Notes under the pieces: generated by a model
Told to the model about the DNA's origin: nothing
Seen by the model: the letters and a program-made list of their open reading frames with translations, nothing else
Databases searched by the model: none
Assembly (NCBI RefSeq): GCF_000214415.1
Contig: NC_015562.1
Coordinates: 248,001-312,000 of the forward strand
Reading direction: 5' to 3'
DNA: 64,000 nucleotides
DNA from: Methanotorris igneus Kol 5
Lineage (GTDB): Archaea > AGJL01 > Methanococci > Methanococcales > Methanococcaceae
Translations under genes and position numbers: made by a program
In this document: in pieces, positions 1 through 64,000 of the stretch
Numbering within the stretch: the first letter of the stretch is position 1
Layout: each line of letters begins with the position of its first letter

Positions 1-2
1 CA

Positions 3-521
3 AAACCACAGAAAGTATTGGAAATTGGTCCTGGAAACGGAACAATATCAAACTATTTAAAGAAAATATGTAAAATTAATGTCACTACGGTAGATATAGA
101 TAAAAATTTAAACCCTGATTATGTTTGTAGTGTTACAGAACTAAAAAATATCTTTAAGAAGGATAGTTTTGACACTGTTTTATGTGCTCAAGTGTTAGAA
201 CACCTTCCATTTAGATATTTTGAAGAATCTTTAAAAAATATCCAATATGTAACAAAAAATTATGCAATAATAACTTTACCTCATTATGGCATTAATATAT
301 CCTTTAAAATAAAAATATTATTTGGAGAATTTAATTTTGTATTATGTATTCCATATCCAAAAGAACACAAGTTTGATGGTCAACATTATTGGGAAATTGG
401 AAAAAAAGGATATTCATTAAGAAGAATAGAAAAAATCATATCTAAATATTTTATTATATTAAAAAATTATCTTATTCCTGAACATCCATATCATAGGGTA
501 TTTGTATTAAAGAAATTTTAA
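3..521 (+). CDS. SAM-dependent methyltransferase, 5' end missing
   Basis: This is the 3' part of a class I methyltransferase gene; the reading frame is already open at the window edge, so the true start lies outside. The SAM-binding motif I is visible at once as VLEIGPGNG. An acidic motif II (TVDIDKN) and the post-II segment DTVLCAQVLEHLPF follow, as in the Methyltransf_11/23 families. The substrate cannot be read from the sequence. It sits upstream of a glycosyltransferase and close to a second methyltransferase remnant, so a role in methylating a surface glycan or its lipid carrier is a reasonable inference. The fold is secure, the substrate unknown. Confidence 0.8.
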   Translation, partial: KPQKVLEIGPGNGTISNYLKKICKINVTTVDIDKNLNPDYVCSVTELKNIFKKDSFDTVLCAQVLEHLPFRYFEESLKNIQYVTKNYAIITLPHYGINISFKIKILFGEFNFVLCIPYPKEHKFDGQHYWEIGKKGYSLRRIEKIISKYFIILKNYLIPEHPYHRVFVLKKF

Positions 522-565
522 AGAATTAAATTGATAAATATATACAATAATAAAGGATGATAATA

Positions 566-1741
566 ATGAAAGTTAATCATATTAAGAATAAAAAATATGT
601 AAACGAGAACATAAAAATATATTACATTGAAAATTTTTCAATTCCAGGAAATTCTGCTCACTCCTTACAAATAGAGAATACCATAAAGGCATTATCCAAA
701 ATATCAAATGTTACTTTAATATCAATTTCATTTAATACAGTTAAAAAATTAGATTTTTGCGAACATATTGTAATAAAATCACCAGATCTCTTTAAAAAAA
801 TTATTCCTTATAGAGTGTTTTATTTATTGTACAAAATTAAAGATTTAAAATTTGAAAAAAATGCATATCTATATACACGTTCTCCAATAATAGCATATTA
901 TCTTCACAAAAAATTTAAAAAGGTTATTGTTGAAATACATAACATTCCAAATTTAAAAGATAATATTTTTGAAAATCTCTTATTTCATATTCCTTTAAAT
1001 AATTTTTTTCTAAACAAGTTATATAATAGAGAAAATATTCATTTTGTTACAATTTCGAAGTCTTTAAAAGAAGATTTAATTAAACTCTTTAGTATTCCAG
1101 AAGAAAAAATAACCGTTCTTCCAGATGCAGTAGATCTAAACAAATTCAATATAAACATATCTAAAGAAGATGCAAGAGAGAAATTAAACCTTCCTAAAGA
1201 AAAAATAATTATAACCTACACTGGTAGCTTACAAGAATGGAAAGGATATAAAACTTTTTTAGAATCTTATAAATATTTAAAAAACAGAAAAAATGTAATT
1301 TATTTAATAGTTGGTGGGTCAGAAGACCAAATAAAAATTTTAAAAAAAGAATACGAAAATGAAAATATAATTTTTATTCCCTTTGTTGAACATTCGAAAA
1401 TACCATTATTTTTAAAAGTATCTGACATATTGGTTATTCCAAATTCCGCCAAATATGAAATTTCAGTTAAATACACCTCCCCTTTAAAACTCTTTGAATA
1501 TATGGCTTCCAGAAGGCCAATAATAGCGAGTGATTTGCCGAGTATTAGAGAAATAGTTAGTGAAGAAGAAGTTTTATTTTTCAGACCAGATAATGAAAAA
1601 GATTTAGCAGAAAAAATAGAGTATTTACTAAATAATAAAGATTTAATAGAAAAACTTGCTAAGAATGCTTTTGAGAAAGTAAAGAACTATACTTGGGAAA
1701 AGAGGGCTAAGAGGATTGTTGAGATTTTTGAGGTGGAATAA
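566..1741 (+). CDS. GT4-family glycosyltransferase
   Basis: A 391-residue GT-B glycosyltransferase of family GT4. The C-terminal nucleotide-sugar half is clear: ITYTGSLQEWKGYKTF opens the second Rossmann domain, and SPLKLFEYMASRRPIIASD contains the EX7E-like donor-binding segment. The N-terminal acceptor domain is less conserved. I take the ATG at 566 because GGATGAT lies just upstream; an in-frame ATG at 557 overlaps that ribosome binding site. The gene overlaps the next reading frame by one base. It probably adds a sugar to a lipid-linked precursor on the cytoplasmic face of the membrane; donor and acceptor are not identifiable. Confidence 0.85.
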   Translation: MKVNHIKNKKYVNENIKIYYIENFSIPGNSAHSLQIENTIKALSKISNVTLISISFNTVKKLDFCEHIVIKSPDLFKKIIPYRVFYLLYKIKDLKFEKNAYLYTRSPIIAYYLHKKFKKVIVEIHNIPNLKDNIFENLLFHIPLNNFFLNKLYNRENIHFVTISKSLKEDLIKLFSIPEEKITVLPDAVDLNKFNINISKEDAREKLNLPKEKIIITYTGSLQEWKGYKTFLESYKYLKNRKNVIYLIVGGSEDQIKILKKEYENENIIFIPFVEHSKIPLFLKVSDILVIPNSAKYEISVKYTSPLKLFEYMASRRPIIASDLPSIREIVSEEEVLFFRPDNEKDLAEKIEYLLNNKDLIEKLAKNAFEKVKNYTWEKRAKRIVEIFEVE

Positions 1742-2320
1742 TGAAAGATTTTTTATACTATTTAATAAGATATTCTAAGATATTCTCAAGGGAAAACTTA
1801 TACAAATTTTTAGACGATTCTATAAAAAAATATACGCTCATGTTCATTCAAGATTACCTATATAAATAGTGTGCTGTTATCGTGGCTTTGCGGGCTGGTG
1901 CATATAAAAAATTATCAATGGTAAAACTTGTTTGCTATAAGTAATGATGTTTGAAGATGAGCGAAAATATATTAAAAAAGATGAGATATATACAATTAAC
2001 ATTGGTACAGGGGGCGAAATAAGCAAATTTATAAAAGATAAAGGAATAAAAATATTGGAAATCGATATAGATGAAAAAAGAAGCCCTGATTTAGTTATGG
2101 ATATTCAAAATATGCATTTATTGAACGATAATTCAGTTGATGTTATCTTTTGCTTAGAAGTTTTAGAACATGTGCAAAATCCTTTTAAGGCGGTTGAGGA
2201 AATAAAGAGAGTACTTAAACCAGGAGGAATTTTTATTGGTTCGACACCTTTTGTTTTTCCAATACATGATGAACCAGATGATTATTTTAGATATACAAAG
2301 TATGGGATTCTAAATTTATT
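1741..2320 (+). pseudogene. Disrupted SAM methyltransferase, truncated by an IS element
   Basis: Two pieces look like one broken methyltransferase. The first, 1741-1869, encodes 42 residues beginning MKDFLYYLIRYSKIF and overlaps the stop of the glycosyltransferase gene. The second, from about 1944, carries the SAM fold: INIGTGGE (motif I), ILEIDIDEKRSPDLVMDI, VIFCLEVLEHVQNPF and LKPGGIFIGSTPF. Between them lies about 75 bp of atypical sequence with a G-rich stretch. The 3' end runs into the left inverted repeat of an IS element at 2321, so the last residues of that frame are transposon-derived. No continuation of the gene appears beyond the IS, which implies a deletion. That the first piece belongs to the same gene is an inference. 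Confidence 0.6.
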
Positions 2321-2473
2321 GTTGTATCCTGAAATTATTTCGTTGTTCATGTTCATGTTATCACCTCTTTATTACATTTGGTATTTTCGAAGTATACTTC
2401 GTATGGGGTTTTAAAACTTAATGAGCGGTGTGGTTTTATTTGGTTGTGCCATTCAACGAATTCTTTCAGGTTG

Positions 2474-2522
2474 TCGCTTGCGTAGCAAGCGAGCAACGAA
2501 AACCGAAGGTTTTCGTCTAATT
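2474..2522 (+). repeat. 49-bp double-hairpin insertion, copy A
   Basis: Identical over 49 bases to copy B at 2911-2959. It contains two hairpins in a row: CGCTTGC-GTA-GCAAGCG, then CGAAAACC-GAA-GGTTTTCG. It interrupts the C-terminal part of the transposase after the LDKFN codons and introduces a TAG stop. Confidence 0.9.
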
Positions 2523-2910
2523 GAACTTGTCCAGTCGATATTCAACTTCCCTATTTATTCTTTCAACTTTTCCTATCGTTTGAGGGTGTCTGATTGAGGT
2601 TTTTATATGCAAAATTTCCCTTTCCATTAGAAACTTCTGAAATCTCGAGATTCCACCCCTTGCAGGGACGAATTGGGTTCCATTGTCAGTTAATATCTTT
2701 TTCGGCGTTCCATGCTTTTCAAAGCATTCTTCTAAAGCCGAGATAACAACGTCGGTTGTAGCTTCTTCGTAAATTCCAGCGTGTAGGATGAATCTACTGT
2801 GATCATCAATTATTAACAGGAGATTATATCTAACCCCACCCACATCTACGATTTTAAAATCCATCTGCCACATTTCGTTAGGTTTTGAAGCGCTGAATCG
2901 CTTTGGCTTT

Positions 2911-2959
2911 TCGCTTGCGTAGCAAGCGAGCAACGAAAACCGAAGGTTTTCGTCTAATT
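2911..2959 (+). repeat. 49-bp double-hairpin insertion, copy B
   Basis: Second exact copy of the 49-bp unit, in the same orientation as copy A. It sits between the HTH and integrase parts of the transposase, after the GKKKRKN codons. The second hairpin, CGAAAACC-GAA-GGTTTTCG, resembles other short hairpins in this window (for example 10716-10740). Confidence 0.9.
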
Positions 2960-3507
2960 CTTTCTTTTCTTCTTTCCCTTCTGGATAAGGTCGAACTCCT
3001 TCAGTATAGTATATATACGATTATGAGGAATATGTATATTGTGCTTATTCTCTATGTATTTCTCTAAATGCACTGCACTGGTTCCTTTATACTCCTCAAC
3101 TGCTTTAAGAACTAAATCAATTTCTTCCTTCGATATTTTCTTTGGCTTTCTACCCCTACGCTTTATCTTTGGAATTTCTCCGGTCTCTCTATATTCTTTC
3201 CATATTTGCTGAACTCTACGGGGAGTTACTCCAACTTTCTTAGCTATACGGCTGGTTTCAAAGCCCTTTTCTTTCCATCTAATGATTTTCCTAATCTTTT
3301 TATCGTTAAGTTTTGCCCCCTTCATATTATTCTTATTATTAACATTCCTCTTTTTATTACCTACTGATGCGAAATAATTTCGGGATACCACAAAACGCTC
3401 TGTTAATTAACAATATATTTATATTAAATAATAAAAATTTAAGAAAAATTTTAATAAATTATTATAAAAAACATTTAATAGAAACAAATGAAAAAAATGC
3501 TGCACAT

Positions 3508-4770
3508 TTATTTGCAGTATTTAAGAAAAAATAAAAAAGTGATTATCATTACTAATAACCTATAAAATATTCTTGCTATAATAGCTCCTAATAATCCATA
3601 AAAATAAATTCCAAAGAAACTAAGTAATATTAAAATTAATGAAGAATATGTGTAAAATTTGTTAATTAGTCTTGCTTCTTTTTCTTTTATTAAATAATTA
3701 TATGGTAAAATATAAAGCATAGATAAAAAACTTAAATGAAACAACATACTTAACCATACATAGTCATAATACTTAGGATAAAACCATTTAAATATGAAAG
3801 GTGCTAATACCAAATAAACTACAATTAAAAAAACCACAACAACAAAAAACTTCTTTAAATGTTTCATTATGTCTCTTTTACTTAGGTCTTCGGAGGCAAT
3901 CTTAGGGAGAATCATTGGGATAAATGTTTTTGCTAGTATTTTAATTTGATTTGGAATTGAAGTTACAATTTTAAAAATAGCCAGTTCTTCAAAACTGAGA
4001 AAATAAGCAATTATCATACTATCGAAATTATTTGCAATATTTGATAGTGCTATAGATAGACTTATACTTTTACCAAATTTTATACTATCTTCATCAATAT
4101 TATTATTAGTTATAAATCTTTTGACATAAAACATGCTATAATAACCGTTAATAACAATTTGAATTAAAACTGTAATTATTGTTATCCAAAAAACACTTTC
4201 TGTAAAATATGCTGTCAAAACTATCAATATCGTTGAGATAATATTAAATAAAGAAGATAACTTAGTCAAGATATCAAATCTTTTTTTACCATTTAATAGA
4301 GTTGTATAAAATCCAGAGATGGCATAAAATGGGAATATGGATGATAATATTAAAAAAATTAATGATAAATGAAACCAACCATATAAATACTCATAGACAG
4401 AAAATCCCAACAAAAATAGACTTCCCAACCAACTCCATTTAAATATTTCCTTCAGAGCTCTAAAATATGTTCCTTCATAACCTTTTGCAACTGCCTGAAT
4501 AACTGCAACACTCATTCCCAGAAGTGCAAAAATAGTAGCAATACTTAAAATTGTCATTATAAAGCTATACTGCCCAAAAACTTCTTTTGATAGAAAATTT
4601 GCAAAAACGATACTTAAAATAAATCCCTTTAAAGTTCCAAAAAATTGCCCAATACTTAACCAAAACCCTCCCTTTATAAAGTAAGGGAGATCTAAACCCA
4701 CCTTTGAAGAATATCTTTTAGAGAATTTGTAAATTTTATCCTTTAAATTACTATATTGTTTTTTGAACAT
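3508..4770 (-). CDS. Polysaccharide flippase (Wzx/MATE-like)
   Basis: A 420-residue integral membrane protein of the oligosaccharide/lipid flippase group (MOP superfamily). It has about twelve hydrophobic helices with short charged loops. Near the N-terminus IKGGFWLSIGQFFGTLKGF is a typical opening for this family, followed by VFANFLSKEVFGQYSFIMT. Such proteins move lipid-linked oligosaccharides across the cytoplasmic membrane. It is followed at a 29-bp spacing by a GT4 glycosyltransferase on the same strand, so both probably belong to one surface-glycan locus, perhaps for S-layer glycosylation or a capsule. Start at 4770, preceded by a G-rich ribosome binding site. Substrate unknown. Confidence 0.85.
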   Translation of the reverse strand: MFKKQYSNLKDKIYKFSKRYSSKVGLDLPYFIKGGFWLSIGQFFGTLKGFILSIVFANFLSKEVFGQYSFIMTILSIATIFALLGMSVAVIQAVAKGYEGTYFRALKEIFKWSWLGSLFLLGFSVYEYLYGWFHLSLIFLILSSIFPFYAISGFYTTLLNGKKRFDILTKLSSLFNIISTILIVLTAYFTESVFWITIITVLIQIVINGYYSMFYVKRFITNNNIDEDSIKFGKSISLSIALSNIANNFDSMIIAYFLSFEELAIFKIVTSIPNQIKILAKTFIPMILPKIASEDLSKRDIMKHLKKFFVVVVFLIVVYLVLAPFIFKWFYPKYYDYVWLSMLFHLSFLSMLYILPYNYLIKEKEARLINKFYTYSSLILILLSFFGIYFYGLLGAIIARIFYRLLVMIITFLFFLKYCK

Positions 4771-4799
4771 GTTTTACCCAACCCCGATAATATTTATTT

Positions 4800-5978
4800 T
4801 TATTTTTTCAACAATTCCTTAAAAATCTCCTTATATTTCTCAATAGCTTTATCCCAACTAAAATTCTCTTTGACAAATTTTTTAGCGTTTTCACCATAAA
4901 TTTTTATTAATTCTTTATTTTCAATTAATTTAATTATTCCTTTCTTAATTTCTTCGGGGTTATTATCTTCCAACAAAATACCTGTTTTTTCATCAATAAT
5001 AACTTCATCTCCTCCTTCATAGGGGCTTGCTACGATGGCCCTTCCACACACCATAGCTTCTAAGAGAGAAGTTGATAAACCACCTCCAGGATAAGCAGAA
5101 TGGATATAGATATCACAAACTTTTAATATGCCTATGGCTTCTTCAAAATCTTTTTTTCCTAAGAAGTAGATGCCATTATTTAAATATTCATTAGCTAATT
5201 TTTTTAATCTTTCTAAATCTTCCCCATATCCAACAATAATTAAGACGGCATCTTTTTTAATATTTTCGGGGAGTATTTTATAAGCTTTTATTATATTTTC
5301 AACTCCTTTCCATTTGTAAAGTCTGCCAACAAAGCAGAGTTTTAATTTGCCTTTAAACTTATTTTTAATTTCTTCATTCTCCTTTATTTTTTCTATTTTC
5401 TCAAATTCAATTCCTCTATAAATTATTGGGATCTCCCTTTTAATAAAGTTGTTTAATATAAATTCTTTAACAGCTTTTGATATGGCAATTACATAATCAC
5501 TCTTCTTAAAAATAAGTTTTCCTATAGTTTTATCATATAAGTAAGATAGTTTATTTGTTATTTCATTTTGCACTTTAATGAATGCACTTCCATGTTCTAC
5601 ATGGATTAAAATCTTTTTATTAAACCTTAATTTTGCAAAGAGAAACCCCAAAAGTGTATTTGAAAAAAATCGGGTTCTTGTCATTACTATATCAAAGTCT
5701 ATCTTATAAAGGTTAAAAAAAAGTTTCCAAAATTTTGGAGATAGCATATTTGGAACAGGATAGTTGGGAATTATTTCAAAAGCAGGATATCTTATTATTT
5801 TAACATTATTATATTTTACTTCAAACTCTTTAGATTTTGGAATGTTAGGAGCAAAGATTGTTATGTCAAAATTCTTATCTTTGGAAAGGTATTTTACAAA
5901 TTCATCAACATGGGTTTCTAATCCACCAATATGTGGTAAATAATAACCAGGGAAGATTATTAATTTAATCTTTTTCAT
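4800..5978 (-). CDS. GT4-family glycosyltransferase
   Basis: A 392-residue GT-B enzyme of family GT4. The N-terminal domain opens with KLIIFPGYYLPHIGGLETHV, the classic glycine-rich acceptor-domain loop with the GG-ETHV motif. The C-terminal domain has LCFVGRLYKWKGVENIIKA and a late segment GGGLSTSLLEAMVCGRAIVA that matches the donor-binding EX7E region. The start has a strong GGGGGA ribosome binding site. It is transcribed toward the flippase. Likely role: transfer of a nucleotide-activated sugar in surface-polysaccharide assembly at the membrane. The heptose operon upstream could supply the donor, but that link is inferred from proximity only. Confidence 0.87.
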   Translation of the reverse strand: MKKIKLIIFPGYYLPHIGGLETHVDEFVKYLSKDKNFDITIFAPNIPKSKEFEVKYNNVKIIRYPAFEIIPNYPVPNMLSPKFWKLFFNLYKIDFDIVMTRTRFFSNTLLGFLFAKLRFNKKILIHVEHGSAFIKVQNEITNKLSYLYDKTIGKLIFKKSDYVIAISKAVKEFILNNFIKREIPIIYRGIEFEKIEKIKENEEIKNKFKGKLKLCFVGRLYKWKGVENIIKAYKILPENIKKDAVLIIVGYGEDLERLKKLANEYLNNGIYFLGKKDFEEAIGILKVCDIYIHSAYPGGGLSTSLLEAMVCGRAIVASPYEGGDEVIIDEKTGILLEDNNPEEIKKGIIKLIENKELIKIYGENAKKFVKENFSWDKAIEKYKEIFKELLKK

Positions 5979-6072
5979 ATTTCCCCCTTATATTTTTAAT
6001 TAATTAAAATAATTTTCCAATTAGTTTTGTGTTAATAATGCTCCATTATTTTTTAAATTTTTATTTTTTTGT

Positions 6073-6248
6073 TTTAAATCCTTATTACCTCCCCCAACTT
6101 TGGAGTATATACATTGAATCCTTTTTCAATTGCCCATTTTTTGAATGTTAAAACTTCAAGTTCATCCCCATGCTGAATTATGAGTGTTTCTGGATTAACT
6201 TTATTCACAAATTCGTGGAGTTCGTCCATTCCCGCATGCGCTGAAAAA
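6073..6248 (-). pseudogene. Duplicated 3' end of the beta-CASP nuclease gene
   Basis: These 176 bases are identical to 9382-9557, the 3' end of the beta-CASP ribonuclease gene, in the same orientation. The copy encodes the last 58 codons of that protein and its stop, and has no start. The two copies are 3309 bp apart and bracket the heptose operon exactly. Perfect identity implies a recent event or ongoing gene conversion. Sequence from 6249 to 6371 is plain AT-rich DNA with no gene. Confidence 0.93.
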
Positions 6249-6371
6249 AATGAAAAATTATTGAAAAATCTAACATCTATTTTTAGATTTATTTTTCTGC
6301 AATTTTAAAACTTTAATTCTCTAATTTTTATATTTTTTCACATATTTAACTTCATTTACGTTATATGGGCT

Positions 6372-6917
6372 CTAAATTTTATAGGTTTTTTCCTTTATTA
6401 CCTCAACACAGCCATATAAATCTTTTGCAATAAAATCAGCCTCAGTTTTTTCATTATCATATAAAATCCTTATTGTTTTACACCCAACACTCTTTCCACA
6501 AATTATATCACTCTCACTGTCTCCAATCATCCAACTCCTACTAAAGTCAATATTCCATTTTTCCTTGGCTTTTAAAAGCATGCCATTCTTTGGTTTTCTG
6601 CAGTTACAAGTCCCATCCAAATGAGGGCAATAAAAGATATCATCAATTTCAGGCAATAACTTAAGCATATAATCATGAACAACTTTTAAATCTTCCTCTG
6701 TCATAATGCCCTTAGCAATCCCTTGCTGATTGGTTATAACTATTAACAAATAGCCCATCTTTTTAAATTCAATTAACGCTTCTCTAACTTTTGGTAGTAA
6801 TTCAAACTCCTCTATTTTTTTAACGTAATCCCCAATTAATCTTTTATTGATAACCCCATCCCTATCAAGGAATATTGCCTTATTATTGTTCATAATTTTC
6901 CCATTATTTATTTTCAT
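6372..6917 (-). CDS. gmhB: D-glycero-manno-heptose-1,7-bisphosphate 7-phosphatase
   Basis: A HAD-superfamily phosphatase of 181 residues. The nucleophile motif is AIFLDRDGVINK (both Asp present), followed by VITNQQGIAKG (motif II, Thr) and the GmhB zinc loop CPHLDGTCNCRKPKNGML with its Cys/His ligands. Motif III/IV is SWMIGDSESDI. This is the histidinol-phosphatase/GmhB type that removes the C7 phosphate from heptose bisphosphate. Its ATG overlaps the stop of the preceding gene by four bases (ATGA), so translation is probably coupled; an internal ATG at 6893 is an alternative start. It is the last gene of the heptose operon. Confidence 0.88.
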   Translation of the reverse strand: MKINNGKIMNNNKAIFLDRDGVINKRLIGDYVKKIEEFELLPKVREALIEFKKMGYLLIVITNQQGIAKGIMTEEDLKVVHDYMLKLLPEIDDIFYCPHLDGTCNCRKPKNGMLLKAKEKWNIDFSRSWMIGDSESDIICGKSVGCKTIRILYDNEKTEADFIAKDLYGCVEVIKEKTYKI

Positions 6918-7318
6918 CTTAATAGTAATCCTATGTTTTTTAATACTTCGGGAATAAATGGAGATATTATAATTAATATTATTAATATTTTAACCCAATA
7001 GTCCATTTTTTGGTTTGTCAAGCCTATCTTTTTTTCAAGCAATGCCATCTTTATCTCCAATCGTTCCTCCATTGTTTTTATTTCTCCACTTAATTTCCCT
7101 TCAACAAGCAGTATATCTTCTTTTGTTGCCAATTCTTTTCTTAATTCATCCCTTACTTCGTTCTTTATTATTGATGATTGATGTTTAACCTCCTCTCTCG
7201 CTATACTTATCGCTATTTCTTTTGATTCTGCATCATTTTTTTCTTTTAATTTTTCAACTTCTTTTTCCAATTTCTGGATTCTAACCAATAACTCATCAAC
7301 AGATGTTGCTGAGCTCAT
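6914..7318 (-). CDS. Coiled-coil protein with C-terminal membrane anchor, unknown function
   Basis: I do not recognise this 134-residue protein. Residues 8-100 are rich in Glu, Lys and Leu with heptad spacing (LVRIQKLEKEVEKLKEKN and later KTMEERLEIKMALLEKKIG), predicting a long coiled coil. Residues about 108-128 (WVKILIILIIISPFIPEVL) form one hydrophobic helix, so the protein should be anchored by its C-terminus with the coiled coil in the cytoplasm. It overlaps both neighbours by ATGA junctions, so it is a true member of the heptose operon. It could tether the sugar enzymes to the membrane, but nothing in the sequence proves this. Confidence 0.75.
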   Translation of the reverse strand: MSSATSVDELLVRIQKLEKEVEKLKEKNDAESKEIAISIAREEVKHQSSIIKNEVRDELRKELATKEDILLVEGKLSGEIKTMEERLEIKMALLEKKIGLTNQKMDYWVKILIILIIISPFIPEVLKNIGLLLR

Positions 7319-8253
7319 GTTTCCATCTTGTTATTTTCACTAAACTTGCCAAACAACTCATCTAAGCTAACTGTTGCAGTTCCAACCTTTCCAACAACAA
7401 TTGAACTTGCTTTATTTGCCAATTTAACCGCATCAACTAAATCATAACCTTTGTCTAAAGCATAAGCCAAAACAGCAATAAATGTATCTCCTGCCCCCGA
7501 AACATCATGAACTTCTTTAACCTTTGTAGAGATGTGGTAGACTTCTCCATTAAGAGTTACCAATGTAGAACCCTTTTCACTTCTTGTGATGACGAAATTT
7601 GAGTTAAATTCCTCAACCAACTCCAAACCTATCTTCTCCAATTCATCATCTTTGTTTTCTATCTCTCTTCCAATAATTTGGGAAGTCTCTTTTAGATTTG
7701 GTTTTATTAAATAGACATCTTTATAAAATTCTATGTTTTTAGGTTTAGGGTCAACTAAAATCTTACCTTTAAATTCTTTTTTAATTTTTTCCATAAGTTC
7801 TTTTGTTATGAGGCCTTTTGCATAATCGGAAATTATCAATATATTTGATTTACTGTTGAGTCTTTTAATTTTATCTAAAATCTTGTTTGAAATTTCTTCA
7901 TTTATTGGATATATTTTTTCATAATCCACCCTAAGAAGTTGTTGGTTGTATCCGATAGCCACAAATCTATGCTTCACTATTGTGGGCCTCCCATCTGATA
8001 CAAAATAATACTTGATGCCGTTTTCATTACACAGTTTTTCAATACACTTCCCAAATTCATCTCTATTGGTAATGCTTATTAAAAATACATCATGCTTTAA
8101 AGAGGCGATATTATTTGCAACGTTTCCTGCTCCTCCAAGTGTATATTTTTCTTCAACCGCATTTAACACTGGAACTGGTGCTTCAGGGTTTATTCTCTCA
8201 ACCTTTCCATATGTGTATTTATCGAGCATCACCTCTCCTAAAACCACTATCAT
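7315..8253 (-). CDS. rfaE1: D-glycero-beta-D-manno-heptose-7-phosphate kinase
   Basis: A PfkB-family sugar kinase of 312 residues corresponding to the N-terminal half of bacterial HldE. Diagnostic features are VVLGEVMLDKYTYGKVERIN, the following PEAPVPVL and GGAGNVANNIASL, which are characteristic of heptose kinases, and the catalytic DVSGAGDTFIAVLAYAL near the C-terminus. It phosphorylates C1 of heptose 7-phosphate. The bacterial HldE is usually a fusion; here the kinase and the adenylyltransferase are separate adjacent genes four bases apart. GGTGAAAGG precedes the ATG. Confidence 0.9.
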   Translation of the reverse strand: MIVVLGEVMLDKYTYGKVERINPEAPVPVLNAVEEKYTLGGAGNVANNIASLKHDVFLISITNRDEFGKCIEKLCNENGIKYYFVSDGRPTIVKHRFVAIGYNQQLLRVDYEKIYPINEEISNKILDKIKRLNSKSNILIISDYAKGLITKELMEKIKKEFKGKILVDPKPKNIEFYKDVYLIKPNLKETSQIIGREIENKDDELEKIGLELVEEFNSNFVITRSEKGSTLVTLNGEVYHISTKVKEVHDVSGAGDTFIAVLAYALDKGYDLVDAVKLANKASSIVVGKVGTATVSLDELFGKFSENNKMET

Positions 8254-8257
8254 CCTT

Positions 8258-8731
8258 TCACCTATATTTTTCTAAGATCCATTCTATTATATTTGTTGTT
8301 GAAAAACCCTCAATTAGTGGGATTATTTTTACTTCCCCACCGTAACTTTTAACAACCTCTGCCTCTGGTAAATCTTCCTCTTTGTAATCCCCACCTTTTA
8401 CATGGATGTGGGGTTTTATTATTTTTATCAATTCAATTGGGCTATCTTCATCAAAAGGAACTACAAAATCTACTGGTTTTAAATTATCTAAAACATAAGC
8501 CCTTGAGTATAGTGGGATTATAGGGCGTTTTTCTCCTTTTATTTTTTTAATAGATTCATCTGAATTTATTCCTACTATCAAAACATCTCCTAATTTTTTT
8601 GCTTTATTTAAATACTCTACATGCCCCCTATGAATTATATCAAAACATCCATTTGTAAAGACTATTTTTAAATTTTGGCTTTTTAACTCTTTAATTATGT
8701 CTTTCAACAATGTTCTATTTTTAATTATCAT
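8258..8731 (-). CDS. rfaE2: Heptose-1-phosphate adenylyltransferase
   Basis: A nucleotidyltransferase of the cytidylyltransferase-like superfamily, 157 residues, equal to the C-terminal half of HldE. It has the HxGH-type motif in FTNGCFDIIHRGHVEYL, then VLIVGINSDESIKKIKG, and GFSTTNIIEWILEKYR at the end, corresponding to the ISTT/S-type motif. It should transfer AMP from ATP to heptose 1-phosphate, giving ADP-heptose. The ATG at 8731 follows AAGGGATAAT; a longer frame begins at 8767 without a good ribosome binding site. Confidence 0.88.
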   Translation of the reverse strand: MIIKNRTLLKDIIKELKSQNLKIVFTNGCFDIIHRGHVEYLNKAKKLGDVLIVGINSDESIKKIKGEKRPIIPLYSRAYVLDNLKPVDFVVPFDEDSPIELIKIIKPHIHVKGGDYKEEDLPEAEVVKSYGGEVKIIPLIEGFSTTNIIEWILEKYR

Positions 8732-8786
8732 ATTATCCCTTATTTCCAAAATATTTATATTTGTCATTAAATAAATAATTTAACCT

Positions 8787-9344
8787 CTACACAAACAATC
8801 TTTTCTCAACCTCTTCACAAATCACATGGTATATTGTTAAATGGCATTCTTGTATCCTTGCTGTATCATTAGATGGAACTACCAATGCTAAATCAACAAT
8901 ATCCTTTAACTTACCCCCTCCTTTTCCCAATAAACCAATTGTATAAATGCCCATTTCTTTGGCTTTATTGACTGCTCTTATAACATTCTTTGAGTTCCCA
9001 CTTGTAGATATTCCAACTAAAACATCACCCTTTTTACCCAATGCCTCAACTTGTCTCTCAAAAATCATCTCAAACCCATAATCATTTCCAATTGCTGTTA
9101 AAATAGATGTGTCTGTTGTTAATGCAATTGCAGGCAATCCTTTTCTTTCCAACTTGAACCTTCCCACAATCTCAGCGGCAAAGTGCTGAGCATCTGCCGC
9201 ACTACCCCCATTTCCACAAATTAAGATTTTATTACCATTTTTTAATACTTCTGCTATTATTTCAATGGATTTTCTTAAATTTTCTTCATTTTCTTCAATA
9301 AATTTTAACTTAACCTTTGCACTTTCTTCAAAATACTCTTTCAT
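8787..9344 (-). CDS. gmhA: Sedoheptulose-7-phosphate isomerase
   Basis: A SIS-domain isomerase of 185 residues. Key stretches are [39 protein letters not shown] and the C-terminal [19 protein letters not shown], all typical of GmhA, including the zinc/substrate residues around QHFAAE and QECH. It converts sedoheptulose 7-phosphate to D-glycero-D-manno-heptose 7-phosphate, the first step of heptose synthesis. It is the first gene of the operon, with AGGTGATC before the ATG, and begins just 38 bp from the end of the beta-CASP gene. Confidence 0.9.
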
Positions 9345-9382
9345 AAGATCACCTAACTTATTTTTTATGCATTACTATAAAT

Positions 9383-10663
9383 TTAAATCCTTATTACCTC
9401 CCCCAACTTTGGAGTATATACATTGAATCCTTTTTCAATTGCCCATTTTTTGAATGTTAAAACTTCAAGTTCATCCCCATGCTGAATTATGAGTGTTTCT
9501 GGATTAACTTTATTCACAAATTCGTGGAGTTCGTCCATTCCCGCATGCGCTGAAAAATCGAATAATGTAACCTCTAATTTTGGTTTAATTTCTTGCCCAT
9601 TTATTATTAAATATCCTGTTTCAATTAAATATCTACCGTTTGTATCTTCTACTTGATACCCAGTTAATATTAATGAGTTTTCTGGATTATCCCACATCTC
9701 AGATAAATAATGCAGAATAGGTCCCCCATCAAGCATTCCGGCTGTTGTTACAACAATTCCCCCATTTTCTTTTAGGTATTCTATAACTTTTTCTCTTTCA
9801 TCTCTCGATTTAACTACATAAACCCTGCTATATGCTTTTTCTAATTTTTTTGCATCCCTTAAATATTCTGAATGCCTAAGCATAATTTCGGTAATCTCAA
9901 TTGCCATGCCATCAACAAATATTGGAACATCAAACTTCTCCTCCGCCAAAATTAGAAGGATTTCTTGAGCCCTATTTACTGCAAACACTGGAATTAATGC
10001 AACTCCTCCCCTATTGATTGTTTCTTTTATTTTTTGTAGGAATCTTTTTTCTGTCATTTCTCTATCTGGATGGATTGAGTTGCCGTAAGTTGATTCAATG
10101 ATTAAAACATCTATATCTTCATTTGCATAACTTAAATCAGCTCCTTTAACCAATCTTGTATCTCTAACCTTTATATCTCCAGTGTAAAGAATTTTTTTAT
10201 TGCCATAATCTAACAGTATCGATGCACTCCCAGGAATATGCCCAGCATCAAAATATTCATAAACAAAATCCTTAAAAACTCTTCTTTTGTTGTAGTATGT
10301 TGGAATATGCAAATTAATACATTTCTTTATGTCATGCATGTTAAACTTGGGGCTTATATGTTCAACCATCTCTATTTTTAATGAATCTTTCAACAACACC
10401 TTTGTAATTTCTTTTGTTAATGGTGTTGAATGTATTGGTGCATTTATCTGGTTATGTGTTAAAATTGGCAATGCCCCAACGTGGTCCAAATGAGCGTGGG
10501 ACACAAATACACCATCGACTTTAATATTGTCCAATATTGGGTATTTGGGGCCCTCCCCCGTTAATTTAACACCACAGTCCAATAAAATTTTACTTTCTCC
10601 GCTATCAATTTCTATGCAACTTCTTCCAACTTCCATTGCCGCTCCTCTGAATGTAATCTTCAT
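9383..10663 (-). CDS. Beta-CASP metallo-beta-lactamase ribonuclease (aCPSF2-like)
   Basis: A 426-residue metallo-beta-lactamase/beta-CASP nuclease without KH domains. It has VSHAHLDHVGALPIL (motif 2, HxHxDH), DAGHIPGSASILL, LYTGDIKVRDTR, LIIESTYGN (start of the beta-CASP domain), VTTAGMLDGGPILHYL and FDFSAHAGMDEL. Archaeal members act as RNA endo/exonucleases related to CPSF73. I use the ATG at 10663 after GGGGGGAATT; the longer frame to 10762 runs through a hairpin element and is not conserved-looking. The last 176 bases of the locus are duplicated at 6073-6248, on the other side of the heptose operon. Confidence 0.88.
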   Translation of the reverse strand: MKITFRGAAMEVGRSCIEIDSGESKILLDCGVKLTGEGPKYPILDNIKVDGVFVSHAHLDHVGALPILTHNQINAPIHSTPLTKEITKVLLKDSLKIEMVEHISPKFNMHDIKKCINLHIPTYYNKRRVFKDFVYEYFDAGHIPGSASILLDYGNKKILYTGDIKVRDTRLVKGADLSYANEDIDVLIIESTYGNSIHPDREMTEKRFLQKIKETINRGGVALIPVFAVNRAQEILLILAEEKFDVPIFVDGMAIEITEIMLRHSEYLRDAKKLEKAYSRVYVVKSRDEREKVIEYLKENGGIVVTTAGMLDGGPILHYLSEMWDNPENSLILTGYQVEDTNGRYLIETGYLIINGQEIKPKLEVTLFDFSAHAGMDELHEFVNKVNPETLIIQHGDELEVLTFKKWAIEKGFNVYTPKLGEVIRI

Positions 10664-10692
10664 AATTCCCCCCTTATTATGTTTAGAAAAAT

Positions 10693-10767
10693 TATAGTTG
10701 TGTGCGGAAATGATATACGGCAAAACCTTCGGTTTTGCCAAAAACCTTTCTAACGCACACAAATATA
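10693..10767. mobile_element. Small inverted-repeat element enclosing a hairpin (MITE-like)
   Basis: The left end is TATAGTTGTGTGCG; the right end, CGCACACAAATATA, is its near-perfect inverse. The 75-bp unit encloses the hairpin at 10716-10740. It lies directly upstream of the beta-CASP gene start and matches the terminal family seen at 52994-53224. Confidence 0.6.
10716..10740. repeat. Short mobile-type hairpin
   Basis: TACGGCAAAACC-TTC-GGTTTTGCCA. In reverse complement it reads GGCAAAACC-GAA-GGTTTTGCC-GTA, the same form as the copies at 28016, 28096 and 53019, including the 3' GTA. Confidence 0.75.
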
Positions 10768-10827
10768 ACTAAAAGTCGTACATCTTTATAAATATAACTC
10801 ACATTATAGATCCGAGACGAAAGGTTT

Positions 10828-10838
10828 ATATGGGGAGA
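10828..10838 (+). promoter_or_regulatory. TATA box before the solitary CRISPR-type repeat
   Basis: CGAAAGGTTTATATGG holds a BRE-like purine run and a TTTATAT box. A start site about 25 bases on would fall near 10860, inside a 16-bp palindrome and about 25 bases before the repeat at 10884. Confidence 0.5.
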
Positions 10839-10851
10839 GACGTATAACAAA

Positions 10852-10867
10852 TATTTCACGTGAAATA
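10852..10867. promoter_or_regulatory. 16-bp perfect palindrome, possible operator
   Basis: TATTTCAC-GTGAAATA is a perfect inverted repeat of two 8-base halves without spacer. It lies where a transcript from the TATA box at about 10830 would begin, a usual place for a repressor site in archaea. The binding protein is unknown. Confidence 0.4.
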
Positions 10868-10883
10868 AGGAAAATTCCCAACT

Positions 10884-10913
10884 GTTAAAATCAGACCATT
10901 GTGGGATGGAAAT
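10884..10913 (+). CRISPR. Solitary CRISPR-type repeat
   Basis: A 30-base unit, GTTAAAATCAGACC followed by ATTGTGGGATGGAAAT. It matches the 30-base repeat family I recall from M. jannaschii (starting with TTAAAATCAGACC and ending in GGAATGGAAAT) except in the middle. No second copy follows; secG begins 75 bases downstream. It differs from the 37-base repeats of the array at 47799-48134. It may be the leader-proximal remnant of a collapsed array or a stand-alone Cas6 site. Confidence 0.7.
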
Positions 10914-10987
10914 ACAAGAGAAAGATGAAAAAATTTAAATAATAAAAAAGCTTAGGAATTAAGTAAATAAAAATATCTGGTGGTTTT

Positions 10988-11149
10988 ATGTCCAAAAGAG
11001 AAGATAGAGGACTTGCTACAAGTGCTGGATTAGTAAGATATATGGATGAGTCACTCTCAAAAATAAGGATAGAGCCAGAGAAGGTTATAGGAATAACATT
11101 ATTCATAATTGTTGCTGAGATTATTCTAACTTATGGGGTATTCCTATAA
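10988..11149 (+). CDS. secG: Preprotein translocase Sec61-beta/SecG subunit
   Basis: A 53-residue gene. The protein starts [20 protein letters not shown], continues with a short amphipathic segment ([14 protein letters not shown]) and ends in one transmembrane helix ([18 protein letters not shown]). This is the standard form of archaeal Sec61-beta: a cytoplasmic N-terminus with the GL-T-SAGL-RY signature and a tail anchor. It is a subunit of the SecYE-beta protein-conducting channel. CTGGTGGTTTT provides the ribosome binding site. A TTTAAATA tract at about 10935 could be its own promoter; otherwise it is read from the TATA box before the solitary CRISPR-type repeat. Confidence 0.92.
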
Positions 11150-11174
11150 TTTTTGTAATTTTTTAAAATTTATT

Positions 11175-11897
11175 TTATTTTCCCAAAAATAACCTTTCCG
11201 CGAGATATTCTGGTAATCCAACATTTAAGATTTTATTTGCTGCTTTTATTATGTCGTATGGGATTCTTTTTATCTCAACACTATACTCATCGGTATCAAA
11301 AATAGCATAAGATGCCCTATTTACCCCATCCCTTGGCTGTCCAACACTTCCAGGGTTTATAACGTATTTGTCATTTTCATTTAACTCAATTTTTCCTTCA
11401 TGAGTTAATACACAACCTCTATTCTTTGAATATACAAATGGAATATGTGAATGTCCAACAAATACAACATCCTCATAACTAAAAACATAATCTGGAACAT
11501 AATCTGGAAACAGGTATTCCCAACTATCTGGATTTTGTGGGCACGCATGGGAAAATATAACTTTTTTGCCGTCAATTTTTTCCTCAATTATTAGGGGAAG
11601 TTTTTTTAAATATTCAGCATTTTCTTCTTTTAATACTTCTTTGGTATAGATAATCGCTATCTGCCCAAATGTGTTGAAAAAACTTATCATCTCTTTCCCT
11701 ATAACTCCATAATCATGATTTCCAGCAACAGTTGGGAATTTTTTTATTATCTCTATGCATTCGTTTGGATTTGCCCCATACCCAACAATATCCCCCAAGC
11801 AGAATACCCTATCTATATCATGTTTATCTATATCATTTAAAACCGCCTCTAATGCCTCTAAGTTTGAGTGTATGTCTGACAAAATTGCCAGTTTCAT
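11175..11897 (-). CDS. Calcineurin-like metallophosphoesterase (MJ0912/YfcE type)
   Basis: A 240-residue phosphoesterase with the full metal-binding set in order: LAILSDIHSN (D-H), FCLGDIVGYGANPNECI (GD), TVAGNHDYGV (GNHD), IFSHACPQNPDSW and VFVGHSHIPFVY (GHSH). INPGSVGQPRDGVNRASYA closes the domain. The family usually acts on phosphodiesters or small phosphorylated compounds; the substrate here is unknown. The ATG at 11897 is chosen because SDIHSN follows within ten residues as in relatives; the longer upstream frame is AT-rich spacer. It converges with secG at its 3' end. Confidence 0.85.
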   Translation of the reverse strand: MKLAILSDIHSNLEALEAVLNDIDKHDIDRVFCLGDIVGYGANPNECIEIIKKFPTVAGNHDYGVIGKEMISFFNTFGQIAIIYTKEVLKEENAEYLKKLPLIIEEKIDGKKVIFSHACPQNPDSWEYLFPDYVPDYVFSYEDVVFVGHSHIPFVYSKNRGCVLTHEGKIELNENDKYVINPGSVGQPRDGVNRASYAIFDTDEYSVEIKRIPYDIIKAANKILNVGLPEYLAERLFLGK

Positions 11898-12129
11898 AAT
11901 CCCACACGTGTAAAAATTATTTGATAAAATTTGATAAAAAGGAAAATTAGATATTTTAAAAATCGTAATTGTTATTGTTCTCACTATTTATAAGTATTTT
12001 GTTAATATATAGGAATGTAGTTAACATTGTGAACATTGTTATATATTTGAATTTAAATTTTTAAATTCTATTTTGGCATATTTTATAGTTATTTTAAAAC
12101 AAAACAAAAATTTAATAGGTGTGATTTTA

Positions 12130-12987
12130 ATGGAGTTCTCAGAATGGACAAAAGAAAAAAGAAAATTAAACAATTTTGAAGAATTGAAGGAAGATATTTT
12201 AAACAATTTCAAAGAGCAAGGTTTAGAGGATGAGAAAATAGTTGTTATGTTAAGTGGTGGAAAAGACAGTTCAACAGCTTTGGCATTGGCAAAAGATTTG
12301 GGTTTGAATGTTCATTTATGTGTTCATTTTGTCCATAAATGGAGTTGGGAATTGGCAAAAAATGAAGCAGAGAGAATCGCAAAAAAATTTAATGTTCCAA
12401 TTTTATTCTATGATATTACAGATGAACTTAGAAGAAGGGCAATAGGTGCTAAGGGAAGTAGTATTTGCAGAATATGTAAGAATATAATGAAGGATAAGGT
12501 TGTTGATATCGCAAGAGAACATGGAGCAAAGATAATAATGACAGGAGATACTGCATTGGAAAAAATCTCTGGACCTATAATGGATTATCTAAGAGAAAAA
12601 TATGGAAAAGTTGTTTATAAAAAGATGGAACTAACCCCAGTTCCAAAAAAATACAAAATGATGTTCTTTAGACCTTTAATAAGGTTGGCTCATGAGGATG
12701 TGCTAAAACTTAAGGAATACTATGGTATTGATATAAAAAGAGTCCATGAAGTTGGAGATAAAATTGGATTTTGGAGAGAAGGCTGTCCAATGCAGTATTG
12801 TGATGAGGACACAATAATAACGGAAGAGTTACTGGATGAATTATATGAGTTAAATAAAAAAATAACTGATATAGCAAGAGAACATGGCTTTAGGGCATCT
12901 ATAAAGTTACCTTCAAAGAAAATTATAGTAGTTCCAAAAAAGAAGGAATACATTGACATGATTAAGAAGACGTTAAATATCCAATAA
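12130..12987 (+). CDS. PP-loop ATPase (ExsB/TtcA-like)
   Basis: A 285-residue N-type ATP pyrophosphatase. The PP-loop is VVMLSGGKDSSTALALAKDL. A Cys pair lies in GSSICRICKNIMKDK and a second in EGCPMQYCDE, suggesting a zinc or Fe-S site, as in sulfur-transfer members of this superfamily that modify tRNA. ATP adenylation of a substrate is the shared chemistry; the substrate cannot be named. The ATG at 12130 follows GGTGTGATTTTA; the in-frame start at 12073 lacks a ribosome binding site. It stands alone, divergent from the phosphoesterase gene. Confidence 0.8.
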   Translation: MEFSEWTKEKRKLNNFEELKEDILNNFKEQGLEDEKIVVMLSGGKDSSTALALAKDLGLNVHLCVHFVHKWSWELAKNEAERIAKKFNVPILFYDITDELRRRAIGAKGSSICRICKNIMKDKVVDIAREHGAKIIMTGDTALEKISGPIMDYLREKYGKVVYKKMELTPVPKKYKMMFFRPLIRLAHEDVLKLKEYYGIDIKRVHEVGDKIGFWREGCPMQYCDEDTIITEELLDELYELNKKITDIAREHGFRASIKLPSKKIIVVPKKKEYIDMIKKTLNIQ

Positions 12988-13111
12988 TCTTAAAAACTTA
13001 TTTTAGTTATAAATTTTATATATCACTCAAAATTTTATTTTTTATAATATTTAACTTACAACTTAATCATAACTTAATATAGAGACAAAAAATATTTTTT
13101 ATTGGGATATT

Positions 13112-16100
13112 ATGAAAGAGATTTTAAAAAACTACATAAAGACAATCAAGGAAATTTATAACGAGGGGGAGTTTAGTGAGTATTCTTTTAGGTATGCTTT
13201 GGAGGAGCTTTTAAGGGATATTATAAAAGAATATGATGTTAAAATAATCCACGAATCGGGGAGAGAAGATTTTGGAGCACCAGATTTTAAAATAAAAGGT
13301 AATGGAAAGATTATTGGGTATGTTGAAACAAAAAAGATAGATGTTGATTTGCATAGATTGCCAAAGAGGGATAAAGAGCAGTTAAATAGATATAAAAATA
13401 ATATAGAAAACTTAATCTTAACAAACTATAAAGAATTTGTTTTATATCAAAATGGAGAGAAAGTTGAAGATGTTGTTATCTTAGATGATGATTTAAATTT
13501 AATTGAGGCAAATATTGAAAAGTTTGAGAAATTGATTGAGAGATTTTTATCTCTATCAACACCAGAGATTAAAGAGCCATCAAAATTGGCTGAGTTTTTA
13601 GCAAAGAGGGCAAGGTTGTTGAGGGATGCAATATTAAATAATTTGGATGAAAATGAAGGGATTAAAGCTTTATATGAGGCGTTTAAAGAGCATTTAATAA
13701 GTGATATGAAAAAAGAGGAGTTTGCTGATGCCTATGCCCAAACAATAGTTTATGGTTTGTTCATGGCGAGGTTTAATATTGAGGGAGAATTAACAAAGGA
13801 AAGGGTAGTATTTAAAGGAATTCCTAAATCGTTGAGGGTTATCCATGAAATTTTTAAGCATATAGCTTCTGATTTGCCAAGTTATTTGGATTGGATTGTT
13901 GATGAGATAATAACCATATTAAATAACATTGATATTAAGAAGATAGAAGAGAGCTTTAAAATTGTTGGAAAAGAGGATGTGTTTTTGCACTTCTATGAGG
14001 ACTTTTTAGCAAGTTATAATCCAGAGCTTAAGAAAAGTAAAGGAGTTTATTATACACCTTTGCCAGTGGTTGAGTTTATAGTTAATTCGGTTGATGAGAT
14101 TTTGAAAGATAGATTTGGAAAGAGATTGCATGATGAGAATGTTAGGATTTTAGACCCAGCAACAGGGACAGGGACGTTTTTAGCAACTGTTTTGGAAAGA
14201 GTGCATAAGAATGTTAAGCATACTTTATTTCAAGCTTATTTAAAAGAGAGGTTGTTAAAGAACATTTATGGGTTTGAAATTTTAATATCACCTTATTTGG
14301 TATCTCATTTAAAGTTATCTATGCTCTTACACAATTGGCATATAACTTTGAGAGGGGAAGAGAGGTTTAACATTTATTTAACAAATGCTTTGGATTTGAT
14401 GAGGAATCCAAAGGACTCTGGGCTTTTTGAAAGAATTTTGGACAAGGAGAGGGAAGAAGCAGATAAGGTTAAGAATGAGGTTAATATCTTTGCAGTTATT
14501 GGAAATCCCCCGTATGAAGTTAGAGCAAGCGAGGGATGGATAGAGGAGTTGATGAAAGATTATTTATTTGGTTTGGGAGTTGAGAAAGAGAAAAAGAAGG
14601 GGGCTTTACAGGATGAATATGTTAAATTTATTAGATTTGCACAATGGAAGATTGAACAGAATGGAAAAGGAATTGTTGGATTTATAACAAACAACTCTTA
14701 TTTAGATGGTTTAGTGCATAGGAGAATGAGGCAGAGTTTAATGGAAACATTTGATGAAATTTATATTTTAGATTTACATGGGAATGTTAGGAGAGGAGAA
14801 AAAGATGAGAATGTCTTTGATATTCAACAAGGCGTTTGTATAGGTATTTTTGTTAAATTAAGAGAGGGAAAACATAAGGCAGAGGATTGTAAGGTTTATT
14901 ACTACTCAGTTGTTCATGATGCTGGTTTAACCAAAAGAGAAGATAAATATAAATTTTTAGAAAATAACACAATTAAAACCGTTGAATGGAAAGAAATAAA
15001 TCCAAAAGAACCATATTATTTCTTTGTTCCAAAGGATTTGAGTTTGGAAGAAGAGTATAATAAATTTTTGAAATTAGATGAAATTTTTGAAATTAATTCA
15101 TCAGGAGTTGAGACACAAAAAGATAAAGTTGCAATTGCATATACATCAGAAGATATAGAAAAAATAATAAAGGATTTTTTAAATTTAGGGGAAGAAGAAT
15201 TAAGGAAAAAATATGATATAAAAGACACAAGAGATTGGAAACTTAAAAAGGTTATTGAGGATTTAAAAGAAGATTTTTACAAATTTGATGGAGATTGGGA
15301 TAAAATAAGAGAGCATAGGATTAAACCAATTCTATATAGACCATTTGATATTAGATGGACTTATTTCTTTTATAAATCCCGTTCATTTGTTGCTTATCCA
15401 AGATATAATGTTATGAAACATTTCATTTTAGGAGAAAATATCGGACTTGTTGCATCAAGACAGGCACAGCCAGAGTTTAGGCATGTATTTATTACCGATA
15501 AAATAACTGAAAGAGGCATAACGTCTTCTTATGTTGGAGACCAGGGGGTTATTTTCCCACTCTACCAATACATTGAAAACAAAATAACCAAAGAAATTCA
15601 AAAAGTTCCAAACATTAAAAAAGACATCCTAAAATTAATCAAACAAAAATACAACGCAACACCAGAGGATTTCCTTTATTACATTTATGCAATCTTACAT
15701 GACCCAAAATACAGGGAAAAATACAAAGAATTCCTAAAAATTGATTTCCCAAGAATTCCTTTATATGACAAAGAAATCTTTGAAAAATACAAAGATATTG
15801 GGAAAAAGTTGGTTGAACTCCACTTAATGAAAAACATCCCAACCCCAGATATTGATATTGAAGGGGAAAACCTAAAAGTTGAAAATGTAAAATATGACAA
15901 AAAGAAAAAAGGAGTTAAAATAAACAAAGAAACAATTTTATTAGGAATTGATGAAGACGTTTGGGAGTTTAAAATTGGTGGCTATAAAGTTATAGAAAAA
16001 TACCTAAAAGGAAGAAAAGGGAAGAAATTAACAATTGATGAATTAGAGCATATTTATAAGGTTGTTTATGTAATTGAGGAAACAATAAAATTAATGAAGG

Positions 16101-16117
16101 AATTGGAAGAAATTTAA
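13112..16117 (+). CDS. Single-chain restriction-modification enzyme (type IIG/ISP-like)
   Basis: A 1001-residue fusion. Residues about 40-75 carry a PD-(D/E)XK nuclease pattern (IIHESGREDFGAPDFKIKG, then GYVETKKIDVD). A helical linker leads to an N6-adenine methyltransferase: ILDPATGTGTFLATVLERV near residue 348 (motif I) and IGNPPYEVRASEGW near 466 (motif IV, NPPY). The rest resembles the C-terminal specificity domain of type ISP enzymes (RPFDIRWTYFFYKSRSFVAYPR). I see no helicase motifs, so it fits a type IIG layout better than true type ISP. It should both methylate and cut one DNA site. Upstream GGGATATT may serve as ribosome binding site. Linked to a toxin-antitoxin pair. Confidence 0.85.
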   Translation: MKEILKNYIKTIKEIYNEGEFSEYSFRYALEELLRDIIKEYDVKIIHESGREDFGAPDFKIKGNGKIIGYVETKKIDVDLHRLPKRDKEQLNRYKNNIENLILTNYKEFVLYQNGEKVEDVVILDDDLNLIEANIEKFEKLIERFLSLSTPEIKEPSKLAEFLAKRARLLRDAILNNLDENEGIKALYEAFKEHLISDMKKEEFADAYAQTIVYGLFMARFNIEGELTKERVVFKGIPKSLRVIHEIFKHIASDLPSYLDWIVDEIITILNNIDIKKIEESFKIVGKEDVFLHFYEDFLASYNPELKKSKGVYYTPLPVVEFIVNSVDEILKDRFGKRLHDENVRILDPATGTGTFLATVLERVHKNVKHTLFQAYLKERLLKNIYGFEILISPYLVSHLKLSMLLHNWHITLRGEERFNIYLTNALDLMRNPKDSGLFERILDKEREEADKVKNEVNIFAVIGNPPYEVRASEGWIEELMKDYLFGLGVEKEKKKGALQDEYVKFIRFAQWKIEQNGKGIVGFITNNSYLDGLVHRRMRQSLMETFDEIYILDLHGNVRRGEKDENVFDIQQGVCIGIFVKLREGKHKAEDCKVYYYSVVHDAGLTKREDKYKFLENNTIKTVEWKEINPKEPYYFFVPKDLSLEEEYNKFLKLDEIFEINSSGVETQKDKVAIAYTSEDIEKIIKDFLNLGEEELRKKYDIKDTRDWKLKKVIEDLKEDFYKFDGDWDKIREHRIKPILYRPFDIRWTYFFYKSRSFVAYPRYNVMKHFILGENIGLVASRQAQPEFRHVFITDKITERGITSSYVGDQGVIFPLYQYIENKITKEIQKVPNIKKDILKLIKQKYNATPEDFLYYIYAILHDPKYREKYKEFLKIDFPRIPLYDKEIFEKYKDIGKKLVELHLMKNIPTPDIDIEGENLKVENVKYDKKKKGVKINKETILLGIDEDVWEFKIGGYKVIEKYLKGRKGKKLTIDELEHIYKVVYVIEETIKLMKELEEI

Positions 16118-16131
16118 ATTATGGTGGAATT

Positions 16132-16425
16132 ATGAAAACCCTAAACGAAATTAAAAAAATCCTTTTGGAGCATAAACAAGAACTCAAAGAAAAATACAAA
16201 GTTAAATCTATTGCTATATTTGGCAGTTATGCAAGAGGGGAGCAAACAGAAAAAAGCGATATAGATATTTTAGTTGAATTTTACGAACCAATCGGCTTAA
16301 AAATTGTTGATTTAAGGGATTATTTAGAGGAGATTTTAAACATTAAAGTTGATTTAATTACAAAAAACTCAATCCAAAACCCATACATTAAAAAATCCAT
16401 TGAGGAGGATTTAATTTATGTCTAA
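16132..16425 (+). CDS. mntA: MntA-type nucleotidyltransferase antitoxin
   Basis: A 97-residue minimal nucleotidyltransferase. The active site is IAIFGSYARGEQTEKSDIDI (GSxxxG...DxD), followed by LVEFYEPIGL. In MntA/HepT systems this protein AMPylates a tyrosine of the HEPN toxin and so neutralises it. It starts 14 bp after the restriction enzyme gene and overlaps the HepT gene by eight bases, the standard arrangement. GGTGGAATT precedes the ATG. Confidence 0.87.
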   Translation: MKTLNEIKKILLEHKQELKEKYKVKSIAIFGSYARGEQTEKSDIDILVEFYEPIGLKIVDLRDYLEEILNIKVDLITKNSIQNPYIKKSIEEDLIYV

Positions 16426-16762
16426 GAGGGACGTTAAAGCGTTTCTTTGGGACATATTAAAATCCATTGAAAAAATAGAAAAATGGACAAAAAATGTTGA
16501 ATTTGATGAATTTGTTGAAAATGAACTTTTACAAGATGCAATTATAAGAAATTTAGAGATTATCGGGGAAGCGTCAAAATATATTCCCGAAAATATAAGA
16601 GACAAATATTCCCAGATACCTTGGAAAAGAATTATCGGGTTTAGAAATATTCTAATTCATAAATACTTTGGAATTGATTATGAAACAACTTGGGTTTATA
16701 ATTAAAATGAACTTCCAACATTCAGAGCAGATATTGAAAAAATCCTAAAAGAACTTGAATAA
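16418..16762 (+). pseudogene. hepT: HEPN (HepT) toxin with in-frame nonsense codon
   Basis: The frame encodes a HEPN protein with the catalytic RX4HXY motif, seen as FRNILIHKYFGIDYE. It stops at TAA at 16703-16705, giving 95 residues. Reading on in the same frame yields NELPTFRADIEKILKELE and a second stop at 16760-16762, which is exactly the usual C-terminal helix of HepT. So the gene has acquired one nonsense codon near its end. The truncated product keeps the catalytic motif and could still act as an RNase, or be inactive. MntA upstream is intact. Confidence 0.8.
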
Positions 16763-16786
16763 TTAAAAATGTTAAAATAATAAAAG

Positions 16787-16843
16787 ATGAATGTTATAGA
16801 GATTATAAAATTAACAGAGGAATTGGAAAAGATTGAAGTTGAA
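16787..16843 (+). pseudogene. Relic resembling the 3' end of the restriction enzyme gene
   Basis: The short frame encodes NVIEIIKLTEELEKIE, close to VIEETIKLMKELEEI at the C-terminus of the restriction-modification enzyme ending at 16117. The MntA/HepT pair lies between the two. The frame then runs into the inverted-repeat element at 16844. The match is short, so the relation is plausible rather than proven. Confidence 0.45.
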
Positions 16844-16986
16844 TATAGTCGTTTACGTTATAATGGTTAAAAACTTCAATGAAATTAAAACGTAATTATA
16901 CGTTATTTGAAATTTTACACTCAATTTATCATTTTTTTATAAATTTATTGTGTCTAAATATGACACAAATTCCGCAAACGACTATA
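16844..16986. mobile_element. MITE-like inverted-repeat element
   Basis: A 143-bp unit begins TATAGTCGTTTACG and ends CGCAAACGACTATA, inverse of each other at 13 of 14 positions. The interior is AT-rich without a gene. It lies between the defence island and the 3' end of pyrD. Confidence 0.75.
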
Positions 16987-16992
16987 AATTTA

Positions 16993-17907
16993 TTAATCAT
17001 GAGCACAACCAACTAAATCCTTTAATTTTACATTTTTCTCTTTTAAGAACACCTCCATCTCCTCGCATATTTTTCTGAATATATCATATCCCCTATAATA
17101 AACACCTGTTCCTACTTGGACTGCACTTGCTCCTGCCATTATAAATTCTAATGCATCTTTTCCAGTGGTTATACCACCAACCCCAATTATTGGAACATCA
17201 ACGGTCTCATATAAATCATAGACAATCTTTACCGCTATTGGCTTTATCGCTTTTCCAGACATTCCACCAAATTTATTGCTTAATATTGGCTTCCTCGCTT
17301 CAATATCAATAACCATTCCTGGGCCTAATGTGTTTATTGCTGTTATCCCATCAGCCCCTGCCTCTACAACTGCCTTTGCTATTACTTTTATGTCTGTTAC
17401 GTTTGGTGTTAATTTTGCAAATACAGGAATTTTTACGGCATCTTTTACACTTTCAACGACTTTGTAGGATAAATCTGGATTCTGCCCAATAGTTGCTCCA
17501 TAACCGCCCCCTGCATGAGGGCAAGAGATGTTTAATTCAATCATATCAACGTATGGTTCAATTTTCTCTGCTACAATAGCAAATTCCCTCTCATCCTTTC
17601 CATAAATTGATCCTATAATCCTTACGTTCATTCTTTTTAAATCATTCCTAACTCTCTCAATTTCCTCAACATATTCATCAACTCCAGGGTTTGGCAAGCC
17701 CATGGCGTTTAAAAATCCTCCTTCTACCTCAACAATTGTTGGATTTTTGTGGCCTTCTTTTCTCTCCAAACCAACTGATTTTGTACATACTGCTCCAGCT
17801 CCATTTTTTGCTATCCTTTTTAAAGCACTTCCCGTTTCTCCCATAACTCCTGCCGCCAAAAATACAGGATTTTTAAACTCGATACCACAAATAACAGTTT
17901 TTAACAT
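16993..17907 (-). CDS. pyrD: Dihydroorotate dehydrogenase catalytic subunit
   Basis: A 304-residue FMN TIM-barrel enzyme of the class 1B type. Typical stretches are NPVFLAAGVMGETGSALKR, GGFLNAMGLPNPGVDEY, MIELNISCPHAGGGYGA with the catalytic Cys, VFAKLTPNVTDI, and the FMN-phosphate site IIGVGGITTGKDALEFIMAG. It oxidises dihydroorotate to orotate in pyrimidine synthesis; class 1B enzymes use a PyrK Fe-S/FAD partner, which is not in this window. GGTGAT precedes the ATG. A MITE-like element lies on each side of this gene. Confidence 0.92.
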   Translation of the reverse strand: MLKTVICGIEFKNPVFLAAGVMGETGSALKRIAKNGAGAVCTKSVGLERKEGHKNPTIVEVEGGFLNAMGLPNPGVDEYVEEIERVRNDLKRMNVRIIGSIYGKDEREFAIVAEKIEPYVDMIELNISCPHAGGGYGATIGQNPDLSYKVVESVKDAVKIPVFAKLTPNVTDIKVIAKAVVEAGADGITAINTLGPGMVIDIEARKPILSNKFGGMSGKAIKPIAVKIVYDLYETVDVPIIGVGGITTGKDALEFIMAGASAVQVGTGVYYRGYDIFRKICEEMEVFLKEKNVKLKDLVGCAHD

Positions 17908-17973
17908 AAAATCACCATCTGCGTTTTATGATCTTGGATATACTATGGGGTATGATGTCATATATATTTGGTT

Positions 17974-18122
17974 TATAGTTGTTTGTGGAACTTTTTGTAT
18001 TTATTTTAAATTTATTTCAATAAAATTTTTGAAATAAGGTTAAATCATCAAATTTCAATAAAGCATATTCTTTTTTTTAATTTTAATTAGGTCTTCAACC
18101 ATTTATAACGCAAACGACTATA
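17974..18122. mobile_element. MITE-like inverted-repeat element
   Basis: A 149-bp unit with ends TATAGTTGTTTGTG and CGCAAACGACTATA. It lies upstream of pyrD. The following 18123-18478 is AT-rich spacer in which I see no gene. Confidence 0.7.
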
Positions 18123-18478
18123 TGTGGTTTTCGAAAATTATTAAAATCTAACAAAATCAAAACTTAAAAAAAATAATTAATAAGGATACACACCTACAAA
18201 CATACAGTAATTTAAGGGAATGAATTTTAGTAATTTCTCATGAAAAAATAAATTTCACTTAAAATTTTAGAAGATGATGGTATTATTTTGTGAGCATTCT
18301 ATAATAAACTTCAACTCTTCCTAAAATTGTGATTATCGTTTAATAAGTTCGTTGCATTCTATATTGACGATAAAAACTATGATAATACCCCCAATTCATT
18401 TAATAAATTTTAAATAATACTGCAATGTTATTTAAAAATAAATGTTGTTAAACTGATAATGGGTGGAGGTAATAAAAA

Positions 18479-18901
18479 ATGGAGGATCTAAAAAACATAA
18501 AAGTCAAAGATGTTATGACAACTGATGTTATATATGCATCACCAGAAGATAACGTTATAGAAGCCTTCGAAATTCTCCTAAAAAATAAAATAAGTTGCCT
18601 TCCAGTGGTTGATAAAAATAAAAAAGTTGTTGGTATTATGACAACAACTGACATAGGATACAACTTAATTATTGATAAATATACACTTGAAACTACTGTT
18701 GGAGATGTTATGACAAAAGATGTAGTAACAATAACACCAGAAGAGTCTATTGTTGATGCAATAAAAAAGATGGATGTTTATGGGGACAGCAAAGAGATCA
18801 TAAACCAATTACCTGTTGTTGATAAAGAAGGAAGATTGGTAGGTATAATTTCTGATGGAGATATAATAAGGATTTTATCAAAAATATTGAAGGAAAAATA
18901 A
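18479..18901 (+). CDS. CBS-domain pair protein
   Basis: A 140-residue protein made of two CBS domains. The repeats are visible as [20 protein letters not shown]...[12 protein letters not shown] and [20 protein letters not shown]...[15 protein letters not shown] pairs bind adenosyl ligands (AMP, ATP, SAM, MTA) and usually regulate an enzyme or transporter. No partner domain is fused and the neighbours give no clue. GGGTGGAGGT is a strong ribosome binding site. After the stop, a stretch with an imperfect hairpin (AGAACT...AGTTCT, 18926-18958) may end the transcript. Confidence 0.85.
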
Positions 18902-19077
18902 AAGAAAAAAATAAAAAAAAGATTAAGAACTATTCCATTGGTAGGATTCCCAGTTCTCTACACTCTTTTATATAACAATTTTTTATACTGTCTAAAAAAT
19001 ACATTAAGAGTATATAAATTTAAATATTTAAATCTTTGTGTTTATAAAAAATAAAAAATAGTTTATAAAAAATTAAG

Positions 19078-19860
19078 TTACATTTCCATAGCATTAAACT
19101 CTTTAATCCACTCAATGTCTCCCCTCAAAATACATCTTGCAACAGACACAAAATTAGCATATCTTAGCATATTTTTTGCATCTTCTATAGATTTTACTGA
19201 GTTGTTTCCAATAATAATCTTATCGGAGAAATTTTTGCTTATCTCTTTTAATACCTCCAAATCTGCATAATCTTTTCCTGGATTGAAACAATCAATGTGA
19301 ATCCCATCAAAATAGTCCCTTGTATAGTTTAAGGTTTCTATCAGCTCCTCCAATCCGACAAAATTGGCCCTCACCTTCAAAAATATTGGAACGTTCAAAT
19401 CTGCCATTCCAATGAGATAACTCCTTAACAACTCCTTATTTTTTAAAAGTTCCTGCCCTATACCTAAATTAGTTATTTCCTTTTGCCTGCAATGGCAATT
19501 TAACTCAATGATATCGGCATGTTTTGATATTATTTTTAGCCTTTCTAAACTTTCTTCCAAATTTTTAAATCTAACATTTACGGAAACTAAAGCATTACTT
19601 TCCCTTGCTTTTTTTATCTCATCCCTAATAATATCCCCAAAATCGTCCAAATTATAAATGAATTCTTCCCTACCTCTTTTAACAATCTCTCTGCTTGCAT
19701 TTAATGAATCCTTATCTAAGCTATATGCTCCAATAGTTACAATTCCAAATAATCCTTTGAATCTTTTACAAAAATCTCCATTTGTTATCCCTGCCATTGG
19801 AGCGAGGACTATTTTTTTATTCAAATTTTTAATTTTTTTAATCTTCTCATCCTTCCCCAT
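19078..19860 (-). CDS. tRNA-dihydrouridine synthase-like TIM-barrel protein
   Basis: A 260-residue FMN-type TIM barrel related to dihydrouridine synthases (the archaeal NifR3-related group, MJ0144 type). KIVLAPMAGITNGDFCKRF is the family opening; DIIELNCHCRQKEITNLGIG replaces the usual N-PCP catalytic loop, and FLKVRANFVG and IIGNNSVKSIEDA correspond to FMN-binding strands. Because the catalytic loop is altered, true Dus activity is uncertain. The ATG at 19860 follows TGGTGGAATTC; an upstream ATG at 19890 lacks a ribosome binding site. As in M. jannaschii, it neighbours GTP cyclohydrolase III. Confidence 0.75.
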   Translation of the reverse strand: MGKDEKIKKIKNLNKKIVLAPMAGITNGDFCKRFKGLFGIVTIGAYSLDKDSLNASREIVKRGREEFIYNLDDFGDIIRDEIKKARESNALVSVNVRFKNLEESLERLKIISKHADIIELNCHCRQKEITNLGIGQELLKNKELLRSYLIGMADLNVPIFLKVRANFVGLEELIETLNYTRDYFDGIHIDCFNPGKDYADLEVLKEISKNFSDKIIIGNNSVKSIEDAKNMLRYANFVSVARCILRGDIEWIKEFNAMEM

Positions 19861-19986
19861 GAATTCCACCAAAATTGTTGGCTTTGACACTATTTAGCAC
19901 AACAAAAAATGAGGCTAAAGTTCCAAATAAGTAAAAATCCCTTATCTAACTTTAACAAATCTTTAGCCACATAAAGATGTTTTCAA

Positions 19987-20799
19987 TTAAATCAATCTAT
20001 TATAATTTGTCGTTTTGGTGGTAATTGAAGATAATACCTCACACCCCTCCTGCTTTAAAGTGCAAACTTGCCTCCCTGTTTTTCCTGCCCTTATGAGCTC
20101 TAATCCAATATCCGCCAAATTAGATGCATCTTCAGCTGTTTTTCCGATACCGATTCCTGCTTTTAATTCAACTCCACATTTTTCTTTTATTTTTTCAAAA
20201 ACATTTAAAAAATCATCTTCACTCATCCCATTGCATGGGCACATGAAGTTGTCCCCACCAATAAAGAATAACATCGCATCATATTTTTTCAACTCTTCCA
20301 TCAACATCAACTTGGCTTTATTAACATTAATATAGGTATCATAGGCAGATTCTAAATCTGTCAATCTTTCGGTGATGTTGTTTATATCAATATGTGCTAA
20401 CTGAACATAACCGTCCATAACCAATTCATTTGCAACATCTAAAACCTCTCTCCTACTTTCATCCTGAGCACTGCCGTGTTCTTGAAGTTTTTTTGTTGCT
20501 AATTTTTGGGCTTTGTAAGGAGTTTCTGCTGATGCTATTACCATGCTTATTGTTATTGGATACCTGTTTTTTATGCTATCTTGGATTTTTTGGTGAGTTA
20601 GTAAATCAATTCCATTTGTTATTGCTATTAGGTTGTCGAATCTTGTGTAAAATACGAGCCCTTTATGCATTCCAAACATAAGGTTTAAATCAGCATACAA
20701 CCTTGCTTGTAGTGCCTGTAAATCACTCTCTCTCCTTGGGTGTGGTGTGACTGTCCATGGTCCATAGTTGTCTATTTGGATAACTGTTATTTGAATCAT
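19987..20799 (-). CDS. gch3: GTP cyclohydrolase III (IIa)
   Basis: A 270-residue archaeal enzyme that opens the imidazole ring of GTP to a formylamino-pyrimidine, the first step toward riboflavin and the deazaflavin F420. The start [20 protein letters not shown] is highly characteristic. The fold is related to nucleotidyl cyclases; [12 protein letters not shown] in the second half and [14 protein letters not shown] in the first are the two metal-binding palm motifs. Length matches the family (about 268). Confidence 0.93.
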
Positions 20800-21030
20800 T
20801 TTCCCATCTCGCTAAATTTTCTGCTTTTTATGTCCCACAAGATACGTCATTTAAATTTTTATTTATTTTTCATTTTTTTAAATTTTTTATAGAACAGATA
20901 TTTATTGGTATCTATTGCGCTTGTGTTTATTTATATATTAGTTTATTTGCTTTTATTAATATATTAGTCCAAAATAAAAATAAATAAAAATAAAAATTAA
21001 AAATAAAAATAAATATAAAAATGAACGATT

Positions 21031-21915
21031 TTATTCTAATCCAAGTTTTTTCAATAATGGGTCTACTGGAACAAAGTGGACATTCAATGCAACATCTTTT
21101 GGTTCCATTCCAAATGCTAAACCTAACAATTGGCTCAAGTGCAAGACAGGGAATCCAAACTCAACTCCAAACTTCTCTTTTATCTCAATTTGCCCTCTAT
21201 CAAATTGCAAGTGGCAGAATGGACAGACGTTAACTACACAATCAGCCCCTGCTTTTACCATATTTTCAAGTTTTTCTTTTGTCATATCTAATGCAAGTGT
21301 TAATTCTCTTGCCCTAACTCCTCCTCCAGCTCCGCAGCACATCATTTTGTCTCTGTAATCAACGGATTTTGCCCCAGTTGCCTCAACGATCTCATCCAAC
21401 ATTGTTGGTCTCTCTGCTGAACCTAATCCCTTGACATCTGTTGGTTTTAAGAAGTGGCATCCGTAGTGGACTCCAACATTTATGTTCAATGGTCTTACAA
21501 CGTTCTCAGCAATCTTATCTACACCAATATCCTTGTAAATTACTTCTGCAAAGTGCCTTACGTGAACAGTTCCTTTGTATTGTTTTCCAATTTTGTCTAA
21601 TTTTTCATTTACAAAGTCTAATGCCTCTTTGTTTTCATGCAATAAGTGTGCTGCCTCAAATAATGAACCATAACATCCGTTACAAACAGTTATTATGTCA
21701 ACCCCAAGTTCTTCAGCAATGCAGAGGTTTCTTGCTGCTAATGTGAGCCATGTTTTTTGGTCGAATGAACCAAATACTCCTGGTGCAGGACAGCATGAAG
21801 CTCCTGGCATGTAAATGAGTTCAACTCCAAGTTTTTCCATTACGGTTCTTGTTGCTGCTTCAACTCCCGCATATCTGTTTGGCATGATACATCCTAAGAA
21901 AAATGCATATTTCAT
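21031..21915 (-). CDS. hdrB: CoB-CoM heterodisulfide reductase subunit B
   Basis: A 294-residue protein with two CCG domains that bind the noncubane [4Fe-4S] clusters where the CoM-S-S-CoB disulfide is cleaved. The motifs are [69 protein letters not shown] and [13 protein letters not shown]. HdrB works with HdrC and the flavoprotein HdrA in the last step of methanogenesis, linked to the MvhADG hydrogenase; HdrA is not in this window. It is the second gene of an hdrC-hdrB pair. A GGTGAT directly precedes ATGATG; I take the second ATG. Confidence 0.95.
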
Positions 21916-22011
21916 CATATCACCATTATGCCATTTTGTTTGTTTGCTTTTTGTTCATTTTAATTAATTTTCCAAATTATTTTGAATTATAAGCTTTTAA
22001 TTAGATTTATT

Positions 22012-22566
22012 TTATTCTAAGTCCATTTTTTCCCAGTTGAATCCAATTAACTTATCGAACTCTAATTCTTTAACAAGTGTTCTAATTTCTTCTAAATCTT
22101 TATCACTAAATTGTGCAATTGGTGCTTTTTCTGCTAATCCAATTGACTTTCTCAATTCTGCTGTGTCTTTGTTTGCAGGAACTGCATGACCGAACCTTAA
22201 AACAAGTGATGCTGTCTTTTTATGTGCAGGGGCCATGTGTCCTTTCTTAGCAGCAAGATTTCTTACTGTTTTAATAATTTCTGTAACTTTAACATCTCTT
22301 GGGCATCTCTCATAGCATGTATAGCAGGTTGTGCATCTCCAGATATCATCGCTTTCTAAAACGCTATCCAATCCAAGTAAAACTTGTCTGAGAACTTTTC
22401 TTGTTCTGTACGCTGTTCTTCTACCGCTTGGGCAGCTTCCTGTACAAGTTCCACATTGGTAGCATGCTTTGATGGATTTAACGATTTCTTCCCCAGGAAC
22501 AAGTTTTCCAGTTTCTATAACCTCATTTACAAAGTTTTTATTTACATCTTCCATTTTTATTACCAT
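22012..22566 (-). CDS. hdrC: CoB-CoM heterodisulfide reductase subunit C
   Basis: A 184-residue ferredoxin-like protein with two [4Fe-4S] sites: CYQCGTCTGSCPSGR and CTTCYTCYERCPRDVKV. It passes electrons from HdrA to the active site in HdrB. The C-terminal half (about residues 110-184) is a helical region typical of HdrC. The ATG at 22566 follows AAGGTGATAGTG; longer frames start with GTG inside the ribosome binding site. The upstream region to 22784 is AT-rich and probably carries the promoter. Confidence 0.94.
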   Translation of the reverse strand: MVIKMEDVNKNFVNEVIETGKLVPGEEIVKSIKACYQCGTCTGSCPSGRRTAYRTRKVLRQVLLGLDSVLESDDIWRCTTCYTCYERCPRDVKVTEIIKTVRNLAAKKGHMAPAHKKTASLVLRFGHAVPANKDTAELRKSIGLAEKAPIAQFSDKDLEEIRTLVKELEFDKLIGFNWEKMDLE

Positions 22567-22784
22567 CACTATCACCTTTATTGCAGTATAATCAAAAATT
22601 ACAGTATAATCATAAATGACTTAATGGCTTATATTTAATATATCAATTATTATTGAATGTCATCTATTATACATGTGTATAATACTAAATTAAATACTAA
22701 ATTTTAAATATTTCAATATTTATATTTTAAATAATTCAAAAATATTTTAAAATATCATTAAATATCATTAAAAAATGGGAGGTT

Positions 22785-22826
22785 ATGAGAATAACAATAT
22801 GTTCCCGGGTTTACACGAAACTTTAA
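22785..22826 (+). pseudogene. Duplicated 5' end of the radical SAM gene
   Basis: After GGGAGGTT a frame reads MRITICSRVYTKL and stops. The true gene at 22883 begins MRITIYSPEVYTYG with closely similar DNA. Between them lies a hairpin (22816-22834, GAAACTTTAAAAAAGTTTC). This looks like the old gene start, separated from a duplicated start by a small insertion. Confidence 0.6.
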
Positions 22827-22834
22827 AAAAGTTT
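22816..22834. repeat. Short hairpin insertion
   Basis: GAAACTT-TAAAA-AAGTTTC forms a short stem. It has the same form as the hairpin at 58168-58188 (GCAACCTTTAAAAAAGGTTGC), and both sit next to a duplicated gene end. Confidence 0.55.
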
Positions 22835-22882
22835 CATCAAAAATATTATGAAAAATTAAAATTACCTCATTGGTGAAAATAG

Positions 22883-24190
22883 ATGAGGATAACAATATAC
22901 TCTCCGGAGGTATATACATACGGTTCAATGGTTGTTGGAGGGATTTTAAGCAAAAAACACAATGTCCATTTAATAAGAAAACCAAACAATGCATTATTCT
23001 TAAAATCAGATGTTGTCATTTTGAGTTTATACTCAACCTTACAGATAATTGATGAGAATATAAAAAATATCGTCAACTTCATAAGAAGTAGCAAAAGAAA
23101 AACGAAGGTTTATGTTGCTGGATGCGTTTCTTCTTATCCAGAGATAATTTTGAATGAACTCAATGTTGATGGTGTTATTGTTGGTGAAGGGGAATTAACA
23201 ACTCCAAATATTGTTGAGGGAGACACGGAGGGATTAGCATACTGGGATGGGAATGAGATAGTAGTAAACTATCCAAAAGAAAAGCCCGACTTAAATCATC
23301 CAATGCCTTTAATTCCAAAGGATATCGCAAACCAAAATATTAGGGGAGCAAATGTTTATATTGAGACACATAGGGGATGTTTAGGAAATTGCACATTTTG
23401 CCAAGTTCCTAAGTTTTTTGGAAAGGAAATTAGGAGTAGAGACGTTGATTTGGTTGTTGAGGAAGTTAAGGAGTTTAAAAAGAGAGGAGTTAAGAGGATT
23501 GCAATAAGTGGGGGAACAGGAAGCTTATACAACTTCAAAAAATCAGTAAACAGAGATAAGTTTTATGAGTTATTGGAAAAAATTTCCTCAATTGTTGGGA
23601 AAAACAACCTGTCAGTTCCGGATATGAGGGTAGATTACGTTGATGAGGACATATTAGGGGCAATAAAAAACTACACCATTGGATGGGTGTTTTATGGGAT
23701 TGAGAGTGGGAGCGATAAGATATTAAGGGATATGAAAAAAGGTGTAAGCACAAAAAAGATTATGGATGCAATAAAATTGGCAAAGGATTGTGATGTTAAA
23801 GTTGGTGGAAGTTTTATTGTTGGCTATCCAACAGAGACAGAAATGGATTATTTATTAACAAAGGACTTTATTGTTGATGCTGAATTAGATGACATCTTTG
23901 TCTCAATTGCAGAGCCAATACCAACAACTGAGCTATGTAAGTTAGTTCTAAATACCCCAAAAGAGGAGAATCCAACATTTATGAGGCATGAGGGGGAATA
24001 TAGACATTTAAATCTAACAGAAAGTGAGGCAAGGTGTTTTGATTTGCTAATTCATGCTGAGATGTGGAAGAGTAGCCCAAGAATAATGACTAAACAACTC
24101 TATGCAATTTATTTAAATGAGGCAAAAACGCAGGGGAAAGATATAAGAAAGATAACTGAACTAATATTTAAGTATAAAAATTACCTATAA
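22883..24190 (+). CDS. B12-binding/radical SAM protein, MJ_0865-like
   Basis: A 435-residue protein with a B12-binding-like N-terminal domain (VYVAGCVSSYPEII, VDGVIVGEGEL) and a radical SAM core whose cluster motif CxxxCxxC is in THRGCLGNCTFCQVPKFF. SAM-binding elements IAISGGTGSLYN and VGGSFIVGYPTETEMDY follow. I recall a family named after MJ_0865, next to hdrB1/hdrC1 in M. jannaschii, and this neighbour matches. The reaction is unknown; a methyl or sulfur transfer tied to methanogenesis is possible because of the hdr context. GGTGAAAATAG precedes the ATG. Confidence 0.78.
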   Translation: MRITIYSPEVYTYGSMVVGGILSKKHNVHLIRKPNNALFLKSDVVILSLYSTLQIIDENIKNIVNFIRSSKRKTKVYVAGCVSSYPEIILNELNVDGVIVGEGELTTPNIVEGDTEGLAYWDGNEIVVNYPKEKPDLNHPMPLIPKDIANQNIRGANVYIETHRGCLGNCTFCQVPKFFGKEIRSRDVDLVVEEVKEFKKRGVKRIAISGGTGSLYNFKKSVNRDKFYELLEKISSIVGKNNLSVPDMRVDYVDEDILGAIKNYTIGWVFYGIESGSDKILRDMKKGVSTKKIMDAIKLAKDCDVKVGGSFIVGYPTETEMDYLLTKDFIVDAELDDIFVSIAEPIPTTELCKLVLNTPKEENPTFMRHEGEYRHLNLTESEARCFDLLIHAEMWKSSPRIMTKQLYAIYLNEAKTQGKDIRKITELIFKYKNYL

Positions 24191-24205
24191 GCTCATTGGT
24201 GTTAT

Positions 24206-24297
24206 TATAGTTGTTTGCCAAAAATCAATTGTAAAATTCCAAATAAATGTTAATTAACCCATATAATTTAATGAAGAAGTAAAGGCAAACAACTATA
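24206..24297. mobile_element. MITE-like inverted-repeat element
   Basis: A 92-bp unit with perfect 14-bp ends, TATAGTTGTTTGCC and GGCAAACAACTATA. The interior (AAATCAATTGTAAAATTCC...) is clearly similar to the interior of the element at 58038-58158, so the two are copies of one family. The rest of the gap to 24520 is AT-rich. Confidence 0.88.
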
Positions 24298-24520
24298 AAC
24301 TAACCTAAAATTTCATAAACAGCAAATTTCGCTCGTCAATTGTCTTTATTCCATATGATAAAATAGAATCAATAAGTTTAAACGTCTCTAACATTCATCA
24401 ATTTAAGTTTTAGGCTTAATTTATTAGATCAATCCTAATCTAATACAAAACACAAAAAGTATATATAACAGTTATGAAAAAATTACCGAATCATATTAAC
24501 TAAATTTAGAGAGGTGTAGT

Positions 24521-24958
24521 ATGGAGGCGTTGGTTTTAGTAGGGCATGGTAGTAGGTTGCCATACAGTAAAGAGGTCGTTGAGAAAATCGCTGAAAAGAT
24601 AAGGGCAAAAAACATCTATCCTATTGTTGAAGTTGGTATGATGGAATTCAATGAGCCAACAATTCCACAGGCAGTTAAGAAGGCGATTGAACAAGGGGCT
24701 AAAAAAATTATCGTTGTCCCTGTTTTCTTAGCCCATGGAAACCATACAAAAAGAGATATTCCAAGGATATTGGGGTTAATTGAGGATGATGGAGAACATC
24801 ATCATAACCACAAACATGAGCATCATCACCATCACCACCATCATCATGAACATGAAAAGTTAGAGATTCCAGATGATGTAGAAATAATATATAGAGAACC
24901 ATTAGGAGCAGACGATAGAATTGTTGATATTGTTTTAGATAGGGCTGCAGGCAGATAA
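24521..24958 (+). CDS. cfbA: Sirohydrochlorin nickel/cobalt chelatase (small CbiX type)
   Basis: A 145-residue short-form CbiX. VLVGHGSRLPYSKEVV holds the first catalytic His and VVPVFLAHGNHTKRDIP the second. CfbA inserts Ni into sirohydrochlorin in coenzyme F430 synthesis and can insert Co for cobamides. A strikingly His-rich insert lies at about residues 87-111 (EHHHNHKHEH...), which could hold or buffer the metal; such inserts occur in CfbA proteins. GAGAGGTGTAGT precedes the ATG. Pantoate kinase lies downstream, as in M. jannaschii. Confidence 0.92.
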   Translation: MEALVLVGHGSRLPYSKEVVEKIAEKIRAKNIYPIVEVGMMEFNEPTIPQAVKKAIEQGAKKIIVVPVFLAHGNHTKRDIPRILGLIEDDGEHHHNHKHEHHHHHHHHHEHEKLEIPDDVEIIYREPLGADDRIVDIVLDRAAGR

Positions 24959-25113
24959 TTATTTTTATTTTTTGTAAATCTCAATTTTAAATTAATTTAT
25001 ATGGCTATTTTGTATTATTTTTGCAAAATTTAAATAAGGTATAATTGTATGTTTTTTAATTAGGGCACACATAAACGACTATGCTATCCACAAAATGTTT
25101 TTGGGGTATAATT

Positions 25114-25950
25114 ATGTTCGTTCCAGCACATATCACGGGTTTTTTTAAAATATTTAAAGATAGAGATTTTTTAAAAACGGGTTCTACTGGAGCAGGGATT
25201 ACACTAGACAAAGGAGTTCACACGACAATTAAGCCAGGAAATGGAGATATATATTTTAATAATAAAAAAATTGACTTGAGTCCTACAAGAGAAGTCATGG
25301 ACTACTTTAATTTTGGAGGTTCTTATGATGTCATGCACTTTTCAGATTTTCCCCTAGGTAGTGGTTTGGGAACATCTGGAGGTTGTGCTTTAGGAACAGC
25401 ACATGAGGTATTTAAAATAATAGACACATACAAAATATATGATGATAATAATTATAATAATGAAGCTGTAAAAATAGCTCACATCGCTGAAGTTAAATGT
25501 GGCACTGGATTGGGGGATGTAATCGCTCAACATACAAAAGGATTTGTAATAAGAAAAAAGCCAGGATTTCCGATAAATGTTGAAAAAGTTAAAATTAATA
25601 ACATCGATGATTATTATGTTGTTGTTGAGATTTTAGGGAAAAAGGAGACAAAAAATATCATAAATAATCCTCAATGGATAGAAAAAATAAATAAAACTTC
25701 TGATGAGTTGCTAATAAAACTTCTAAAAAACCCAACCTTAAAGAATTTTATGGATTTGTCTTTGTATTTTGCAAAAACCACTGGACTTATATCCGATAAT
25801 ATATTGGAAATATGTAAGGACTTAAAATTTACAATAGGAGCTTCTCAGGCAATGTTGGGTAATACGGTATTCTGCATTTGTAAAAAAGAGGATTTAGATG
25901 ACGTTTTATCAATTCTAAAAAACCCAATTGTATGCAAAATATATGAATAG
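25114..25950 (+). CDS. Pantoate kinase
   Basis: A 278-residue GHMP-family kinase. The opening FVPAHITGFFKI and TGSTGAGITLDKGVHTTI match archaeal pantoate kinase (MJ0969 type), and the ATP-binding GHMP motif is FPLGSGLGTSGGCALGTA. It phosphorylates pantoate; archaea then use phosphopantothenate synthetase for coenzyme A synthesis. The ATG at 25114 follows TTGGGGTATAATT. It is 11 bp from the htpX start, so the two may be cotranscribed. Confidence 0.88.
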   Translation: MFVPAHITGFFKIFKDRDFLKTGSTGAGITLDKGVHTTIKPGNGDIYFNNKKIDLSPTREVMDYFNFGGSYDVMHFSDFPLGSGLGTSGGCALGTAHEVFKIIDTYKIYDDNNYNNEAVKIAHIAEVKCGTGLGDVIAQHTKGFVIRKKPGFPINVEKVKINNIDDYYVVVEILGKKETKNIINNPQWIEKINKTSDELLIKLLKNPTLKNFMDLSLYFAKTTGLISDNILEICKDLKFTIGASQAMLGNTVFCICKKEDLDDVLSILKNPIVCKIYE

Positions 25951-25961
25951 GGGTGGAGAAT

Positions 25962-26840
25962 ATGTTCTTAGAAAATGTAAAAACCATAATTTTACTTGCA
26001 GTATTAACTGGGATGTTGTATGGAATCTGCTATTTATTACATATTCCTCCAGTATTTGCTATAATCATTGCACTGGTTCCTAACTTGATTGCATACTTCT
26101 TTTGTGATAAGTTTGTATTGTGGAGCTATAATGCAAGGATTGTCGATGAGCATGAGATGCCACAATTGCATAGGATGGTTGAAAAAATTGCAATAAAGGC
26201 AGGGATTCCAAAACCAAGAGTTGCCATAATAGAGACACCAACACCAAACGCATTTGCAACCGGAAGAAGTCCAAAAAATGCAGTTGTTGCAGTCACTACT
26301 GGAATATTGAACCTCTTAACCCCCGAAGAGTTGGAGGGAGTTATAGCTCATGAAATTGGGCATATTGTACATAGAGATATTTTGATAAGTTCTATTGTCG
26401 CCACCATTGCAGGAGCAATTATGTATATTGCAGATTGGCTTCAATGGAGTCTTTTATTTGGATTTGGAAGGGATGAAGAGGAAGAAAGTCCACTTTCATT
26501 AATAGCAACATTGGCATTCATGATACTCGCTCCAATAGCAGCAACTCTTATACAGTTGGCTATATCAAGACAGAGGGAATTTTACGCTGATGAAGAAGGA
26601 GGAAGATTATCCAATCCAATATACTTAGCAAATGCCTTAGCAAAATTAGAGAAAGGCGTTGCAGTATATCCAATGGAGAAGGGAAGTCCATCAACTGCGC
26701 ATATGTTTATTGTAAATCCATTTAAAGGGGAAGCAATAGCAAAATTATTCTCAACCCACCCACCAACAGAGGAGAGAATTAAAAGGCTCTTGGAATTAGC
26801 AAGAAAGATGGGGATATATACACCAACTATTGGATACTAA
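25962..26840 (+). CDS. htpX: HtpX-type zinc metalloprotease
   Basis: A 292-residue membrane M48 protease. Two N-terminal hydrophobic helices (IILLAVLTGMLYGICYLL, VFAIIIALVPNLIAYFF) precede the catalytic motif VIAHEIGHIVHRDI (HExxH). Two more helices follow (SSIVATIAGAIMYIADW, LIATLAFMILAPIAATL), and the third zinc ligand lies in SRQREFYADEEGGR. It degrades damaged membrane proteins. GGGTGG lies before the ATG at 25962. Confidence 0.93.
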   Translation: MFLENVKTIILLAVLTGMLYGICYLLHIPPVFAIIIALVPNLIAYFFCDKFVLWSYNARIVDEHEMPQLHRMVEKIAIKAGIPKPRVAIIETPTPNAFATGRSPKNAVVAVTTGILNLLTPEELEGVIAHEIGHIVHRDILISSIVATIAGAIMYIADWLQWSLLFGFGRDEEEESPLSLIATLAFMILAPIAATLIQLAISRQREFYADEEGGRLSNPIYLANALAKLEKGVAVYPMEKGSPSTAHMFIVNPFKGEAIAKLFSTHPPTEERIKRLLELARKMGIYTPTIGY

Positions 26841-26887
26841 ATAGAAATATTTTTTATTAAAAATAACTTTTTATTTGAGGGAAAATC

Positions 26888-27541
26888 ATGGAAATTGGGT
26901 TAACAATAATGGCTGAAAATAAGATAGGGGTGTTGCACAAACTAACTGGCATTATTTTGGAGTTTAATGGCAATATAACTTATACGCAACAATTCATAAA
27001 GGATGACAACATTGGGCTAATATACATGGAAATTGAAGGAATAAGTGATGAAGAGGGGCTTTTAAAAAAGATAAGAGAATGTAGTTTTGTTAAAAGTGTT
27101 GAAGTTCATAAAACGCTAAAAAGAATTTATGGGAAGAGAGTTATAATTATTGGTGGAGGAGCACAAGTTGCACAAGTTGCACAGGGGGCTATAAGTGAGG
27201 CAGATAGGCATAACATAAGGGGGGAGAGGATTAGCGTAGATACCATGCCGATTGTAGGGGAGGAAAATTTGAGAGATGCTGTTCTTGCAGTTGAGAAACT
27301 TCCAAGGGCTGCAATTTTAGTGCTTGCTGGCTCATTAATGGGTGGTGAAATAACAAAAGCAGTTGAGGAGTTAAAGAAAAAAACGGGCATTCCAGTTATT
27401 AGTTTAAAGATGTTTGGGAGTGTCCCTAAAGTTGCTGATTTAGTTGTTAGTGATCCTGTTCAGGCAGGGGTGTTGGCAGTTATGGCAATAGCAGATACGG
27501 CAAAGTTTGACATTGAAAAAGTGAAGGGTAGAGTTCTATAA
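26888..27541 (+). CDS. ACT-domain protein (DUF5612-like)
   Basis: A 217-residue protein with an N-terminal ACT domain (residues 1-78, [20 protein letters not shown]) joined to a C-terminal domain starting at [20 protein letters not shown] and containing [23 protein letters not shown] domains bind amino acids and control enzymes. The second domain looks like a small Rossmann-type sensor of a kind common in methanogens, with no known catalytic role. It follows htpX on the same strand at a 47-bp gap. Confidence 0.7.
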
Positions 27542-27704
27542 TAAGATAAATAAGAGTATGGTGCATAATTGATACATCTAAATTTACCATAATTTCTTTG
27601 TAGTTAGATTGCCGTTCAAAATTGTTTAGTTTTTTGTGAGTATTTGTGAGGATATGTGTGTTTATGAGTTTTCGATATATTTATATAGGACTTTATAAAG
27701 ATAA

Positions 27705-27885
27705 AAACATAGATGGGTGGAGCTCGGGGTTATCTCGGAGCGAAGCGACGAGAACTTAAAAACCGTTAGGTTTTTATGTCCACGACAGGGGCAGAGACAC
27801 TCTTGTGTGGCTGATGACGCCCAAGTCCAATATGGGTATTTACTCACCAATACCCATATTGGACAGACCCCTAAAATTGGGGAAT
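27705..27885 (+). ncRNA. GC-rich candidate structured RNA
   Basis: The background here is about 30% GC, but 27715-27870 is close to half G+C, the standard sign of structured RNA in hyperthermophiles. A TTTATATAG box at 27680 would place the start near 27710. Stems include GGGGC...GCCC with an inner ACAC/GTGT stem (27788-27822), a TGATGA tract on its 3' side, a 15-bp perfect hairpin at 27826-27863 and CCCC-TAAAATT-GGGG at 27868-27882. It does not match RNase P or SRP RNA as I know them. The overlapping 79-codon frame has no protein-like features. Confidence 0.5.
27826..27863 (+). terminator. 15-bp perfect hairpin
   Basis: TCCAATATGGGTATT, an 8-base loop, and AATACCCATATTGGA. It lies in the 3' half of the candidate RNA and may be a structural arm or help end the transcript; no T-run follows directly. 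Confidence 0.4.
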
Positions 27886-28015
27886 ATTTATTAAAAATAA
27901 AGCACCATATTGAATATTTAGGTTGCAGGGAAGTTGAATATAGTCGTGTGCACTAAAAATTAGAAATATGCTATATGATAAAATCATAAAGATTTATCCC
28001 TTATTTCAATTTTTT

Positions 28016-28041
28016 GGCAAAACCTAAAAGGTTTTGCCGTA
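28016..28041. repeat. Short mobile-type hairpin inside a MITE-like element
   Basis: GGCAAAACC-TAAAA-GGTTTTGCC-GTA. It interrupts sequence that is continuous (CAAATTTTAAGGAAG) in the sister element at 52994-53224. Confidence 0.8.
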
Positions 28042-28095
28042 CATTTTAAGGAAGGATAAGAACTATTTAAAAATTCATTAATGTATAAATAAAAT

Positions 28096-28121
28096 GGCAA
28101 AATCCTATAGATTTTGCCGTA
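28096..28121. repeat. Short mobile-type hairpin
   Basis: GGCAAAATC-CTATA-GATTTTGCC-GTA, following ATAAATAAAAT. The sister element at 52994 continues ATAAATAAG without it. Confidence 0.8.
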
Positions 28122-28132
28122 TATCCTATAAC

Positions 28133-28720
28133 TTACAGTTCTCCCATTTTTTTCTTGTTTCTTGGCATACATATGATTTCTTTTGCTTCAATATTGAAGA
28201 AAGTGTTCATGTTTGCTGGTCTTATAACCATTGCCGTATCTGCTCCTCTACTTCTCCCACCAATAGCAATAATGTCCTCTTTTACAGAAACCAATCCCGC
28301 ATCAGCTGCCATAACAGCTATTTCATAACAAACCTTAACACCATGCCCAAATGTTCTCAATGTCTCTGCTATAACCTCAACAGGCCCATATCCACCCAAT
28401 TTTCTTGAGATTCCTCTTTCGACACCGCTTAGTGCATGAGTTCCCATAAACACTTTAGCTCCCATCTTTTCTAATTCTTCTCTTGTTTTATCATCCATTG
28501 ATTTTATATCGTCTCCATAAAATCCTTGGTGGTAGGTAACTACAACAACATTTAAATTTAAACCCTCTTTTTTGAGTAATTCTAAAAGTTTCTTTGCGGT
28601 CTCTCCTGTTGAAGATGCAACAACAATGCTTTTTATATCTCCTTTTTTTGCCCTCTCAACTGCAAGTTTTAATGTTTGTTCTGTATTTTGGGAACCTGCA
28701 TAATCAAAATAAACCGTCAT
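28133..28720 (-). CDS. Pyruvate kinase C-terminal-domain-like protein
   Basis: A 195-residue stand-alone protein related to the alpha/beta (C-terminal) domain of pyruvate kinase. It has no TIM barrel, so it is not a pyruvate kinase itself. Recognisable stretches are [34 protein letters not shown] and [17 protein letters not shown]. The family is common in methanogens and of unknown function; a ligand-binding role is likely. The ATG at 28720 follows GGGTGAAACG; a longer frame uses TTG at 28732. Confidence 0.75.
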
Positions 28721-28777
28721 CGTTTCACCCAATTTTTTAAATATCTTTAGTTTTTAATATTTTTTAAATACAAAACA

Positions 28778-28920
28778 TATAGTTGTTTGCGAATTTTATT
28801 AAAATTTATTATATACTTCGAAATTCTTAAATGGTGTATTTGTCTTAAATTTTAAAATAACTCATAATCTTCTTAAATTTATTGTAGGTATTTTTCCAAT
28901 ATTTAACGCAAACAACTATA
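28778..28920. mobile_element. MITE-like inverted-repeat element
   Basis: A 143-bp unit with perfect 14-bp ends TATAGTTGTTTGCG and CGCAAACAACTATA. It fills the divergent promoter region between the pyruvate-kinase-like gene and the ClC channel gene, so it may supply or displace promoter elements. Confidence 0.88.
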
Positions 28921-28962
28921 AATAATATCGTTCAACATTATTAAATTTAACGAAGGGAAAAA

Positions 28963-30147
28963 ATGATAGTCGATATGTCTAATTTAAAAATGATCATAAA
29001 GTGGCTTTATGTATCTTCACTTATTGGTGTCGTTGGTAGTTTGAGTGCTATATTTATTTCTATAATTGTTCATTTTGCCTATTTGGAGGGGCATTTTAAT
29101 CCAATATATATACCATTTGCATTGGCATTTTCTGGTTTATTGGTTGATTTTTGTTATAATTTAAAAGGTTCTGGTGTTGATAGAGTTTTGAAGGCATTAA
29201 AAAACAACATTCCACTAAATCCTATTGTTGGTTTTTTAAAAATTATTGCTGCTGGAATTGTTATTGGTTTTGGAGGTAGTGCTGGAAAAGAGGGACCTTG
29301 TGTTCAATCAAGTGCATCATTTGCGGATGTGTTATATGAAGTTTTAAAATTAAAGTATAGGAAGGCAGTTATTATTAGTGGTATTGCTGGTGGGTTAAGT
29401 GGGGCTTTTTGTGCTCCTCTTGGTTCTGCGATATTTGCATCAGAGATCGTTAATGGCCATGACTTTAGCTATAGGAGCCTATTTCCTTCAATTTTTGCAA
29501 GTATTATTGGTTACTTTACATATTATTCAATTACTGGAAAAAAACATCTTTTCAATATTGATTTATCATATAGTTTAACACCATTCGACTTCATAATGTT
29601 CTTTATATGTGCGGTGTTCTGTTCTATGACTGCATTCTTATACATATCCACTTACGGAAAAATAAGGGATTACTTTGATAGCTTTAAATGTCCTCAATGC
29701 CTTAAATCATTTATTGGGGGGTTAGTTGTTGCATTAATTGGTTATTTTGTCCCTCAGGTTTTGGGTTTGGGTATTGATGTAATATCAAATTTATTCTTTG
29801 TAAAATATGGAGTAGTTTTGTTAATATTGATGCTCTTAGGAAAAATATTGGCAACAACATTCACAGTTGGAGTTGGAACTCCCGGGGGGTTAGTAATACC
29901 TTCCATGTTTGTTGGGGCAGTTTCAGGGGCATTATTTGGAACCTTAATTGGGGTAGAAAATATAGCACCATTCGTAATTCTTGGAATTGCAGCGTCTATG
30001 GCATCCATTGCAAATGTCCCTCTTGCCTCTGCAATTTTATGCACTGAGATATTTGGCTTTGACTTTGCAGTTCCTGCAGCAATTGGGGCATTGTTAGGAT
30101 ATCAACTAACGAGATGGAACATCATCTACAAGTACATTAGTCTTTAA
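28963..30147 (+). CDS. ClC-family chloride channel or transporter
   Basis: A 394-residue membrane protein with about ten hydrophobic helices. Signature motifs are GSGVDRVLKAL (GSGIP-like), FGGSAGKEGPCVQSSAS (GxxGxEGP), GGLSGAFCAPLGSAIFASE and VGTPGGLVIPSMFVGAVSGA (GxFxP-like). A conserved Glu is present in GKEGP, consistent with a gating or exchanger glutamate. It moves Cl- or a similar anion across the cytoplasmic membrane. It starts 43 bp after a MITE-like element. Confidence 0.9.
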   Translation: MIVDMSNLKMIIKWLYVSSLIGVVGSLSAIFISIIVHFAYLEGHFNPIYIPFALAFSGLLVDFCYNLKGSGVDRVLKALKNNIPLNPIVGFLKIIAAGIVIGFGGSAGKEGPCVQSSASFADVLYEVLKLKYRKAVIISGIAGGLSGAFCAPLGSAIFASEIVNGHDFSYRSLFPSIFASIIGYFTYYSITGKKHLFNIDLSYSLTPFDFIMFFICAVFCSMTAFLYISTYGKIRDYFDSFKCPQCLKSFIGGLVVALIGYFVPQVLGLGIDVISNLFFVKYGVVLLILMLLGKILATTFTVGVGTPGGLVIPSMFVGAVSGALFGTLIGVENIAPFVILGIAASMASIANVPLASAILCTEIFGFDFAVPAAIGALLGYQLTRWNIIYKYISL

Positions 30148-30228
30148 AAGCAGATACAACATAATATTTTTCTTAATTATTTTTTCTTAAAAAAAATTTT
30201 AGTTTTTAAATTACAAAGAGTGATAATT

Positions 30229-30843
30229 ATGAAAAAGAAACATTTGGAGATAATTTTAGACCAATTAAAACCCCACCCGAAACCCAAGGTAAATTTAGAG
30301 CAATATACAATAGAGGGGAGATTGGCAAGCGAGATTTTATTTTTTGCTAAGAGTGATATTGAGGGTAGTGCCGTTGTTGATTTAGGTTGTGGAACTGGAA
30401 GGTTGGCAATAGGGGCCAAACTTCTAAATGCAAAAAAGGTTATTGGTATCGATATTGATGAAGAGAGCATTGAAGTTGCTAAAGAAAATGCAAAAAAAGC
30501 TAATGTAGATGTTGATTTTTATTGTATGGATGTTGCTGATGTCGATGTCAATTTTATAAAAGAAATTTGTGGTGATTTGAAGATTGTTGTTGTACAAAAT
30601 CCTCCATTTGGAGCTCAAAAAAGACATGCAGATAGAATATTCTTAGATAAGGCATTGGAGATTGGGGATGTCATATATACTATTCACAATGCTGCAACAA
30701 AGGACTTCGTTGTCAAATATGTCAATGAAAAGGGGAGAACAATAACTCACATCTTCCAGGGGAGTTTTAGAATTCCACATATTTACGAATTTCATAAAAA
30801 AGAGGTTGTATATATTCCAGTGAACATTTTTAGGGTAGTATAA
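30229..30843 (+). CDS. METTL5-like RNA/DNA methyltransferase
   Basis: A 204-residue class I methyltransferase. Motif I is VVDLGCGTGRLAIGAKLL, motif II VIGIDIDEESIEVAKENA, and motif IV VVVQNPPFGAQKRHADR. NPPF marks an N6-adenine (or exocyclic amine) methylase; the archaeal and eukaryotic METTL5 group methylates small-subunit rRNA. The small size and the position of the motif fit that group. GTGATAATT precedes the ATG at 30229. Confidence 0.82.
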   Translation: MKKKHLEIILDQLKPHPKPKVNLEQYTIEGRLASEILFFAKSDIEGSAVVDLGCGTGRLAIGAKLLNAKKVIGIDIDEESIEVAKENAKKANVDVDFYCMDVADVDVNFIKEICGDLKIVVVQNPPFGAQKRHADRIFLDKALEIGDVIYTIHNAATKDFVVKYVNEKGRTITHIFQGSFRIPHIYEFHKKEVVYIPVNIFRVV

Positions 30844-31005
30844 CCGTAGTTATTCTTTATAACTTTAAAAAGATGAAATAAATTAATTAACATTCATAAA
30901 TATTTAAATATGTAATGGGAACTATGGTTAATAAATTTAAAAAAACTTATAGAAAATAACTTATAGAAAATTTAAGAAATATAGAATATTTTTTGGGGTT
31001 GCAAA

Positions 31006-31410
31006 ATGTATAGTAGGATGGAATATTTAATAAAGTTGATGGAGGTTATTGAGGAATTGAAGGAGGAAGTTGAAAGAGGAATTCCCATAATTGTTGAGGG
31101 AAAGAAGGATGTAAAATCTTTAAGAAATCTTGGTGTTGATGGTATTTTTATTACAGTTTCAAGAACGCCTATTTTTGAAATTGCGGATGAGTTGATAGCA
31201 AACAACATTAGGGAAGTTATTCTTTTGACAGATTTTGATAAAAGAGGACGGCAATTTGCAAGGGCCATAGTAGATGAGCTACAGAGTAGGGGAATAAAGG
31301 TAAATACTGAAATAAGAAAAAAGATTATAAAATATAGCCATGGAGATTTGAAGGACGTGGAGAGCTTATATATCTACATCTCAAGAAGAATTGAAGGAAT
31401 TAGGTTTTAG
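31006..31410 (+). CDS. Small Toprim-domain protein (UPF0292-like)
   Basis: A 134-residue protein with a Toprim domain: PIIVEGKKDVKSLRNLGVDG holds the conserved Glu, and VILLTDFDKRGRQFARAIV the DxD. Toprim domains bind Mg and act in nucleases, primases and topoisomerases; small archaeal members resemble the ribonuclease M5 type. The true activity is unknown. Its 3' end overlaps that of the convergent DHH gene by 11 bp. Confidence 0.8.
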   Translation: MYSRMEYLIKLMEVIEELKEEVERGIPIIVEGKKDVKSLRNLGVDGIFITVSRTPIFEIADELIANNIREVILLTDFDKRGRQFARAIVDELQSRGIKVNTEIRKKIIKYSHGDLKDVESLYIYISRRIEGIRF

Positions 31411-32704
31411 GAGTTTGTTTTAACTGCTCTCCAACAATCTCATCGACTTTCTTCAAAAACTCCTCCAAACGCACCTTTGGTAATGTAGCCCCAGCAGCAA
31501 CATCATGCCCTCCGCCTTCTCCACCAAATTCTTTTGCAACCTCCATGACCTTTCCAAGATTCAATCCCCTATCGACGAGGTCTTTATTTCCCCTTGATGA
31601 AACTTTCACTTTTTCCCCTTCCTCATGGTAACCTAAAACAGGTTTATCCTTAACAAGAATCGATGCCACTATACCAATCATTCCTTTTTTGCCTTTGAAG
31701 TACTCAATATTTTTCATTCTCTTTGGTTTTACTCTTTTTAGTTCTTCTATAAGTTCTTTCTTGTATTTTAAGTGAGTTTCTTTTGCAATCTTTATGCATT
31801 CATCATCCTCCAATGCCACACCAATACCAACGCTTGTTAACCCTTTCCTTCCACACGCATTTAGCAGCTCAGATAAATAATAAGCATCATTGACTTTATG
31901 CTTTATTACATATCTATCAACAATAAAATCCTCTGGTTTTCTATAGAAAATTAATGCATTCGTTAATTTCTGCTTTTCTTCATGGGTTAATTCTTTTTTG
32001 CTTGGATTTATCTTTAAATTTTTCAAGAATTTTAGGCATTCTTCCTTATCACTCAACTCCCTTATGTAGGGATTTGTTGAGTAGGTTATTGCCTCCCAAA
32101 TTGGCATATTATAGCAATTATATATTATATCTTTGATTATGGAGAGGTACCTATGCTCCCTTCCTTCATTTAAGATAAATTTATTGAGGCCAATAAATGG
32201 CTTATGTTGCATGTCTCCAATTGCTCCAGTTATTGCTAAAACGCTTAAATCATAAAAGCCAAACTCTCTCGCAACCATATAGCATATACCGCTTGCTGAA
32301 ACCTCTCTTGCACCATCAATACCAAATATGTGTGGATTTAGTTGCAAAATTCCATTAACTTCAACTTCTTTAACCTTTGGTTGATGGTGGTCTAATATAA
32401 TGGCATTGAAGTTATTCTCAATTAAATGCTCTATTTGTCCACTACCCATGTCACAAAAAATAAACAAAGCGTCATTATATTGCTTTTCTCTAACAAGTTC
32501 ATCTATAACCTCCTTAGATAAATGCTCAACAATTGTTAGGTGGAATTTTTTATTTATTCTAAGGAGTGTTTTTACCATTATTGCTCCAGAGGTTAGGCCA
32601 TCTGGGTCGTAGTGAGTAACAACTCTTATAAGTCCATCATAGCCCTCAATTTTTTCCTTTATCTTCTTTGCGACTTCTCCCACTTTAGCTATTTTCTCCA
32701 TCAT
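31400..32704 (-). CDS. DHH-family phosphoesterase (archaeal RecJ-like)
   Basis: A 434-residue DHH/DHHA1 protein. The metal-binding motifs are VVTHYDPDGLTSGAIMVKTL, FIFCDMGSGQIEHL and IILDHHQPKVKEVEVNG; GGEGGGHDVAAGATLP is the DHHA1 substrate-binding GGGH loop. Archaeal relatives include the GINS-associated nuclease and RecJ-like exonucleases for DNA or RNA 5' ends. Which of these it is cannot be told from sequence alone. GTGGGGATATT precedes ATGATG. Confidence 0.85.
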   Translation of the reverse strand: MMEKIAKVGEVAKKIKEKIEGYDGLIRVVTHYDPDGLTSGAIMVKTLLRINKKFHLTIVEHLSKEVIDELVREKQYNDALFIFCDMGSGQIEHLIENNFNAIILDHHQPKVKEVEVNGILQLNPHIFGIDGAREVSASGICYMVAREFGFYDLSVLAITGAIGDMQHKPFIGLNKFILNEGREHRYLSIIKDIIYNCYNMPIWEAITYSTNPYIRELSDKEECLKFLKNLKINPSKKELTHEEKQKLTNALIFYRKPEDFIVDRYVIKHKVNDAYYLSELLNACGRKGLTSVGIGVALEDDECIKIAKETHLKYKKELIEELKRVKPKRMKNIEYFKGKKGMIGIVASILVKDKPVLGYHEEGEKVKVSSRGNKDLVDRGLNLGKVMEVAKEFGGEGGGHDVAAGATLPKVRLEEFLKKVDEIVGEQLKQTPKT

Positions 32705-32830
32705 AATATCCCCACAAGATATTATAAAAAATTAAATTTCTGCATATTCCTTATCAATTTCCTTATAAATATCTTCTTAGTTTTATAATATGGTTCACAA
32801 AATATGAATATAAATTGACAAATAGAAAAC

Positions 32831-32838
32831 TTTATATA
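32831..32838 (+). promoter_or_regulatory. TATA box of the phosphate operon
   Basis: AGAAAACTTTATATAGTAG: a BRE-like AGAAAA followed by TTTATATA. Transcription would start near 32862, leaving a short leader before pstS. Confidence 0.6.
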
Positions 32839-32895
32839 GTAGTTGGGAATTTAGGTTATAGTGTAAAACATCCTTAAAAGGTGGTAGGTGGTATC

Positions 32896-34068
32896 TTGAA
32901 AAAACTCCTAAGTATATTGGTAGGTGCATTATTGGTTGTGTCCATAGTTAGCCTTTGTGGGTGTGTAAATAACCAACAAACAACTACTGAAAAATCTACA
33001 AATAACCAACAGACAACTACTGAAAAACCTACAAATAACCAACAAACTACCAAAACAATAATCATAAGAACTACCGGAGCCACATTTCCTAAAGCTCAGA
33101 TAGAGAAATGGATAAGGGACTATCAAAAAGTAAATCCAAATGTAAAAATTGAATATGAAGGAGGAGGTTCAGGACACGGACAAGATGCTTTCTTAAAAGG
33201 ATTAACGGATATTGGAAGAACAGATCCACCAGTTAAAAAAGAAATGTGGGAAAAGTTTTTATCTACAGGAGATCAGCCATTACAATTTCCAGAAATTGTA
33301 GGAGCAGTTGTTGTAACTTATAATGTGCCAGAAATTGGAAATGCTCAATTGAAGTTAACCCCAAAAGTAATAGCAGATATATATCAAGGAAAAATAGAAT
33401 ACTGGGATGATGAAGCAATTAAAAAATTAAATCCAGGATTGGCAGATAAATTACCTCATGAAAAAATCATTGTTATATATAGAAGTGATGCAAGTGGTAC
33501 AACAGCAATATTTTCAACATTCTTAAATATTGCAGGCGGTTTGCCAGATAACTTAGTAGGTAAGTCAGTTCAGTGGCCTGTTGAGAAGTTAGGTAGAGGA
33601 ATTGGTGCTAAAGGTAACCCAGGAGTTATTAATGCATTAAAAAGTACAAAATACTCTATTGCATATACTGAATTGTCATATACCATAGAAAATAATCTAC
33701 CAAATGCTGCAATAATGAATAAAAAAGGTAAATTCGTTGCTCCAACTGATGAATCAATTAAAGCTGCAGTTTCAGGAGTTAAAGCCAACATACCTGATCC
33801 AACTGAAGGTTATAAGGAAGATTTAAAACAAATGCTAAACTCACCAAATGAAAATGCCTATCCAATTGTTGCATTTACCCACTTATTGGTATGGGAAAAC
33901 AAAAATGGCAAACATTACTCGCCTGAAAAAGCTAAGGCTATAAAAGAATTCTTAAAATGGGTATTAACAGAAGGACAAAAACCTGAACACATAGCACCAG
34001 GATATGTAGGATTACCAAGTGATGTGGCAAAAATTGGACTTGATGCAATTAATAAAATAAAAGAATGA
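32896..34068 (+). CDS. pstS: Phosphate-binding lipoprotein of the Pst transporter
   Basis: A 390-residue secreted protein. The signal peptide (KKLLSILVGALLVVSIVS) ends in a lipobox-like LCGC, so it is probably lipid-anchored outside the cell. Residues about 26-52 are three near-copies of NNQQTTTEK(S/P)T, a Thr/Gln-rich tether. The binding domain follows: TGATFPKAQIEKWIRDYQK, GGGSGHGQDAFLKGLTDIGR and RSDASGTTAIFSTFL, all phosphate-contact regions. I use the TTG at 32896 after GGTGGTATC, since it gives a normal signal peptide; a GTG at 32881 is the alternative. Confidence 0.92.
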   Translation: MKKLLSILVGALLVVSIVSLCGCVNNQQTTTEKSTNNQQTTTEKPTNNQQTTKTIIIRTTGATFPKAQIEKWIRDYQKVNPNVKIEYEGGGSGHGQDAFLKGLTDIGRTDPPVKKEMWEKFLSTGDQPLQFPEIVGAVVVTYNVPEIGNAQLKLTPKVIADIYQGKIEYWDDEAIKKLNPGLADKLPHEKIIVIYRSDASGTTAIFSTFLNIAGGLPDNLVGKSVQWPVEKLGRGIGAKGNPGVINALKSTKYSIAYTELSYTIENNLPNAAIMNKKGKFVAPTDESIKAAVSGVKANIPDPTEGYKEDLKQMLNSPNENAYPIVAFTHLLVWENKNGKHYSPEKAKAIKEFLKWVLTEGQKPEHIAPGYVGLPSDVAKIGLDAINKIKE

Positions 34069-34220
34069 TAAATTCTCTTTTCTATTTTTATTTTTAAATT
34101 TATTGCTTTTTGTTAATTGGTTTTATAAAAAAATTTTTATATAGATTTAATTTCAAAATATATCATATTGTATATAAAAACAATATAAAATGCAATTTTT
34201 ATTTAATTTGAAACGTTTTT

Positions 34221-34244
34221 GGTAAATCCAAGGGATTTTGTCGT
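34221..34244. repeat. Degenerate hairpin element before pstC
   Basis: GGTAAATCC-AAG-GGATTTTGTCGTT resembles the GGCAAAATC-loop-GATTTTGCCGTA family with two changes. It lies in the leader between pstS and pstC, 20 bp before the pstC start. Confidence 0.5.
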
Positions 34245-34264
34245 TAAAAAGAATAGGTGAGAAT

Positions 34265-35218
34265 ATGGGTCTTAAAAAAATTATGAAAATAATAAAAGAG
34301 AGAAATATAGATTTTTTCAAAATTATTACTGCTCCAGCAATAATTGCTGTTTTTTTAATAATCGTGTTAATGTTGGGTGTGTATTTGACTTATGCCTGGC
34401 CAGCAATTGCAAAATATGGAATAAACTTATTTATCGATAATATATGGCAGGCTTCCGAAGATCCATCTAAGGAAGTTTATGGATTAGCGGCCCCTATATG
34501 GGGAAGTATATATTCAGCCATAATTGCCCTATTGGTGGCATTGCCTTTAGCAATATGTTATGCTATATTTGTTAATGATTATGCTCCTAAAAAAATAAAA
34601 TATCCATTAATTATAATTTCTGATATTATGGCAGGTCTCCCAACTATTATATATGGTATTTGGGGAGCGGTTGTATTAGTTCCTATTTTAAGAGATTATA
34701 TTATGAAATTTTTATATGAAAACTTCTCATTTATTCCTTTATTTAACTACCCTCCTCTTATGGGATATAGCTACTTAGCAGCAGGAGTACTTTTGGGAAT
34801 AATGGTTACTCCATTTGCAGCGGCCATAATAAGAGAAGCTTATGCCATGATTCCATCAATATATAAAGAAGGTCTTATAGCACTGGGAGCTACAAAATAT
34901 GAAGCTACTAAAGTATTAATTAAATTCATAAAACCTGCAATAATTTCAAGTATGGTATTGGCATTTGGTAGGGCATTGGGTGAAACTGTGGCTGTATCTC
35001 TTGTAATAGGCAATTCTTTTAACTTAACTTATAAGTTATTTGCACCGGGTTATACAATATCTTCACTTATTTGTAATCAATATGGAAATGCTGCATTGTA
35101 TAAGTATATGACTTCAGTACTTTATGCTGCGGGTTTAGTATTATTTGTTATAGGTTTAGTTGTTAATGTAATTGGTATCTATTATTTGAAGAGGTGGAGA
35201 GAAAATGTCAGCGAATAA
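34265..35218 (+). CDS. pstC: Phosphate ABC transporter permease PstC
   Basis: A 317-residue permease with about six helices. The binding-protein-dependent transport signature, the EAA loop, is visible as PSIYKEGLIALGATKYEATK and GRALGETVAVSLVIGN. It pairs with PstA to form the phosphate channel. AGGTGAGAAT precedes the ATG at 34265; a TTG start at 34238 would run through the hairpin. A second TATA-like box (TTTTTATATAGATT, about 34134) could allow separate expression from pstS. Confidence 0.92.
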   Translation: MGLKKIMKIIKERNIDFFKIITAPAIIAVFLIIVLMLGVYLTYAWPAIAKYGINLFIDNIWQASEDPSKEVYGLAAPIWGSIYSAIIALLVALPLAICYAIFVNDYAPKKIKYPLIIISDIMAGLPTIIYGIWGAVVLVPILRDYIMKFLYENFSFIPLFNYPPLMGYSYLAAGVLLGIMVTPFAAAIIREAYAMIPSIYKEGLIALGATKYEATKVLIKFIKPAIISSMVLAFGRALGETVAVSLVIGNSFNLTYKLFAPGYTISSLICNQYGNAALYKYMTSVLYAAGLVLFVIGLVVNVIGIYYLKRWRENVSE

Positions 35219-36059
35219 TATTAATCTCCATAGAATCATTAGGACAATTAAAAATAATATATTCTTGCTAATTGTAACAATTGGTACATTTGTAGCAATA
35301 CTTCCCTTATTCCATATAATATATACCATATTTTTAAAAGGAATGCCAATTGTTATGGAAAGAAATATAAATTTTATAACAGGAACATTGAGTGAAGGGG
35401 GCATAGGCCCAGCAATAGTAGGGACATTGATGCTAACTGCAATGGCAATGATTATTGGAATACCATTGGCATTCTTAGCCGGGTCTTATGTTTATGAATT
35501 TCCAAACAGTTTAATAGGCAGGGTTACAAAAGTTTTACTACAAATAATGTTAGAATTCCCGACAATTCTTGTAGGTACTTTTGTAACGGCATTAGTGGTT
35601 GTTCCCATGGGTCATTATTCTGGACTAGCTGGAGCTATAGCATTGGCAATAATCCTTACACCTTATGTAGCAGTATATACTGAAGAAGCTATGGCAGAAG
35701 TTCCAAGAATATATAAGGAAGGTGCCTATGCCTTAGGTAGTACAAGAATCCAAGTGATATTCAAAGTAATTACAAAAATAGCCAAAAAAGGTATTCTTAC
35801 AGGCATGTTAATAGGTATGGCTAAAGTGGCAGGAGAGACAGCACCCCTATTATTTACAGCAGGAGGGTTATATGAAACCTATCCAACCAATCCATTAGAA
35901 CCTGTTGGTGCTGTGCCTTTATTAATTTACGATTTAATACAAAGTCCATCTCCTGAAGATCACAAAATAGCTTGGGGAGCAGCATTGGTAATGTTGTTTA
36001 TATTTTTAGCAATATTTACCCCAATAAGATATGCTCTAAAAGATGATATAAAAATTTAA
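35205..36059 (+). CDS. pstA: Phosphate ABC transporter permease PstA
   Basis: A 284-residue permease with six predicted helices. The EAA loop is RIYKEGAYALGSTRIQVI, followed by GMAKVAGETAPLLFTAGG, which is typical of PstA. It overlaps the end of pstC by 14 bases, so translation is coupled. AGGTGGAGAG lies upstream of the ATG. Confidence 0.93.
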   Translation: MSANNINLHRIIRTIKNNIFLLIVTIGTFVAILPLFHIIYTIFLKGMPIVMERNINFITGTLSEGGIGPAIVGTLMLTAMAMIIGIPLAFLAGSYVYEFPNSLIGRVTKVLLQIMLEFPTILVGTFVTALVVVPMGHYSGLAGAIALAIILTPYVAVYTEEAMAEVPRIYKEGAYALGSTRIQVIFKVITKIAKKGILTGMLIGMAKVAGETAPLLFTAGGLYETYPTNPLEPVGAVPLLIYDLIQSPSPEDHKIAWGAALVMLFIFLAIFTPIRYALKDDIKI

Positions 36060-36083
36060 AAATTATAAATAAAGAGGGAAATT

Positions 36084-36842
36084 ATGGAAAAAATAAAAAT
36101 GGAATCTAAAAATTTAAGCCTTTGGTATGGTGAAAAACAGGCTTTAAAAAATATTAACATGCCTATTTATGAAAATAGAATAACAGCAATAATTGGGCCA
36201 AGTGGTTGTGGTAAGTCAACGTTTTTGAGATGCTTAAACAGAATGAATGATTTAATTCCAAATGTGAGAATAAAAGGAGAGGTTTATTTAGATGGAAAGA
36301 ACATATATGATAAAGATGTTGATGTCGTCGCATTGAGGAAGAGAGTAGGGATGGTCTTCCAAAAGCCCAATCCATTCCCAATGAGCATTTATGATAATGT
36401 TGCCTATGGTCCGAGGATTCATGGAATAAAAGATAAGGATAAGTTGGATGAAATTGTTGAATGGGCTCTGAAAAAAGCAGCGTTGTGGGATGAAGTCAAA
36501 GATGATTTAAAAAAATCTGCCCTCAGACTCTCTGGAGGACAGCAGCAGAGGCTTTGCATTGCAAGGGCTATTGCTGTTAAACCAGAGGTAATTTTGATGG
36601 ATGAACCATGTTCTGCATTAGATCCAATCTCAACATTAAAAATAGAGGATTTGATGGTTGAACTTAAAAAGGACTACACCATTGTTATAGTAACTCACAA
36701 CATGCAACAGGCAAGTAGAGTTTCAGATTACACGGCCTTTTTCATGATGGGAGAGTTAGTTGAGTTTGATAAGACAGAGAAAATATTCTTAGAACCAAAA
36801 GATAAAAGAACAGAAGAATACATTAGCGGTAAATTTGGTTAA
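36084..36842 (+). CDS. pstB: Phosphate ABC transporter ATPase PstB
   Basis: A 252-residue ABC ATPase. Walker A is [20 protein letters not shown], the PstB-specific NRMNDLIP follows, then [20 protein letters not shown] with the Q-loop, the signature [16 protein letters not shown], Walker [14 protein letters not shown] and the H-loop [10 protein letters not shown]. It powers phosphate import. AAAGAGGGAAATT precedes the ATG. Confidence 0.95.
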
Positions 36843-36905
36843 AAAGAAAACTTTAAATGTGGCAAAACAAAATTTTAAAATATTTTAAAATAAGGATGTG
36901 GGATA

Positions 36906-37592
36906 ATGACAAGAGAAGCTTTTTATACAAAACTCGAGGAAATAGAGGAAGATGTTCTAAAAATGGGGGAGTTATGTGCCAAAGCAACAACTAACGCAGT
37001 AAAGGCATTTTTAGACAATGACAAAGAATTGGCTAAAAAAATTAGAAAAGAAGATGATGAAATCGACAAAATGGAAATAGACATAGAAGAAAAATGCATA
37101 TCTTTAATTGCTTTACAACATCCAGTTGCAAGTGATTTGAGAGAAATACTCACAATTATAAAAATCATTTCAAAATTGGAAAAGGTTGGAGATAACGCAT
37201 CAAAAATTGCTAAAATTGTGTTAAAATCTGAATTAAATATAAAAAGGGAAAATGAAATATTGAACATAATGGTTGACTATCTTGAAAGCATGTTGAGGGA
37301 TGCGTTAATTGCATTTAAAACAAAAAATGAGGCATTGGCAAGAGAGGTTTATAATAGAGATAAAAAGATAGATAAGTTGTATGAGCAACTTTATAGGGAA
37401 ATGATTAGCTACATGATTGAAAATCCAAAGAACATAACAATGGCCACAGAAACCATCTTTGTTGCAAAGTATTTGGAAAGAAATGGTAATATAATTGCCT
37501 CAATTGGAGATAGGGTAGTTTATATGATAACTGGAGAAAGGATAAAAGAGGAAGAATTAGAAGAAAAATTAGAAAAAGATAAAAACAATTAA
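36906..37592 (+). CDS. phoU: PhoU regulator of phosphate uptake
   Basis: A 228-residue all-helical protein with two PhoU three-helix bundles. The metal-binding E/DxxxD patterns show as [20 protein letters not shown] and [19 protein letters not shown], and [14 protein letters not shown] and [15 protein letters not shown] are the conserved helix-3 motifs of each half. PhoU damps PstSCAB activity when phosphate is plentiful. Last gene of the operon. Confidence 0.92.
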
Positions 37593-37599
37593 AAAATAA

Positions 37600-39123
37600 T
37601 TAAACAACCAATTGGTCGCTTATACTTTTATTGCCTCTATTTTCATCCCTATTTTTTAATCTTTCTTTCCACTCTTCAATTGGTATTGAGAATTTTTCTT
37701 CAACTTCTTTTCTATGAATGGTGTTGTAGGCACAGAATGGAATTATCCTCCCATCTGGTGTAGCATAATGGATAACGCATCTCTTAACTCTATTTACATC
37801 ATAGTTGTATGGATCCATAAAGTGCATACAACCAATCATTAATGTGTTGTAGTGGAAGTTTGTAAGGGCATCATAATTTCCCTTAAGGATTTCTACTATA
37901 AGTTCAATAAGTTTTAAGTTTTTTGGAGCTTTTGATTTATCCATTAATTTAGGTAGTTCTTTTGCTATATGCAATATTGCCTTCGCCTTACCTAATTTTG
38001 ATGAGATTAAGTCTTCCTTAGCTTCATTTAACAACTCGATAAATCCTTCAACATCAAAGAACCTTGTAATAGGTATCAACTTACCATCCTCAACAAAAAC
38101 ATAAGTAGCAGCTCCGCAGTGTTGATGGCAACTTAACTTTACTTTTGTCATATTTGTCCATGTATCAACGAACAGTGATATTGGCACTACAAAAGGAACT
38201 GGATAAAAATCTTCTTTAGATATTTCTCCATTTGTTTGTTCTTCAACTAACTTAATGAAATCAGGGATCGTTATTCTGTGCTTTAATCTTTTTGATTCGT
38301 CAATCCTTCCAGTGAATGATACAGGTTGGAAATTTACACTTCTTACAACATCTATGTTTTCCATAGCAAATTTAATCAAGCTTCCTACTTGGTCATCATT
38401 AATTCCTTTTGCCAATGTTGGGACTAAAACAACGCTATTAAACCCAATTTTTCTACAGTTTTCTATGACTTTAAGTTTTGTTGGTAATAGGTTCCTATTT
38501 CTCGAAATTAGGTAGGGTTTTTCTGTCACTCCATCAAATTGTAAGTAAATTGTTGATAAACCCGCCTCTTTTAATGTTTTTAAATAAGTTAGATTTTTTA
38601 ACTTAACCCCATTTGTGGCTATCTGGATATGTATAAATCCCATTTCTCTTGCTAATTTTATCAACTCTGGTAAATCATCCCTAACTGTTGGCTCCCCCCC
38701 AGCAAATTGAATAGCAGGACATGGTGGATTCTCATTTCTTAAAAGTTTCATCATTTCCTTTATTTCTTCAAAGGTTGGTTCATAAATTTTCTTTGTATGG
38801 TTAGCATTGGCAAAGCAAATTGGGCAATTTAAATTGCATCTGTTTGTAACATCAATATTTGCTAAGATTGTTGTTGATGTGTGGTTTGGACAGAGACCAC
38901 AATCATAAGGACAGCCCTTTTCAATATTTGTATTAGTTACCTCTATGCTTCCGATATACTCATATTTATTAAATTTCTTGTATAATTCAGCATCTCCCCA
39001 ATATATGTCCTTAAAATGCCCATGTTCTGGACATTTCTTTTCTATTATAACTTTACCATCTTCTTCTTTTATTTCGGCAGATATTTGTTTTAAACAAATA
39101 GGACATAAGGATATGGTTTTCAT
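37600..39123 (-). CDS. tes: Tetraether lipid synthase (radical SAM, MJ0619 type)
   Basis: A 507-residue radical SAM protein closely resembling MJ0619, which I recall was shown to join archaeol chains into tetraethers (Tes), after an earlier proposal that it methylates methanopterin. The N-terminal part has Cys sites (SLCPICLKQISAEI, KKCPEHGHFKD), then GCPYDCGLCPNHTSTT. The radical SAM cluster motif is VTNRCNLNCPICFANANH, with the SAM motif IQFAGGEPTVRDDL. C-terminal Cys residues (KLSCHQHCGAATY, MIGCMHFMDPYNYDVNRVKRC, ending in IPFCAYN) bind further clusters. The ATG at 39123 follows GGGGGATTAAA. Confidence 0.88.
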   Translation of the reverse strand: MKTISLCPICLKQISAEIKEEDGKVIIEKKCPEHGHFKDIYWGDAELYKKFNKYEYIGSIEVTNTNIEKGCPYDCGLCPNHTSTTILANIDVTNRCNLNCPICFANANHTKKIYEPTFEEIKEMMKLLRNENPPCPAIQFAGGEPTVRDDLPELIKLAREMGFIHIQIATNGVKLKNLTYLKTLKEAGLSTIYLQFDGVTEKPYLISRNRNLLPTKLKVIENCRKIGFNSVVLVPTLAKGINDDQVGSLIKFAMENIDVVRSVNFQPVSFTGRIDESKRLKHRITIPDFIKLVEEQTNGEISKEDFYPVPFVVPISLFVDTWTNMTKVKLSCHQHCGAATYVFVEDGKLIPITRFFDVEGFIELLNEAKEDLISSKLGKAKAILHIAKELPKLMDKSKAPKNLKLIELIVEILKGNYDALTNFHYNTLMIGCMHFMDPYNYDVNRVKRCVIHYATPDGRIIPFCAYNTIHRKEVEEKFSIPIEEWKERLKNRDENRGNKSISDQLVV

Positions 39124-39171
39124 TTTAATCCCCCAATTCATAGGTTTTGTTTTTTATTTTTTAGTGTTTCT

Positions 39172-39651
39172 TTAGTGTTCTTTGTTGCTATCATCAATAA
39201 TAATCTTTACAGGCAAAAATGGAATCTTTATTTCTTTCTTTTTAAGTTTTTTATCAAGCATAAATACGTCATTTAATTTCTTTTGGAGGGATTTTGATAA
39301 TTTCTTCACAACTTCACTCGGAGGAATTGCTGAATATAGATAAGGCCTTTTCCCTAATCCCTCTTTTTCTAATTTTTTTCTATTGACAAGTCCTTCTTCA
39401 TACATTTCTAATATAATTTCCCTAACAGTTGAAGGATATATTCCTGTTCCATGGGCTATTTCATCAACAGTACTTTCTCCATATTTTCTTAAGTATATGT
39501 ATATTTTTGCCTTAACCTCACTTGACAAAAGGCTTGCCAAACTGTTTATTAATGCTTTATCCACATTTTCAATGGTTTTTTTAATTTGTTCTGTTTTTTG
39601 GTTGTTCATGCTATCATTTTTATCAATTTTATCCGGAGTTTCGTTTGACAT
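39172..39651 (-). CDS. Winged-helix transcription regulator
   Basis: A 159-residue protein with an ArsR/TrmB-like winged helix in its centre: KAKIYIYLRKYGESTVDEIA, then GIYPSTVREIILEMYEEGLV as recognition helix, followed by a wing (KRPYLYSAIPPSEVV). The N-terminus is acidic and polar, the C-terminus Lys-rich. It lies 48 bp upstream of the tetraether synthase gene on the same strand, so it may be cotranscribed with it and sense membrane state or temperature; this is inference. The ATG at 39651 follows GGGGATTGAT. Confidence 0.78.
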   Translation of the reverse strand: MSNETPDKIDKNDSMNNQKTEQIKKTIENVDKALINSLASLLSSEVKAKIYIYLRKYGESTVDEIAHGTGIYPSTVREIILEMYEEGLVNRKKLEKEGLGKRPYLYSAIPPSEVVKKLSKSLQKKLNDVFMLDKKLKKKEIKIPFLPVKIIIDDSNKEH

Positions 39652-39932
39652 ATCAATCCCCATTTTGTAATTTTGTCCTCGATAATAAGACAATATAATT
39701 AATTTGATAATATGGATATATAAAGATTACTATTAACTTCCAAAAAAGAAGATCTGTAAATATATTGATATTATGTTTAGAAATTGATAAAATCTCTAAA
39801 CAAAACCCTAATTTAACTATATGGCTTAAAAAGAGAACACCTACATTCTTTAAAATTTATTTTGGGTAATAAAAAGTATAAAAGTTCTAAATACAAAAAC
39901 TCAAAAATCATAGAGATTTAAAAAAGCAAATT

Positions 39933-41537
39933 TTAGAATTTCTGAACAATCATTAACTTTGCAGCATTCTTTATTTTGCCATTTTCAATATTTATTGCAT
40001 CTGTTGGACATACTAAGTAACAGCAAGGCAATTCATCATTTTCAATCCTATCAATGCATCCATCACATTTAATAAGCTCAAATTTCTGAACAAATCTTGG
40101 AAGTCCAAATGAAGAAATTTCAATGTCCTCACTAACCTCAATCTTTGGATGACCAAATGGACATGCGTTTATACACATCTTACATCCTATACATTTATCA
40201 TTATCTACAACAACATGGCCATTTTTGATATACAATGCCTTTTCTGGACATACTCTTACACATGGTGCATCTACACAATGCATACATTTTATTGGGGCAT
40301 AGAAAATCTCATCAACTTGCACAATATCGATTCTATTTTTGTTATTGTTTATTGTACATGAGATTTCGCAAGCTCTACATCCAATGCAGTATTTTGGTTC
40401 AATATAAATGTTTGTTTTGTTGTCATTGTTTGATATGATGTTTATTGGAATATCCTTTAATTCCATTTCATAGTAGTTTATGCGTTCTTTTCTTTTTTCA
40501 AAGAGTTCAACAATTTCATTTAGGGATGATTTCATTCTTATGTTGTTATTTTCAACAAATTCTTTTGCCTTTGTTCTTTTTAATTTTGTGAATTTCTCCA
40601 AGAATGCTAAACCTTTCTGTATTTTTGGGTCTTCTTTATCATAAATCTCAATGTATCCCTTCTTAAGTGCTTTTTCAAATAATTCTTTCCCTTTTTTGCT
40701 CATAATGATTACTGTATTCCATCCATCTGGACTTCCCATACTCCCTATGTTGATATCTGCAAATCTTGAATACAACTCAGGACATTGGTGGCAACACTCA
40801 TCACACAAATCATCCAATTTTGATACTGGAATTGATTTTTCTCCGTCTTTTGTGTAGAATATCATTTTTCCTTTGTTGATATCGACCTTTATAACATCCT
40901 CAACCTTCAACCCCAAATCTTCAACGATTTTTTTGAATGTGGTATATGAGAAGTTGTGAGTACACAATATACCTATTTTATAATGCACGTTATATTTTCT
41001 GAAATATGTCTTTTCCATATTATGCAAAGCCCTTATTTGGCAAGGTAATCCAACAACTGCAATTTTTTTATCTTTACTTACAACTTCATCGTGCAATTTT
41101 GATAAAACTGGAACAAATGTATATTTTGAACCAAGTGTTTTTAGGAGTGTTTCTTTATCTTCAACTGTCACAACATCTGGCTTCCACTCTTCCTTATTTC
41201 CAGCACAAATGCTAATTACTCCATCTTCAAGTAAAGTGTAAACTAAGGTTGATGTAATCCCACCATCTTGACAATTTTTGAGGATTTCTTTTATTGTACT
41301 CCTTGCAATGACAATTTCCATATATTCTGTTGGGGTTGTGTAGAGCTCTTCCTCAATATCAATTTGTGGACAAACCACTCTGCAGAGATTTCTCTCACAG
41401 GCCTCACAAAACCCTTTATCTTCAATTGTTGGGTTATCTAAGCCAACTTTTAAAGCATTGGAAGGACATACTGAAATACATGCTCCACAAAATGAACACA
41501 ACTTATGTTCAACGCACTCTTTAATATTCCCACTCAT
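39933..41537 (-). CDS. FrhB-like flavoprotein fused to a CooF-like polyferredoxin
   Basis: A 534-residue fusion. N-terminal Fe-S sites (CSFCGACISVCPSNALKVG, CEACERNLCRVVCPQ) lead into an FrhB/FdhB F420-oxidoreductase domain (NCQDGGITSTLVYTLLEDG, VGLPCQIRALHNMEKTYFRK, GILCTHNFSYTTF, CDECCHQCPELYSRFADI). From about residue 385 a four-cluster ferredoxin follows: CIGCRACEISCTINNN, CMHCVDAPCVRVCPEKAL, CIGCKMCINACPFGHP and CYLVCPTDAI. It should pass electrons from CO dehydrogenase to F420. The gene overlaps the zinc-ribbon gene by four bases (ATGA). Confidence 0.83.
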   Translation of the reverse strand: MSGNIKECVEHKLCSFCGACISVCPSNALKVGLDNPTIEDKGFCEACERNLCRVVCPQIDIEEELYTTPTEYMEIVIARSTIKEILKNCQDGGITSTLVYTLLEDGVISICAGNKEEWKPDVVTVEDKETLLKTLGSKYTFVPVLSKLHDEVVSKDKKIAVVGLPCQIRALHNMEKTYFRKYNVHYKIGILCTHNFSYTTFKKIVEDLGLKVEDVIKVDINKGKMIFYTKDGEKSIPVSKLDDLCDECCHQCPELYSRFADINIGSMGSPDGWNTVIIMSKKGKELFEKALKKGYIEIYDKEDPKIQKGLAFLEKFTKLKRTKAKEFVENNNIRMKSSLNEIVELFEKRKERINYYEMELKDIPINIISNNDNKTNIYIEPKYCIGCRACEISCTINNNKNRIDIVQVDEIFYAPIKCMHCVDAPCVRVCPEKALYIKNGHVVVDNDKCIGCKMCINACPFGHPKIEVSEDIEISSFGLPRFVQKFELIKCDGCIDRIENDELPCCYLVCPTDAINIENGKIKNAAKLMIVQKF

Positions 41538-41722
41538 AAAACCACCCTTTTTAAGTATTCCTTTCTTCTACACTCTTCACAAATCTCAAAGTCAATGTTA
41601 AGACTGATGTTTTTGGATTGCAATCTTTTTTGAACTTCTTCAGTATTTTCTATAATTTCAATGTCCTTGCCGCAAATTTTGCATTTTCCTTTTTTTAGCA
41701 CGTAAGGATTTTTAACCTCCAT
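41534..41722 (-). CDS. Small zinc-ribbon protein of the CO-dehydrogenase operon
   Basis: A 62-residue protein with two Cys pairs, CKICGKDIEII and FEICEECRRKE, 34 residues apart, as in zinc ribbons or a rubredoxin-like fold. I do not recognise a named family. It lies between cooS and the FrhB-like fusion in one operon, with an ATGA overlap downstream, so it may help assemble or couple the complex. The ATG at 41722 follows GGGGGATATT. Confidence 0.7.
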   Translation of the reverse strand: MEVKNPYVLKKGKCKICGKDIEIIENTEEVQKRLQSKNISLNIDFEICEECRRKEYLKRVVL

Positions 41723-41810
41723 AATATCCCCCAAAACAAAAGTAAAACAAATAAATCATGTAAAAATAAATAAATTGATAAAATCAATAAATGATAAATC
41801 AGTAAATCAA

Positions 41811-43688
41811 TTAAATGCCCAATTTTTCCCTCTTTTCTTCTATATGTTTGATTATCAATTTTGCCGCTTTAACTGGGTCTGTTTCTACTGCAAACTTTCC
41901 ACCAACAAGTTTTTCTGCATCCTGTGTTGCAATCTTAACAACCTCTTTACTTCCCAATATTGGTGGAACAACTCCCAAGACAGTAAATACCCCACTTGCA
42001 ACAAAGTATGTTCCAATTGCAACCGCTTTTTCACTCATCCATTCTGGGGCTGCTCCAGCAACTGGTAAATCTGAAATATCAACACCCAATGCCTCAGCAA
42101 GAGCCCCCAACAATACCAAGATTCTTGAGCAATCCACACAAGAACCTAAATGTAATACAGGAGGTACATTCAATGCCTTACAAACTTCTTTAAGCCCATC
42201 TCCAGCCAATTCTATAGCATCAAGTGATAAAAGCCCTGCTTCAGCACATGCAATAGCAGCACAACCTGTTTGAACAACAAGTATGTCATTTTTAATTAAT
42301 TCTTTTGTAAGTTCAACATGTGCATAGTTGTGTTTTACCTTTGGATTGTTACATCCAACAATTCCCACAGCACCTTTTATTTTACCACTTTTGATTGCAT
42401 CTATGAGTGCATCTAAGCTTCCTCCAAGAGCAGAGAGAATTGCCTCAACTGAAAATCCAACAATGCACTCTTTTTTCTCATTTGGGATATGCACTGATTT
42501 TTTCCTATTTTTGAAGTTTTCAATGGCAGTTTTTACTATTTCTTTTGCAATCTCATCTGCATTCTCCTCATTAAACTCAATATGCACAGCCCCAGGGAAT
42601 TTTGCCTGTTTTGATGTTGATATGATTTTTGTGTGGTAACATTTTGCAATATCTGGGAGAGAAGGCATTATACACTGCACATCAACAACCATTGCCTCAA
42701 CAGCTCCAGTTATTATAGCCAATTCTTGCTGTAAGAAGTTTCCAGCAACAGGTACTCCATGCCTTACTAACAACTCATTTCCAGTGCAGCACATACCACA
42801 GACGTTTATTCCTTCTGCCCCAACCTCTTTTGCAAGTTTTTGCATTTCCTCACTTTCTGCAGCCTCAACAATCTTTTCAGATAGGATTGGCTCATGCCCA
42901 TGTACAATAATATTTACCTTCTTTTCATCTAAAACTCCCAAATCTGCAAAACCTTTAACTGGTTGAGGGGTTCCAAATAGTATATCTTGTAATTCTGTTG
43001 CAAGTAAACTTCCTCCCCAACCATCTGCAAGAGATGTTTTTATTGATTGAACAATTAATGATAATGGGTCATTATCTACCCCAATACTTGTTCTGTGCAT
43101 TATGTCAACAACTTCTCTATCGATGTTCCTTGGCAAAACCCCCAAGGATTTCCACAATTCAAATCTTTTCTTTGGAGCGTATGCTTTTAAAAAGTTCAAG
43201 GTATCTTCATTTTGCCTCGAGAAGTCCTCAAGTGCCTTTTTTGCTATTTCTTTTGCAATTTCTTCATCACTTTTCCCTTCAATCTCTATGCCCAATTTAG
43301 TTGCAACGCTCTTTAATTTTTCTTTGTCTTTTATTGGATATGGTGCCTTCCCCTCTGCCCCTTCAAGTAATGTGAGTGCAACACCTCTTCCATGGTCAGA
43401 GTGTGCTGCAGTACCTGCTGCCACCATCCTTGCAAAGTTTCTTGCGACAATTGTATCTGCTGTTGCCCCACAGACACCTTTTCTTGGTTCTCCACCAAAT
43501 GGATCTATTCTACATGGCCCCATAGTACAGTTTCTACAACATATCCCTAATTGTCCAAAACCACAATGAGGTTCTTGTTTTTCAAGTCTATCCCATGTAG
43601 TTTCAATTCCTTTCTCTTTTGCAATGCTTAACATCTCTTTTGTTGGTTGTGAAATGGTTAACTCATTTATTTTATCATTTGCACTCAT
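41811..43688 (-). CDS. cooS: Anaerobic Ni-Fe carbon monoxide dehydrogenase
   Basis: A 625-residue monofunctional CODH. The D- and B-cluster ligands lie in CGFGQLGICCRNCTMGPCRI near residue 45. C-cluster and proximal elements include HGHEPILSEKI, INVCGMCCTGNELLVRHG, VDVQCIMPSL, VGIVGCNNPKVKHN, TGCAAIACAEAG and LHLGSCVDCSRI. It interconverts CO and CO2. The ATG at 43688 follows GGTGGTGTCC and lies inside the end of cooF (14-bp overlap). Confidence 0.95.
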   Translation of the reverse strand: MSANDKINELTISQPTKEMLSIAKEKGIETTWDRLEKQEPHCGFGQLGICCRNCTMGPCRIDPFGGEPRKGVCGATADTIVARNFARMVAAGTAAHSDHGRGVALTLLEGAEGKAPYPIKDKEKLKSVATKLGIEIEGKSDEEIAKEIAKKALEDFSRQNEDTLNFLKAYAPKKRFELWKSLGVLPRNIDREVVDIMHRTSIGVDNDPLSLIVQSIKTSLADGWGGSLLATELQDILFGTPQPVKGFADLGVLDEKKVNIIVHGHEPILSEKIVEAAESEEMQKLAKEVGAEGINVCGMCCTGNELLVRHGVPVAGNFLQQELAIITGAVEAMVVDVQCIMPSLPDIAKCYHTKIISTSKQAKFPGAVHIEFNEENADEIAKEIVKTAIENFKNRKKSVHIPNEKKECIVGFSVEAILSALGGSLDALIDAIKSGKIKGAVGIVGCNNPKVKHNYAHVELTKELIKNDILVVQTGCAAIACAEAGLLSLDAIELAGDGLKEVCKALNVPPVLHLGSCVDCSRILVLLGALAEALGVDISDLPVAGAAPEWMSEKAVAIGTYFVASGVFTVLGVVPPILGSKEVVKIATQDAEKLVGGKFAVETDPVKAAKLIIKHIEEKREKLGI

Positions 43689-44178
43689 GGACACCACCGA
43701 TTGCCACTATTTTAAGCATAGATTTTAGATACTTTTTTCTTTTTTCTTTAATTAGTTCCAAAATATCTCCATACTGCAATGCCCCAGTTTTACATGCACT
43801 AACGCATGCTGGATTTCCCCCACACAAATCACATTTTAAAACCTTGCTTTCCCCTACATCAATGGACATTGCTCCAAATGGACAAACCATTACACATGCT
43901 TTGCATCCGATGCACTTTTCTTTTTCAACTACAACTGCCCCATCTTCTTTTTTGATGGCATTTGAAGGACATGCAGCCATGCATGGAGCATTTTCGCAAT
44001 GCCTACATTGGAGTGGTACAGCAACGCCCATATATTCCACAAAAATTCTTGGTTTTGGTGTAGGTTCTGCATATATTGCTTCAAAAATGCTGTCTTTCCC
44101 AGAGTGGGATACAGCACACTGAATTTGGCAACTTTTACATCCAATGCAACGTTCTGGATTTACAAATATGGATTTCAT
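43675..44178 (-). CDS. cooF: CooF-like four-cluster ferredoxin
   Basis: A 167-residue electron carrier with four [4Fe-4S] sites: CIGCKSCQIQCAVSHSG, CRHCENAPCMAACPSNAI, CIGCKACVMVCPFGAM and CDLCGGNPACVSACKTGAL. It should take electrons from CooS. The ATG at 44178 follows GGGATGATACAC. It leads the operon cooF-cooS-zinc ribbon-FrhB fusion. The promoter probably lies at the TATATTATATATAAT stretch (about 44205-44225, minus strand). Confidence 0.9.
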   Translation of the reverse strand: MKSIFVNPERCIGCKSCQIQCAVSHSGKDSIFEAIYAEPTPKPRIFVEYMGVAVPLQCRHCENAPCMAACPSNAIKKEDGAVVVEKEKCIGCKACVMVCPFGAMSIDVGESKVLKCDLCGGNPACVSACKTGALQYGDILELIKEKRKKYLKSMLKIVAIGGVHECK

Positions 44179-44260
44179 GTGTATCATCCCTTTACGTATT
44201 GAGTAGATATTATATATAATATATTTCGCAATTATAATAGAACTAATCAATGCGTATAAA

Positions 44261-44280
44261 ATCGTAGCTTACATTACGAT
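44261..44280. promoter_or_regulatory. Inverted repeat upstream of the coo promoter
   Basis: ATCGTA-gcttacat-TACGAT lies about 40 bp upstream of the TATA-like stretch of cooF. It could be an activator or repressor site for the CO operon; nothing else supports this. The rest of 44281-44572 is AT-rich, with a TTTATATATA box at about 44450 for the next gene. Confidence 0.35.
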
Positions 44281-44572
44281 ATTTGATAAACTTTGTAGGT
44301 TAAAAAATTTTCTATTTGTTCTTTTGTAATAAAAATGGAAAATAAAAAATGTAAATATTAAGCAAAAAATGAGAAAAAAGTAAGAAGCGTTAGAATAAGC
44401 AAAAGGACGACAATATTCGAAAAAATTAACAAAAATAAACTTTCAAATATTTATATATACAAAACATAAAAATTTATTAATTATGTTTGTTAAAGTTATG
44501 TATAGGCTTAATGACAACAGTCAATATGTATAGAAAATTATTGCGAGTTATGTAGTAAATTGAGGTGTTTTG

Positions 44573-45541
44573 ATGAGCAATATCAAAAAGATTGCATTAG
44601 TGACGATATTTTTACTATTCTTTTGTGGGTGTGTAGAAACTTTGAGTGTAAAAGAGGTTGTAAATAATAGTCCATATACACACTTTGTATATTTAAGTAA
44701 AGATGCTATAAACGAATTTATAAAAGAAAATCCAAACATTATTAAAGAAAAGGGGATTCCAGAAGATTTGTTGTCCATCATTACATCATTCATGACAGGC
44801 ATATACATTAACAAAGATGACCAAAGTCAAATAGCAATAAAAACTCCCTTATGGATGCTTGGAAAATTATATCAAAATGAAAATATTATAGCAAGTAATG
44901 GATATATCCTAATAAATACAAAAACAATAAATAAGCCAAATCCAAAATTCAGAGACTATTTGCCAAACTATAACGATATTGTGTCTTATGATGAAGATAG
45001 GGCAATGAGTATAAAAATAGATGCATACACGCATATAGGACTTGTAACGAAAAAGGATGAGTATCTCAAAAAAATCCTCAAAGGTCTTAAAAGTATTGGA
45101 AAGATAAAGGTTATTAATACCTCTGTTATTGAAAAAGATGGATACATCATCGCAAATATTACTTGTGAACCAATATCATTGGATATTAACTATCTAAAAG
45201 AAAACATAAACCTCGACTTAAAACCACCAATAACTGTTAACGTCGTAGGATGGGAAAAAATAAACGAAAATGAATACAAAAAAGGTTTACACTTTATAAA
45301 AGTGTATATATTGCCAGTTAACAAAGAAACTATGAAGGAACTAATAAATGAGCAAATAACTAACGAAATGGGTAATATTGAAAAAGTTAAAGATTCAAAA
45401 TATAAAGATTGGAACATTGAAGAATACATGAAGAACAATATTAAGACATACATTGGATACAAAGAAGTTGAATATGGAACAGTATGTATTATAACAGACA
45501 GTTTAAACAATTTGGATGACGTTAACGTGCATTTAACATAA
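44573..45541 (+). CDS. Predicted lipoprotein, unknown function
   Basis: A 322-residue protein I cannot assign. It has a short Lys-containing N-terminus, a hydrophobic helix ([11 protein letters not shown]) and a lipobox-like FCGC, so it is likely secreted and lipid-anchored. The rest is a soluble alpha/beta domain with [20 protein letters not shown] and many Lys/Glu, and no catalytic motif I recognise. It is followed at 16 bp by a FUN14-like membrane protein. GGTGTTTTG precedes the ATG at 44573. Confidence 0.72.
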
Positions 45542-45557
45542 AAAAGGAGTTGGAAAT

Positions 45558-45860
45558 ATGGATATTGCTCAATTTATTCCAGATTTGGGTAGTGGATTTG
45601 TAATTGGGTTTGTCATTGGATGGGCTGCAAAAAAAGCCATTAAAGTGCTCATAGCACTAATTGGATTGTATCTATTAAGCTTATTGTATTTGGCGAATCT
45701 TGGAGTTATTAGTATTAATGAAAATGCACTTTTGGCGTTAATAGGTAGTGTAGAGAACTCAGTCATTGCCTATGGAAGTCAATTAACGGGGCTAATTCAC
45801 TCAATTTCCTTGGGGAGCGGATTTGCTGTTGGATTTGCCATAGGGTTTAAGAAAGGATAA
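45558..45860 (+). CDS. FUN14-family membrane protein
   Basis: A 100-residue protein with the FUN14 pattern: [20 protein letters not shown] at the N-terminus, a central hydrophobic helix ([18 protein letters not shown]) and a repeat of the glycine motif near the C-terminus ([15 protein letters not shown]). It should span the membrane two or three times. Archaeal members have no known function. AAGGAGTTGG precedes the ATG. Confidence 0.8.
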
Positions 45861-45927
45861 ATTAATTTATTTTTGTTTTTCTATTTTATTTTTGCTACAT
45901 TAATTTAAAATTTAAAAAGGGGATACT

Positions 45928-46950
45928 ATGAGGGTTAGATTGAGGGATTTTGTTGAAACTAAGGAAGGACTATTTTTTGCAGTTAATACTTATTACCATC
46001 CAGAGGATAGAGTTTTGTGTTTTTTGAGGTATGTAAATTTGGATTTGGTTAAAGATGAGAATTTAAATTTAAACAGTAATAATATCAGAATTTTGAATGG
46101 AAAGAAATACATAAAGATGGCAGAGACAGAAAAGGCATATAAATTCTTAGAAAATTACTTCCCCGAATATTTATTTTATGATGAAGTCAATGATGTCCTT
46201 ATGCATTCTGTTCCAAATGAAAGAATTAAAAGAATTTTAAGGCCTAATGAAAGGTTGAAAGAACTACTAAACTTAGACAACCCTAACGAACTGGAAGAAA
46301 AATGTATAAAATTGGCTGATATTCTGCATGATTATGGCATTCCTTACAAACACATGGGTATTTCTGGCTCTATGGTTTTGAAGTTGAGCAATTCAAACTC
46401 AGATATTGACTTTGTAATTTACGGCATGGAGAACCACAAAAATGCAAGAGAAGCATTAAAAAATGCTTTTGAGGATAAAAAACTTTCTCCACTATCAAAT
46501 GAATTCTGGAAAAAGGCTTATGAAAAGAGGATAAAGGATAATACATTAACCTTTGAAGAATTTGTTTGGCATGAAAAGAGAAAATTTAATAGGGGAGTTA
46601 TCGATGGAGTTATGTTCGATTTGCTTGCAACGAGAGAATGGGATGAGATAACTGAGAAGTACGGGGAGAAAAGATACAGAAGTTTAGGATTCGTTGAGGT
46701 TGAAGGCGTTGTTGTGGATGCAACCTATGCATTTGATAACCCTGCGGTGTATAGAATTGAGTGCGATGATGATGAGATAAAAGAGGTTGTTTCGTTTACC
46801 CACACCTACGCGGGACAGTGTTTTGAAGAAGAAGTTGTTGTTGTAAGAGGAAAATTAGAGGAAGTTATTTATAATGGGGAAAGTTATAAAAGGGTTGTCG
46901 TTGGAACTTCAAGGGAGGCATTTAATGAATATATAAAACTAAAAAAATAA
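45928..46950 (+). CDS. Nucleotidyltransferase-fold protein
   Basis: A 340-residue protein of a conserved archaeal family with a polymerase-beta-like nucleotidyltransferase core at about residues 140-170: GISGSMVLKLSNSNSDIDFV (GS...DxD), with a further acidic residue in GVIDGVMFDLLATREWD. N- and C-terminal parts look like extra RNA- or nucleotide-binding domains. The reaction is unknown. The next gene starts 13 bp downstream. AAAAAGGGGATACT precedes the ATG. Confidence 0.72.
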   Translation: MRVRLRDFVETKEGLFFAVNTYYHPEDRVLCFLRYVNLDLVKDENLNLNSNNIRILNGKKYIKMAETEKAYKFLENYFPEYLFYDEVNDVLMHSVPNERIKRILRPNERLKELLNLDNPNELEEKCIKLADILHDYGIPYKHMGISGSMVLKLSNSNSDIDFVIYGMENHKNAREALKNAFEDKKLSPLSNEFWKKAYEKRIKDNTLTFEEFVWHEKRKFNRGVIDGVMFDLLATREWDEITEKYGEKRYRSLGFVEVEGVVVDATYAFDNPAVYRIECDDDEIKEVVSFTHTYAGQCFEEEVVVVRGKLEEVIYNGESYKRVVVGTSREAFNEYIKLKK

Positions 46951-46962
46951 TTTGGTGAGAGT

Positions 46963-47544
46963 ATGGATGAAGAACTAAAAAAAGTTATAGAGTTTCATGG
47001 ACACTTTTGTCCGGGATTGGCGATAGGATATAGAGTTGCGAAGTATGTAAAAAACCACTTCAAAAAATCGGAGGATGAGGAGTTGGTAGCGATAGTAGAG
47101 AATAATGCATGTGGAGTTGATGCAATTCAGTATATGCTAAGTTGCACATTTGGAAAGGGGAATCTAATATTTAAGGATAATGGAAAACATGTCTATACAT
47201 TTTATTCAAGAGAAAGCAATAGAGCAATAAGGATTTATGTTAAAAAGAACTTTTTTGAGGAATTTGATGATATATTAAGAAAGTTTAATACAGGGAAACT
47301 GTCTGAAGAAGAAATGCAGATATTCAATCAGAGAAGAAAAGAAATTTCAGAAAAGATTTTGAGCATGGATGAAAAAGAGCTTTTTGATGTTAGAGAGGTT
47401 GATATCGAACCCCCAAGAAAAGCAAGATTATTCCCATCGATAAAATGTCAAGAATGTGGAGAATATTTTATGGAAATTAAGGGAAGGGTTATCAATGGCA
47501 AAATTGTTTGCAAAGAATGTTTCGAAAAATTGTTGAAGAATTAA
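46963..47544 (+). CDS. FmdE-domain protein with zinc finger
   Basis: A 193-residue protein with an FmdE domain (EFHGHFCPGLAIGYRVAKY, VENNACGVDAIQYMLSCTFGKGN) and a C-terminal zinc finger (KCQECGEYFMEIKGRVINGK, then CKECFEKL). FmdE was named for its co-occurrence with molybdenum formylmethanofuran dehydrogenase, the first enzyme of methanogenesis, but family members are widespread and their role is unsettled. The 3' gap to the CRISPR array (47545-47798) is AT-rich. Confidence 0.87.
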   Translation: MDEELKKVIEFHGHFCPGLAIGYRVAKYVKNHFKKSEDEELVAIVENNACGVDAIQYMLSCTFGKGNLIFKDNGKHVYTFYSRESNRAIRIYVKKNFFEEFDDILRKFNTGKLSEEEMQIFNQRRKEISEKILSMDEKELFDVREVDIEPPRKARLFPSIKCQECGEYFMEIKGRVINGKIVCKECFEKLLKN

Positions 47545-47798
47545 TTAAAGTAAAATTTTAATACTTTGCTTTTTGTTTTTTTAATTGTTATTTTTTATTA
47601 CCCTAATCCCCACCAAAAATATAAGTTCTAATTTTTATCATGCATTTGAATATTTACAAATGTTGATTAATTTTTTAATGAAGTTTTTTGTAGAAAATTG
47701 CTAATGCCATTTTACTTTTTTTATATAAAGCAACTAAAAAACAGAGTTTATATTTTGATTTTAAAAATTTAAATCTATAAGTATTATCTAATTCTTCT

Positions 47799-48134
47799 GT
47801 TTCCAGCCATGTTTTAATGGATAAGGTATTCAAACTGGGGTTAGGTGACTATGGAGATGTGATTTCCAGAGAGTTTCCATCCTTGTTTTAATGGATGAGA
47901 TATTCAAACCTGAGGGGGAAGAATGATTGATTTGGAAAAATTAGGTTTCCATCCTTGTTTTAATGGATGAGATATTCAAACTAAGGTCAATAGAGAAGAC
48001 AAACAAAGCACTTGAGTAGTTTCCATCCTTGTTTTAATGGATGAGATATTCAAACAAAAAATTGAAAAACCAGATATTAAACCAGAAATTAAACCTGGTT
48101 TCCATCCTTGTTTTAATGGATGAGATATTCAAAC
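47799..48134 (-). CRISPR. CRISPR array, five 37-bp repeats, four spacers
   Basis: Repeats on the plus strand begin GTTTCCATCC and end GATATTCAAAC: 47799-47835, 47873-47909, 47945-47981, 48019-48055 and 48098-48134. Spacers are 37, 35, 37 and 42 bp. The leftmost repeat has four changes (CAGCCATG, ATAAGGT), marking the leader-distal end. On the minus strand the repeat ends ...AAGGATGGAAAC, the usual 5' handle, so transcription runs right to left. No cas gene is in the window. Confidence 0.97.
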
Positions 48135-48260
48135 CCTATAACTTTGTCCTTATTTTATGCCCAAACTCCTATATAAATCTTTCTTTTTCAACTCGAATTT
48201 TCTTACTACCCAATTATCAAACCCTTTATAAAAGTAAGAAAGATTGTGCAAGTTCTTTTT
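48135..48260 (-). promoter_or_regulatory. CRISPR leader and promoter
   Basis: Reading the minus strand, GAAAGATTTATATAGGAG (TATA box about 48170-48183) lies 36 bp before the first repeat, placing the start near 48146. The adjacent AT-rich sequence fits a leader. Between 48260 and 48510 I see no gene. Confidence 0.6.
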
Positions 48261-48511
48261 AAATCCAACGCACAACCACGCTAACAAATCTCCACAATTA
48301 GAACTTATTTTACACAATCTAAAATCAACTCAAACTTAAAACCACAAAAATAAAACCAAAAAACTAAAATAATTAAAAAATCTCAATTTTAATTCAAAAA
48401 AATCAGTAATACTTTTCCTCAATTTTCTAGTACCAAAATTCAACAGGGGGTATATAAAAGCAAGAAAAGTTAATTAAGAAATTTAATACATGATATTAAA
48501 CTCCCTAAGAA

Positions 48512-48595
48512 GCACTGCCGAGCGAAGCGAAGCGGTGCATCCCTTTTGATGAAATCGAACCGTAAGGTTCGAGCTGCAAAACCGATAGGTTTTGC
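48512..48595. repeat. Cluster of three hairpins
   Basis: Three hairpins in a row: 48512-48538 (GCACTGC...GCGGTGC, with a GAGCGAAGCGAAGC loop), 48555-48572 (TCGAACC-GTAA-GGTTCGA) and 48575-48595 (TGCAAAACC-GATA-GGTTTTGC). They resemble the 49-bp double-hairpin units at 2474 and 2911 and the stems in 27727-27775. They lie in the gap 3' of fttA. Confidence 0.7.
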
Positions 48596-48732
48596 TTAAC
48601 TTTTTTAAAGTTTCTTTTAGAGGTTTCATGGAGACGATAATCTGCTAATATGTTTTGATGGGAACTACGGTTTTTATTTTATTCCATTTTTTATTCTATG
48701 TTTTTATTATTCTATTTTGTTCTTATTTATCA

Positions 48733-50640
48733 TTATTTTACCCTAATAGAATCCAAGTTCATTGGAGCTCTTGTTTCTCTCTTGAATAACTTATAAGCGG
48801 TACTTGCCAAATCAATACATTTGTTTGCCTCTCCGTGAATCATTAAGATTCTTTCTGGCATTGGTTTTAATTTTCTAAGGTATTTTATCAATTGTTTTCT
48901 GTCACTATGTCCAGAGAATCCTTCTAATGTGTGTATTTCCATTTTTATTGGGATGGATTTTGTTTTTCCATTCTTTGTTGTTATTGGAATTTCCTTCCAA
49001 CCTTTCTGCACCTTTCTTCCAAGGGTTCCCTCTGCCTGATAACCAACAAATACCAATGTGTTTTTCTCATCAGGAGCAAGGTTCTTGAAGTATTCAACAC
49101 TTGGTCCACCAGTGAGCATTCCAGAAGTTGCCAATATAATACATGGCTCATCACTATCAATGACTCTCCTTCTTTCATTTGTGCTACCTACTCTTTTAAA
49201 TACCTCTGATAAGAACGGGTTATCCCCTTCATGGAATATTCTGTTTCTTATGACTTTTGATAGGTATTCTGGATATGCTGTGTGAATTGCAGTCGCTTCC
49301 CAAATCATACCATCAAGATAAACTGGAGCGTTGAAGACACCTTGGTTATACCCCTCTTCAAGAACGAGCATTAACTCCTGTGCCCTACCAACACCAAATA
49401 CTGGGATTAGAACTTTTCCCCCTCTTTGCAATGTTTCAGACACAATTTTTAAAAGTTCTTTTTCCGTCTCTTCTTTTTCTGGCAATACGTCATCAAAGGA
49501 ACCGTAAGTTGATTCAATTATTAATGTTTCCAACCTTGGGAATTGACAAACTGCAGGTTCCAATAACCTTGACGCTTCAAATTTAATATCTCCTGTGTAA
49601 GCAATGTTATACTGCCCATCTCCAATATGGCAGTGTGCTATTGCTGAACCCAATATATGCCCAGCATTGTGGAGAGTTAATTTTATTGTTGGCGTTATGT
49701 CTGTGGTAACACCATAGTCAATAGGTATTGTATGCTTTACACAAGTTTTGATGTCTTTTGCTGTATATGGAACATCTTTTCCTTCTTTTTCAGCAATATC
49801 CAAATAATCTTTAAACAAAAGTGTCATTAAGTCCCTTGTTGGTCTTGTACAGTAAACTGGTCCATCATAACCATACCTAAACAATCCAGGAACAAAACCA
49901 CAGTGATCTAAGTGAGCATGGGTAATGACAACTGCATCAATCTCCTCAATGGAAAATTCGGGGGCGTCAAAATGAGGATATGCCCTATCTCCTTCAACAG
50001 CAATGTTTATTCCACAATCTATCAAAACTCTACTATCTGGTGTTTGCAAATATAAGCAAGTTCTACCAACTTCTCTTGCCCCACCTAAAAAAGAAACTCT
50101 TACCCAATAGTCCTCTCTTATTTTAATATCTCTGTGTATTCTTCTTCCAATTCTTCTTAAAATTTCCTTTACATCAGCCCTCTCTCTATATAATGTTGCT
50201 CTTATTGCTTTTATTGTTTCTGATGGAATGGGAGGAGTTCTTACTGGCTTGGGAGCCCATCTAATTGCCTTCTTTATTTCCTCTAATGTGCTACCTTCTT
50301 TTCCAATAACAAGCCCTGGCTTTTTTGATTCTATGATAACTTCTCCAGTGTTTGCGTCAAAAATACAGTTTGTAATTTCTGCATCGTCTGGAACAATTTC
50401 TAAAATCTTTTTCTTTGCAATTTCTGGATCTAATAAAACAGATGGGTCTGGTCTAATGGCAATCCTCTTTTTAAGATCTCTTGCAAGTTCCTTTATAAAA
50501 GAGTTTGTGAATATTTCTGGATTTTTTGCGTAAATTACAACTTCTGGCCCCTCAAATTGAACATCAGTAATAACTGCATTTCCGGGAGCTCTTTTAATTA
50601 CTTCCTCTTTTATTTGATTTAGTAATTCTTCTGCTGACAA
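48733..50640 (-). CDS. fttA: aCPSF1/FttA transcription-termination ribonuclease
   Basis: A 635-residue protein. Two N-terminal KH-type domains (residues 1-145; GLVIGKEGSTLEEIKKAI holds the GxxG) precede a metallo-beta-lactamase/beta-CASP nuclease: VITHAHLDHCGFVPGL, HNAGHILGSAIAHCHIGDG, AYTGDIKFEASRL, LIIESTYGSFDDV, LATSGMLTGGPSVEYF and EGFSGHSDRKQL. Archaeal FttA cleaves nascent RNA and ends transcription. I prefer the TTG at 50640, eight bases after AGGAGG; an ATG at 50649 overlaps that site. It is followed by psmB and proS as in M. jannaschii. Confidence 0.95.
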   Translation of the reverse strand: MSAEELLNQIKEEVIKRAPGNAVITDVQFEGPEVVIYAKNPEIFTNSFIKELARDLKKRIAIRPDPSVLLDPEIAKKKILEIVPDDAEITNCIFDANTGEVIIESKKPGLVIGKEGSTLEEIKKAIRWAPKPVRTPPIPSETIKAIRATLYRERADVKEILRRIGRRIHRDIKIREDYWVRVSFLGGAREVGRTCLYLQTPDSRVLIDCGINIAVEGDRAYPHFDAPEFSIEEIDAVVITHAHLDHCGFVPGLFRYGYDGPVYCTRPTRDLMTLLFKDYLDIAEKEGKDVPYTAKDIKTCVKHTIPIDYGVTTDITPTIKLTLHNAGHILGSAIAHCHIGDGQYNIAYTGDIKFEASRLLEPAVCQFPRLETLIIESTYGSFDDVLPEKEETEKELLKIVSETLQRGGKVLIPVFGVGRAQELMLVLEEGYNQGVFNAPVYLDGMIWEATAIHTAYPEYLSKVIRNRIFHEGDNPFLSEVFKRVGSTNERRRVIDSDEPCIILATSGMLTGGPSVEYFKNLAPDEKNTLVFVGYQAEGTLGRKVQKGWKEIPITTKNGKTKSIPIKMEIHTLEGFSGHSDRKQLIKYLRKLKPMPERILMIHGEANKCIDLASTAYKLFKRETRAPMNLDSIRVK

Positions 50641-50832
50641 AACAACCATCCTCCTAAAATTTATGGTTAAAATTTGCTAAATGTACTAAAATTGAATTAA
50701 GTGCGATAAACTAAAATCTACATCAAACATTTTGAAAAGACATCCTTGAAATTCAAAAAAAAACATTTTTATCAAAGAAAAGAAATTTTTATTGTGATTA
50801 AATCTTTAAAATAAAAAAAACGAGTTATTTAG

Positions 50833-51483
50833 TTATTTCCTCTTTCTTTTAATTTTTTTTACCATTTTTTCAATTTCTTCATCTTCAAGTATTGTTACTC
50901 CCTCTTTATTTACGTATGCAAGGGAAATACCATTTCCAGAGAATGCATCTCTTTCCATAGCAGATATTAGTGCTTTAATAGCCAAGTTAAGGCCATCTTT
51001 CAGTGTCATGTCTTTGCTATACTCCAACTCCAGAATACCATAGGCAGTTGGAGAACCTGAACCAGTTGCTGTAAATGAACTTTCCTCATTTAACCCTCCA
51101 ATTGGGTCAAGAGAGAACAGTCTTGGCCCATATAATAAATCATAACCTCCAATAATAAGTTGTGTTAAAAAAGGAAACATTCTATTACCGTGTAAAATAT
51201 TGCTTATTAATGTAGCACATGATAATGGAGGGATATTTTTTCCAGTTCTCATTTTATATAGTTTTGCCTCTGCTGAAACATATCTTACAAGGGCTTGGGC
51301 ATCCCCTACACTTCCTGCAATAGTCATTGCTATATAATCGTCTATCTTATATAACTTTTTCGCTTCTTTGTCGGCAATGAGATTCCCCATTGTTGCTCTC
51401 TTGTCTGTTGCTAAGACTACTGCATCATCACATATTAGACCTACTGTTGTAGTCCCTTTCATGTATTTTGCTCTTTCGTCCAT
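50833..51483 (-). CDS. psmB: Proteasome beta subunit
   Basis: A 216-residue N-terminal-nucleophile hydrolase. A ten-residue propeptide ([10 protein letters not shown]) is cut before [20 protein letters not shown], exposing the catalytic Thr; Asp and Lys of the triad lie in this stretch. [19 protein letters not shown] and [12 protein letters not shown] are typical beta elements. It forms the inner rings of the 20S proteasome; the alpha subunit is elsewhere. GGTGAT precedes the ATG. Confidence 0.95.
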
Positions 51484-51549
51484 TTAGTATCACCAAATAA
51501 GTTATAAATAAAAATAAAACTTAAAAATAAACAAAAATAAAATAGAGTT

Positions 51550-52926
51550 TTAGTATGTCCTTGCAATGGCAATATATTTGTTCCCCTTATACTCGGTTAC
51601 ACCTAAAACTGACGCTTCAACCTTATCCTCAAGTTCTTCATTGTAAATATCATCACTGTAAGGAATTAATATAACACCCCTCTTTTCACTTAAAATATTC
51701 TTTATTTCATCTATTTTACTTTCATCAAATTCAACAATTTTAATAAATGCATCAAATTTTTCCCATGCTCTATTTTTCATATTTTCACTTATAGTATTTA
51801 AAGTTTTTTCTATTTCATCTATTAATCCCTCATTATCATCAATTTGGAACTTCTCCCCAGTGTCCCTCCTGAATAACGTAATTTTTCCATTTTCGATATC
51901 CTTTGGCCCTATTTCAATTCTTAATGGAACTCCTTTTAATTCCCAATCATTGAACTTTCTTCCTGGTCTTATGTCTCTATCATCCAAATGAACTCTAAAT
52001 TTATCTTTTAATAAGCTGTAAATTTCTTTTGCTTTATTCATGACCATTTCTTCTTTCCCTTTAAAGATTAAAGGCACTATAACAACTTGGATTGGTGCTA
52101 CAATTGGAGGCAATATAAGCCCTTTCTCATCCCCATGGATTGCTATTATTGAGGCGATAACTCTATCAGAGATTCCATAGCATGTTTGGTATGCATAATC
52201 TTTTCCACCATCAGGGGTCTCAAATATAATTTCAAATGTTTTTGCAAAGTTTTGCCCCAAGTTGTGAACTGTTCCTATTTGCATAGTTCTTCCATCTGGG
52301 AAGATTGTGTCGAATGCCATTGTATAATCCGCACCAGGAAATTTGTCCCAATCAGGTCTTTTTGATACTAAATAAGGAATTCCTAATGTATCAAAGAACT
52401 TTTTGTAAATCTCTACTGCCTTTTTAACTTGCTCCTCTGCCTCTTCTTTTGTAGCATGTGCTGTGTGTGCTTCTTTAAATGTCATAATCTCTCTTAACCT
52501 TATTAATGGCCTTGTGTGCTTTGTCTCATATCTAAATGTATTTACTATTTGGTAGAGTTTTATTGGCAAGTCAGTATGGACTTTAACCCACAACTTCATC
52601 ATGTAGTAAATTGGTGTTTCTGAAGTAGGTCTTAATGCCAACTTTACATCTAATGGTGTCTTCCCCCCATGAGTTACCCAATAGACCTCATCTTCAAATC
52701 CTTTTATATGCTCTGCTTCCTTAGCAAGTAAATCTTCTGGAATTAGCATAGGGAAAAGTGCCTCATCATGTCCTGTTTCATCTAAAAGTTTCCTTATTAT
52801 CTCAAATGTGTATCTCCTTATCTTGAATCCATAAGGGAGGTAAACTCCACATCCCTTTATTGGATACCTAACGTCATAAATCCCTGCCCTTTCTAAAATC
52901 TCACTATACCACTCTGAGAATTCCAT
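51550..52926 (-). CDS. proS: Prolyl-tRNA synthetase
   Basis: A 458-residue class II synthetase of the archaeal/eukaryotic type, without the bacterial editing insert. Motif 1 lies around [20 protein letters not shown], motif 2 in [20 protein letters not shown], and motif 3 near [20 protein letters not shown]. The anticodon-binding domain begins at [15 protein letters not shown], with a C-terminal extension ending in Tyr. GGGTGATGAT precedes the ATG. Confidence 0.95.
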
Positions 52927-52993
52927 ATCATCACCCTAATAATTTTAATAAGTATTGCCGAACATTCTTCAAATTGAATTTAAGATGATGATT

Positions 52994-53224
52994 TATAGTC
53001 GTGTGCGTTAGAAAATTTGGCAAAATCCCTTGGATTTTGCCGTATAGTTTGGAAATATACTATTGGTAAATTCTTAAAGATTTATCCCTTATTTCAAATT
53101 TTAAGGAAGAATAAAGATTATTAGAAATTCATTAATGCATAAATAAGTTTAAAAATCCACTGCAACCTTCGGTTGCAGGGAAGTTGAATAACTACGTTAT
53201 TCAACTATTTCGCACACGACTATA
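52994..53224. mobile_element. MITE-like inverted-repeat element with nested hairpins
   Basis: The longest full copy, 231 bp, with perfect 14-bp ends TATAGTCGTGTGCG and CGCACACGACTATA. It contains a hairpin at 53019-53044 and, near the right end, GCAACC-TTC-GGTTGC plus GTTGAATAAC...GTTATTCAAC (53163-53206). Its core matches the truncated copy at 27939-28132. It occupies the gap between proS and the next gene. Confidence 0.88.
53019..53044. repeat. Short mobile-type hairpin inside a MITE-like element
   Basis: GGCAAAATC-CCTTG-GATTTTGCC-GTA, located 12 bp after the left terminal repeat; the copy at 27939 has no hairpin at this place. Confidence 0.8.
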
Positions 53225-53343
53225 TGACACTCACTCGCAGAACGACTAATGTATAAATGAATTTCCTTTTTTAATAAAACAATAACTACAATTTATATAT
53301 AAATGAAATGAAATTCAAAATATAAAAATATATGCGTGATGTT

Positions 53344-54024
53344 ATGTTAGGTATAGCAACAAAACTAAGCCAAATAAACCAAAACGCATTAATTGAATTA
53401 AACAATAAGGTATATAAGTGCTTTGATTATCATGTTATCGATGCTGAAAAAACTCCACTAACAAATGAAAATATTTTAGAAAATTTAAGAAATGTAGTTT
53501 TAACTGTGCAGAGTCGGAGAAAGGACGTTTTTGAGTTGTTAGATTTTTATACATCTTATGATTTTGATATATGTATTGTTCTTGGGAATAGGCATTACTT
53601 ATCAGATGAAGAGAAAAAATATAAAAGATTTGGGATTTTAGAGGTTATAAATAAATGTTTAAAAATAAAAGATAATTTATGGATAGGGACAGAAGGTGTA
53701 GAAGATATTGTCCAGCAAATTATAGAGGATAATGATTTAATCGCTTTCCACTTATATGGCTGTGAGTGTAATATAAATGCAAAAAAAGCCATATATGTGC
53801 CTTTTGCAAGTGAAATTAATAAGGATGTTTTAAAATCTATGGAAAACTACTTAAAAAGGAGGAAAAATTACAATGGAAATTGGCAAGATTATCTTATTTC
53901 TTTGAAGGATATAAAAAAGGATTTCATAAAAAATATAAAAAGCAAAAATGATATAATCGTAGGTTATCCAATAAAACCACACGTTCATGAAATCATGCAT
54001 TTTAAAGAGGTATTTGGGGGATAA
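53344..54024 (+). CDS. Conserved protein of unknown function next to leuS
   Basis: A 226-residue protein I do not recognise. It looks like an alpha/beta fold: DFDICIVLGNRHYLSDEEKK, NLWIGTEGVEDIVQQIIEDN and KKAIYVPFASEINKD are strand-loop-helix units, with Cys pairs only in YGCECNINAKK. The C-terminus GYPIKPHVHEIMHFKEVFGG carries three His that could bind metal. The stop is two bases before the leuS ATG, so the two genes are cotranscribed. I take the ATG at 53344 after GCGTGATGTT. Confidence 0.65.
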   Translation: MLGIATKLSQINQNALIELNNKVYKCFDYHVIDAEKTPLTNENILENLRNVVLTVQSRRKDVFELLDFYTSYDFDICIVLGNRHYLSDEEKKYKRFGILEVINKCLKIKDNLWIGTEGVEDIVQQIIEDNDLIAFHLYGCECNINAKKAIYVPFASEINKDVLKSMENYLKRRKNYNGNWQDYLISLKDIKKDFIKNIKSKNDIIVGYPIKPHVHEIMHFKEVFGG

Positions 54025-54026
54025 TC

Positions 54027-56861
54027 ATGAGCATCGATTTACAAAGCATAGAGAAAAAATGGCAAAAGAAATGGGAAGAGGCAAAGATTTTTGAGGCAGA
54101 TCCAGATGATAGGGAGAAGTTCTTTATAACCGCGGCGTTCCCATACTTAAATGGTGTTTTACACGCTGGACATTTGAGAACCTTTACCATTCCTGAGGTT
54201 GTTGCAAGATATCAGAGGATGAAAGGGAAGAATGTATTATGGACTTTTGGATACCACGTTACTGGAACCCCAATTTTAGGGCTTGCTGAGCAGATAAAGG
54301 AGAGGAAAGGGAATATCATCTGGGCATACAACAAACTTCACAATATCCCAATGGATGAACTCTTAGAATTAACTACTCCTGAAAAAGTTGTTGAATACTT
54401 CTCAAAAAAGGCAACTGAAGCATTTAAAAGAATGGGTTTTGCATTAGATTGGAGAAGAAACTTCAAGACAGATGATGATGTTTTCAACAAATTTATCGAA
54501 TGGCAATTTTACAAATTAAAAGAGAAGGGATACATTATAAAAGGTTCCCACCCAGTTAGGTACTGTCCAAAATGTGACAACCCAGTTGAGGACCACGATT
54601 TGTTGCATGGAGAAGAGGCTACATTGGTAGAGTATGTTTTAATTAAATTTGAATTGGAATTTGATAATGATAGATGCATCATGCCAATGGCAACATTGAG
54701 ACCAGAGACAGTGTTTGGAGTTACAAACGTTTGGGTAAATCCAGAAGAAACTTATGTTAAAGCAAAGGTTTGGATTGAAAAAGAAACTGATGATGGTATT
54801 GAGTTAATAGACAATGGTATATGGATAATGAGCAAAGAATGTGCAGAAAAACTTGTTCACCAAGATAGGAAAGTAGAGATAATTAAAGAATTCAAAGGGG
54901 AGGAACTCATCAATAAGAAAGTTCTCAATCCAATAACAAAAAAAGAAGTCCCAATCTTCCCTGCAACTTTTGTCTCAACAGAGATTGGAACTGGATGCGT
55001 TATGAGTGTTCCAGCGCACGCTCCTTATGACTACGTTGCATTGAGGGATTTAGGGAAAGTTGAGGAGGTTGGATTAATTCCATTGATAAAGGTTGAGGGT
55101 TATGGCGAATTCCCTGCAAAAGAGATTGTAGAGAAGATGGGCATTAAAAGCCAGAATGATGAGAAATTGTTAGAGAAGGCAACAAACAAGATTTATAAGG
55201 ATGAATTCCACAAAGGAGTTTTAAATGAAAACTGCGGAAAATATGCAGGACTTCCTGTTAGGGAGATAAAGGAAAAGTTAACAAAGGATTTCATAAAGAA
55301 AGGAATTGCAGAGATAATGTATGAATTTAGTGAGGAAAATGTTGTTTGTAGATGTGGAACAAAATGTATAGTTAAGACAGTTAAAGGACAGTGGTTCATA
55401 AAATATTCTGATGAAGAATGGAAGGAACTTGCCCACAAATGCGTAGATAGAATGAACTTCATCCCTGAAAGTGCAAGAAAAGAGTTCCACAACAAAATTG
55501 ACTGGATGAAAGATAAGGCATGTGCAAGGAAAAAGGGGCTCGGAACAAAATTGCCATTTGATAAAGAATGGGTTATTGAGAGTTTATCCGACTCAACAAT
55601 CTACATGGCATACTACACAATAGCTAAATTCATCAACGAGAAAGGCATAAAGCCAGAGCAATTGACTGAGAAGTTGTTTGATTATGTATTTTTAGGCAAA
55701 GGAAATGTTGAGGAAATTGAGAAGGAAACGGGACTTCCAAAGGACTTAATTGAGGAGATGAGGAAGGAGTTTTTATACTGGTATCCATTGGACTGGAGGT
55801 GCTCTGCAAAGGACTTAGTGCCAAACCACTTGACGTTCTTCATATTCAACCACGTAGCAATATTCCCTGAAGAACTTTGGCCAAGAGGTATTGTAGTTAA
55901 TGGATATGTTACAATTGAAGGTAAGAAACTCTCAAAATCTAAGGGGCCTGTATTACCAGTTATGGAAGTTGCTGAAAAATACGGGGCTGATGTTGGAAGG
56001 TTTTACATAACAACATGTGCAGAACTTCCACAAGATGCAGATATTAAATTTAAAGAGATGGAAAGGGCAAAGGAAAACTTAATAAGGTTCTATGAATTTG
56101 CCATGGAGGTTATTGATTTATTTGAAAAAGATAAAGGAGGAGAACTCACCTACATAGATAAGTGGTTGTTGCATAAAACATATAAAGCGGTAAAAATAGC
56201 GGATGAGGCATTCTCAAATATTCAGTTGAGGAGAGCAGGGTTGTTATTCTATGAGTTGATGAATGATATTAGGTGGTATAAGAGAAGAGGAGGAAATAAT
56301 CCAAAAGTTTTAATGGAGGTCCTTGAGGTTCTCGTTAAGTTAATGACACCATTCACCCCACACTTGTGCGAAGAGATTTGGGAAAAGATGGGCAAAGATA
56401 CCTTCATATCCAATGAAAAATTCCCAGAAGTTAAGGAAGAGTTTATTGATGAAACATTGGAACTTGGAGAGGAATACATTAAATCAGTAATGGATGACAT
56501 TAGGGAGATTATTGAGGTTACAAAAATCCAGCCAAAGAAGATCTATCTCTACACTGCAGACGATTGGAAGTATGAGATTTTAGAGATAATGAATGAGAAC
56601 AAAGAAGATAGCATAAAACAATTAATGCCAAAGATTATGAAGAATGAGAAATTCAGAAAGTATGGAAAAGAGATTCCTAAATTAATACAACAATTAACAA
56701 AGATTGGAGTTAAAAAACCAATAAATGAAGCAGAAATCTTAAACAATGCAAAAGAATTCCTTGAGAAAGAGTTTGGTGCAGAGGTTATTATAAATGGAGA
56801 AGACATAAAAGGTAAAAAGAAACACGCTATTCCATACAAACCAGCAATCTATTTGGAATAA
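54027..56861 (+). CDS. leuS: Leucyl-tRNA synthetase
   Basis: A 944-residue class I synthetase of the archaeal/eukaryotic type. The HIGH-like motif is FPYLNGVLHAGHLRTF and the KMSKS-like motif is GKKLSKSKGPVLPVM. The CP1 editing domain lies between (MATLRPETVFGVTNVWVN, GTGCVMSVPAHAPYDYVAL), and zinc-type Cys clusters appear in RYCPKCDNPVED and VVCRCGTKC. The anticodon-binding part starts near residue 700. Full length for the family. Confidence 0.96.
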   Translation: MSIDLQSIEKKWQKKWEEAKIFEADPDDREKFFITAAFPYLNGVLHAGHLRTFTIPEVVARYQRMKGKNVLWTFGYHVTGTPILGLAEQIKERKGNIIWAYNKLHNIPMDELLELTTPEKVVEYFSKKATEAFKRMGFALDWRRNFKTDDDVFNKFIEWQFYKLKEKGYIIKGSHPVRYCPKCDNPVEDHDLLHGEEATLVEYVLIKFELEFDNDRCIMPMATLRPETVFGVTNVWVNPEETYVKAKVWIEKETDDGIELIDNGIWIMSKECAEKLVHQDRKVEIIKEFKGEELINKKVLNPITKKEVPIFPATFVSTEIGTGCVMSVPAHAPYDYVALRDLGKVEEVGLIPLIKVEGYGEFPAKEIVEKMGIKSQNDEKLLEKATNKIYKDEFHKGVLNENCGKYAGLPVREIKEKLTKDFIKKGIAEIMYEFSEENVVCRCGTKCIVKTVKGQWFIKYSDEEWKELAHKCVDRMNFIPESARKEFHNKIDWMKDKACARKKGLGTKLPFDKEWVIESLSDSTIYMAYYTIAKFINEKGIKPEQLTEKLFDYVFLGKGNVEEIEKETGLPKDLIEEMRKEFLYWYPLDWRCSAKDLVPNHLTFFIFNHVAIFPEELWPRGIVVNGYVTIEGKKLSKSKGPVLPVMEVAEKYGADVGRFYITTCAELPQDADIKFKEMERAKENLIRFYEFAMEVIDLFEKDKGGELTYIDKWLLHKTYKAVKIADEAFSNIQLRRAGLLFYELMNDIRWYKRRGGNNPKVLMEVLEVLVKLMTPFTPHLCEEIWEKMGKDTFISNEKFPEVKEEFIDETLELGEEYIKSVMDDIREIIEVTKIQPKKIYLYTADDWKYEILEIMNENKEDSIKQLMPKIMKNEKFRKYGKEIPKLIQQLTKIGVKKPINEAEILNNAKEFLEKEFGAEVIINGEDIKGKKKHAIPYKPAIYLE

Positions 56862-56905
56862 ATTCAATTTTTTAATTTTATTTCTTCTTTTATATGGTGA
56901 TTAAA

Positions 56906-57973
56906 ATGAAATTCTTTAATAGGGAAAAAGAAATTAACGAGATATTACATATCTTAAACAAAGAACCAGATGACATTTATTTTATTTATGGTCCATTAAA
57001 TTCAGGTAAAACAATCCTAATAAATCATATAATCACAAAAAAATTGGACAAAAAATATATTCCTTTTTATATAAATTTTAGAAGGCGGGCTATAATAAAT
57101 GTCGATAATTTTATTGAATGTTTATTTGAAGTGGATGAGAAATCAAAGATTGATGATTTTAGAGAGTATGCTAAATCATTGGCGGATTTATTAGTTAAGG
57201 GTTCTAAAGAATTAAGCAATTACTATTTAGGAATGCCGAAAAATTTTTTTGAGAAGAAAGAAAAATCGGGGGACATTTACCAATATATTGAATATTTATT
57301 TGCAGAGCTAAATAAAAAAGGAAAAATACCAATCTTAATTTTTGATGAACTCCAAATGATTAAGGAATTAACCTTAAATGGAAAGAGACCTTTGTTAAAA
57401 AGTTTGTTTCAGTTTTTAGTTTCCTTAACAAAAGAACAACATCTATGCCATGTATTTTGTTTAACTTCTGATTCTTTATTTGCTGAATATGTTTATAATA
57501 CTGGAGAATTGGGAGGGAGAGCAAAATATTTATTAGTGGATGATTTTGATAAAGAAACCGCCTTAAAATTTATGGATTTTATTGCTAAGGAAAATAATAT
57601 AAAACTTTCTGATGAAGAAAAGGAGTTAGTTTATTCATATGTTGGTGGAAAGGTAAAAGACATAAAATATGTTGTTGAAGAAAGTAAGTTTAAGAATTTA
57701 AAAGAAATCTTGGAAATAATATTGAAAGAAGAAAAACAAAAACTAAAATATTTCTTAGAGGATGTTAAAGAAAAAGATGATGAGCTTTATAAAAATATTA
57801 TAGATGCATTAAAAATATTTAAGGAAAAATATGAGGTTGAAGATATATCAATACCTAAGAAAGTTAGAGAGTTTTTAATTAAAAAGAATATTTTGTTCTT
57901 AAATCCTATTGAAGGAACCCTAAAGCCACAGAGTTTTTTAATATGGAATGCTATAAAGAAGGTAATAAAATAG
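56906..57973 (+). CDS. Archaeal STAND/AAA-type ATPase
   Basis: A 355-residue member of the archaeal ATPase_2 family that is expanded in Methanocaldococcus. It opens with [20 protein letters not shown], then Walker [19 protein letters not shown] and Walker [15 protein letters not shown], a sensor-like [15 protein letters not shown] and a C-terminal winged-helix-like region ([18 protein letters not shown]). Function unknown; such ATPases have been suggested to act in defence or mobile-element control. GGTGATTAAA precedes the ATG at 56906. Confidence 0.82.
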
Positions 57974-57996
57974 AGAAGTTCAAATGTTTTATGATT

Positions 57997-58041
57997 TTAT
58001 CTTTTCAGCAAAACATTATCTCCAACCTTAACACCAATATA
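57997..58041 (-). pseudogene. Relic of the old 3' end of the DUF89 gene
   Basis: On the minus strand this piece encodes IGVKVGDNVLLKR and a stop, matching IGVNVGDNVLLKK and stop at the end of the DUF89 gene (58223). A MITE-like element and a hairpin now lie between the two ends. The relic has drifted slightly, so the event is not recent. Confidence 0.75.
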
Positions 58042-58158
58042 GTTGTTTGCCAATTTTTTTAAAAGGACGATAAATCAATTATAAAATTCCAAATAAAGAT
58101 TAATTACTTTGTATATGATTTAATAAAGTTTTCTTCATTTGTAAGGCAAACAACTATA
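58038..58158. mobile_element. MITE-like inverted-repeat element
   Basis: A 121-bp unit with perfect 14-bp ends TATAGTTGTTTGCC and GGCAAACAACTATA. The interior is similar to that at 24206-24297. It sits in the TA of the old gene sequence ACACCAATA, which is intact as ACACCAATATTTTCAGC in the present DUF89 gene end, supporting a TA target duplication. Confidence 0.88.
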
Positions 58159-58167
58159 ATTCTCACC

Positions 58168-58188
58168 GCAACCTTTAAAAAAGGTTGC
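58168..58188. repeat. Short hairpin
   Basis: GCAACCTT-TAAAA-AAGGTTGC lies between the MITE-like element and the new 3' end of the DUF89 gene. It has the same form as the hairpin at 22816-22834. Confidence 0.65.
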
Positions 58189-58222
58189 ATCCAAATGGAA
58201 TAGAATACCGAGAGTATTTTCC

Positions 58223-59095
58223 CTATTTTTTTAATAAAACATTATCTCCAACATTAACACCAATATTTTCAGCGACTGGCACACATTTTGCTTTTAATAT
58301 ATAGTATATTGGTTTGTTTATTTTATCCTCATACTCTGTCAAGCTTTCATAATTCCCCATTCCTTTGGCAATAATTAAATCAGAACTTTCAAACTCCTTA
58401 AGAAACTCCTCTGAACACTCCTCTAAAATAATTCCAATGATATCGCTTCCAGTTGTTATGACTTTTGCTATTTTGTCAATACCAACTAATTTAGCATCCT
58501 CTAAGGTAGCATCATTTAAAATTGGTTTTCCTTTAACTGCAACAACCACTTCATCAACGTATTTTTTTATCTCCTCAATCAATATTCTATCAAACACTAT
58601 TTCCCCAGCATTGTCACAAATGTAAAATACCTTTTTTGATGATTTTAAATCCTTTAATAATTCTTCTGAATAATCAACTTTTAAGTCTCCCTCTATTGTT
58701 TCTTTTATTTTTGAAACAATATCTATATCTGTGCTGTATGGCCCAAAATCAATTACATTTCCGGCAATTGTCGCCTTTACTTTTCTCCTCAATCTTTCCA
58801 AATCATCATCAACCTCAACATAATCCTTTATTTTTTCCAAATAGTTTAGAGCAATTTTGTTTGCTATTTCCTTCAATCTTTTGTAAGGATCATCATTGCC
58901 ACTTATCTTCTTTAAGTATCTATGTACATGAGTTCCCATCCATGCTGGGACAGCATCTTCTCCATAAACTTCCCTAATAACTCCCAAACAGTCCTTTACC
59001 AGTTTAAACTGCTTCTTTTCGTCGTCTGTTATCTCCCTCGCGGCATCAACCACTTGCCTTGTTATGCAGATAGCACACTCTGGTCTAATCTTCAA
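58223..59095 (-). CDS. DUF89/ARMT1-like metal-dependent phosphatase
   Basis: A 290-residue DUF89 protein. The N-terminus has the Cys pair CAICITRQVVDAAREI common in archaeal members; the metal-binding core is KVFYICDNAGEIVFDRILIE (DN-GE-D), with NVIDFGPYSTDID and LIIAKGMGNYESL. Relatives are phosphatases that clear damaged or overflow metabolites. The start is TTG at 59095, six bases after AAGGTGAT; an ATG at 59146 lies in AT-rich spacer. The 3' end has been duplicated (relic at 57997). Confidence 0.8.
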   Translation of the reverse strand: MKIRPECAICITRQVVDAAREITDDEKKQFKLVKDCLGVIREVYGEDAVPAWMGTHVHRYLKKISGNDDPYKRLKEIANKIALNYLEKIKDYVEVDDDLERLRRKVKATIAGNVIDFGPYSTDIDIVSKIKETIEGDLKVDYSEELLKDLKSSKKVFYICDNAGEIVFDRILIEEIKKYVDEVVVAVKGKPILNDATLEDAKLVGIDKIAKVITTGSDIIGIILEECSEEFLKEFESSDLIIAKGMGNYESLTEYEDKINKPIYYILKAKCVPVAENIGVNVGDNVLLKK

Positions 59096-59262
59096 AAATA
59101 TCACCTTAAAATTTTTAAAAATAAAGGTATGGGTGGATAATATCATATTATTTAAATTATTTAAAAAATTTTAACAAAAAAGGGTGCTTATTTACCCACA
59201 AACGAGTGTATAGATTTTGATGATATCAATAAACACTTAATTTAAATTTTGATGATTTATAG

Positions 59263-60147
59263 TTAATGTGAGAAATGCTTTAAATCATATATATCCAAAT
59301 TTAGCCCTTTTTCTTTTAATATTTTTGCCTCGCTTAACAAGCCAACAGCATCTGCCCTACATTGTTGACATGCCCTAAATTGCTTTATATATTCTTCACA
59401 TTTATCTTTTACAGTGTTCATCTCCATACATGTTGGTCTTCTTAAGTTTTTCATCTTATACATTGGTATCAATGGGATGATGTTTTGGATATATGCATAG
59501 TCCTTTAAGGTTTTTGCTATTTCAACAACATGTTCCAAATTTATCTCTGGAATTAAGACGGTATTTATTTTTATTATTAATCCTTCATCATACGCCTTTT
59601 TTATGCCTTTTATTTGATTTTCAATTAATATTTTAGCCCCTTCCTCTCCCCTATAAACTTTCTTGTCATAATAAACCCAATCTACAATGTCCTTTAATAT
59701 TTTTGGGTCTATTGCATTAACTGTAACTGTAACTGTTTTAACATCCAAATCAGCAAGTTTCTTTGCATATTTTGGAAGCAAGAGCCCATTTGTTGAGAGA
59801 CATTTTATCAAATCTGGAAACTTGTCGTTTATTATTTCAAATGTTTCAAATGTCTCTTTATTGAATAAACTATCTCCAGGTCCTGCTATACCGACAACTT
59901 TTAAGTTGGGAACTTTTTTAATTATTTCTTTTAAATAATCCTCAACATCTTCTGGTTTTAAAACTCCATGAGAAACCCCCGGCCTATGTTCACAACAATC
60001 TTCACTTATACTTCTCTTACAGAATCTACATGCAATGTTGCATTTTGGTGCTACTGGCAAATGCACTCTCCCAATCTTATCGTGTAATTTCTCATTGTAA
60101 CATGGATGAACCTTTGTTATATGTGAAAATTTTGACATTTTGTCCAT
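59263..60147 (-). CDS. nifB: Nitrogenase cofactor biosynthesis protein NifB
   Basis: A 294-residue radical SAM protein. HPCYNEKLHDKIGRVHLPVA is the NifB hallmark before the cluster motif PKCNIACRFCKRSISEDC (CxxxCxxC). VGIAGPGDSLFNKETF is the SAM-binding GG-like segment, and CQQCRADAVGLL holds C-terminal cluster ligands. It lacks the NifX domain, as in other methanogens. NifB makes the carbide-bearing Fe-S precursor of nitrogenase cofactor. No nif structural genes are in the window. GAGGAGGTTTAAT precedes the ATG at 60147. Confidence 0.93.
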   Translation of the reverse strand: MDKMSKFSHITKVHPCYNEKLHDKIGRVHLPVAPKCNIACRFCKRSISEDCCEHRPGVSHGVLKPEDVEDYLKEIIKKVPNLKVVGIAGPGDSLFNKETFETFEIINDKFPDLIKCLSTNGLLLPKYAKKLADLDVKTVTVTVNAIDPKILKDIVDWVYYDKKVYRGEEGAKILIENQIKGIKKAYDEGLIIKINTVLIPEINLEHVVEIAKTLKDYAYIQNIIPLIPMYKMKNLRRPTCMEMNTVKDKCEEYIKQFRACQQCRADAVGLLSEAKILKEKGLNLDIYDLKHFSH

Positions 60148-60441
60148 ATTAAACCTCCTCTGCACCATGCTCTAACAAAATTAAAATTAATTTAGGCAAC
60201 ATTGCATATAAATAATTATTGCTACGAGTAACGTCCTATAATTGCCTGCAAAATTCGCATAATAACACATATCCAAATGAAGTTTTTAAAATTAAAAATG
60301 CTAAATTTTTTAAATTTTGTGTTGTATGCAATATTTTATTGTAATTACCTTATTGATTGGGCGATACTAAGGTATAAAAATTTAAAACTTATATATAAAT
60401 CTTTCGGCATAAGGTAATATGCTTCCGTGTGGGGTGATGTT

Positions 60442-61005
60442 ATGATTAAACTTTTGTATGAAGGAGAGCTTGTAAGGGAAAATGGTGTAATAAAGAAAGC
60501 ATCTTCATCAGTAACACTAATCCAAACAAAAAACCATAATATAATTGTAGATACATCAACAAGGGATAAGAGGGAGTTAATTATTGAAGAGTTAAAAAAA
60601 CTAAACTTGGAACCTAAAGACATTGATGTTATTATAAATACACACAGACACTACGACCACATAGAAAACAACGACTTATTCAAAAACGCAGTAATATACG
60701 CCTCTCCATACGAATGTGAAGGTTGTAGTTTGGGATATGAGTTTGTATCAATTGACGAATTTAAAGATGATGAAATAGAGATAATAGACACTCCAGGGCA
60801 TACATGGGGAAGTATATCAATAATTTATAAGGACTACGTTATTGTTGGGGATGCTGCTCCATTAAAAAGAAATATCCTCGAAAATATCCCCCCAGGTGTT
60901 AGGGTTAGTGAAAAAGTTGCATTGAGAAGTTTGCAAAAGATAAGGAGTTTAAAAAAGCACGTAATAACTGGACATGATGGCATCGTCTATGCAGATGAAC
61001 TATAA
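60442..61005 (+). CDS. Metallo-beta-lactamase-fold hydrolase
   Basis: A 187-residue MBL protein. Metal ligands are visible in VIINTHRHYDHIENN (HxHxDH), DTPGHTWGSISII and VGDAAPLKRN, with the final His in VITGHDGIVYADEL. Size and motifs fit a glyoxalase II-like hydrolase of unknown substrate. The ATG at 60442 follows GGGGTGATGTT. It stands alone with an AT-rich upstream region. Confidence 0.85.
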   Translation: MIKLLYEGELVRENGVIKKASSSVTLIQTKNHNIIVDTSTRDKRELIIEELKKLNLEPKDIDVIINTHRHYDHIENNDLFKNAVIYASPYECEGCSLGYEFVSIDEFKDDEIEIIDTPGHTWGSISIIYKDYVIVGDAAPLKRNILENIPPGVRVSEKVALRSLQKIRSLKKHVITGHDGIVYADEL

Positions 61006-61124
61006 TCATTTATGGAATTAACCATTTGTGAATTTTTTGCACTTATTTAAAAATAAAAAATTTTGAAAAGAGATGAATCTTAAACAAAAATAAGTTATAT
61101 TGTAAATCTTTAAATTATCATAAA

Positions 61125-62402
61125 TTATCTAACTTCAATATTTGCTCCCAAAGATTTCATCACTTCAACGAAATTAGGGAATGATATTCTTACAGCCTCT
61201 TCTCCTTCAATTACAGTTTCCCCTTCTGCCTTCATTCCAGCAATGGTGAATGCCATAACTAATCTATGGTCATGGTAGGTGTTTAATTTTGCTCCTTTTA
61301 ATTTTTTAACGCCCTCAATTACCAACCCGTCTGGTTTTTCTGTTATTTTTGCTCCCATTTTGCTTAATTCCTTTGCACATGCAGATAATCTATCACATTC
61401 CTTCAACCTAACATGTTCTCCATTGTAGATTGTGGTCTTTCCTTCTGCAAAGCATCCTAAGACAGCAATTGTTGGAACTAAGTCAGGAATATCCTTAACA
61501 TCAACATCAATACCATGTAGGTTATACTCTCCTCTAATAATAATCTTATCGTCCTTAACCTTAACATCTGCTCCCATTTCCTTGACAATTTTTATTATTG
61601 CTTTATCTCCTTGCTTTGAATCCTTGAATAAGTTATTTATTGTTATGTCTGAGTTAAATAAAACCCCTGCTGCAACAAGATAGGATGCCGATGAGTAGTC
61701 ACCTTCAACAGTATAATCTATTGCTTTATATTTCTGATTTCCATAAACCAAAAAGCCATCCTCTGTCTCATCAATTTTTATCCCAAATTTGTCCAATACG
61801 TCCATTGTGATTTCCAAATATGGTCTTGATTTTAGTGGGGAAGTTAATACTATCTCTGTATCATTTTCATTAAACGGTAAGGTCATCATTAATGAGGTTA
61901 TGAATTGGGAACTTATATCTCCCCTAATTTTAACAACATCTCCCTTTAATTTTCCTCCTTTAACAATTATTGGGGCGGTTCCGTTTCCCTTTGATGAAAA
62001 CGCCTCTATGCCAAGTTGTTTTAATGCATCCAATAAAGGTTGCATGGGTCTTCTTCTTATGGAATCATCTCCAGTTAAAATTGCGTATCCTTTTGGAATT
62101 TGGGAAGAGATACCAGTTAAAATCCTTAAGGTGGTTCCACTATTTCCAATATCTATTATGTTGTCTGGTGTTTGTGGAGAAGTTCCTTTAACAATCCAGT
62201 ATTCTTCATTTAATTCAATCTCTGCTCCTAACATTCTGCATCCATGAACAGATGAGAGGCAGTCCGCTCCATTTAGAGGGTTTTTTATTCTTGATGTTCC
62301 CTCTGCCAAAGATGCTCCTATAACTGCCCTATGCGTATATGATTTTGACGGTGGAGCATTAACAACTCCTTCAATCCTATCAGTTTTCCTAACAATTAGC
62401 AT
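61125..62402 (-). CDS. aroA: 3-phosphoshikimate 1-carboxyvinyltransferase (EPSP synthase)
   Basis: A 425-residue enzyme of aromatic amino acid synthesis that joins phosphoenolpyruvate and shikimate 3-phosphate. VNAPPSKSYTHRAVIGASLA is the PEP-site N-terminal motif; IDIGNSGTTLRILTGIS (GNSGTT) and the nearby RRRPMQPLLDAL are the shikimate site; VRLKECDRLSACAKEL and HDHRLVMAFTIAG complete the active site. The ATG at 62402 follows GGTGGTGATT; the longer frame runs through a C/D box sRNA and is not coding. Confidence 0.95.
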   Translation of the reverse strand: MLIVRKTDRIEGVVNAPPSKSYTHRAVIGASLAEGTSRIKNPLNGADCLSSVHGCRMLGAEIELNEEYWIVKGTSPQTPDNIIDIGNSGTTLRILTGISSQIPKGYAILTGDDSIRRRPMQPLLDALKQLGIEAFSSKGNGTAPIIVKGGKLKGDVVKIRGDISSQFITSLMMTLPFNENDTEIVLTSPLKSRPYLEITMDVLDKFGIKIDETEDGFLVYGNQKYKAIDYTVEGDYSSASYLVAAGVLFNSDITINNLFKDSKQGDKAIIKIVKEMGADVKVKDDKIIIRGEYNLHGIDVDVKDIPDLVPTIAVLGCFAEGKTTIYNGEHVRLKECDRLSACAKELSKMGAKITEKPDGLVIEGVKKLKGAKLNTYHDHRLVMAFTIAGMKAEGETVIEGEEAVRISFPNFVEVMKSLGANIEVR

Positions 62403-62443
62403 AATCACCACCAATAAAATTAATGAAAAACAAAAAATAAAAA

Positions 62444-62503
62444 ATGTCTCAGTTACCCCAGGTCTCCTCACGAATCAGGAGGGATGACTCTCATCATCGA
62501 CAT
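62444..62503 (-). ncRNA. C/D box methylation-guide sRNA
   Basis: On the minus strand a 60-base RNA has short terminal complementarity (ATGTC...GACAT), box C GATGATGA (62491-62498), a 12-base guide GAGTCATCCCTC, box D' CTGA (62475-62478), box C' CGTGAGGA (62465-62472), a second 12-base guide GACCTGGGGTAA (62453-62464) and box D CTGA (62449-62452). Box order and guide length match archaeal C/D RNAs that direct 2'-O-methylation. It is GC-rich against its surroundings and lies upstream of aroA on the same strand. The targets, probably rRNA, are not identified. Confidence 0.9.
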
Positions 62504-62557
62504 TTTTTAAATAAAGGTTTTAGGTATATTAATGTTATTGCAATTGGTGGAGGGATT

Positions 62558-64000
62558 ATGGAAAAGGAAGTTATAACAAACAAGGAGTTTATTGACAAAT
62601 TTGTTGAATGCTTAAAAAAAGGAAAAAATTTTAAGTTAGAAAATTGTATTATTGAGGGAGATGTTGATATTAGAGATATTTATAATAGAATTAAAGATGA
62701 TGAAAAATTAAAAAAGCTAATTTCTGAACAAAAAGATAAAGAAAGTGCAATCGTAGATAAAAATGTGATAACTATAAATGCAGGTATAAACCTTAGTTTC
62801 CATAACGTTGAATTCAATGGTAACTTTCAAATGTTCAACAACAAAATAGAGACTGTGGAAACAATTAAGAAAATACCTATTAAAATACTATTGGAAGATG
62901 TAAATTTTATAGAATCTACATTTAAAGGAAAAGTTGATTTTAGTTGTTCAGAAATTCAGGGAGAAGTTAATATTATAGATTCAACATTTATGGAAGATGT
63001 TATTTTTCGGAAATCAACATTTAAAAAGGATGTCTATTTTGAAAAATCTGACACATCTGAAGATAATTTGTCAATATCAAGTAAATTTAAAAATAATTTG
63101 GTAATTAAAGGTGAAATTAATTTTACTGACTCAATATTTGAGAAAAATGTTTATTTTATGGGTTTGATAGTATTTAAAAAGAAAGTTAATTTTAATAACT
63201 CAACTTTTAAAGGAAATGTGTATTTTGAGAATTTAGTATTTGAAAAAATATTGGATTTTAGTAGTTCAACTTTTAAGGGAAAAATCAATTTTGAAAAATT
63301 AGTATTTAAGGAAAATGTTTATTTCAATGGTTCAACGTTTGAAAAAGATGCTAATTTTAGTAGTTCAGTATTTAAGGAATACATTGATTTTAGGGGTTTA
63401 ACATTTGAAAATGATGTTGCATTCATGGATTTAACATTTGAAAAAGTATGTATTTTCTATGATACGACATTTAAAGGAAAAGTTGATTTTAGTAACACAG
63501 TATTCAAAAATACTGTTGCATTTACATCGATATTTAAAGAAAAAACTTTTTTTAGAAATTCCAAATTTAAAAAAGAACTGGTGTTCATTAATACTATATT
63601 TGAAGGAGAGCCAATTTTTTTAGAATCTATTATCAATAAAGCAAAATTTTTCAATGCAACCTTTAAATCTCGTGCAGATTTTAGAGAAATTTGTTTTGTG
63701 TTGTTATCTTTTGTTGATTGCACATTTGAAGATTTAGCATTATTTAGAAAAGGTAAAATTAAGTTTGAAAAATATAAAAGAAATAATATTAGTTTAGAAA
63801 AACCTAATGATCAATGGATGCATACAATAATTAATATAATTAAAGATGAATGCTTAGCAATCTTTCTTAATGTCCAATTTCTAAACAAACACACAAAAAT
63901 AGAAAACTTCTCATTATCAAAAACATCTTTTTTAAAAACAGATGTTAGAGAAGTAATGCTATTATGCGATATTAAAAAAGAAGAGATTTTAAGCCATAAA
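62558..64000 (+). CDS. Pentapeptide-repeat-like protein, 3' end missing
   Basis: The frame is open for 481 codons to the window edge. After about 75 charged residues, the sequence turns into repeats with a period of about 10 or 20 residues, such as STFKGKVDFSCSEI, STFKGNVYFENLVFEK and STFEKDANFSSSVFKE. Phe or Leu recurs every five residues, as in right-handed beta helices of pentapeptide-repeat proteins. Function unknown. The tail (IIKDECLAIFLNVQFLNKHT) leaves the repeat and may start another domain. GGTGGAGGGATT precedes the ATG. Confidence 0.75.
   Translation, partial: MEKEVITNKEFIDKFVECLKKGKNFKLENCIIEGDVDIRDIYNRIKDDEKLKKLISEQKDKESAIVDKNVITINAGINLSFHNVEFNGNFQMFNNKIETVETIKKIPIKILLEDVNFIESTFKGKVDFSCSEIQGEVNIIDSTFMEDVIFRKSTFKKDVYFEKSDTSEDNLSISSKFKNNLVIKGEINFTDSIFEKNVYFMGLIVFKKKVNFNNSTFKGNVYFENLVFEKILDFSSSTFKGKINFEKLVFKENVYFNGSTFEKDANFSSSVFKEYIDFRGLTFENDVAFMDLTFEKVCIFYDTTFKGKVDFSNTVFKNTVAFTSIFKEKTFFRNSKFKKELVFINTIFEGEPIFLESIINKAKFFNATFKSRADFREICFVLLSFVDCTFEDLALFRKGKIKFEKYKRNNISLEKPNDQWMHTIINIIKDECLAIFLNVQFLNKHTKIENFSLSKTSFLKTDVREVMLLCDIKKEEILSHK

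Follow-up and report, generated by a model that had tools for sequence, protein, structure and literature searches.

The window analysed here, a stretch of 64,000 nt from the genome of Methanotorris igneus Kol 5 (NC_015562.1, positions 248,001 to 312,000), contains an insertion sequence (IS) whose transposase gene (HTH, rve and rve_3 parts), on the minus strand, lies in three pieces (Table 1). The breaks are marked by two copies of one 49-nt sequence, at 2474-2522 and 2911-2959, a repetition matched by none of 100 shuffles; each copy folds into two perfect hairpins, of 19 nt and 21 nt, with GCA between them (folding z = −4.05). One of these dihairpin units, S1, separates the HTH part of the transposase from the rve core, and the other, S2, separates the rve core from the WHNQIKPHRSL tail; directly at each unit, a TAG comes into frame (AAG AAT TAG and TTC AAT TAG, respectively). 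The IS itself seems to be inserted in a methyltransferase-type gene, positions 1944-2414 and 3367-3534 looking like its two halves. Comparison with Rfam gave no match for the unit up to E = 1 in 1500-4000, and neither a viral scan nor blastn against plasmid and phage sequences gave a hit.

Table 1. Features of the insertion sequence and of dihairpin units in the window
Feature	Position	Strand	Remarks
IS, about 1.07 kb	2319..3393	-	ends common to five near-complete genome copies
IS terminal inverted repeats, 24 nt	2319-2342 / 3370-3393		92% complementary
Transposase N-terminal fragment	2954..3391	-	HTH_28/HTH_32
Transposase catalytic fragment	2517..2933	-	rve, Pfam PF00665
Transposase C-terminal fragment	2353..2496	-	rve_3
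Dihairpin unit S1, 47 bp	2911..2957	-	TTAG-H2-TGC-H1; empty site AAAGAA^AAAGCC, three IS copies
S1 hairpin H1	2911..2929	+	TCGCTTGC(gta)GCAAGCGA
S1 spacer	2930-2932		GCA
S1 hairpin H2	2933..2953	+	ACGAAAACC(gaa)GGTTTTCGT
S1 CTAA	2954-2957		lead TTAG on the minus strand
Dihairpin unit S2, 47 bp	2474..2520	-	identical to S1; empty site TTCAA^CAACC, three IS copies
S2 hairpin H1	2474..2492	+	
S2 spacer	2493-2495		GCA
S2 hairpin H2	2496..2516	+	
S2 CTAA	2517-2520		
Family-1 member, intergenic	48555..48599	-	TTAAGCAAAACC..AGCTCGAACC..; E 1.1e-13
Unit of second dihairpin family	53156..53206	+	TCCA[CTGCAACC(ttc)GGTTGCAG]GGA[AGTTGAATAAC(tac)GTTATTCAACT]

The genome is a single contig of 1,854,197 bp, which was examined by searches and in stretches covering about a third of it. 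Three copies of the IS, at 405, 1150 and 1651 kb, lack both units and present exact empty sites, and a second doubly loaded copy, 99% identical overall, lies at 156 kb. The transposase frame is uninterrupted in two of the three unit-free copies; in the 405-kb copy, an unrelated 16-bp tandem duplication shifts the frame (L021, near 1888). Alignment with the unit-free copies shows that the insert proper (TTAGACGAAAACCTTCGGTTTTCGTTGCTCGCTTGCTACGCAAGCGA) is 47 bp long, one A being ambiguous, and that the extra AA of the 49-bp identity is target sequence that by chance flanks both sites; there is no target duplication at either empty site beyond the ambiguous A.

A sequence-only reading of this DNA had reported the two identical repeats with two hairpins each, the splitting of the transposase at two sites with an in-frame TAG at each, and a protein that would read through in the absence of the units; the positions, the three pieces, the codons and the continuous joined translation all agree with this account. 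Its figure of 49 bp holds for the repeat identity and not for the insert, which is 47 bp when measured against the unit-free copies. The proposed alignment with intact IS copies yielded exact insertion boundaries at both sites, and these three copies, rather than carrying the units as native sequence, are without them. Two independent insertions had also been suggested; because the flanks of the S1 and S2 sites are unrelated, two separate events are indicated, and the identity of S1 and S2 points to a single source copy.

The units belong to a family with the layout TTAR-hairpin-WGC-hairpin, the second hairpin ending flush, and a length of about 42-50 bp; members occur singly or as head-to-tail dimers, and their stem sequences vary widely while pairing is retained. 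Hairpin pairs were found at 25 places in 464 kb, some of which was picked around known matches, compared to none in a Markov control; the majority of these pairs conform to the family layout. The genome-wide count that had been proposed as a check comes to about 62 family matches at E ≤ 1e-4 to a covariance model built from 14 units (75 at E ≤ 0.01); this count was used over the 146 matches at E ≤ 1, a set that includes many lone hairpins. Copies in the genome sit mostly in recurrent intergenic frameworks and, because many copies share few frameworks, independent insertions are far fewer than copies. Head-to-tail dimers in this genome (L055, L059, L064, L068 and others) are flush, and their two units differ in sequence, so that they are not simple tandem duplications. 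Among the units of all genomes, lead and spacer types are correlated (TTAG-TGC, TTAA/TTGA-AGC and TCAG-TAC), which may reflect subfamily descent with only three main types existing. A second family, represented in the window by the unit at 53156..53206, differs in sequence and, when its other strand is read, has the same lead-hairpin-spacer-hairpin layout.

Matches to the covariance model occur in 21 of 61 genomes: 20 of the 36 inside the order Methanococcales and one, weak, of the 25 outside it. The latter match (L117 of G046, E 1.8e-4) is taken as possibly due to chance. Several genomes of the host's own family contain many copies, and in the other family of the order, which includes Methanocaldococcus sp. 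SG1, 12 of 14 genomes have 2-22 matches each; 15-22 units were counted in G028, and genus g4 has almost none.

Insertion sites outside this IS include intergenic DNA, other transposons and host genes. Both filled and empty versions were found of the intergenic framework TATAGTTGTGTGCGTTAGAAGT^TGAA and of an IS605 left end (G001 and G029), and a family-2 unit of 50 bp lies precisely inside a family-1 unit (GATTT^CGCTGC). Other IS targets are an IS1595-like gene and an IS5-like gene, both named by eye, and IS605 ends. Degenerate intergenic repeats of about 80-100 bp that start with TATAGTYGTGTGCG carry units at a fixed place (genome positions 437174 in L054 and 145096 in L050, and many others). 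At 1470-1560 of L046 and 1440-1540 of L049, in a genome without a Y1 transposase, an IS605-like left end (the CACCGCCC hairpin) is accompanied by an extra hairpin; these ends are probably remnants or TnpB-only elements. Across 33 distinct contexts, target duplications of at least 4 nt were never seen (0/33) and one of 3 nt was seen once (1/33; expected 0.7). Apart from a weak preference for A at −1 of the left junction, there is no fixed target tetranucleotide.

Within host genes of relatives, units of 45 or 48 nt are found in frame, the genes being those for the porphobilinogen deaminase HemC, an IF-2B/MtnA-type enzyme, a CobN-type chelatase, an acylphosphatase, a HAD phosphatase and archaeal ATPases. 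Aligned in each case with 11 homologues, all without the insert, the HemC protein of G003 carries exactly 15 additional residues and the MtnA protein of G005 exactly 16; at the insert position, the G009 homologue of MtnA has a separate addition, three residues long. A HAD phosphatase gene in the window (6372-6917) is without the unit, and its homologue in G027 (L198, 2083-2643) has one at codon 3. The frame is broken only in the IS copies and in one host gene (L182). The selection for multiples of three among the unit lengths in host genes suggests that the in-gene insert is translated and not removed.

Removal of the unit from the transposase message by splicing or ribosomal bypassing, whereby the loaded IS would still make transposase, is accordingly very unlikely, even if the loaded IS has spread (see below) and its junctions, where a stop codon stands right at the boundary and a hairpin comes after it, recall T4 gene 60. 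The would-be take-off and landing codons mismatch at three coding sites (AAT/GAA, AAT/GAC and TGT/GAT), the phase of insertion differs between sites, almost every host-gene unit has a length divisible by three, a property of no use if units were removed, and intact IS copies are able to give transposase in trans. Splicing and bypassing were therefore both rejected, on the grounds of codons and length.

Remnants of the loaded IS, with 95-97% identity, are present in G031, a genome from another family of the order. One remnant (L108) has the unit at the first IS site, and another (L193) has a single unit between the left flank of the first site and the right flank of the second. The latter arrangement looks like the loss of a segment by recombination between two units, which, if so, implies that both units were once present in the IS of G031 too. 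At a further G031 locus (L192), the second IS site is preceded by an unrelated left flank that resembles the left flank of the unit-split gene in L182. Thus, the loaded IS has transposed and crossed between genera, its transposase having come, most simply, in trans from intact copies. Genome G001 contains a relative of the window IS (73-81% identical over the aligned pieces) with a 48-bp unit at a third site of the same gene, inverted relative to the window units (junction GAAG^TTGAATATCG).

These comparisons make it scarcely credible that the IS family carried the unit from the outset and that precise deletion then emptied three of its copies. Hairpins delete easily, and L193 appears to have lost the segment between its units, but the junctions are exact at two sites, two unit-free copies have a continuous transposase frame, units also occur at sites with no relation to these, some of them in host genes whose homologues are unit-free, and the related IS holds an inverted unit at a third site. 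The proposal of the sequence-only reading that the unit moves is upheld by its membership of a mobile family and by the exact empty sites, whereas the suggested preference for transposon DNA is not, as most copies are intergenic and others lie inside enzyme genes; given that ISs are multi-copy and dispensable, survivorship explains the IS hosts as well as preference does. A role as a parasite or silencer specific to IS elements is likewise unsupported, and the continued spread of the loaded IS argues against effective silencing.

The stems stay paired in 97.5% of cells; both sides of a pair changed 269 times, and G-U steps are very rare. As the alignment was fitted to the structure, and some of the covarying instances had been selected or aligned as hairpins, the pairing figure is biased upward. 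Of the loops, 62% have 3-4 nt and read TN(N)C (GN(N)A on the complementary strand), with C-G as the usual closing pair; in DNA, loops of the GNA and GNNA types show unusual stability. The scarcity of G-U intermediates and the loops of stable type favour a constraint that acts on hairpin DNA, or through hairpin-templated correction, rather than on RNA. Joint change of the arms without G-U intermediates is also what hairpin-templated correction predicts if short homology patches, template switching or repair, and not dedicated transposition, account for the spread of units, and the unit-to-unit recombination at L192 and L193 is compatible with such spread. We nevertheless regard this route as rather unlikely since both ends are exact at many unrelated sites, unlike the outcome of random patching.

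Another candidate for the mover is a Y1 (HUH) transposase of IS200/IS605 or RAYT type, for which the units would be miniature inverted-repeat transposable elements (MITEs). Features that recall the IS200/IS605 group are the pair of hairpins, the unduplicated target and the four-nucleotide end (TTAR; complement YTAA/TCAA), and the correlation of lead and spacer types fits as well. Yet this genome, with its about 62 copies, has no Y1_Tnp; of the 36 genomes in the order, just 5 have one, the unit-rich G003 is without, and a fixed target tetranucleotide is absent. This origin is therefore improbable; with no relation between the presence of a Y1 transposase and unit number across the order, its role as the mover is unsupported. 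Classical MITEs offer no closer fit: the TTAR and CGA ends are not inverted repeats of each other, target site duplication is absent from the 33 contexts and the exact empty sites, and none of the resident ISs examined has unit-like ends.

Taken together, we conclude with a probability of about 0.8 that these dihairpins are palindromic mobile elements, non-autonomous and belonging to an order-wide Methanococcales family, whose insertion is precise and leaves the target unduplicated. Direct observation supports four points: the exact insertion, the membership of a family, the in-frame insertions and the spread of the loaded IS. Weighing against this conclusion, no candidate mover was found, the Y1 transposase being absent here and, order-wide, not tracking unit number. 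In the scenario that we propose, an element of about 47 bp, consisting of two adjacent hairpins with the fixed ends 5'-TTAR ... CGA-3', would enter loosely A/T-rich sites with exact junctions and no duplication of the target, whether in a transposon, a host gene or the DNA between genes, and open-frame copies with lengths in multiples of three would persist in working enzymes, to which they add 15-16 codons. The two copies seen here would stem from one source and have entered one IS copy independently, after which the loaded IS would have been copied to a second locus and into another genus, plausibly by the transposase of intact copies acting in trans. At odds well short of even, the mobile form might be single-stranded or cruciform hairpin DNA, handled by a trans-acting enzyme or a repair process that leaves no duplication.

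A dedicated Methanococcales system that moves dihairpin DNA of 42-50 bp without duplication or a Y1 transposase is conceivable but doubtful. The recognition code of such a system would be the layout common to both families, namely, a 4-nt lead, a hairpin, a 3-nt spacer and a hairpin. If such a system exists, dihairpins of 42-50 bp would be among the shortest mobile elements.

Several known repeats resemble these units in part. Among the GC clusters and double-hairpin elements of fungal mitochondria, the GC clusters of yeast come closest to the units in size and behaviour, being mobile palindromes of 42-48 nt with merged and shuffled forms (PMC4478555). GC42 is flanked by AG direct repeats and is mitochondrial, whereas the present units are archaeal and have no comparable duplication. 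RUP of Streptococcus pneumoniae, a small non-autonomous element, lands in transposase genes of >6 IS families (PMC2229807), as the units do here, but has inverted-repeat ends, targets that contain TA and an IS630 that matches it, none of which were found for the present units. Rickettsia palindromic elements are hairpin repeats in frame in conserved protein genes (PMC10969869, PMC2229807) and are likened here by description to the in-frame insertions of the present family; they measure 105-150 bp, compared to archaeal units of 42-50 bp with two hairpins. REP/RAYT repeats are likewise short hairpin repeats, some of them modular, but here there is no Y1 transposase and no GTAG or CGTC tag, and the hairpins are in direct order.

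Palindromic repeats already known from M. jannaschii are reportedly about 100 bp long on average. The present family probably corresponds to these repeats, some of which are fused into protein genes (Suyama et al. 2005; PMC2229807), a likeness by description that consists in the same archaeal order and in copies within protein genes. Both marks of membership are found here: the repeat is present in Methanocaldococcus genomes, and in-gene copies keep the frame. The empty sites, the 47-bp dihairpin, the loading of an IS and the order-wide count come from the present analysis, and so do the exact boundaries, the absence of target duplication and the repeated landing in transposons.

The palindromes of M. 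jannaschii and the in-frame palindromes of Rickettsia were already known, and how elements as short as these move was not known before. Filled and empty sites, nested insertions and loaded transposons now make the boundaries, the choice of target and the search for the mover testable, and genes for enzymes such as HemC and MtnA carry 15-16 codons of mobile DNA.

Follow-up and report, generated by a model that had tools for sequence, protein, structure and literature searches.

The CRISPR repeat that stands alone at positions 10884 to 10913 of the analysed stretch of Methanotorris igneus DNA is preceded by a complete array leader of a second type, here called B, and the two together probably represent a spacer-less array that collapsed to one intact repeat and was orphaned when the adaptation genes of its lineage were replaced. 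The stretch, referred to as the window, covers 64 kb (positions 248001 to 312000) of a single contig of 1,854,197 bp. The observations that directly support this reading are the homology of the leader to those of populated arrays, the single repeat, a second B leader in the genome that is likewise followed by one repeat, the filled state of all 11 leaders of the resident A type and the mismatch between the B leader and the only Cas1 present.

The solitary repeat and its leader

The 30-base repeat GTTAAAATCAGACCATTGTGGGATGGAAAT (10884 to 10913, plus strand) is intact, has a CCA/TGG stem and is spelled identically in the repeats that fill arrays in G003, G017 and G021, all from the same family as the window genome. 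No further copy with up to three mismatches was found in the window, and shuffled sequences gave zero matches, which places the occurrence far beyond chance. Genome-wide, its 29-nt class is matched at just one more site, by a repeat that lacks one base and lies within an A-type array. The earlier note had placed a lone 30-base repeat here, and its exact position was confirmed, together with a TATA box about 50 bp ahead (TTTATAT at 10825 to 10831, the repeat beginning 53 bp further on), a 16-bp palindrome beside it (perfect, at 10852 to 10867), the start of secG about 75 bp beyond it (10988, with 74 bases in between) and the difference from the 37-bp repeats of the array at 47799 to 48137. That array has five copies of its 37-nt repeat, which on the opposite strand ends in GGATGGAAAC; its 8-base handle ATGGAAAC is common to many A-type repeats, the remainder being different. 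For the solitary repeat, sequence comparison predicts that Cas6 cutting would leave the 8-base 5' handle ATGGAAAT (10906 to 10913, plus strand), which is also the handle of the A-type repeats of this genome.

The B-type leader, of about 110 bp (10774 to 10884, plus strand), is homologous to leaders that precede populated arrays of sister genera. When positions 10664 to 10987 were compared with these genera by BLAST, E values of 1e-21 (G003), 2e-21 (G017), 6e-19 (G021), 2e-16 (G009) and 1e-14 (G015) were obtained, and in all five genomes the leaders of multi-spacer arrays align with the roughly 110 bases before the repeat. The final motif of the window leader, AAATAAGGAAAATT...AACTG, is a shared one and abuts the repeat. 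The leader also contains a first AT-box TTTATAAATA (10785 to 10794, plus strand), whose columns T.TATA.A are conserved in the alignment of active leaders, and the BRE/TATA-like promoter element CGAAAGGTTTATAT (10818 to 10831, plus strand), of which TTTA.AT is conserved in active leaders. A transcript would be expected to start about 25 bases past this element, i.e., about 30 bases ahead of the repeat. The palindrome TATTTCACGTGAAATA occupies the leader position at which G009 leaders show an inverted repeat of their own, TATTTTA...TAAAATA, and binding of a protein to it is speculation. Since the TATA box and the palindrome belong to a leader that is homologous to those of populated arrays, the locus consists of a leader plus one repeat, and the suggestion in the earlier note of a collapsed array, or leader plus one repeat, with its own promoter is thereby supported. 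The same note had named the absence of any array with this repeat from the genome, combined with a lack of RNA processing at the site, as grounds for refutation. Such arrays are indeed missing from this genome, but the CRISPR reading gains strength from sister genera, whose arrays combine the identical repeat with the same leader.

Of 61 leader columns that other groups conserve, 53 are kept in the window, 54 to 55 in the active leaders of G003 and 35 at a further single B repeat that follows a decayed leader in the fragmented genome of G019; in a matching comparison, leaders of the G017/G021 group kept 56 to 59 of 61. The core of the window leader is, as far as these columns indicate, nearly intact and without visible decay. 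No second repeat was found in the 74 nt downstream of 10913, where a populated array would have at least two repeats and a spacer. A repeat family used in arrays and a leader adjoining the first repeat are the marks of a collapsed or minimal CRISPR, as which the locus from 10774 to 10913 can be read, distinct from a regular array.

Immediately before the B leader, the window holds a dispersed palindromic element (10688 to 10776) with the core GGCAAAACC...GGTTTTGCC, which recurs many times in the genome; related elements occur at about 28011 to 28125 and 52993 to 53046 of the window. Further upstream, an exact direct repeat of 176 bp (6073 to 6248 and 9382 to 9557) is the duplicated 3' end of the gene for a beta-CASP nuclease (9383 to 10663, minus strand). 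Between the two copies lie genes resembling GmhA, a PfkB-type kinase, a cytidylyltransferase and a GmhB-like HAD phosphatase, a block that resembles an inserted sugar-heptose island.

Two leader types and a single Cas1

A related 30-nt repeat of A type, TTAAAATCAGACCC[T/A]TAGGGGGATGGAAA[T/C], is matched 116 times in the genome, which has 11 A leaders (end ...attgtcctg), each followed by 6 to 17 repeats. Since all 11 populated arrays carry the A leader and repeat, the repeat at 10884 belongs to the second type, B, which has no populated array here. The only other B leader of the genome, at C1:3004-3135, is 84% identical to that of the window (BLAST E value of 4e-31) and is followed by one repeat, GTTAAAATCAGACCATGGTGGGAT, which has lost its 3' end, and then by TTACG. 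Terminal repeats typically lose their 3' end (PMC8047081), and the truncation is therefore as expected if the last repeat was the survivor. Reduction to one repeat thus affects both B leaders and none of the 11 A leaders (exact p = 0.013). Two arrays of the genome, at C1:1346378 and 1352412 (L217 and L218), lie 6 kb apart and share their first spacer ATTGTAAATTGGTTC..., which points to an array that was duplicated recently.

In five near-complete relatives, the smallest array among 33 leader loci, which were picked by the leader end and the first 13 bases of the repeat and thus independently of array size, had three repeats. G028 showed 3 to 14 repeats at each of the eight leaders examined. 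Solitary repeats of the congener G001 (on C87 and C5) were considered as instances of the same thing and rejected, as they are leaderless and the one on C5 lies beside an apparent transposase end. Each of these G001 repeats (L279, reverse strand, around 2977; L179, around 372) is preceded by a similar sequence, AATCACACTRTCAGT, and one is located between the end of an apparent transposase gene and cas2, a placement suggesting that an insertion sequence truncated these arrays. In several B-type arrays (L136, L141, L117 and L131, from G017 and G021), the first repeat is split after GACCAT by TTACGAGCRAAG..., and the same insert divides repeats at other array ends (L071, L072 and L080); it may be a small element that inserts into CRISPR repeats. 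A plasmid search with the locus returned chance matches only.

The single Cas1 of the genome is encoded beside a populated A-type array and type I-D genes. Its identity is 93% to the Cas1 of the congener and 75 to 92% to that of genus g5, the Methanocaldococcus-like kind from another family, versus 48 to 50% to the B kind in G003, G009, G015, G017 and G014. The core gene RadA is 84 to 87% identical to most g5 genomes (77 to 81% to three of them) and 79 to 84% identical within the family and shows no split of the Cas1 sort. A small, unrooted Cas1 tree parts the two kinds, and a B-kind cas1 is found no more than about 2 kb from a B leader in G003, G009, G015 and G017. No B-type cas1 is left in the window genome, and the kind of its Cas1 does not match the B leader. 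A tie between leader type and effector type was considered for G003, which has I-B effector genes, and dropped since the same leader accompanies I-D genes in G009; in this small sample, and with an unrooted tree, leader type would appear to be tracked by Cas1 alone and not by the effector. Cas6 proteins were detected with PF01881, and PF10040 missed them. The only PF01881-type Cas6 gene of the genome (L174, 7941 to 10580; G000:C1, about 884000 to 886600) is located apart from the other cas genes and adjoins a TnpB gene.

Other readings of the locus

A chance or convergent likeness to a CRISPR repeat is hardly credible and already refuted by the zero matches in shuffled sequence and by leader homology at E values of 4e-31 and 1e-21. 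Where secG is concerned, the earlier note had proposed a Cas6 processing site in its leader; in this reading, Cas6 would cut the secG mRNA at the repeat and thereby control the gene. The promoter of the CRISPR leader indeed aims at secG (Sec61-beta, 10988 to 11149, plus strand; PF03911, E value of 7e-12), the repeat could sit in its 5' untranslated region and the genome has its own Cas6. Beyond position, however, the proposal found no support: neither repeat nor leader was present upstream of secG in about 30 relatives, the congener included, and the region upstream of the gene differs in all relatives examined, so that a conserved secG regulatory element was rejected. The second B locus at C1:3004 has no secG, and a promoter-like, TATA-like sequence, TTTAAATA (10934 to 10941, plus strand, 20 bp past the repeat), is probably the gene's own promoter and could serve it alone. 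Control of secG through the repeat is thus very unlikely, and the gene is thought to be a neighbour outside the CRISPR locus. A search of contigs with secG as query gave two distant MAGs and nothing else.

Marginally better placed, although still improbable, is a regulatory or decoy RNA derived from the repeat and transcribed from the leader promoter, either a CreA-like guide or a Racr-like, Cas-binding solitary repeat unit. The promoter upstream and the 8-base handle shared with the host arrays agree with it, and ectopic repeats of such kinds are known; like the locus described here, CreTA antitoxin genes (PMC8501985) and viral solitary repeat units, or Racr (PMC10651486), combine an ectopic single repeat with a promoter upstream. 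They differ in having a degenerate second repeat, a seed target or a viral context. Downstream of 10913, the best alignment to a degenerate second repeat scored 6, equal to the background median of 6, and the 64-kb window contains no contiguous match of at least 10 to a putative guide. A CreA-like guide was rejected for the lack of a second repeat and of a local contiguous target in the window. The sequence past the repeat is of low complexity, a true and ordinary array leader lies upstream, and instead of the virus or provirus setting of Racr, the neighbours are housekeeping genes (beta-CASP nuclease, Sec61-beta, phosphoesterase and an ATP-pyrophosphatase-like protein).

Selection on both orphan B leaders would be a somewhat less remote explanation, if still a doubtful one, with the loci serving as landing sites at which new arrays could be filled once B-type cas genes had been transferred in, or as transcribed repeats that give Cas6-processed RNA. 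The near-intact state of the conserved columns in both B copies, despite a divergence of 36% over the aligned leader-repeat block, would agree with it. The strongest competitor is a live but empty array, i.e., a minimal CRISPR that is still able to take up spacers via the resident Cas1-Cas2 in trans or via incoming B-type cas genes. Leader and repeat are intact, one leader-adjacent repeat is enough for adaptation in other species, and a collapsed array of Legionella was refilled (PMC8047081), and collapse alone would therefore not render an array dead. The low identity of the resident Cas1 to that of the genomes with B leaders and the emptiness of both B leaders next to 11 filled A leaders argue against it, and a live array is ranked second, as an unlikely though not negligible reading. 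The "seed for new arrays" of the earlier note is, by the same token, possible in principle and doubtful here, the sole Cas1 not being of the kind found with B leaders.

Probable collapse and orphaning of the B array

An array that is both collapsed and orphaned is ranked first. According to this explanation, the B array most probably held spacers at one time, all of which would have been deleted by recombination between the identical first and last repeats, leaving one repeat. The Methanotorris-like lineage would have swapped its adaptation module, presumably in this order of events, so that a Methanocaldococcus-like cas1 is now present and the B leaders are left without their enzyme. The present Cas1-Cas2 would be unable to use the B leader, and the array would not have been refilled because the adaptation genes were replaced and no B-type cas1 is left. 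Several points speak against this reading. The core of the leader is preserved to the same degree as an active leader from a left-out genus (G003), more than would be required of an old relic; the surviving repeat at 10884 is intact, whereas terminal repeats often degenerate; and leader type is tracked by Cas1 but not by the effector, in a small sample and with an unrooted tree.

Precedents exist for parts of this scenario. The repeats of Methanocaldococcus jannaschii, as reportedly described by Bult et al. in 1996, are said to include one short repeat after a long (leader) repeat, which would be the same succession of leader and single repeat in the same repeat family and archaeal order; the eight leaders examined in G028, probably this species, had no fewer than three repeats each. 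Collapsed arrays have been predicted for arrays generally and were mimicked and refilled in the type I-F system of Legionella pneumophila (Deecker and Ensminger 2020, reviewed in PMC8047081). They share with the window locus the leader, the one repeat and the lack of a spacer, but here the leader type mismatches the Cas1 kind of the genome, two loci are affected and the host is a hyperthermophilic, methanogenic archaeon, while the refilling was shown in Legionella. In Escherichia and Salmonella, orphan arrays and leaders remain after cas loss (PMC2886076; PMC8616872), and there, too, leader and repeats persist longer than their cas genes. Such orphans often keep their spacers, whereas in the genome studied here the replacement was a different, complete CRISPR-Cas system.

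Arrays that have collapsed to one repeat are therefore already known, and the interest of the present case lies in the pairing of emptied arrays with changed adaptation genes. Array finders require two repeats and miss loci that consist of a leader and one repeat. The locus is most likely the fossil of a swapped-out immune system, of a CRISPR type that still works in sister genera. It would represent a natural case of CRISPR turnover, the older adaptation module having been supplanted by a new one and the arrays of its type having been emptied to leader plus one repeat. Two questions could be tested directly on it: is recognition of the leader by Cas1-Cas2 what keeps an array filled, and can an orphan leader be brought back into use?
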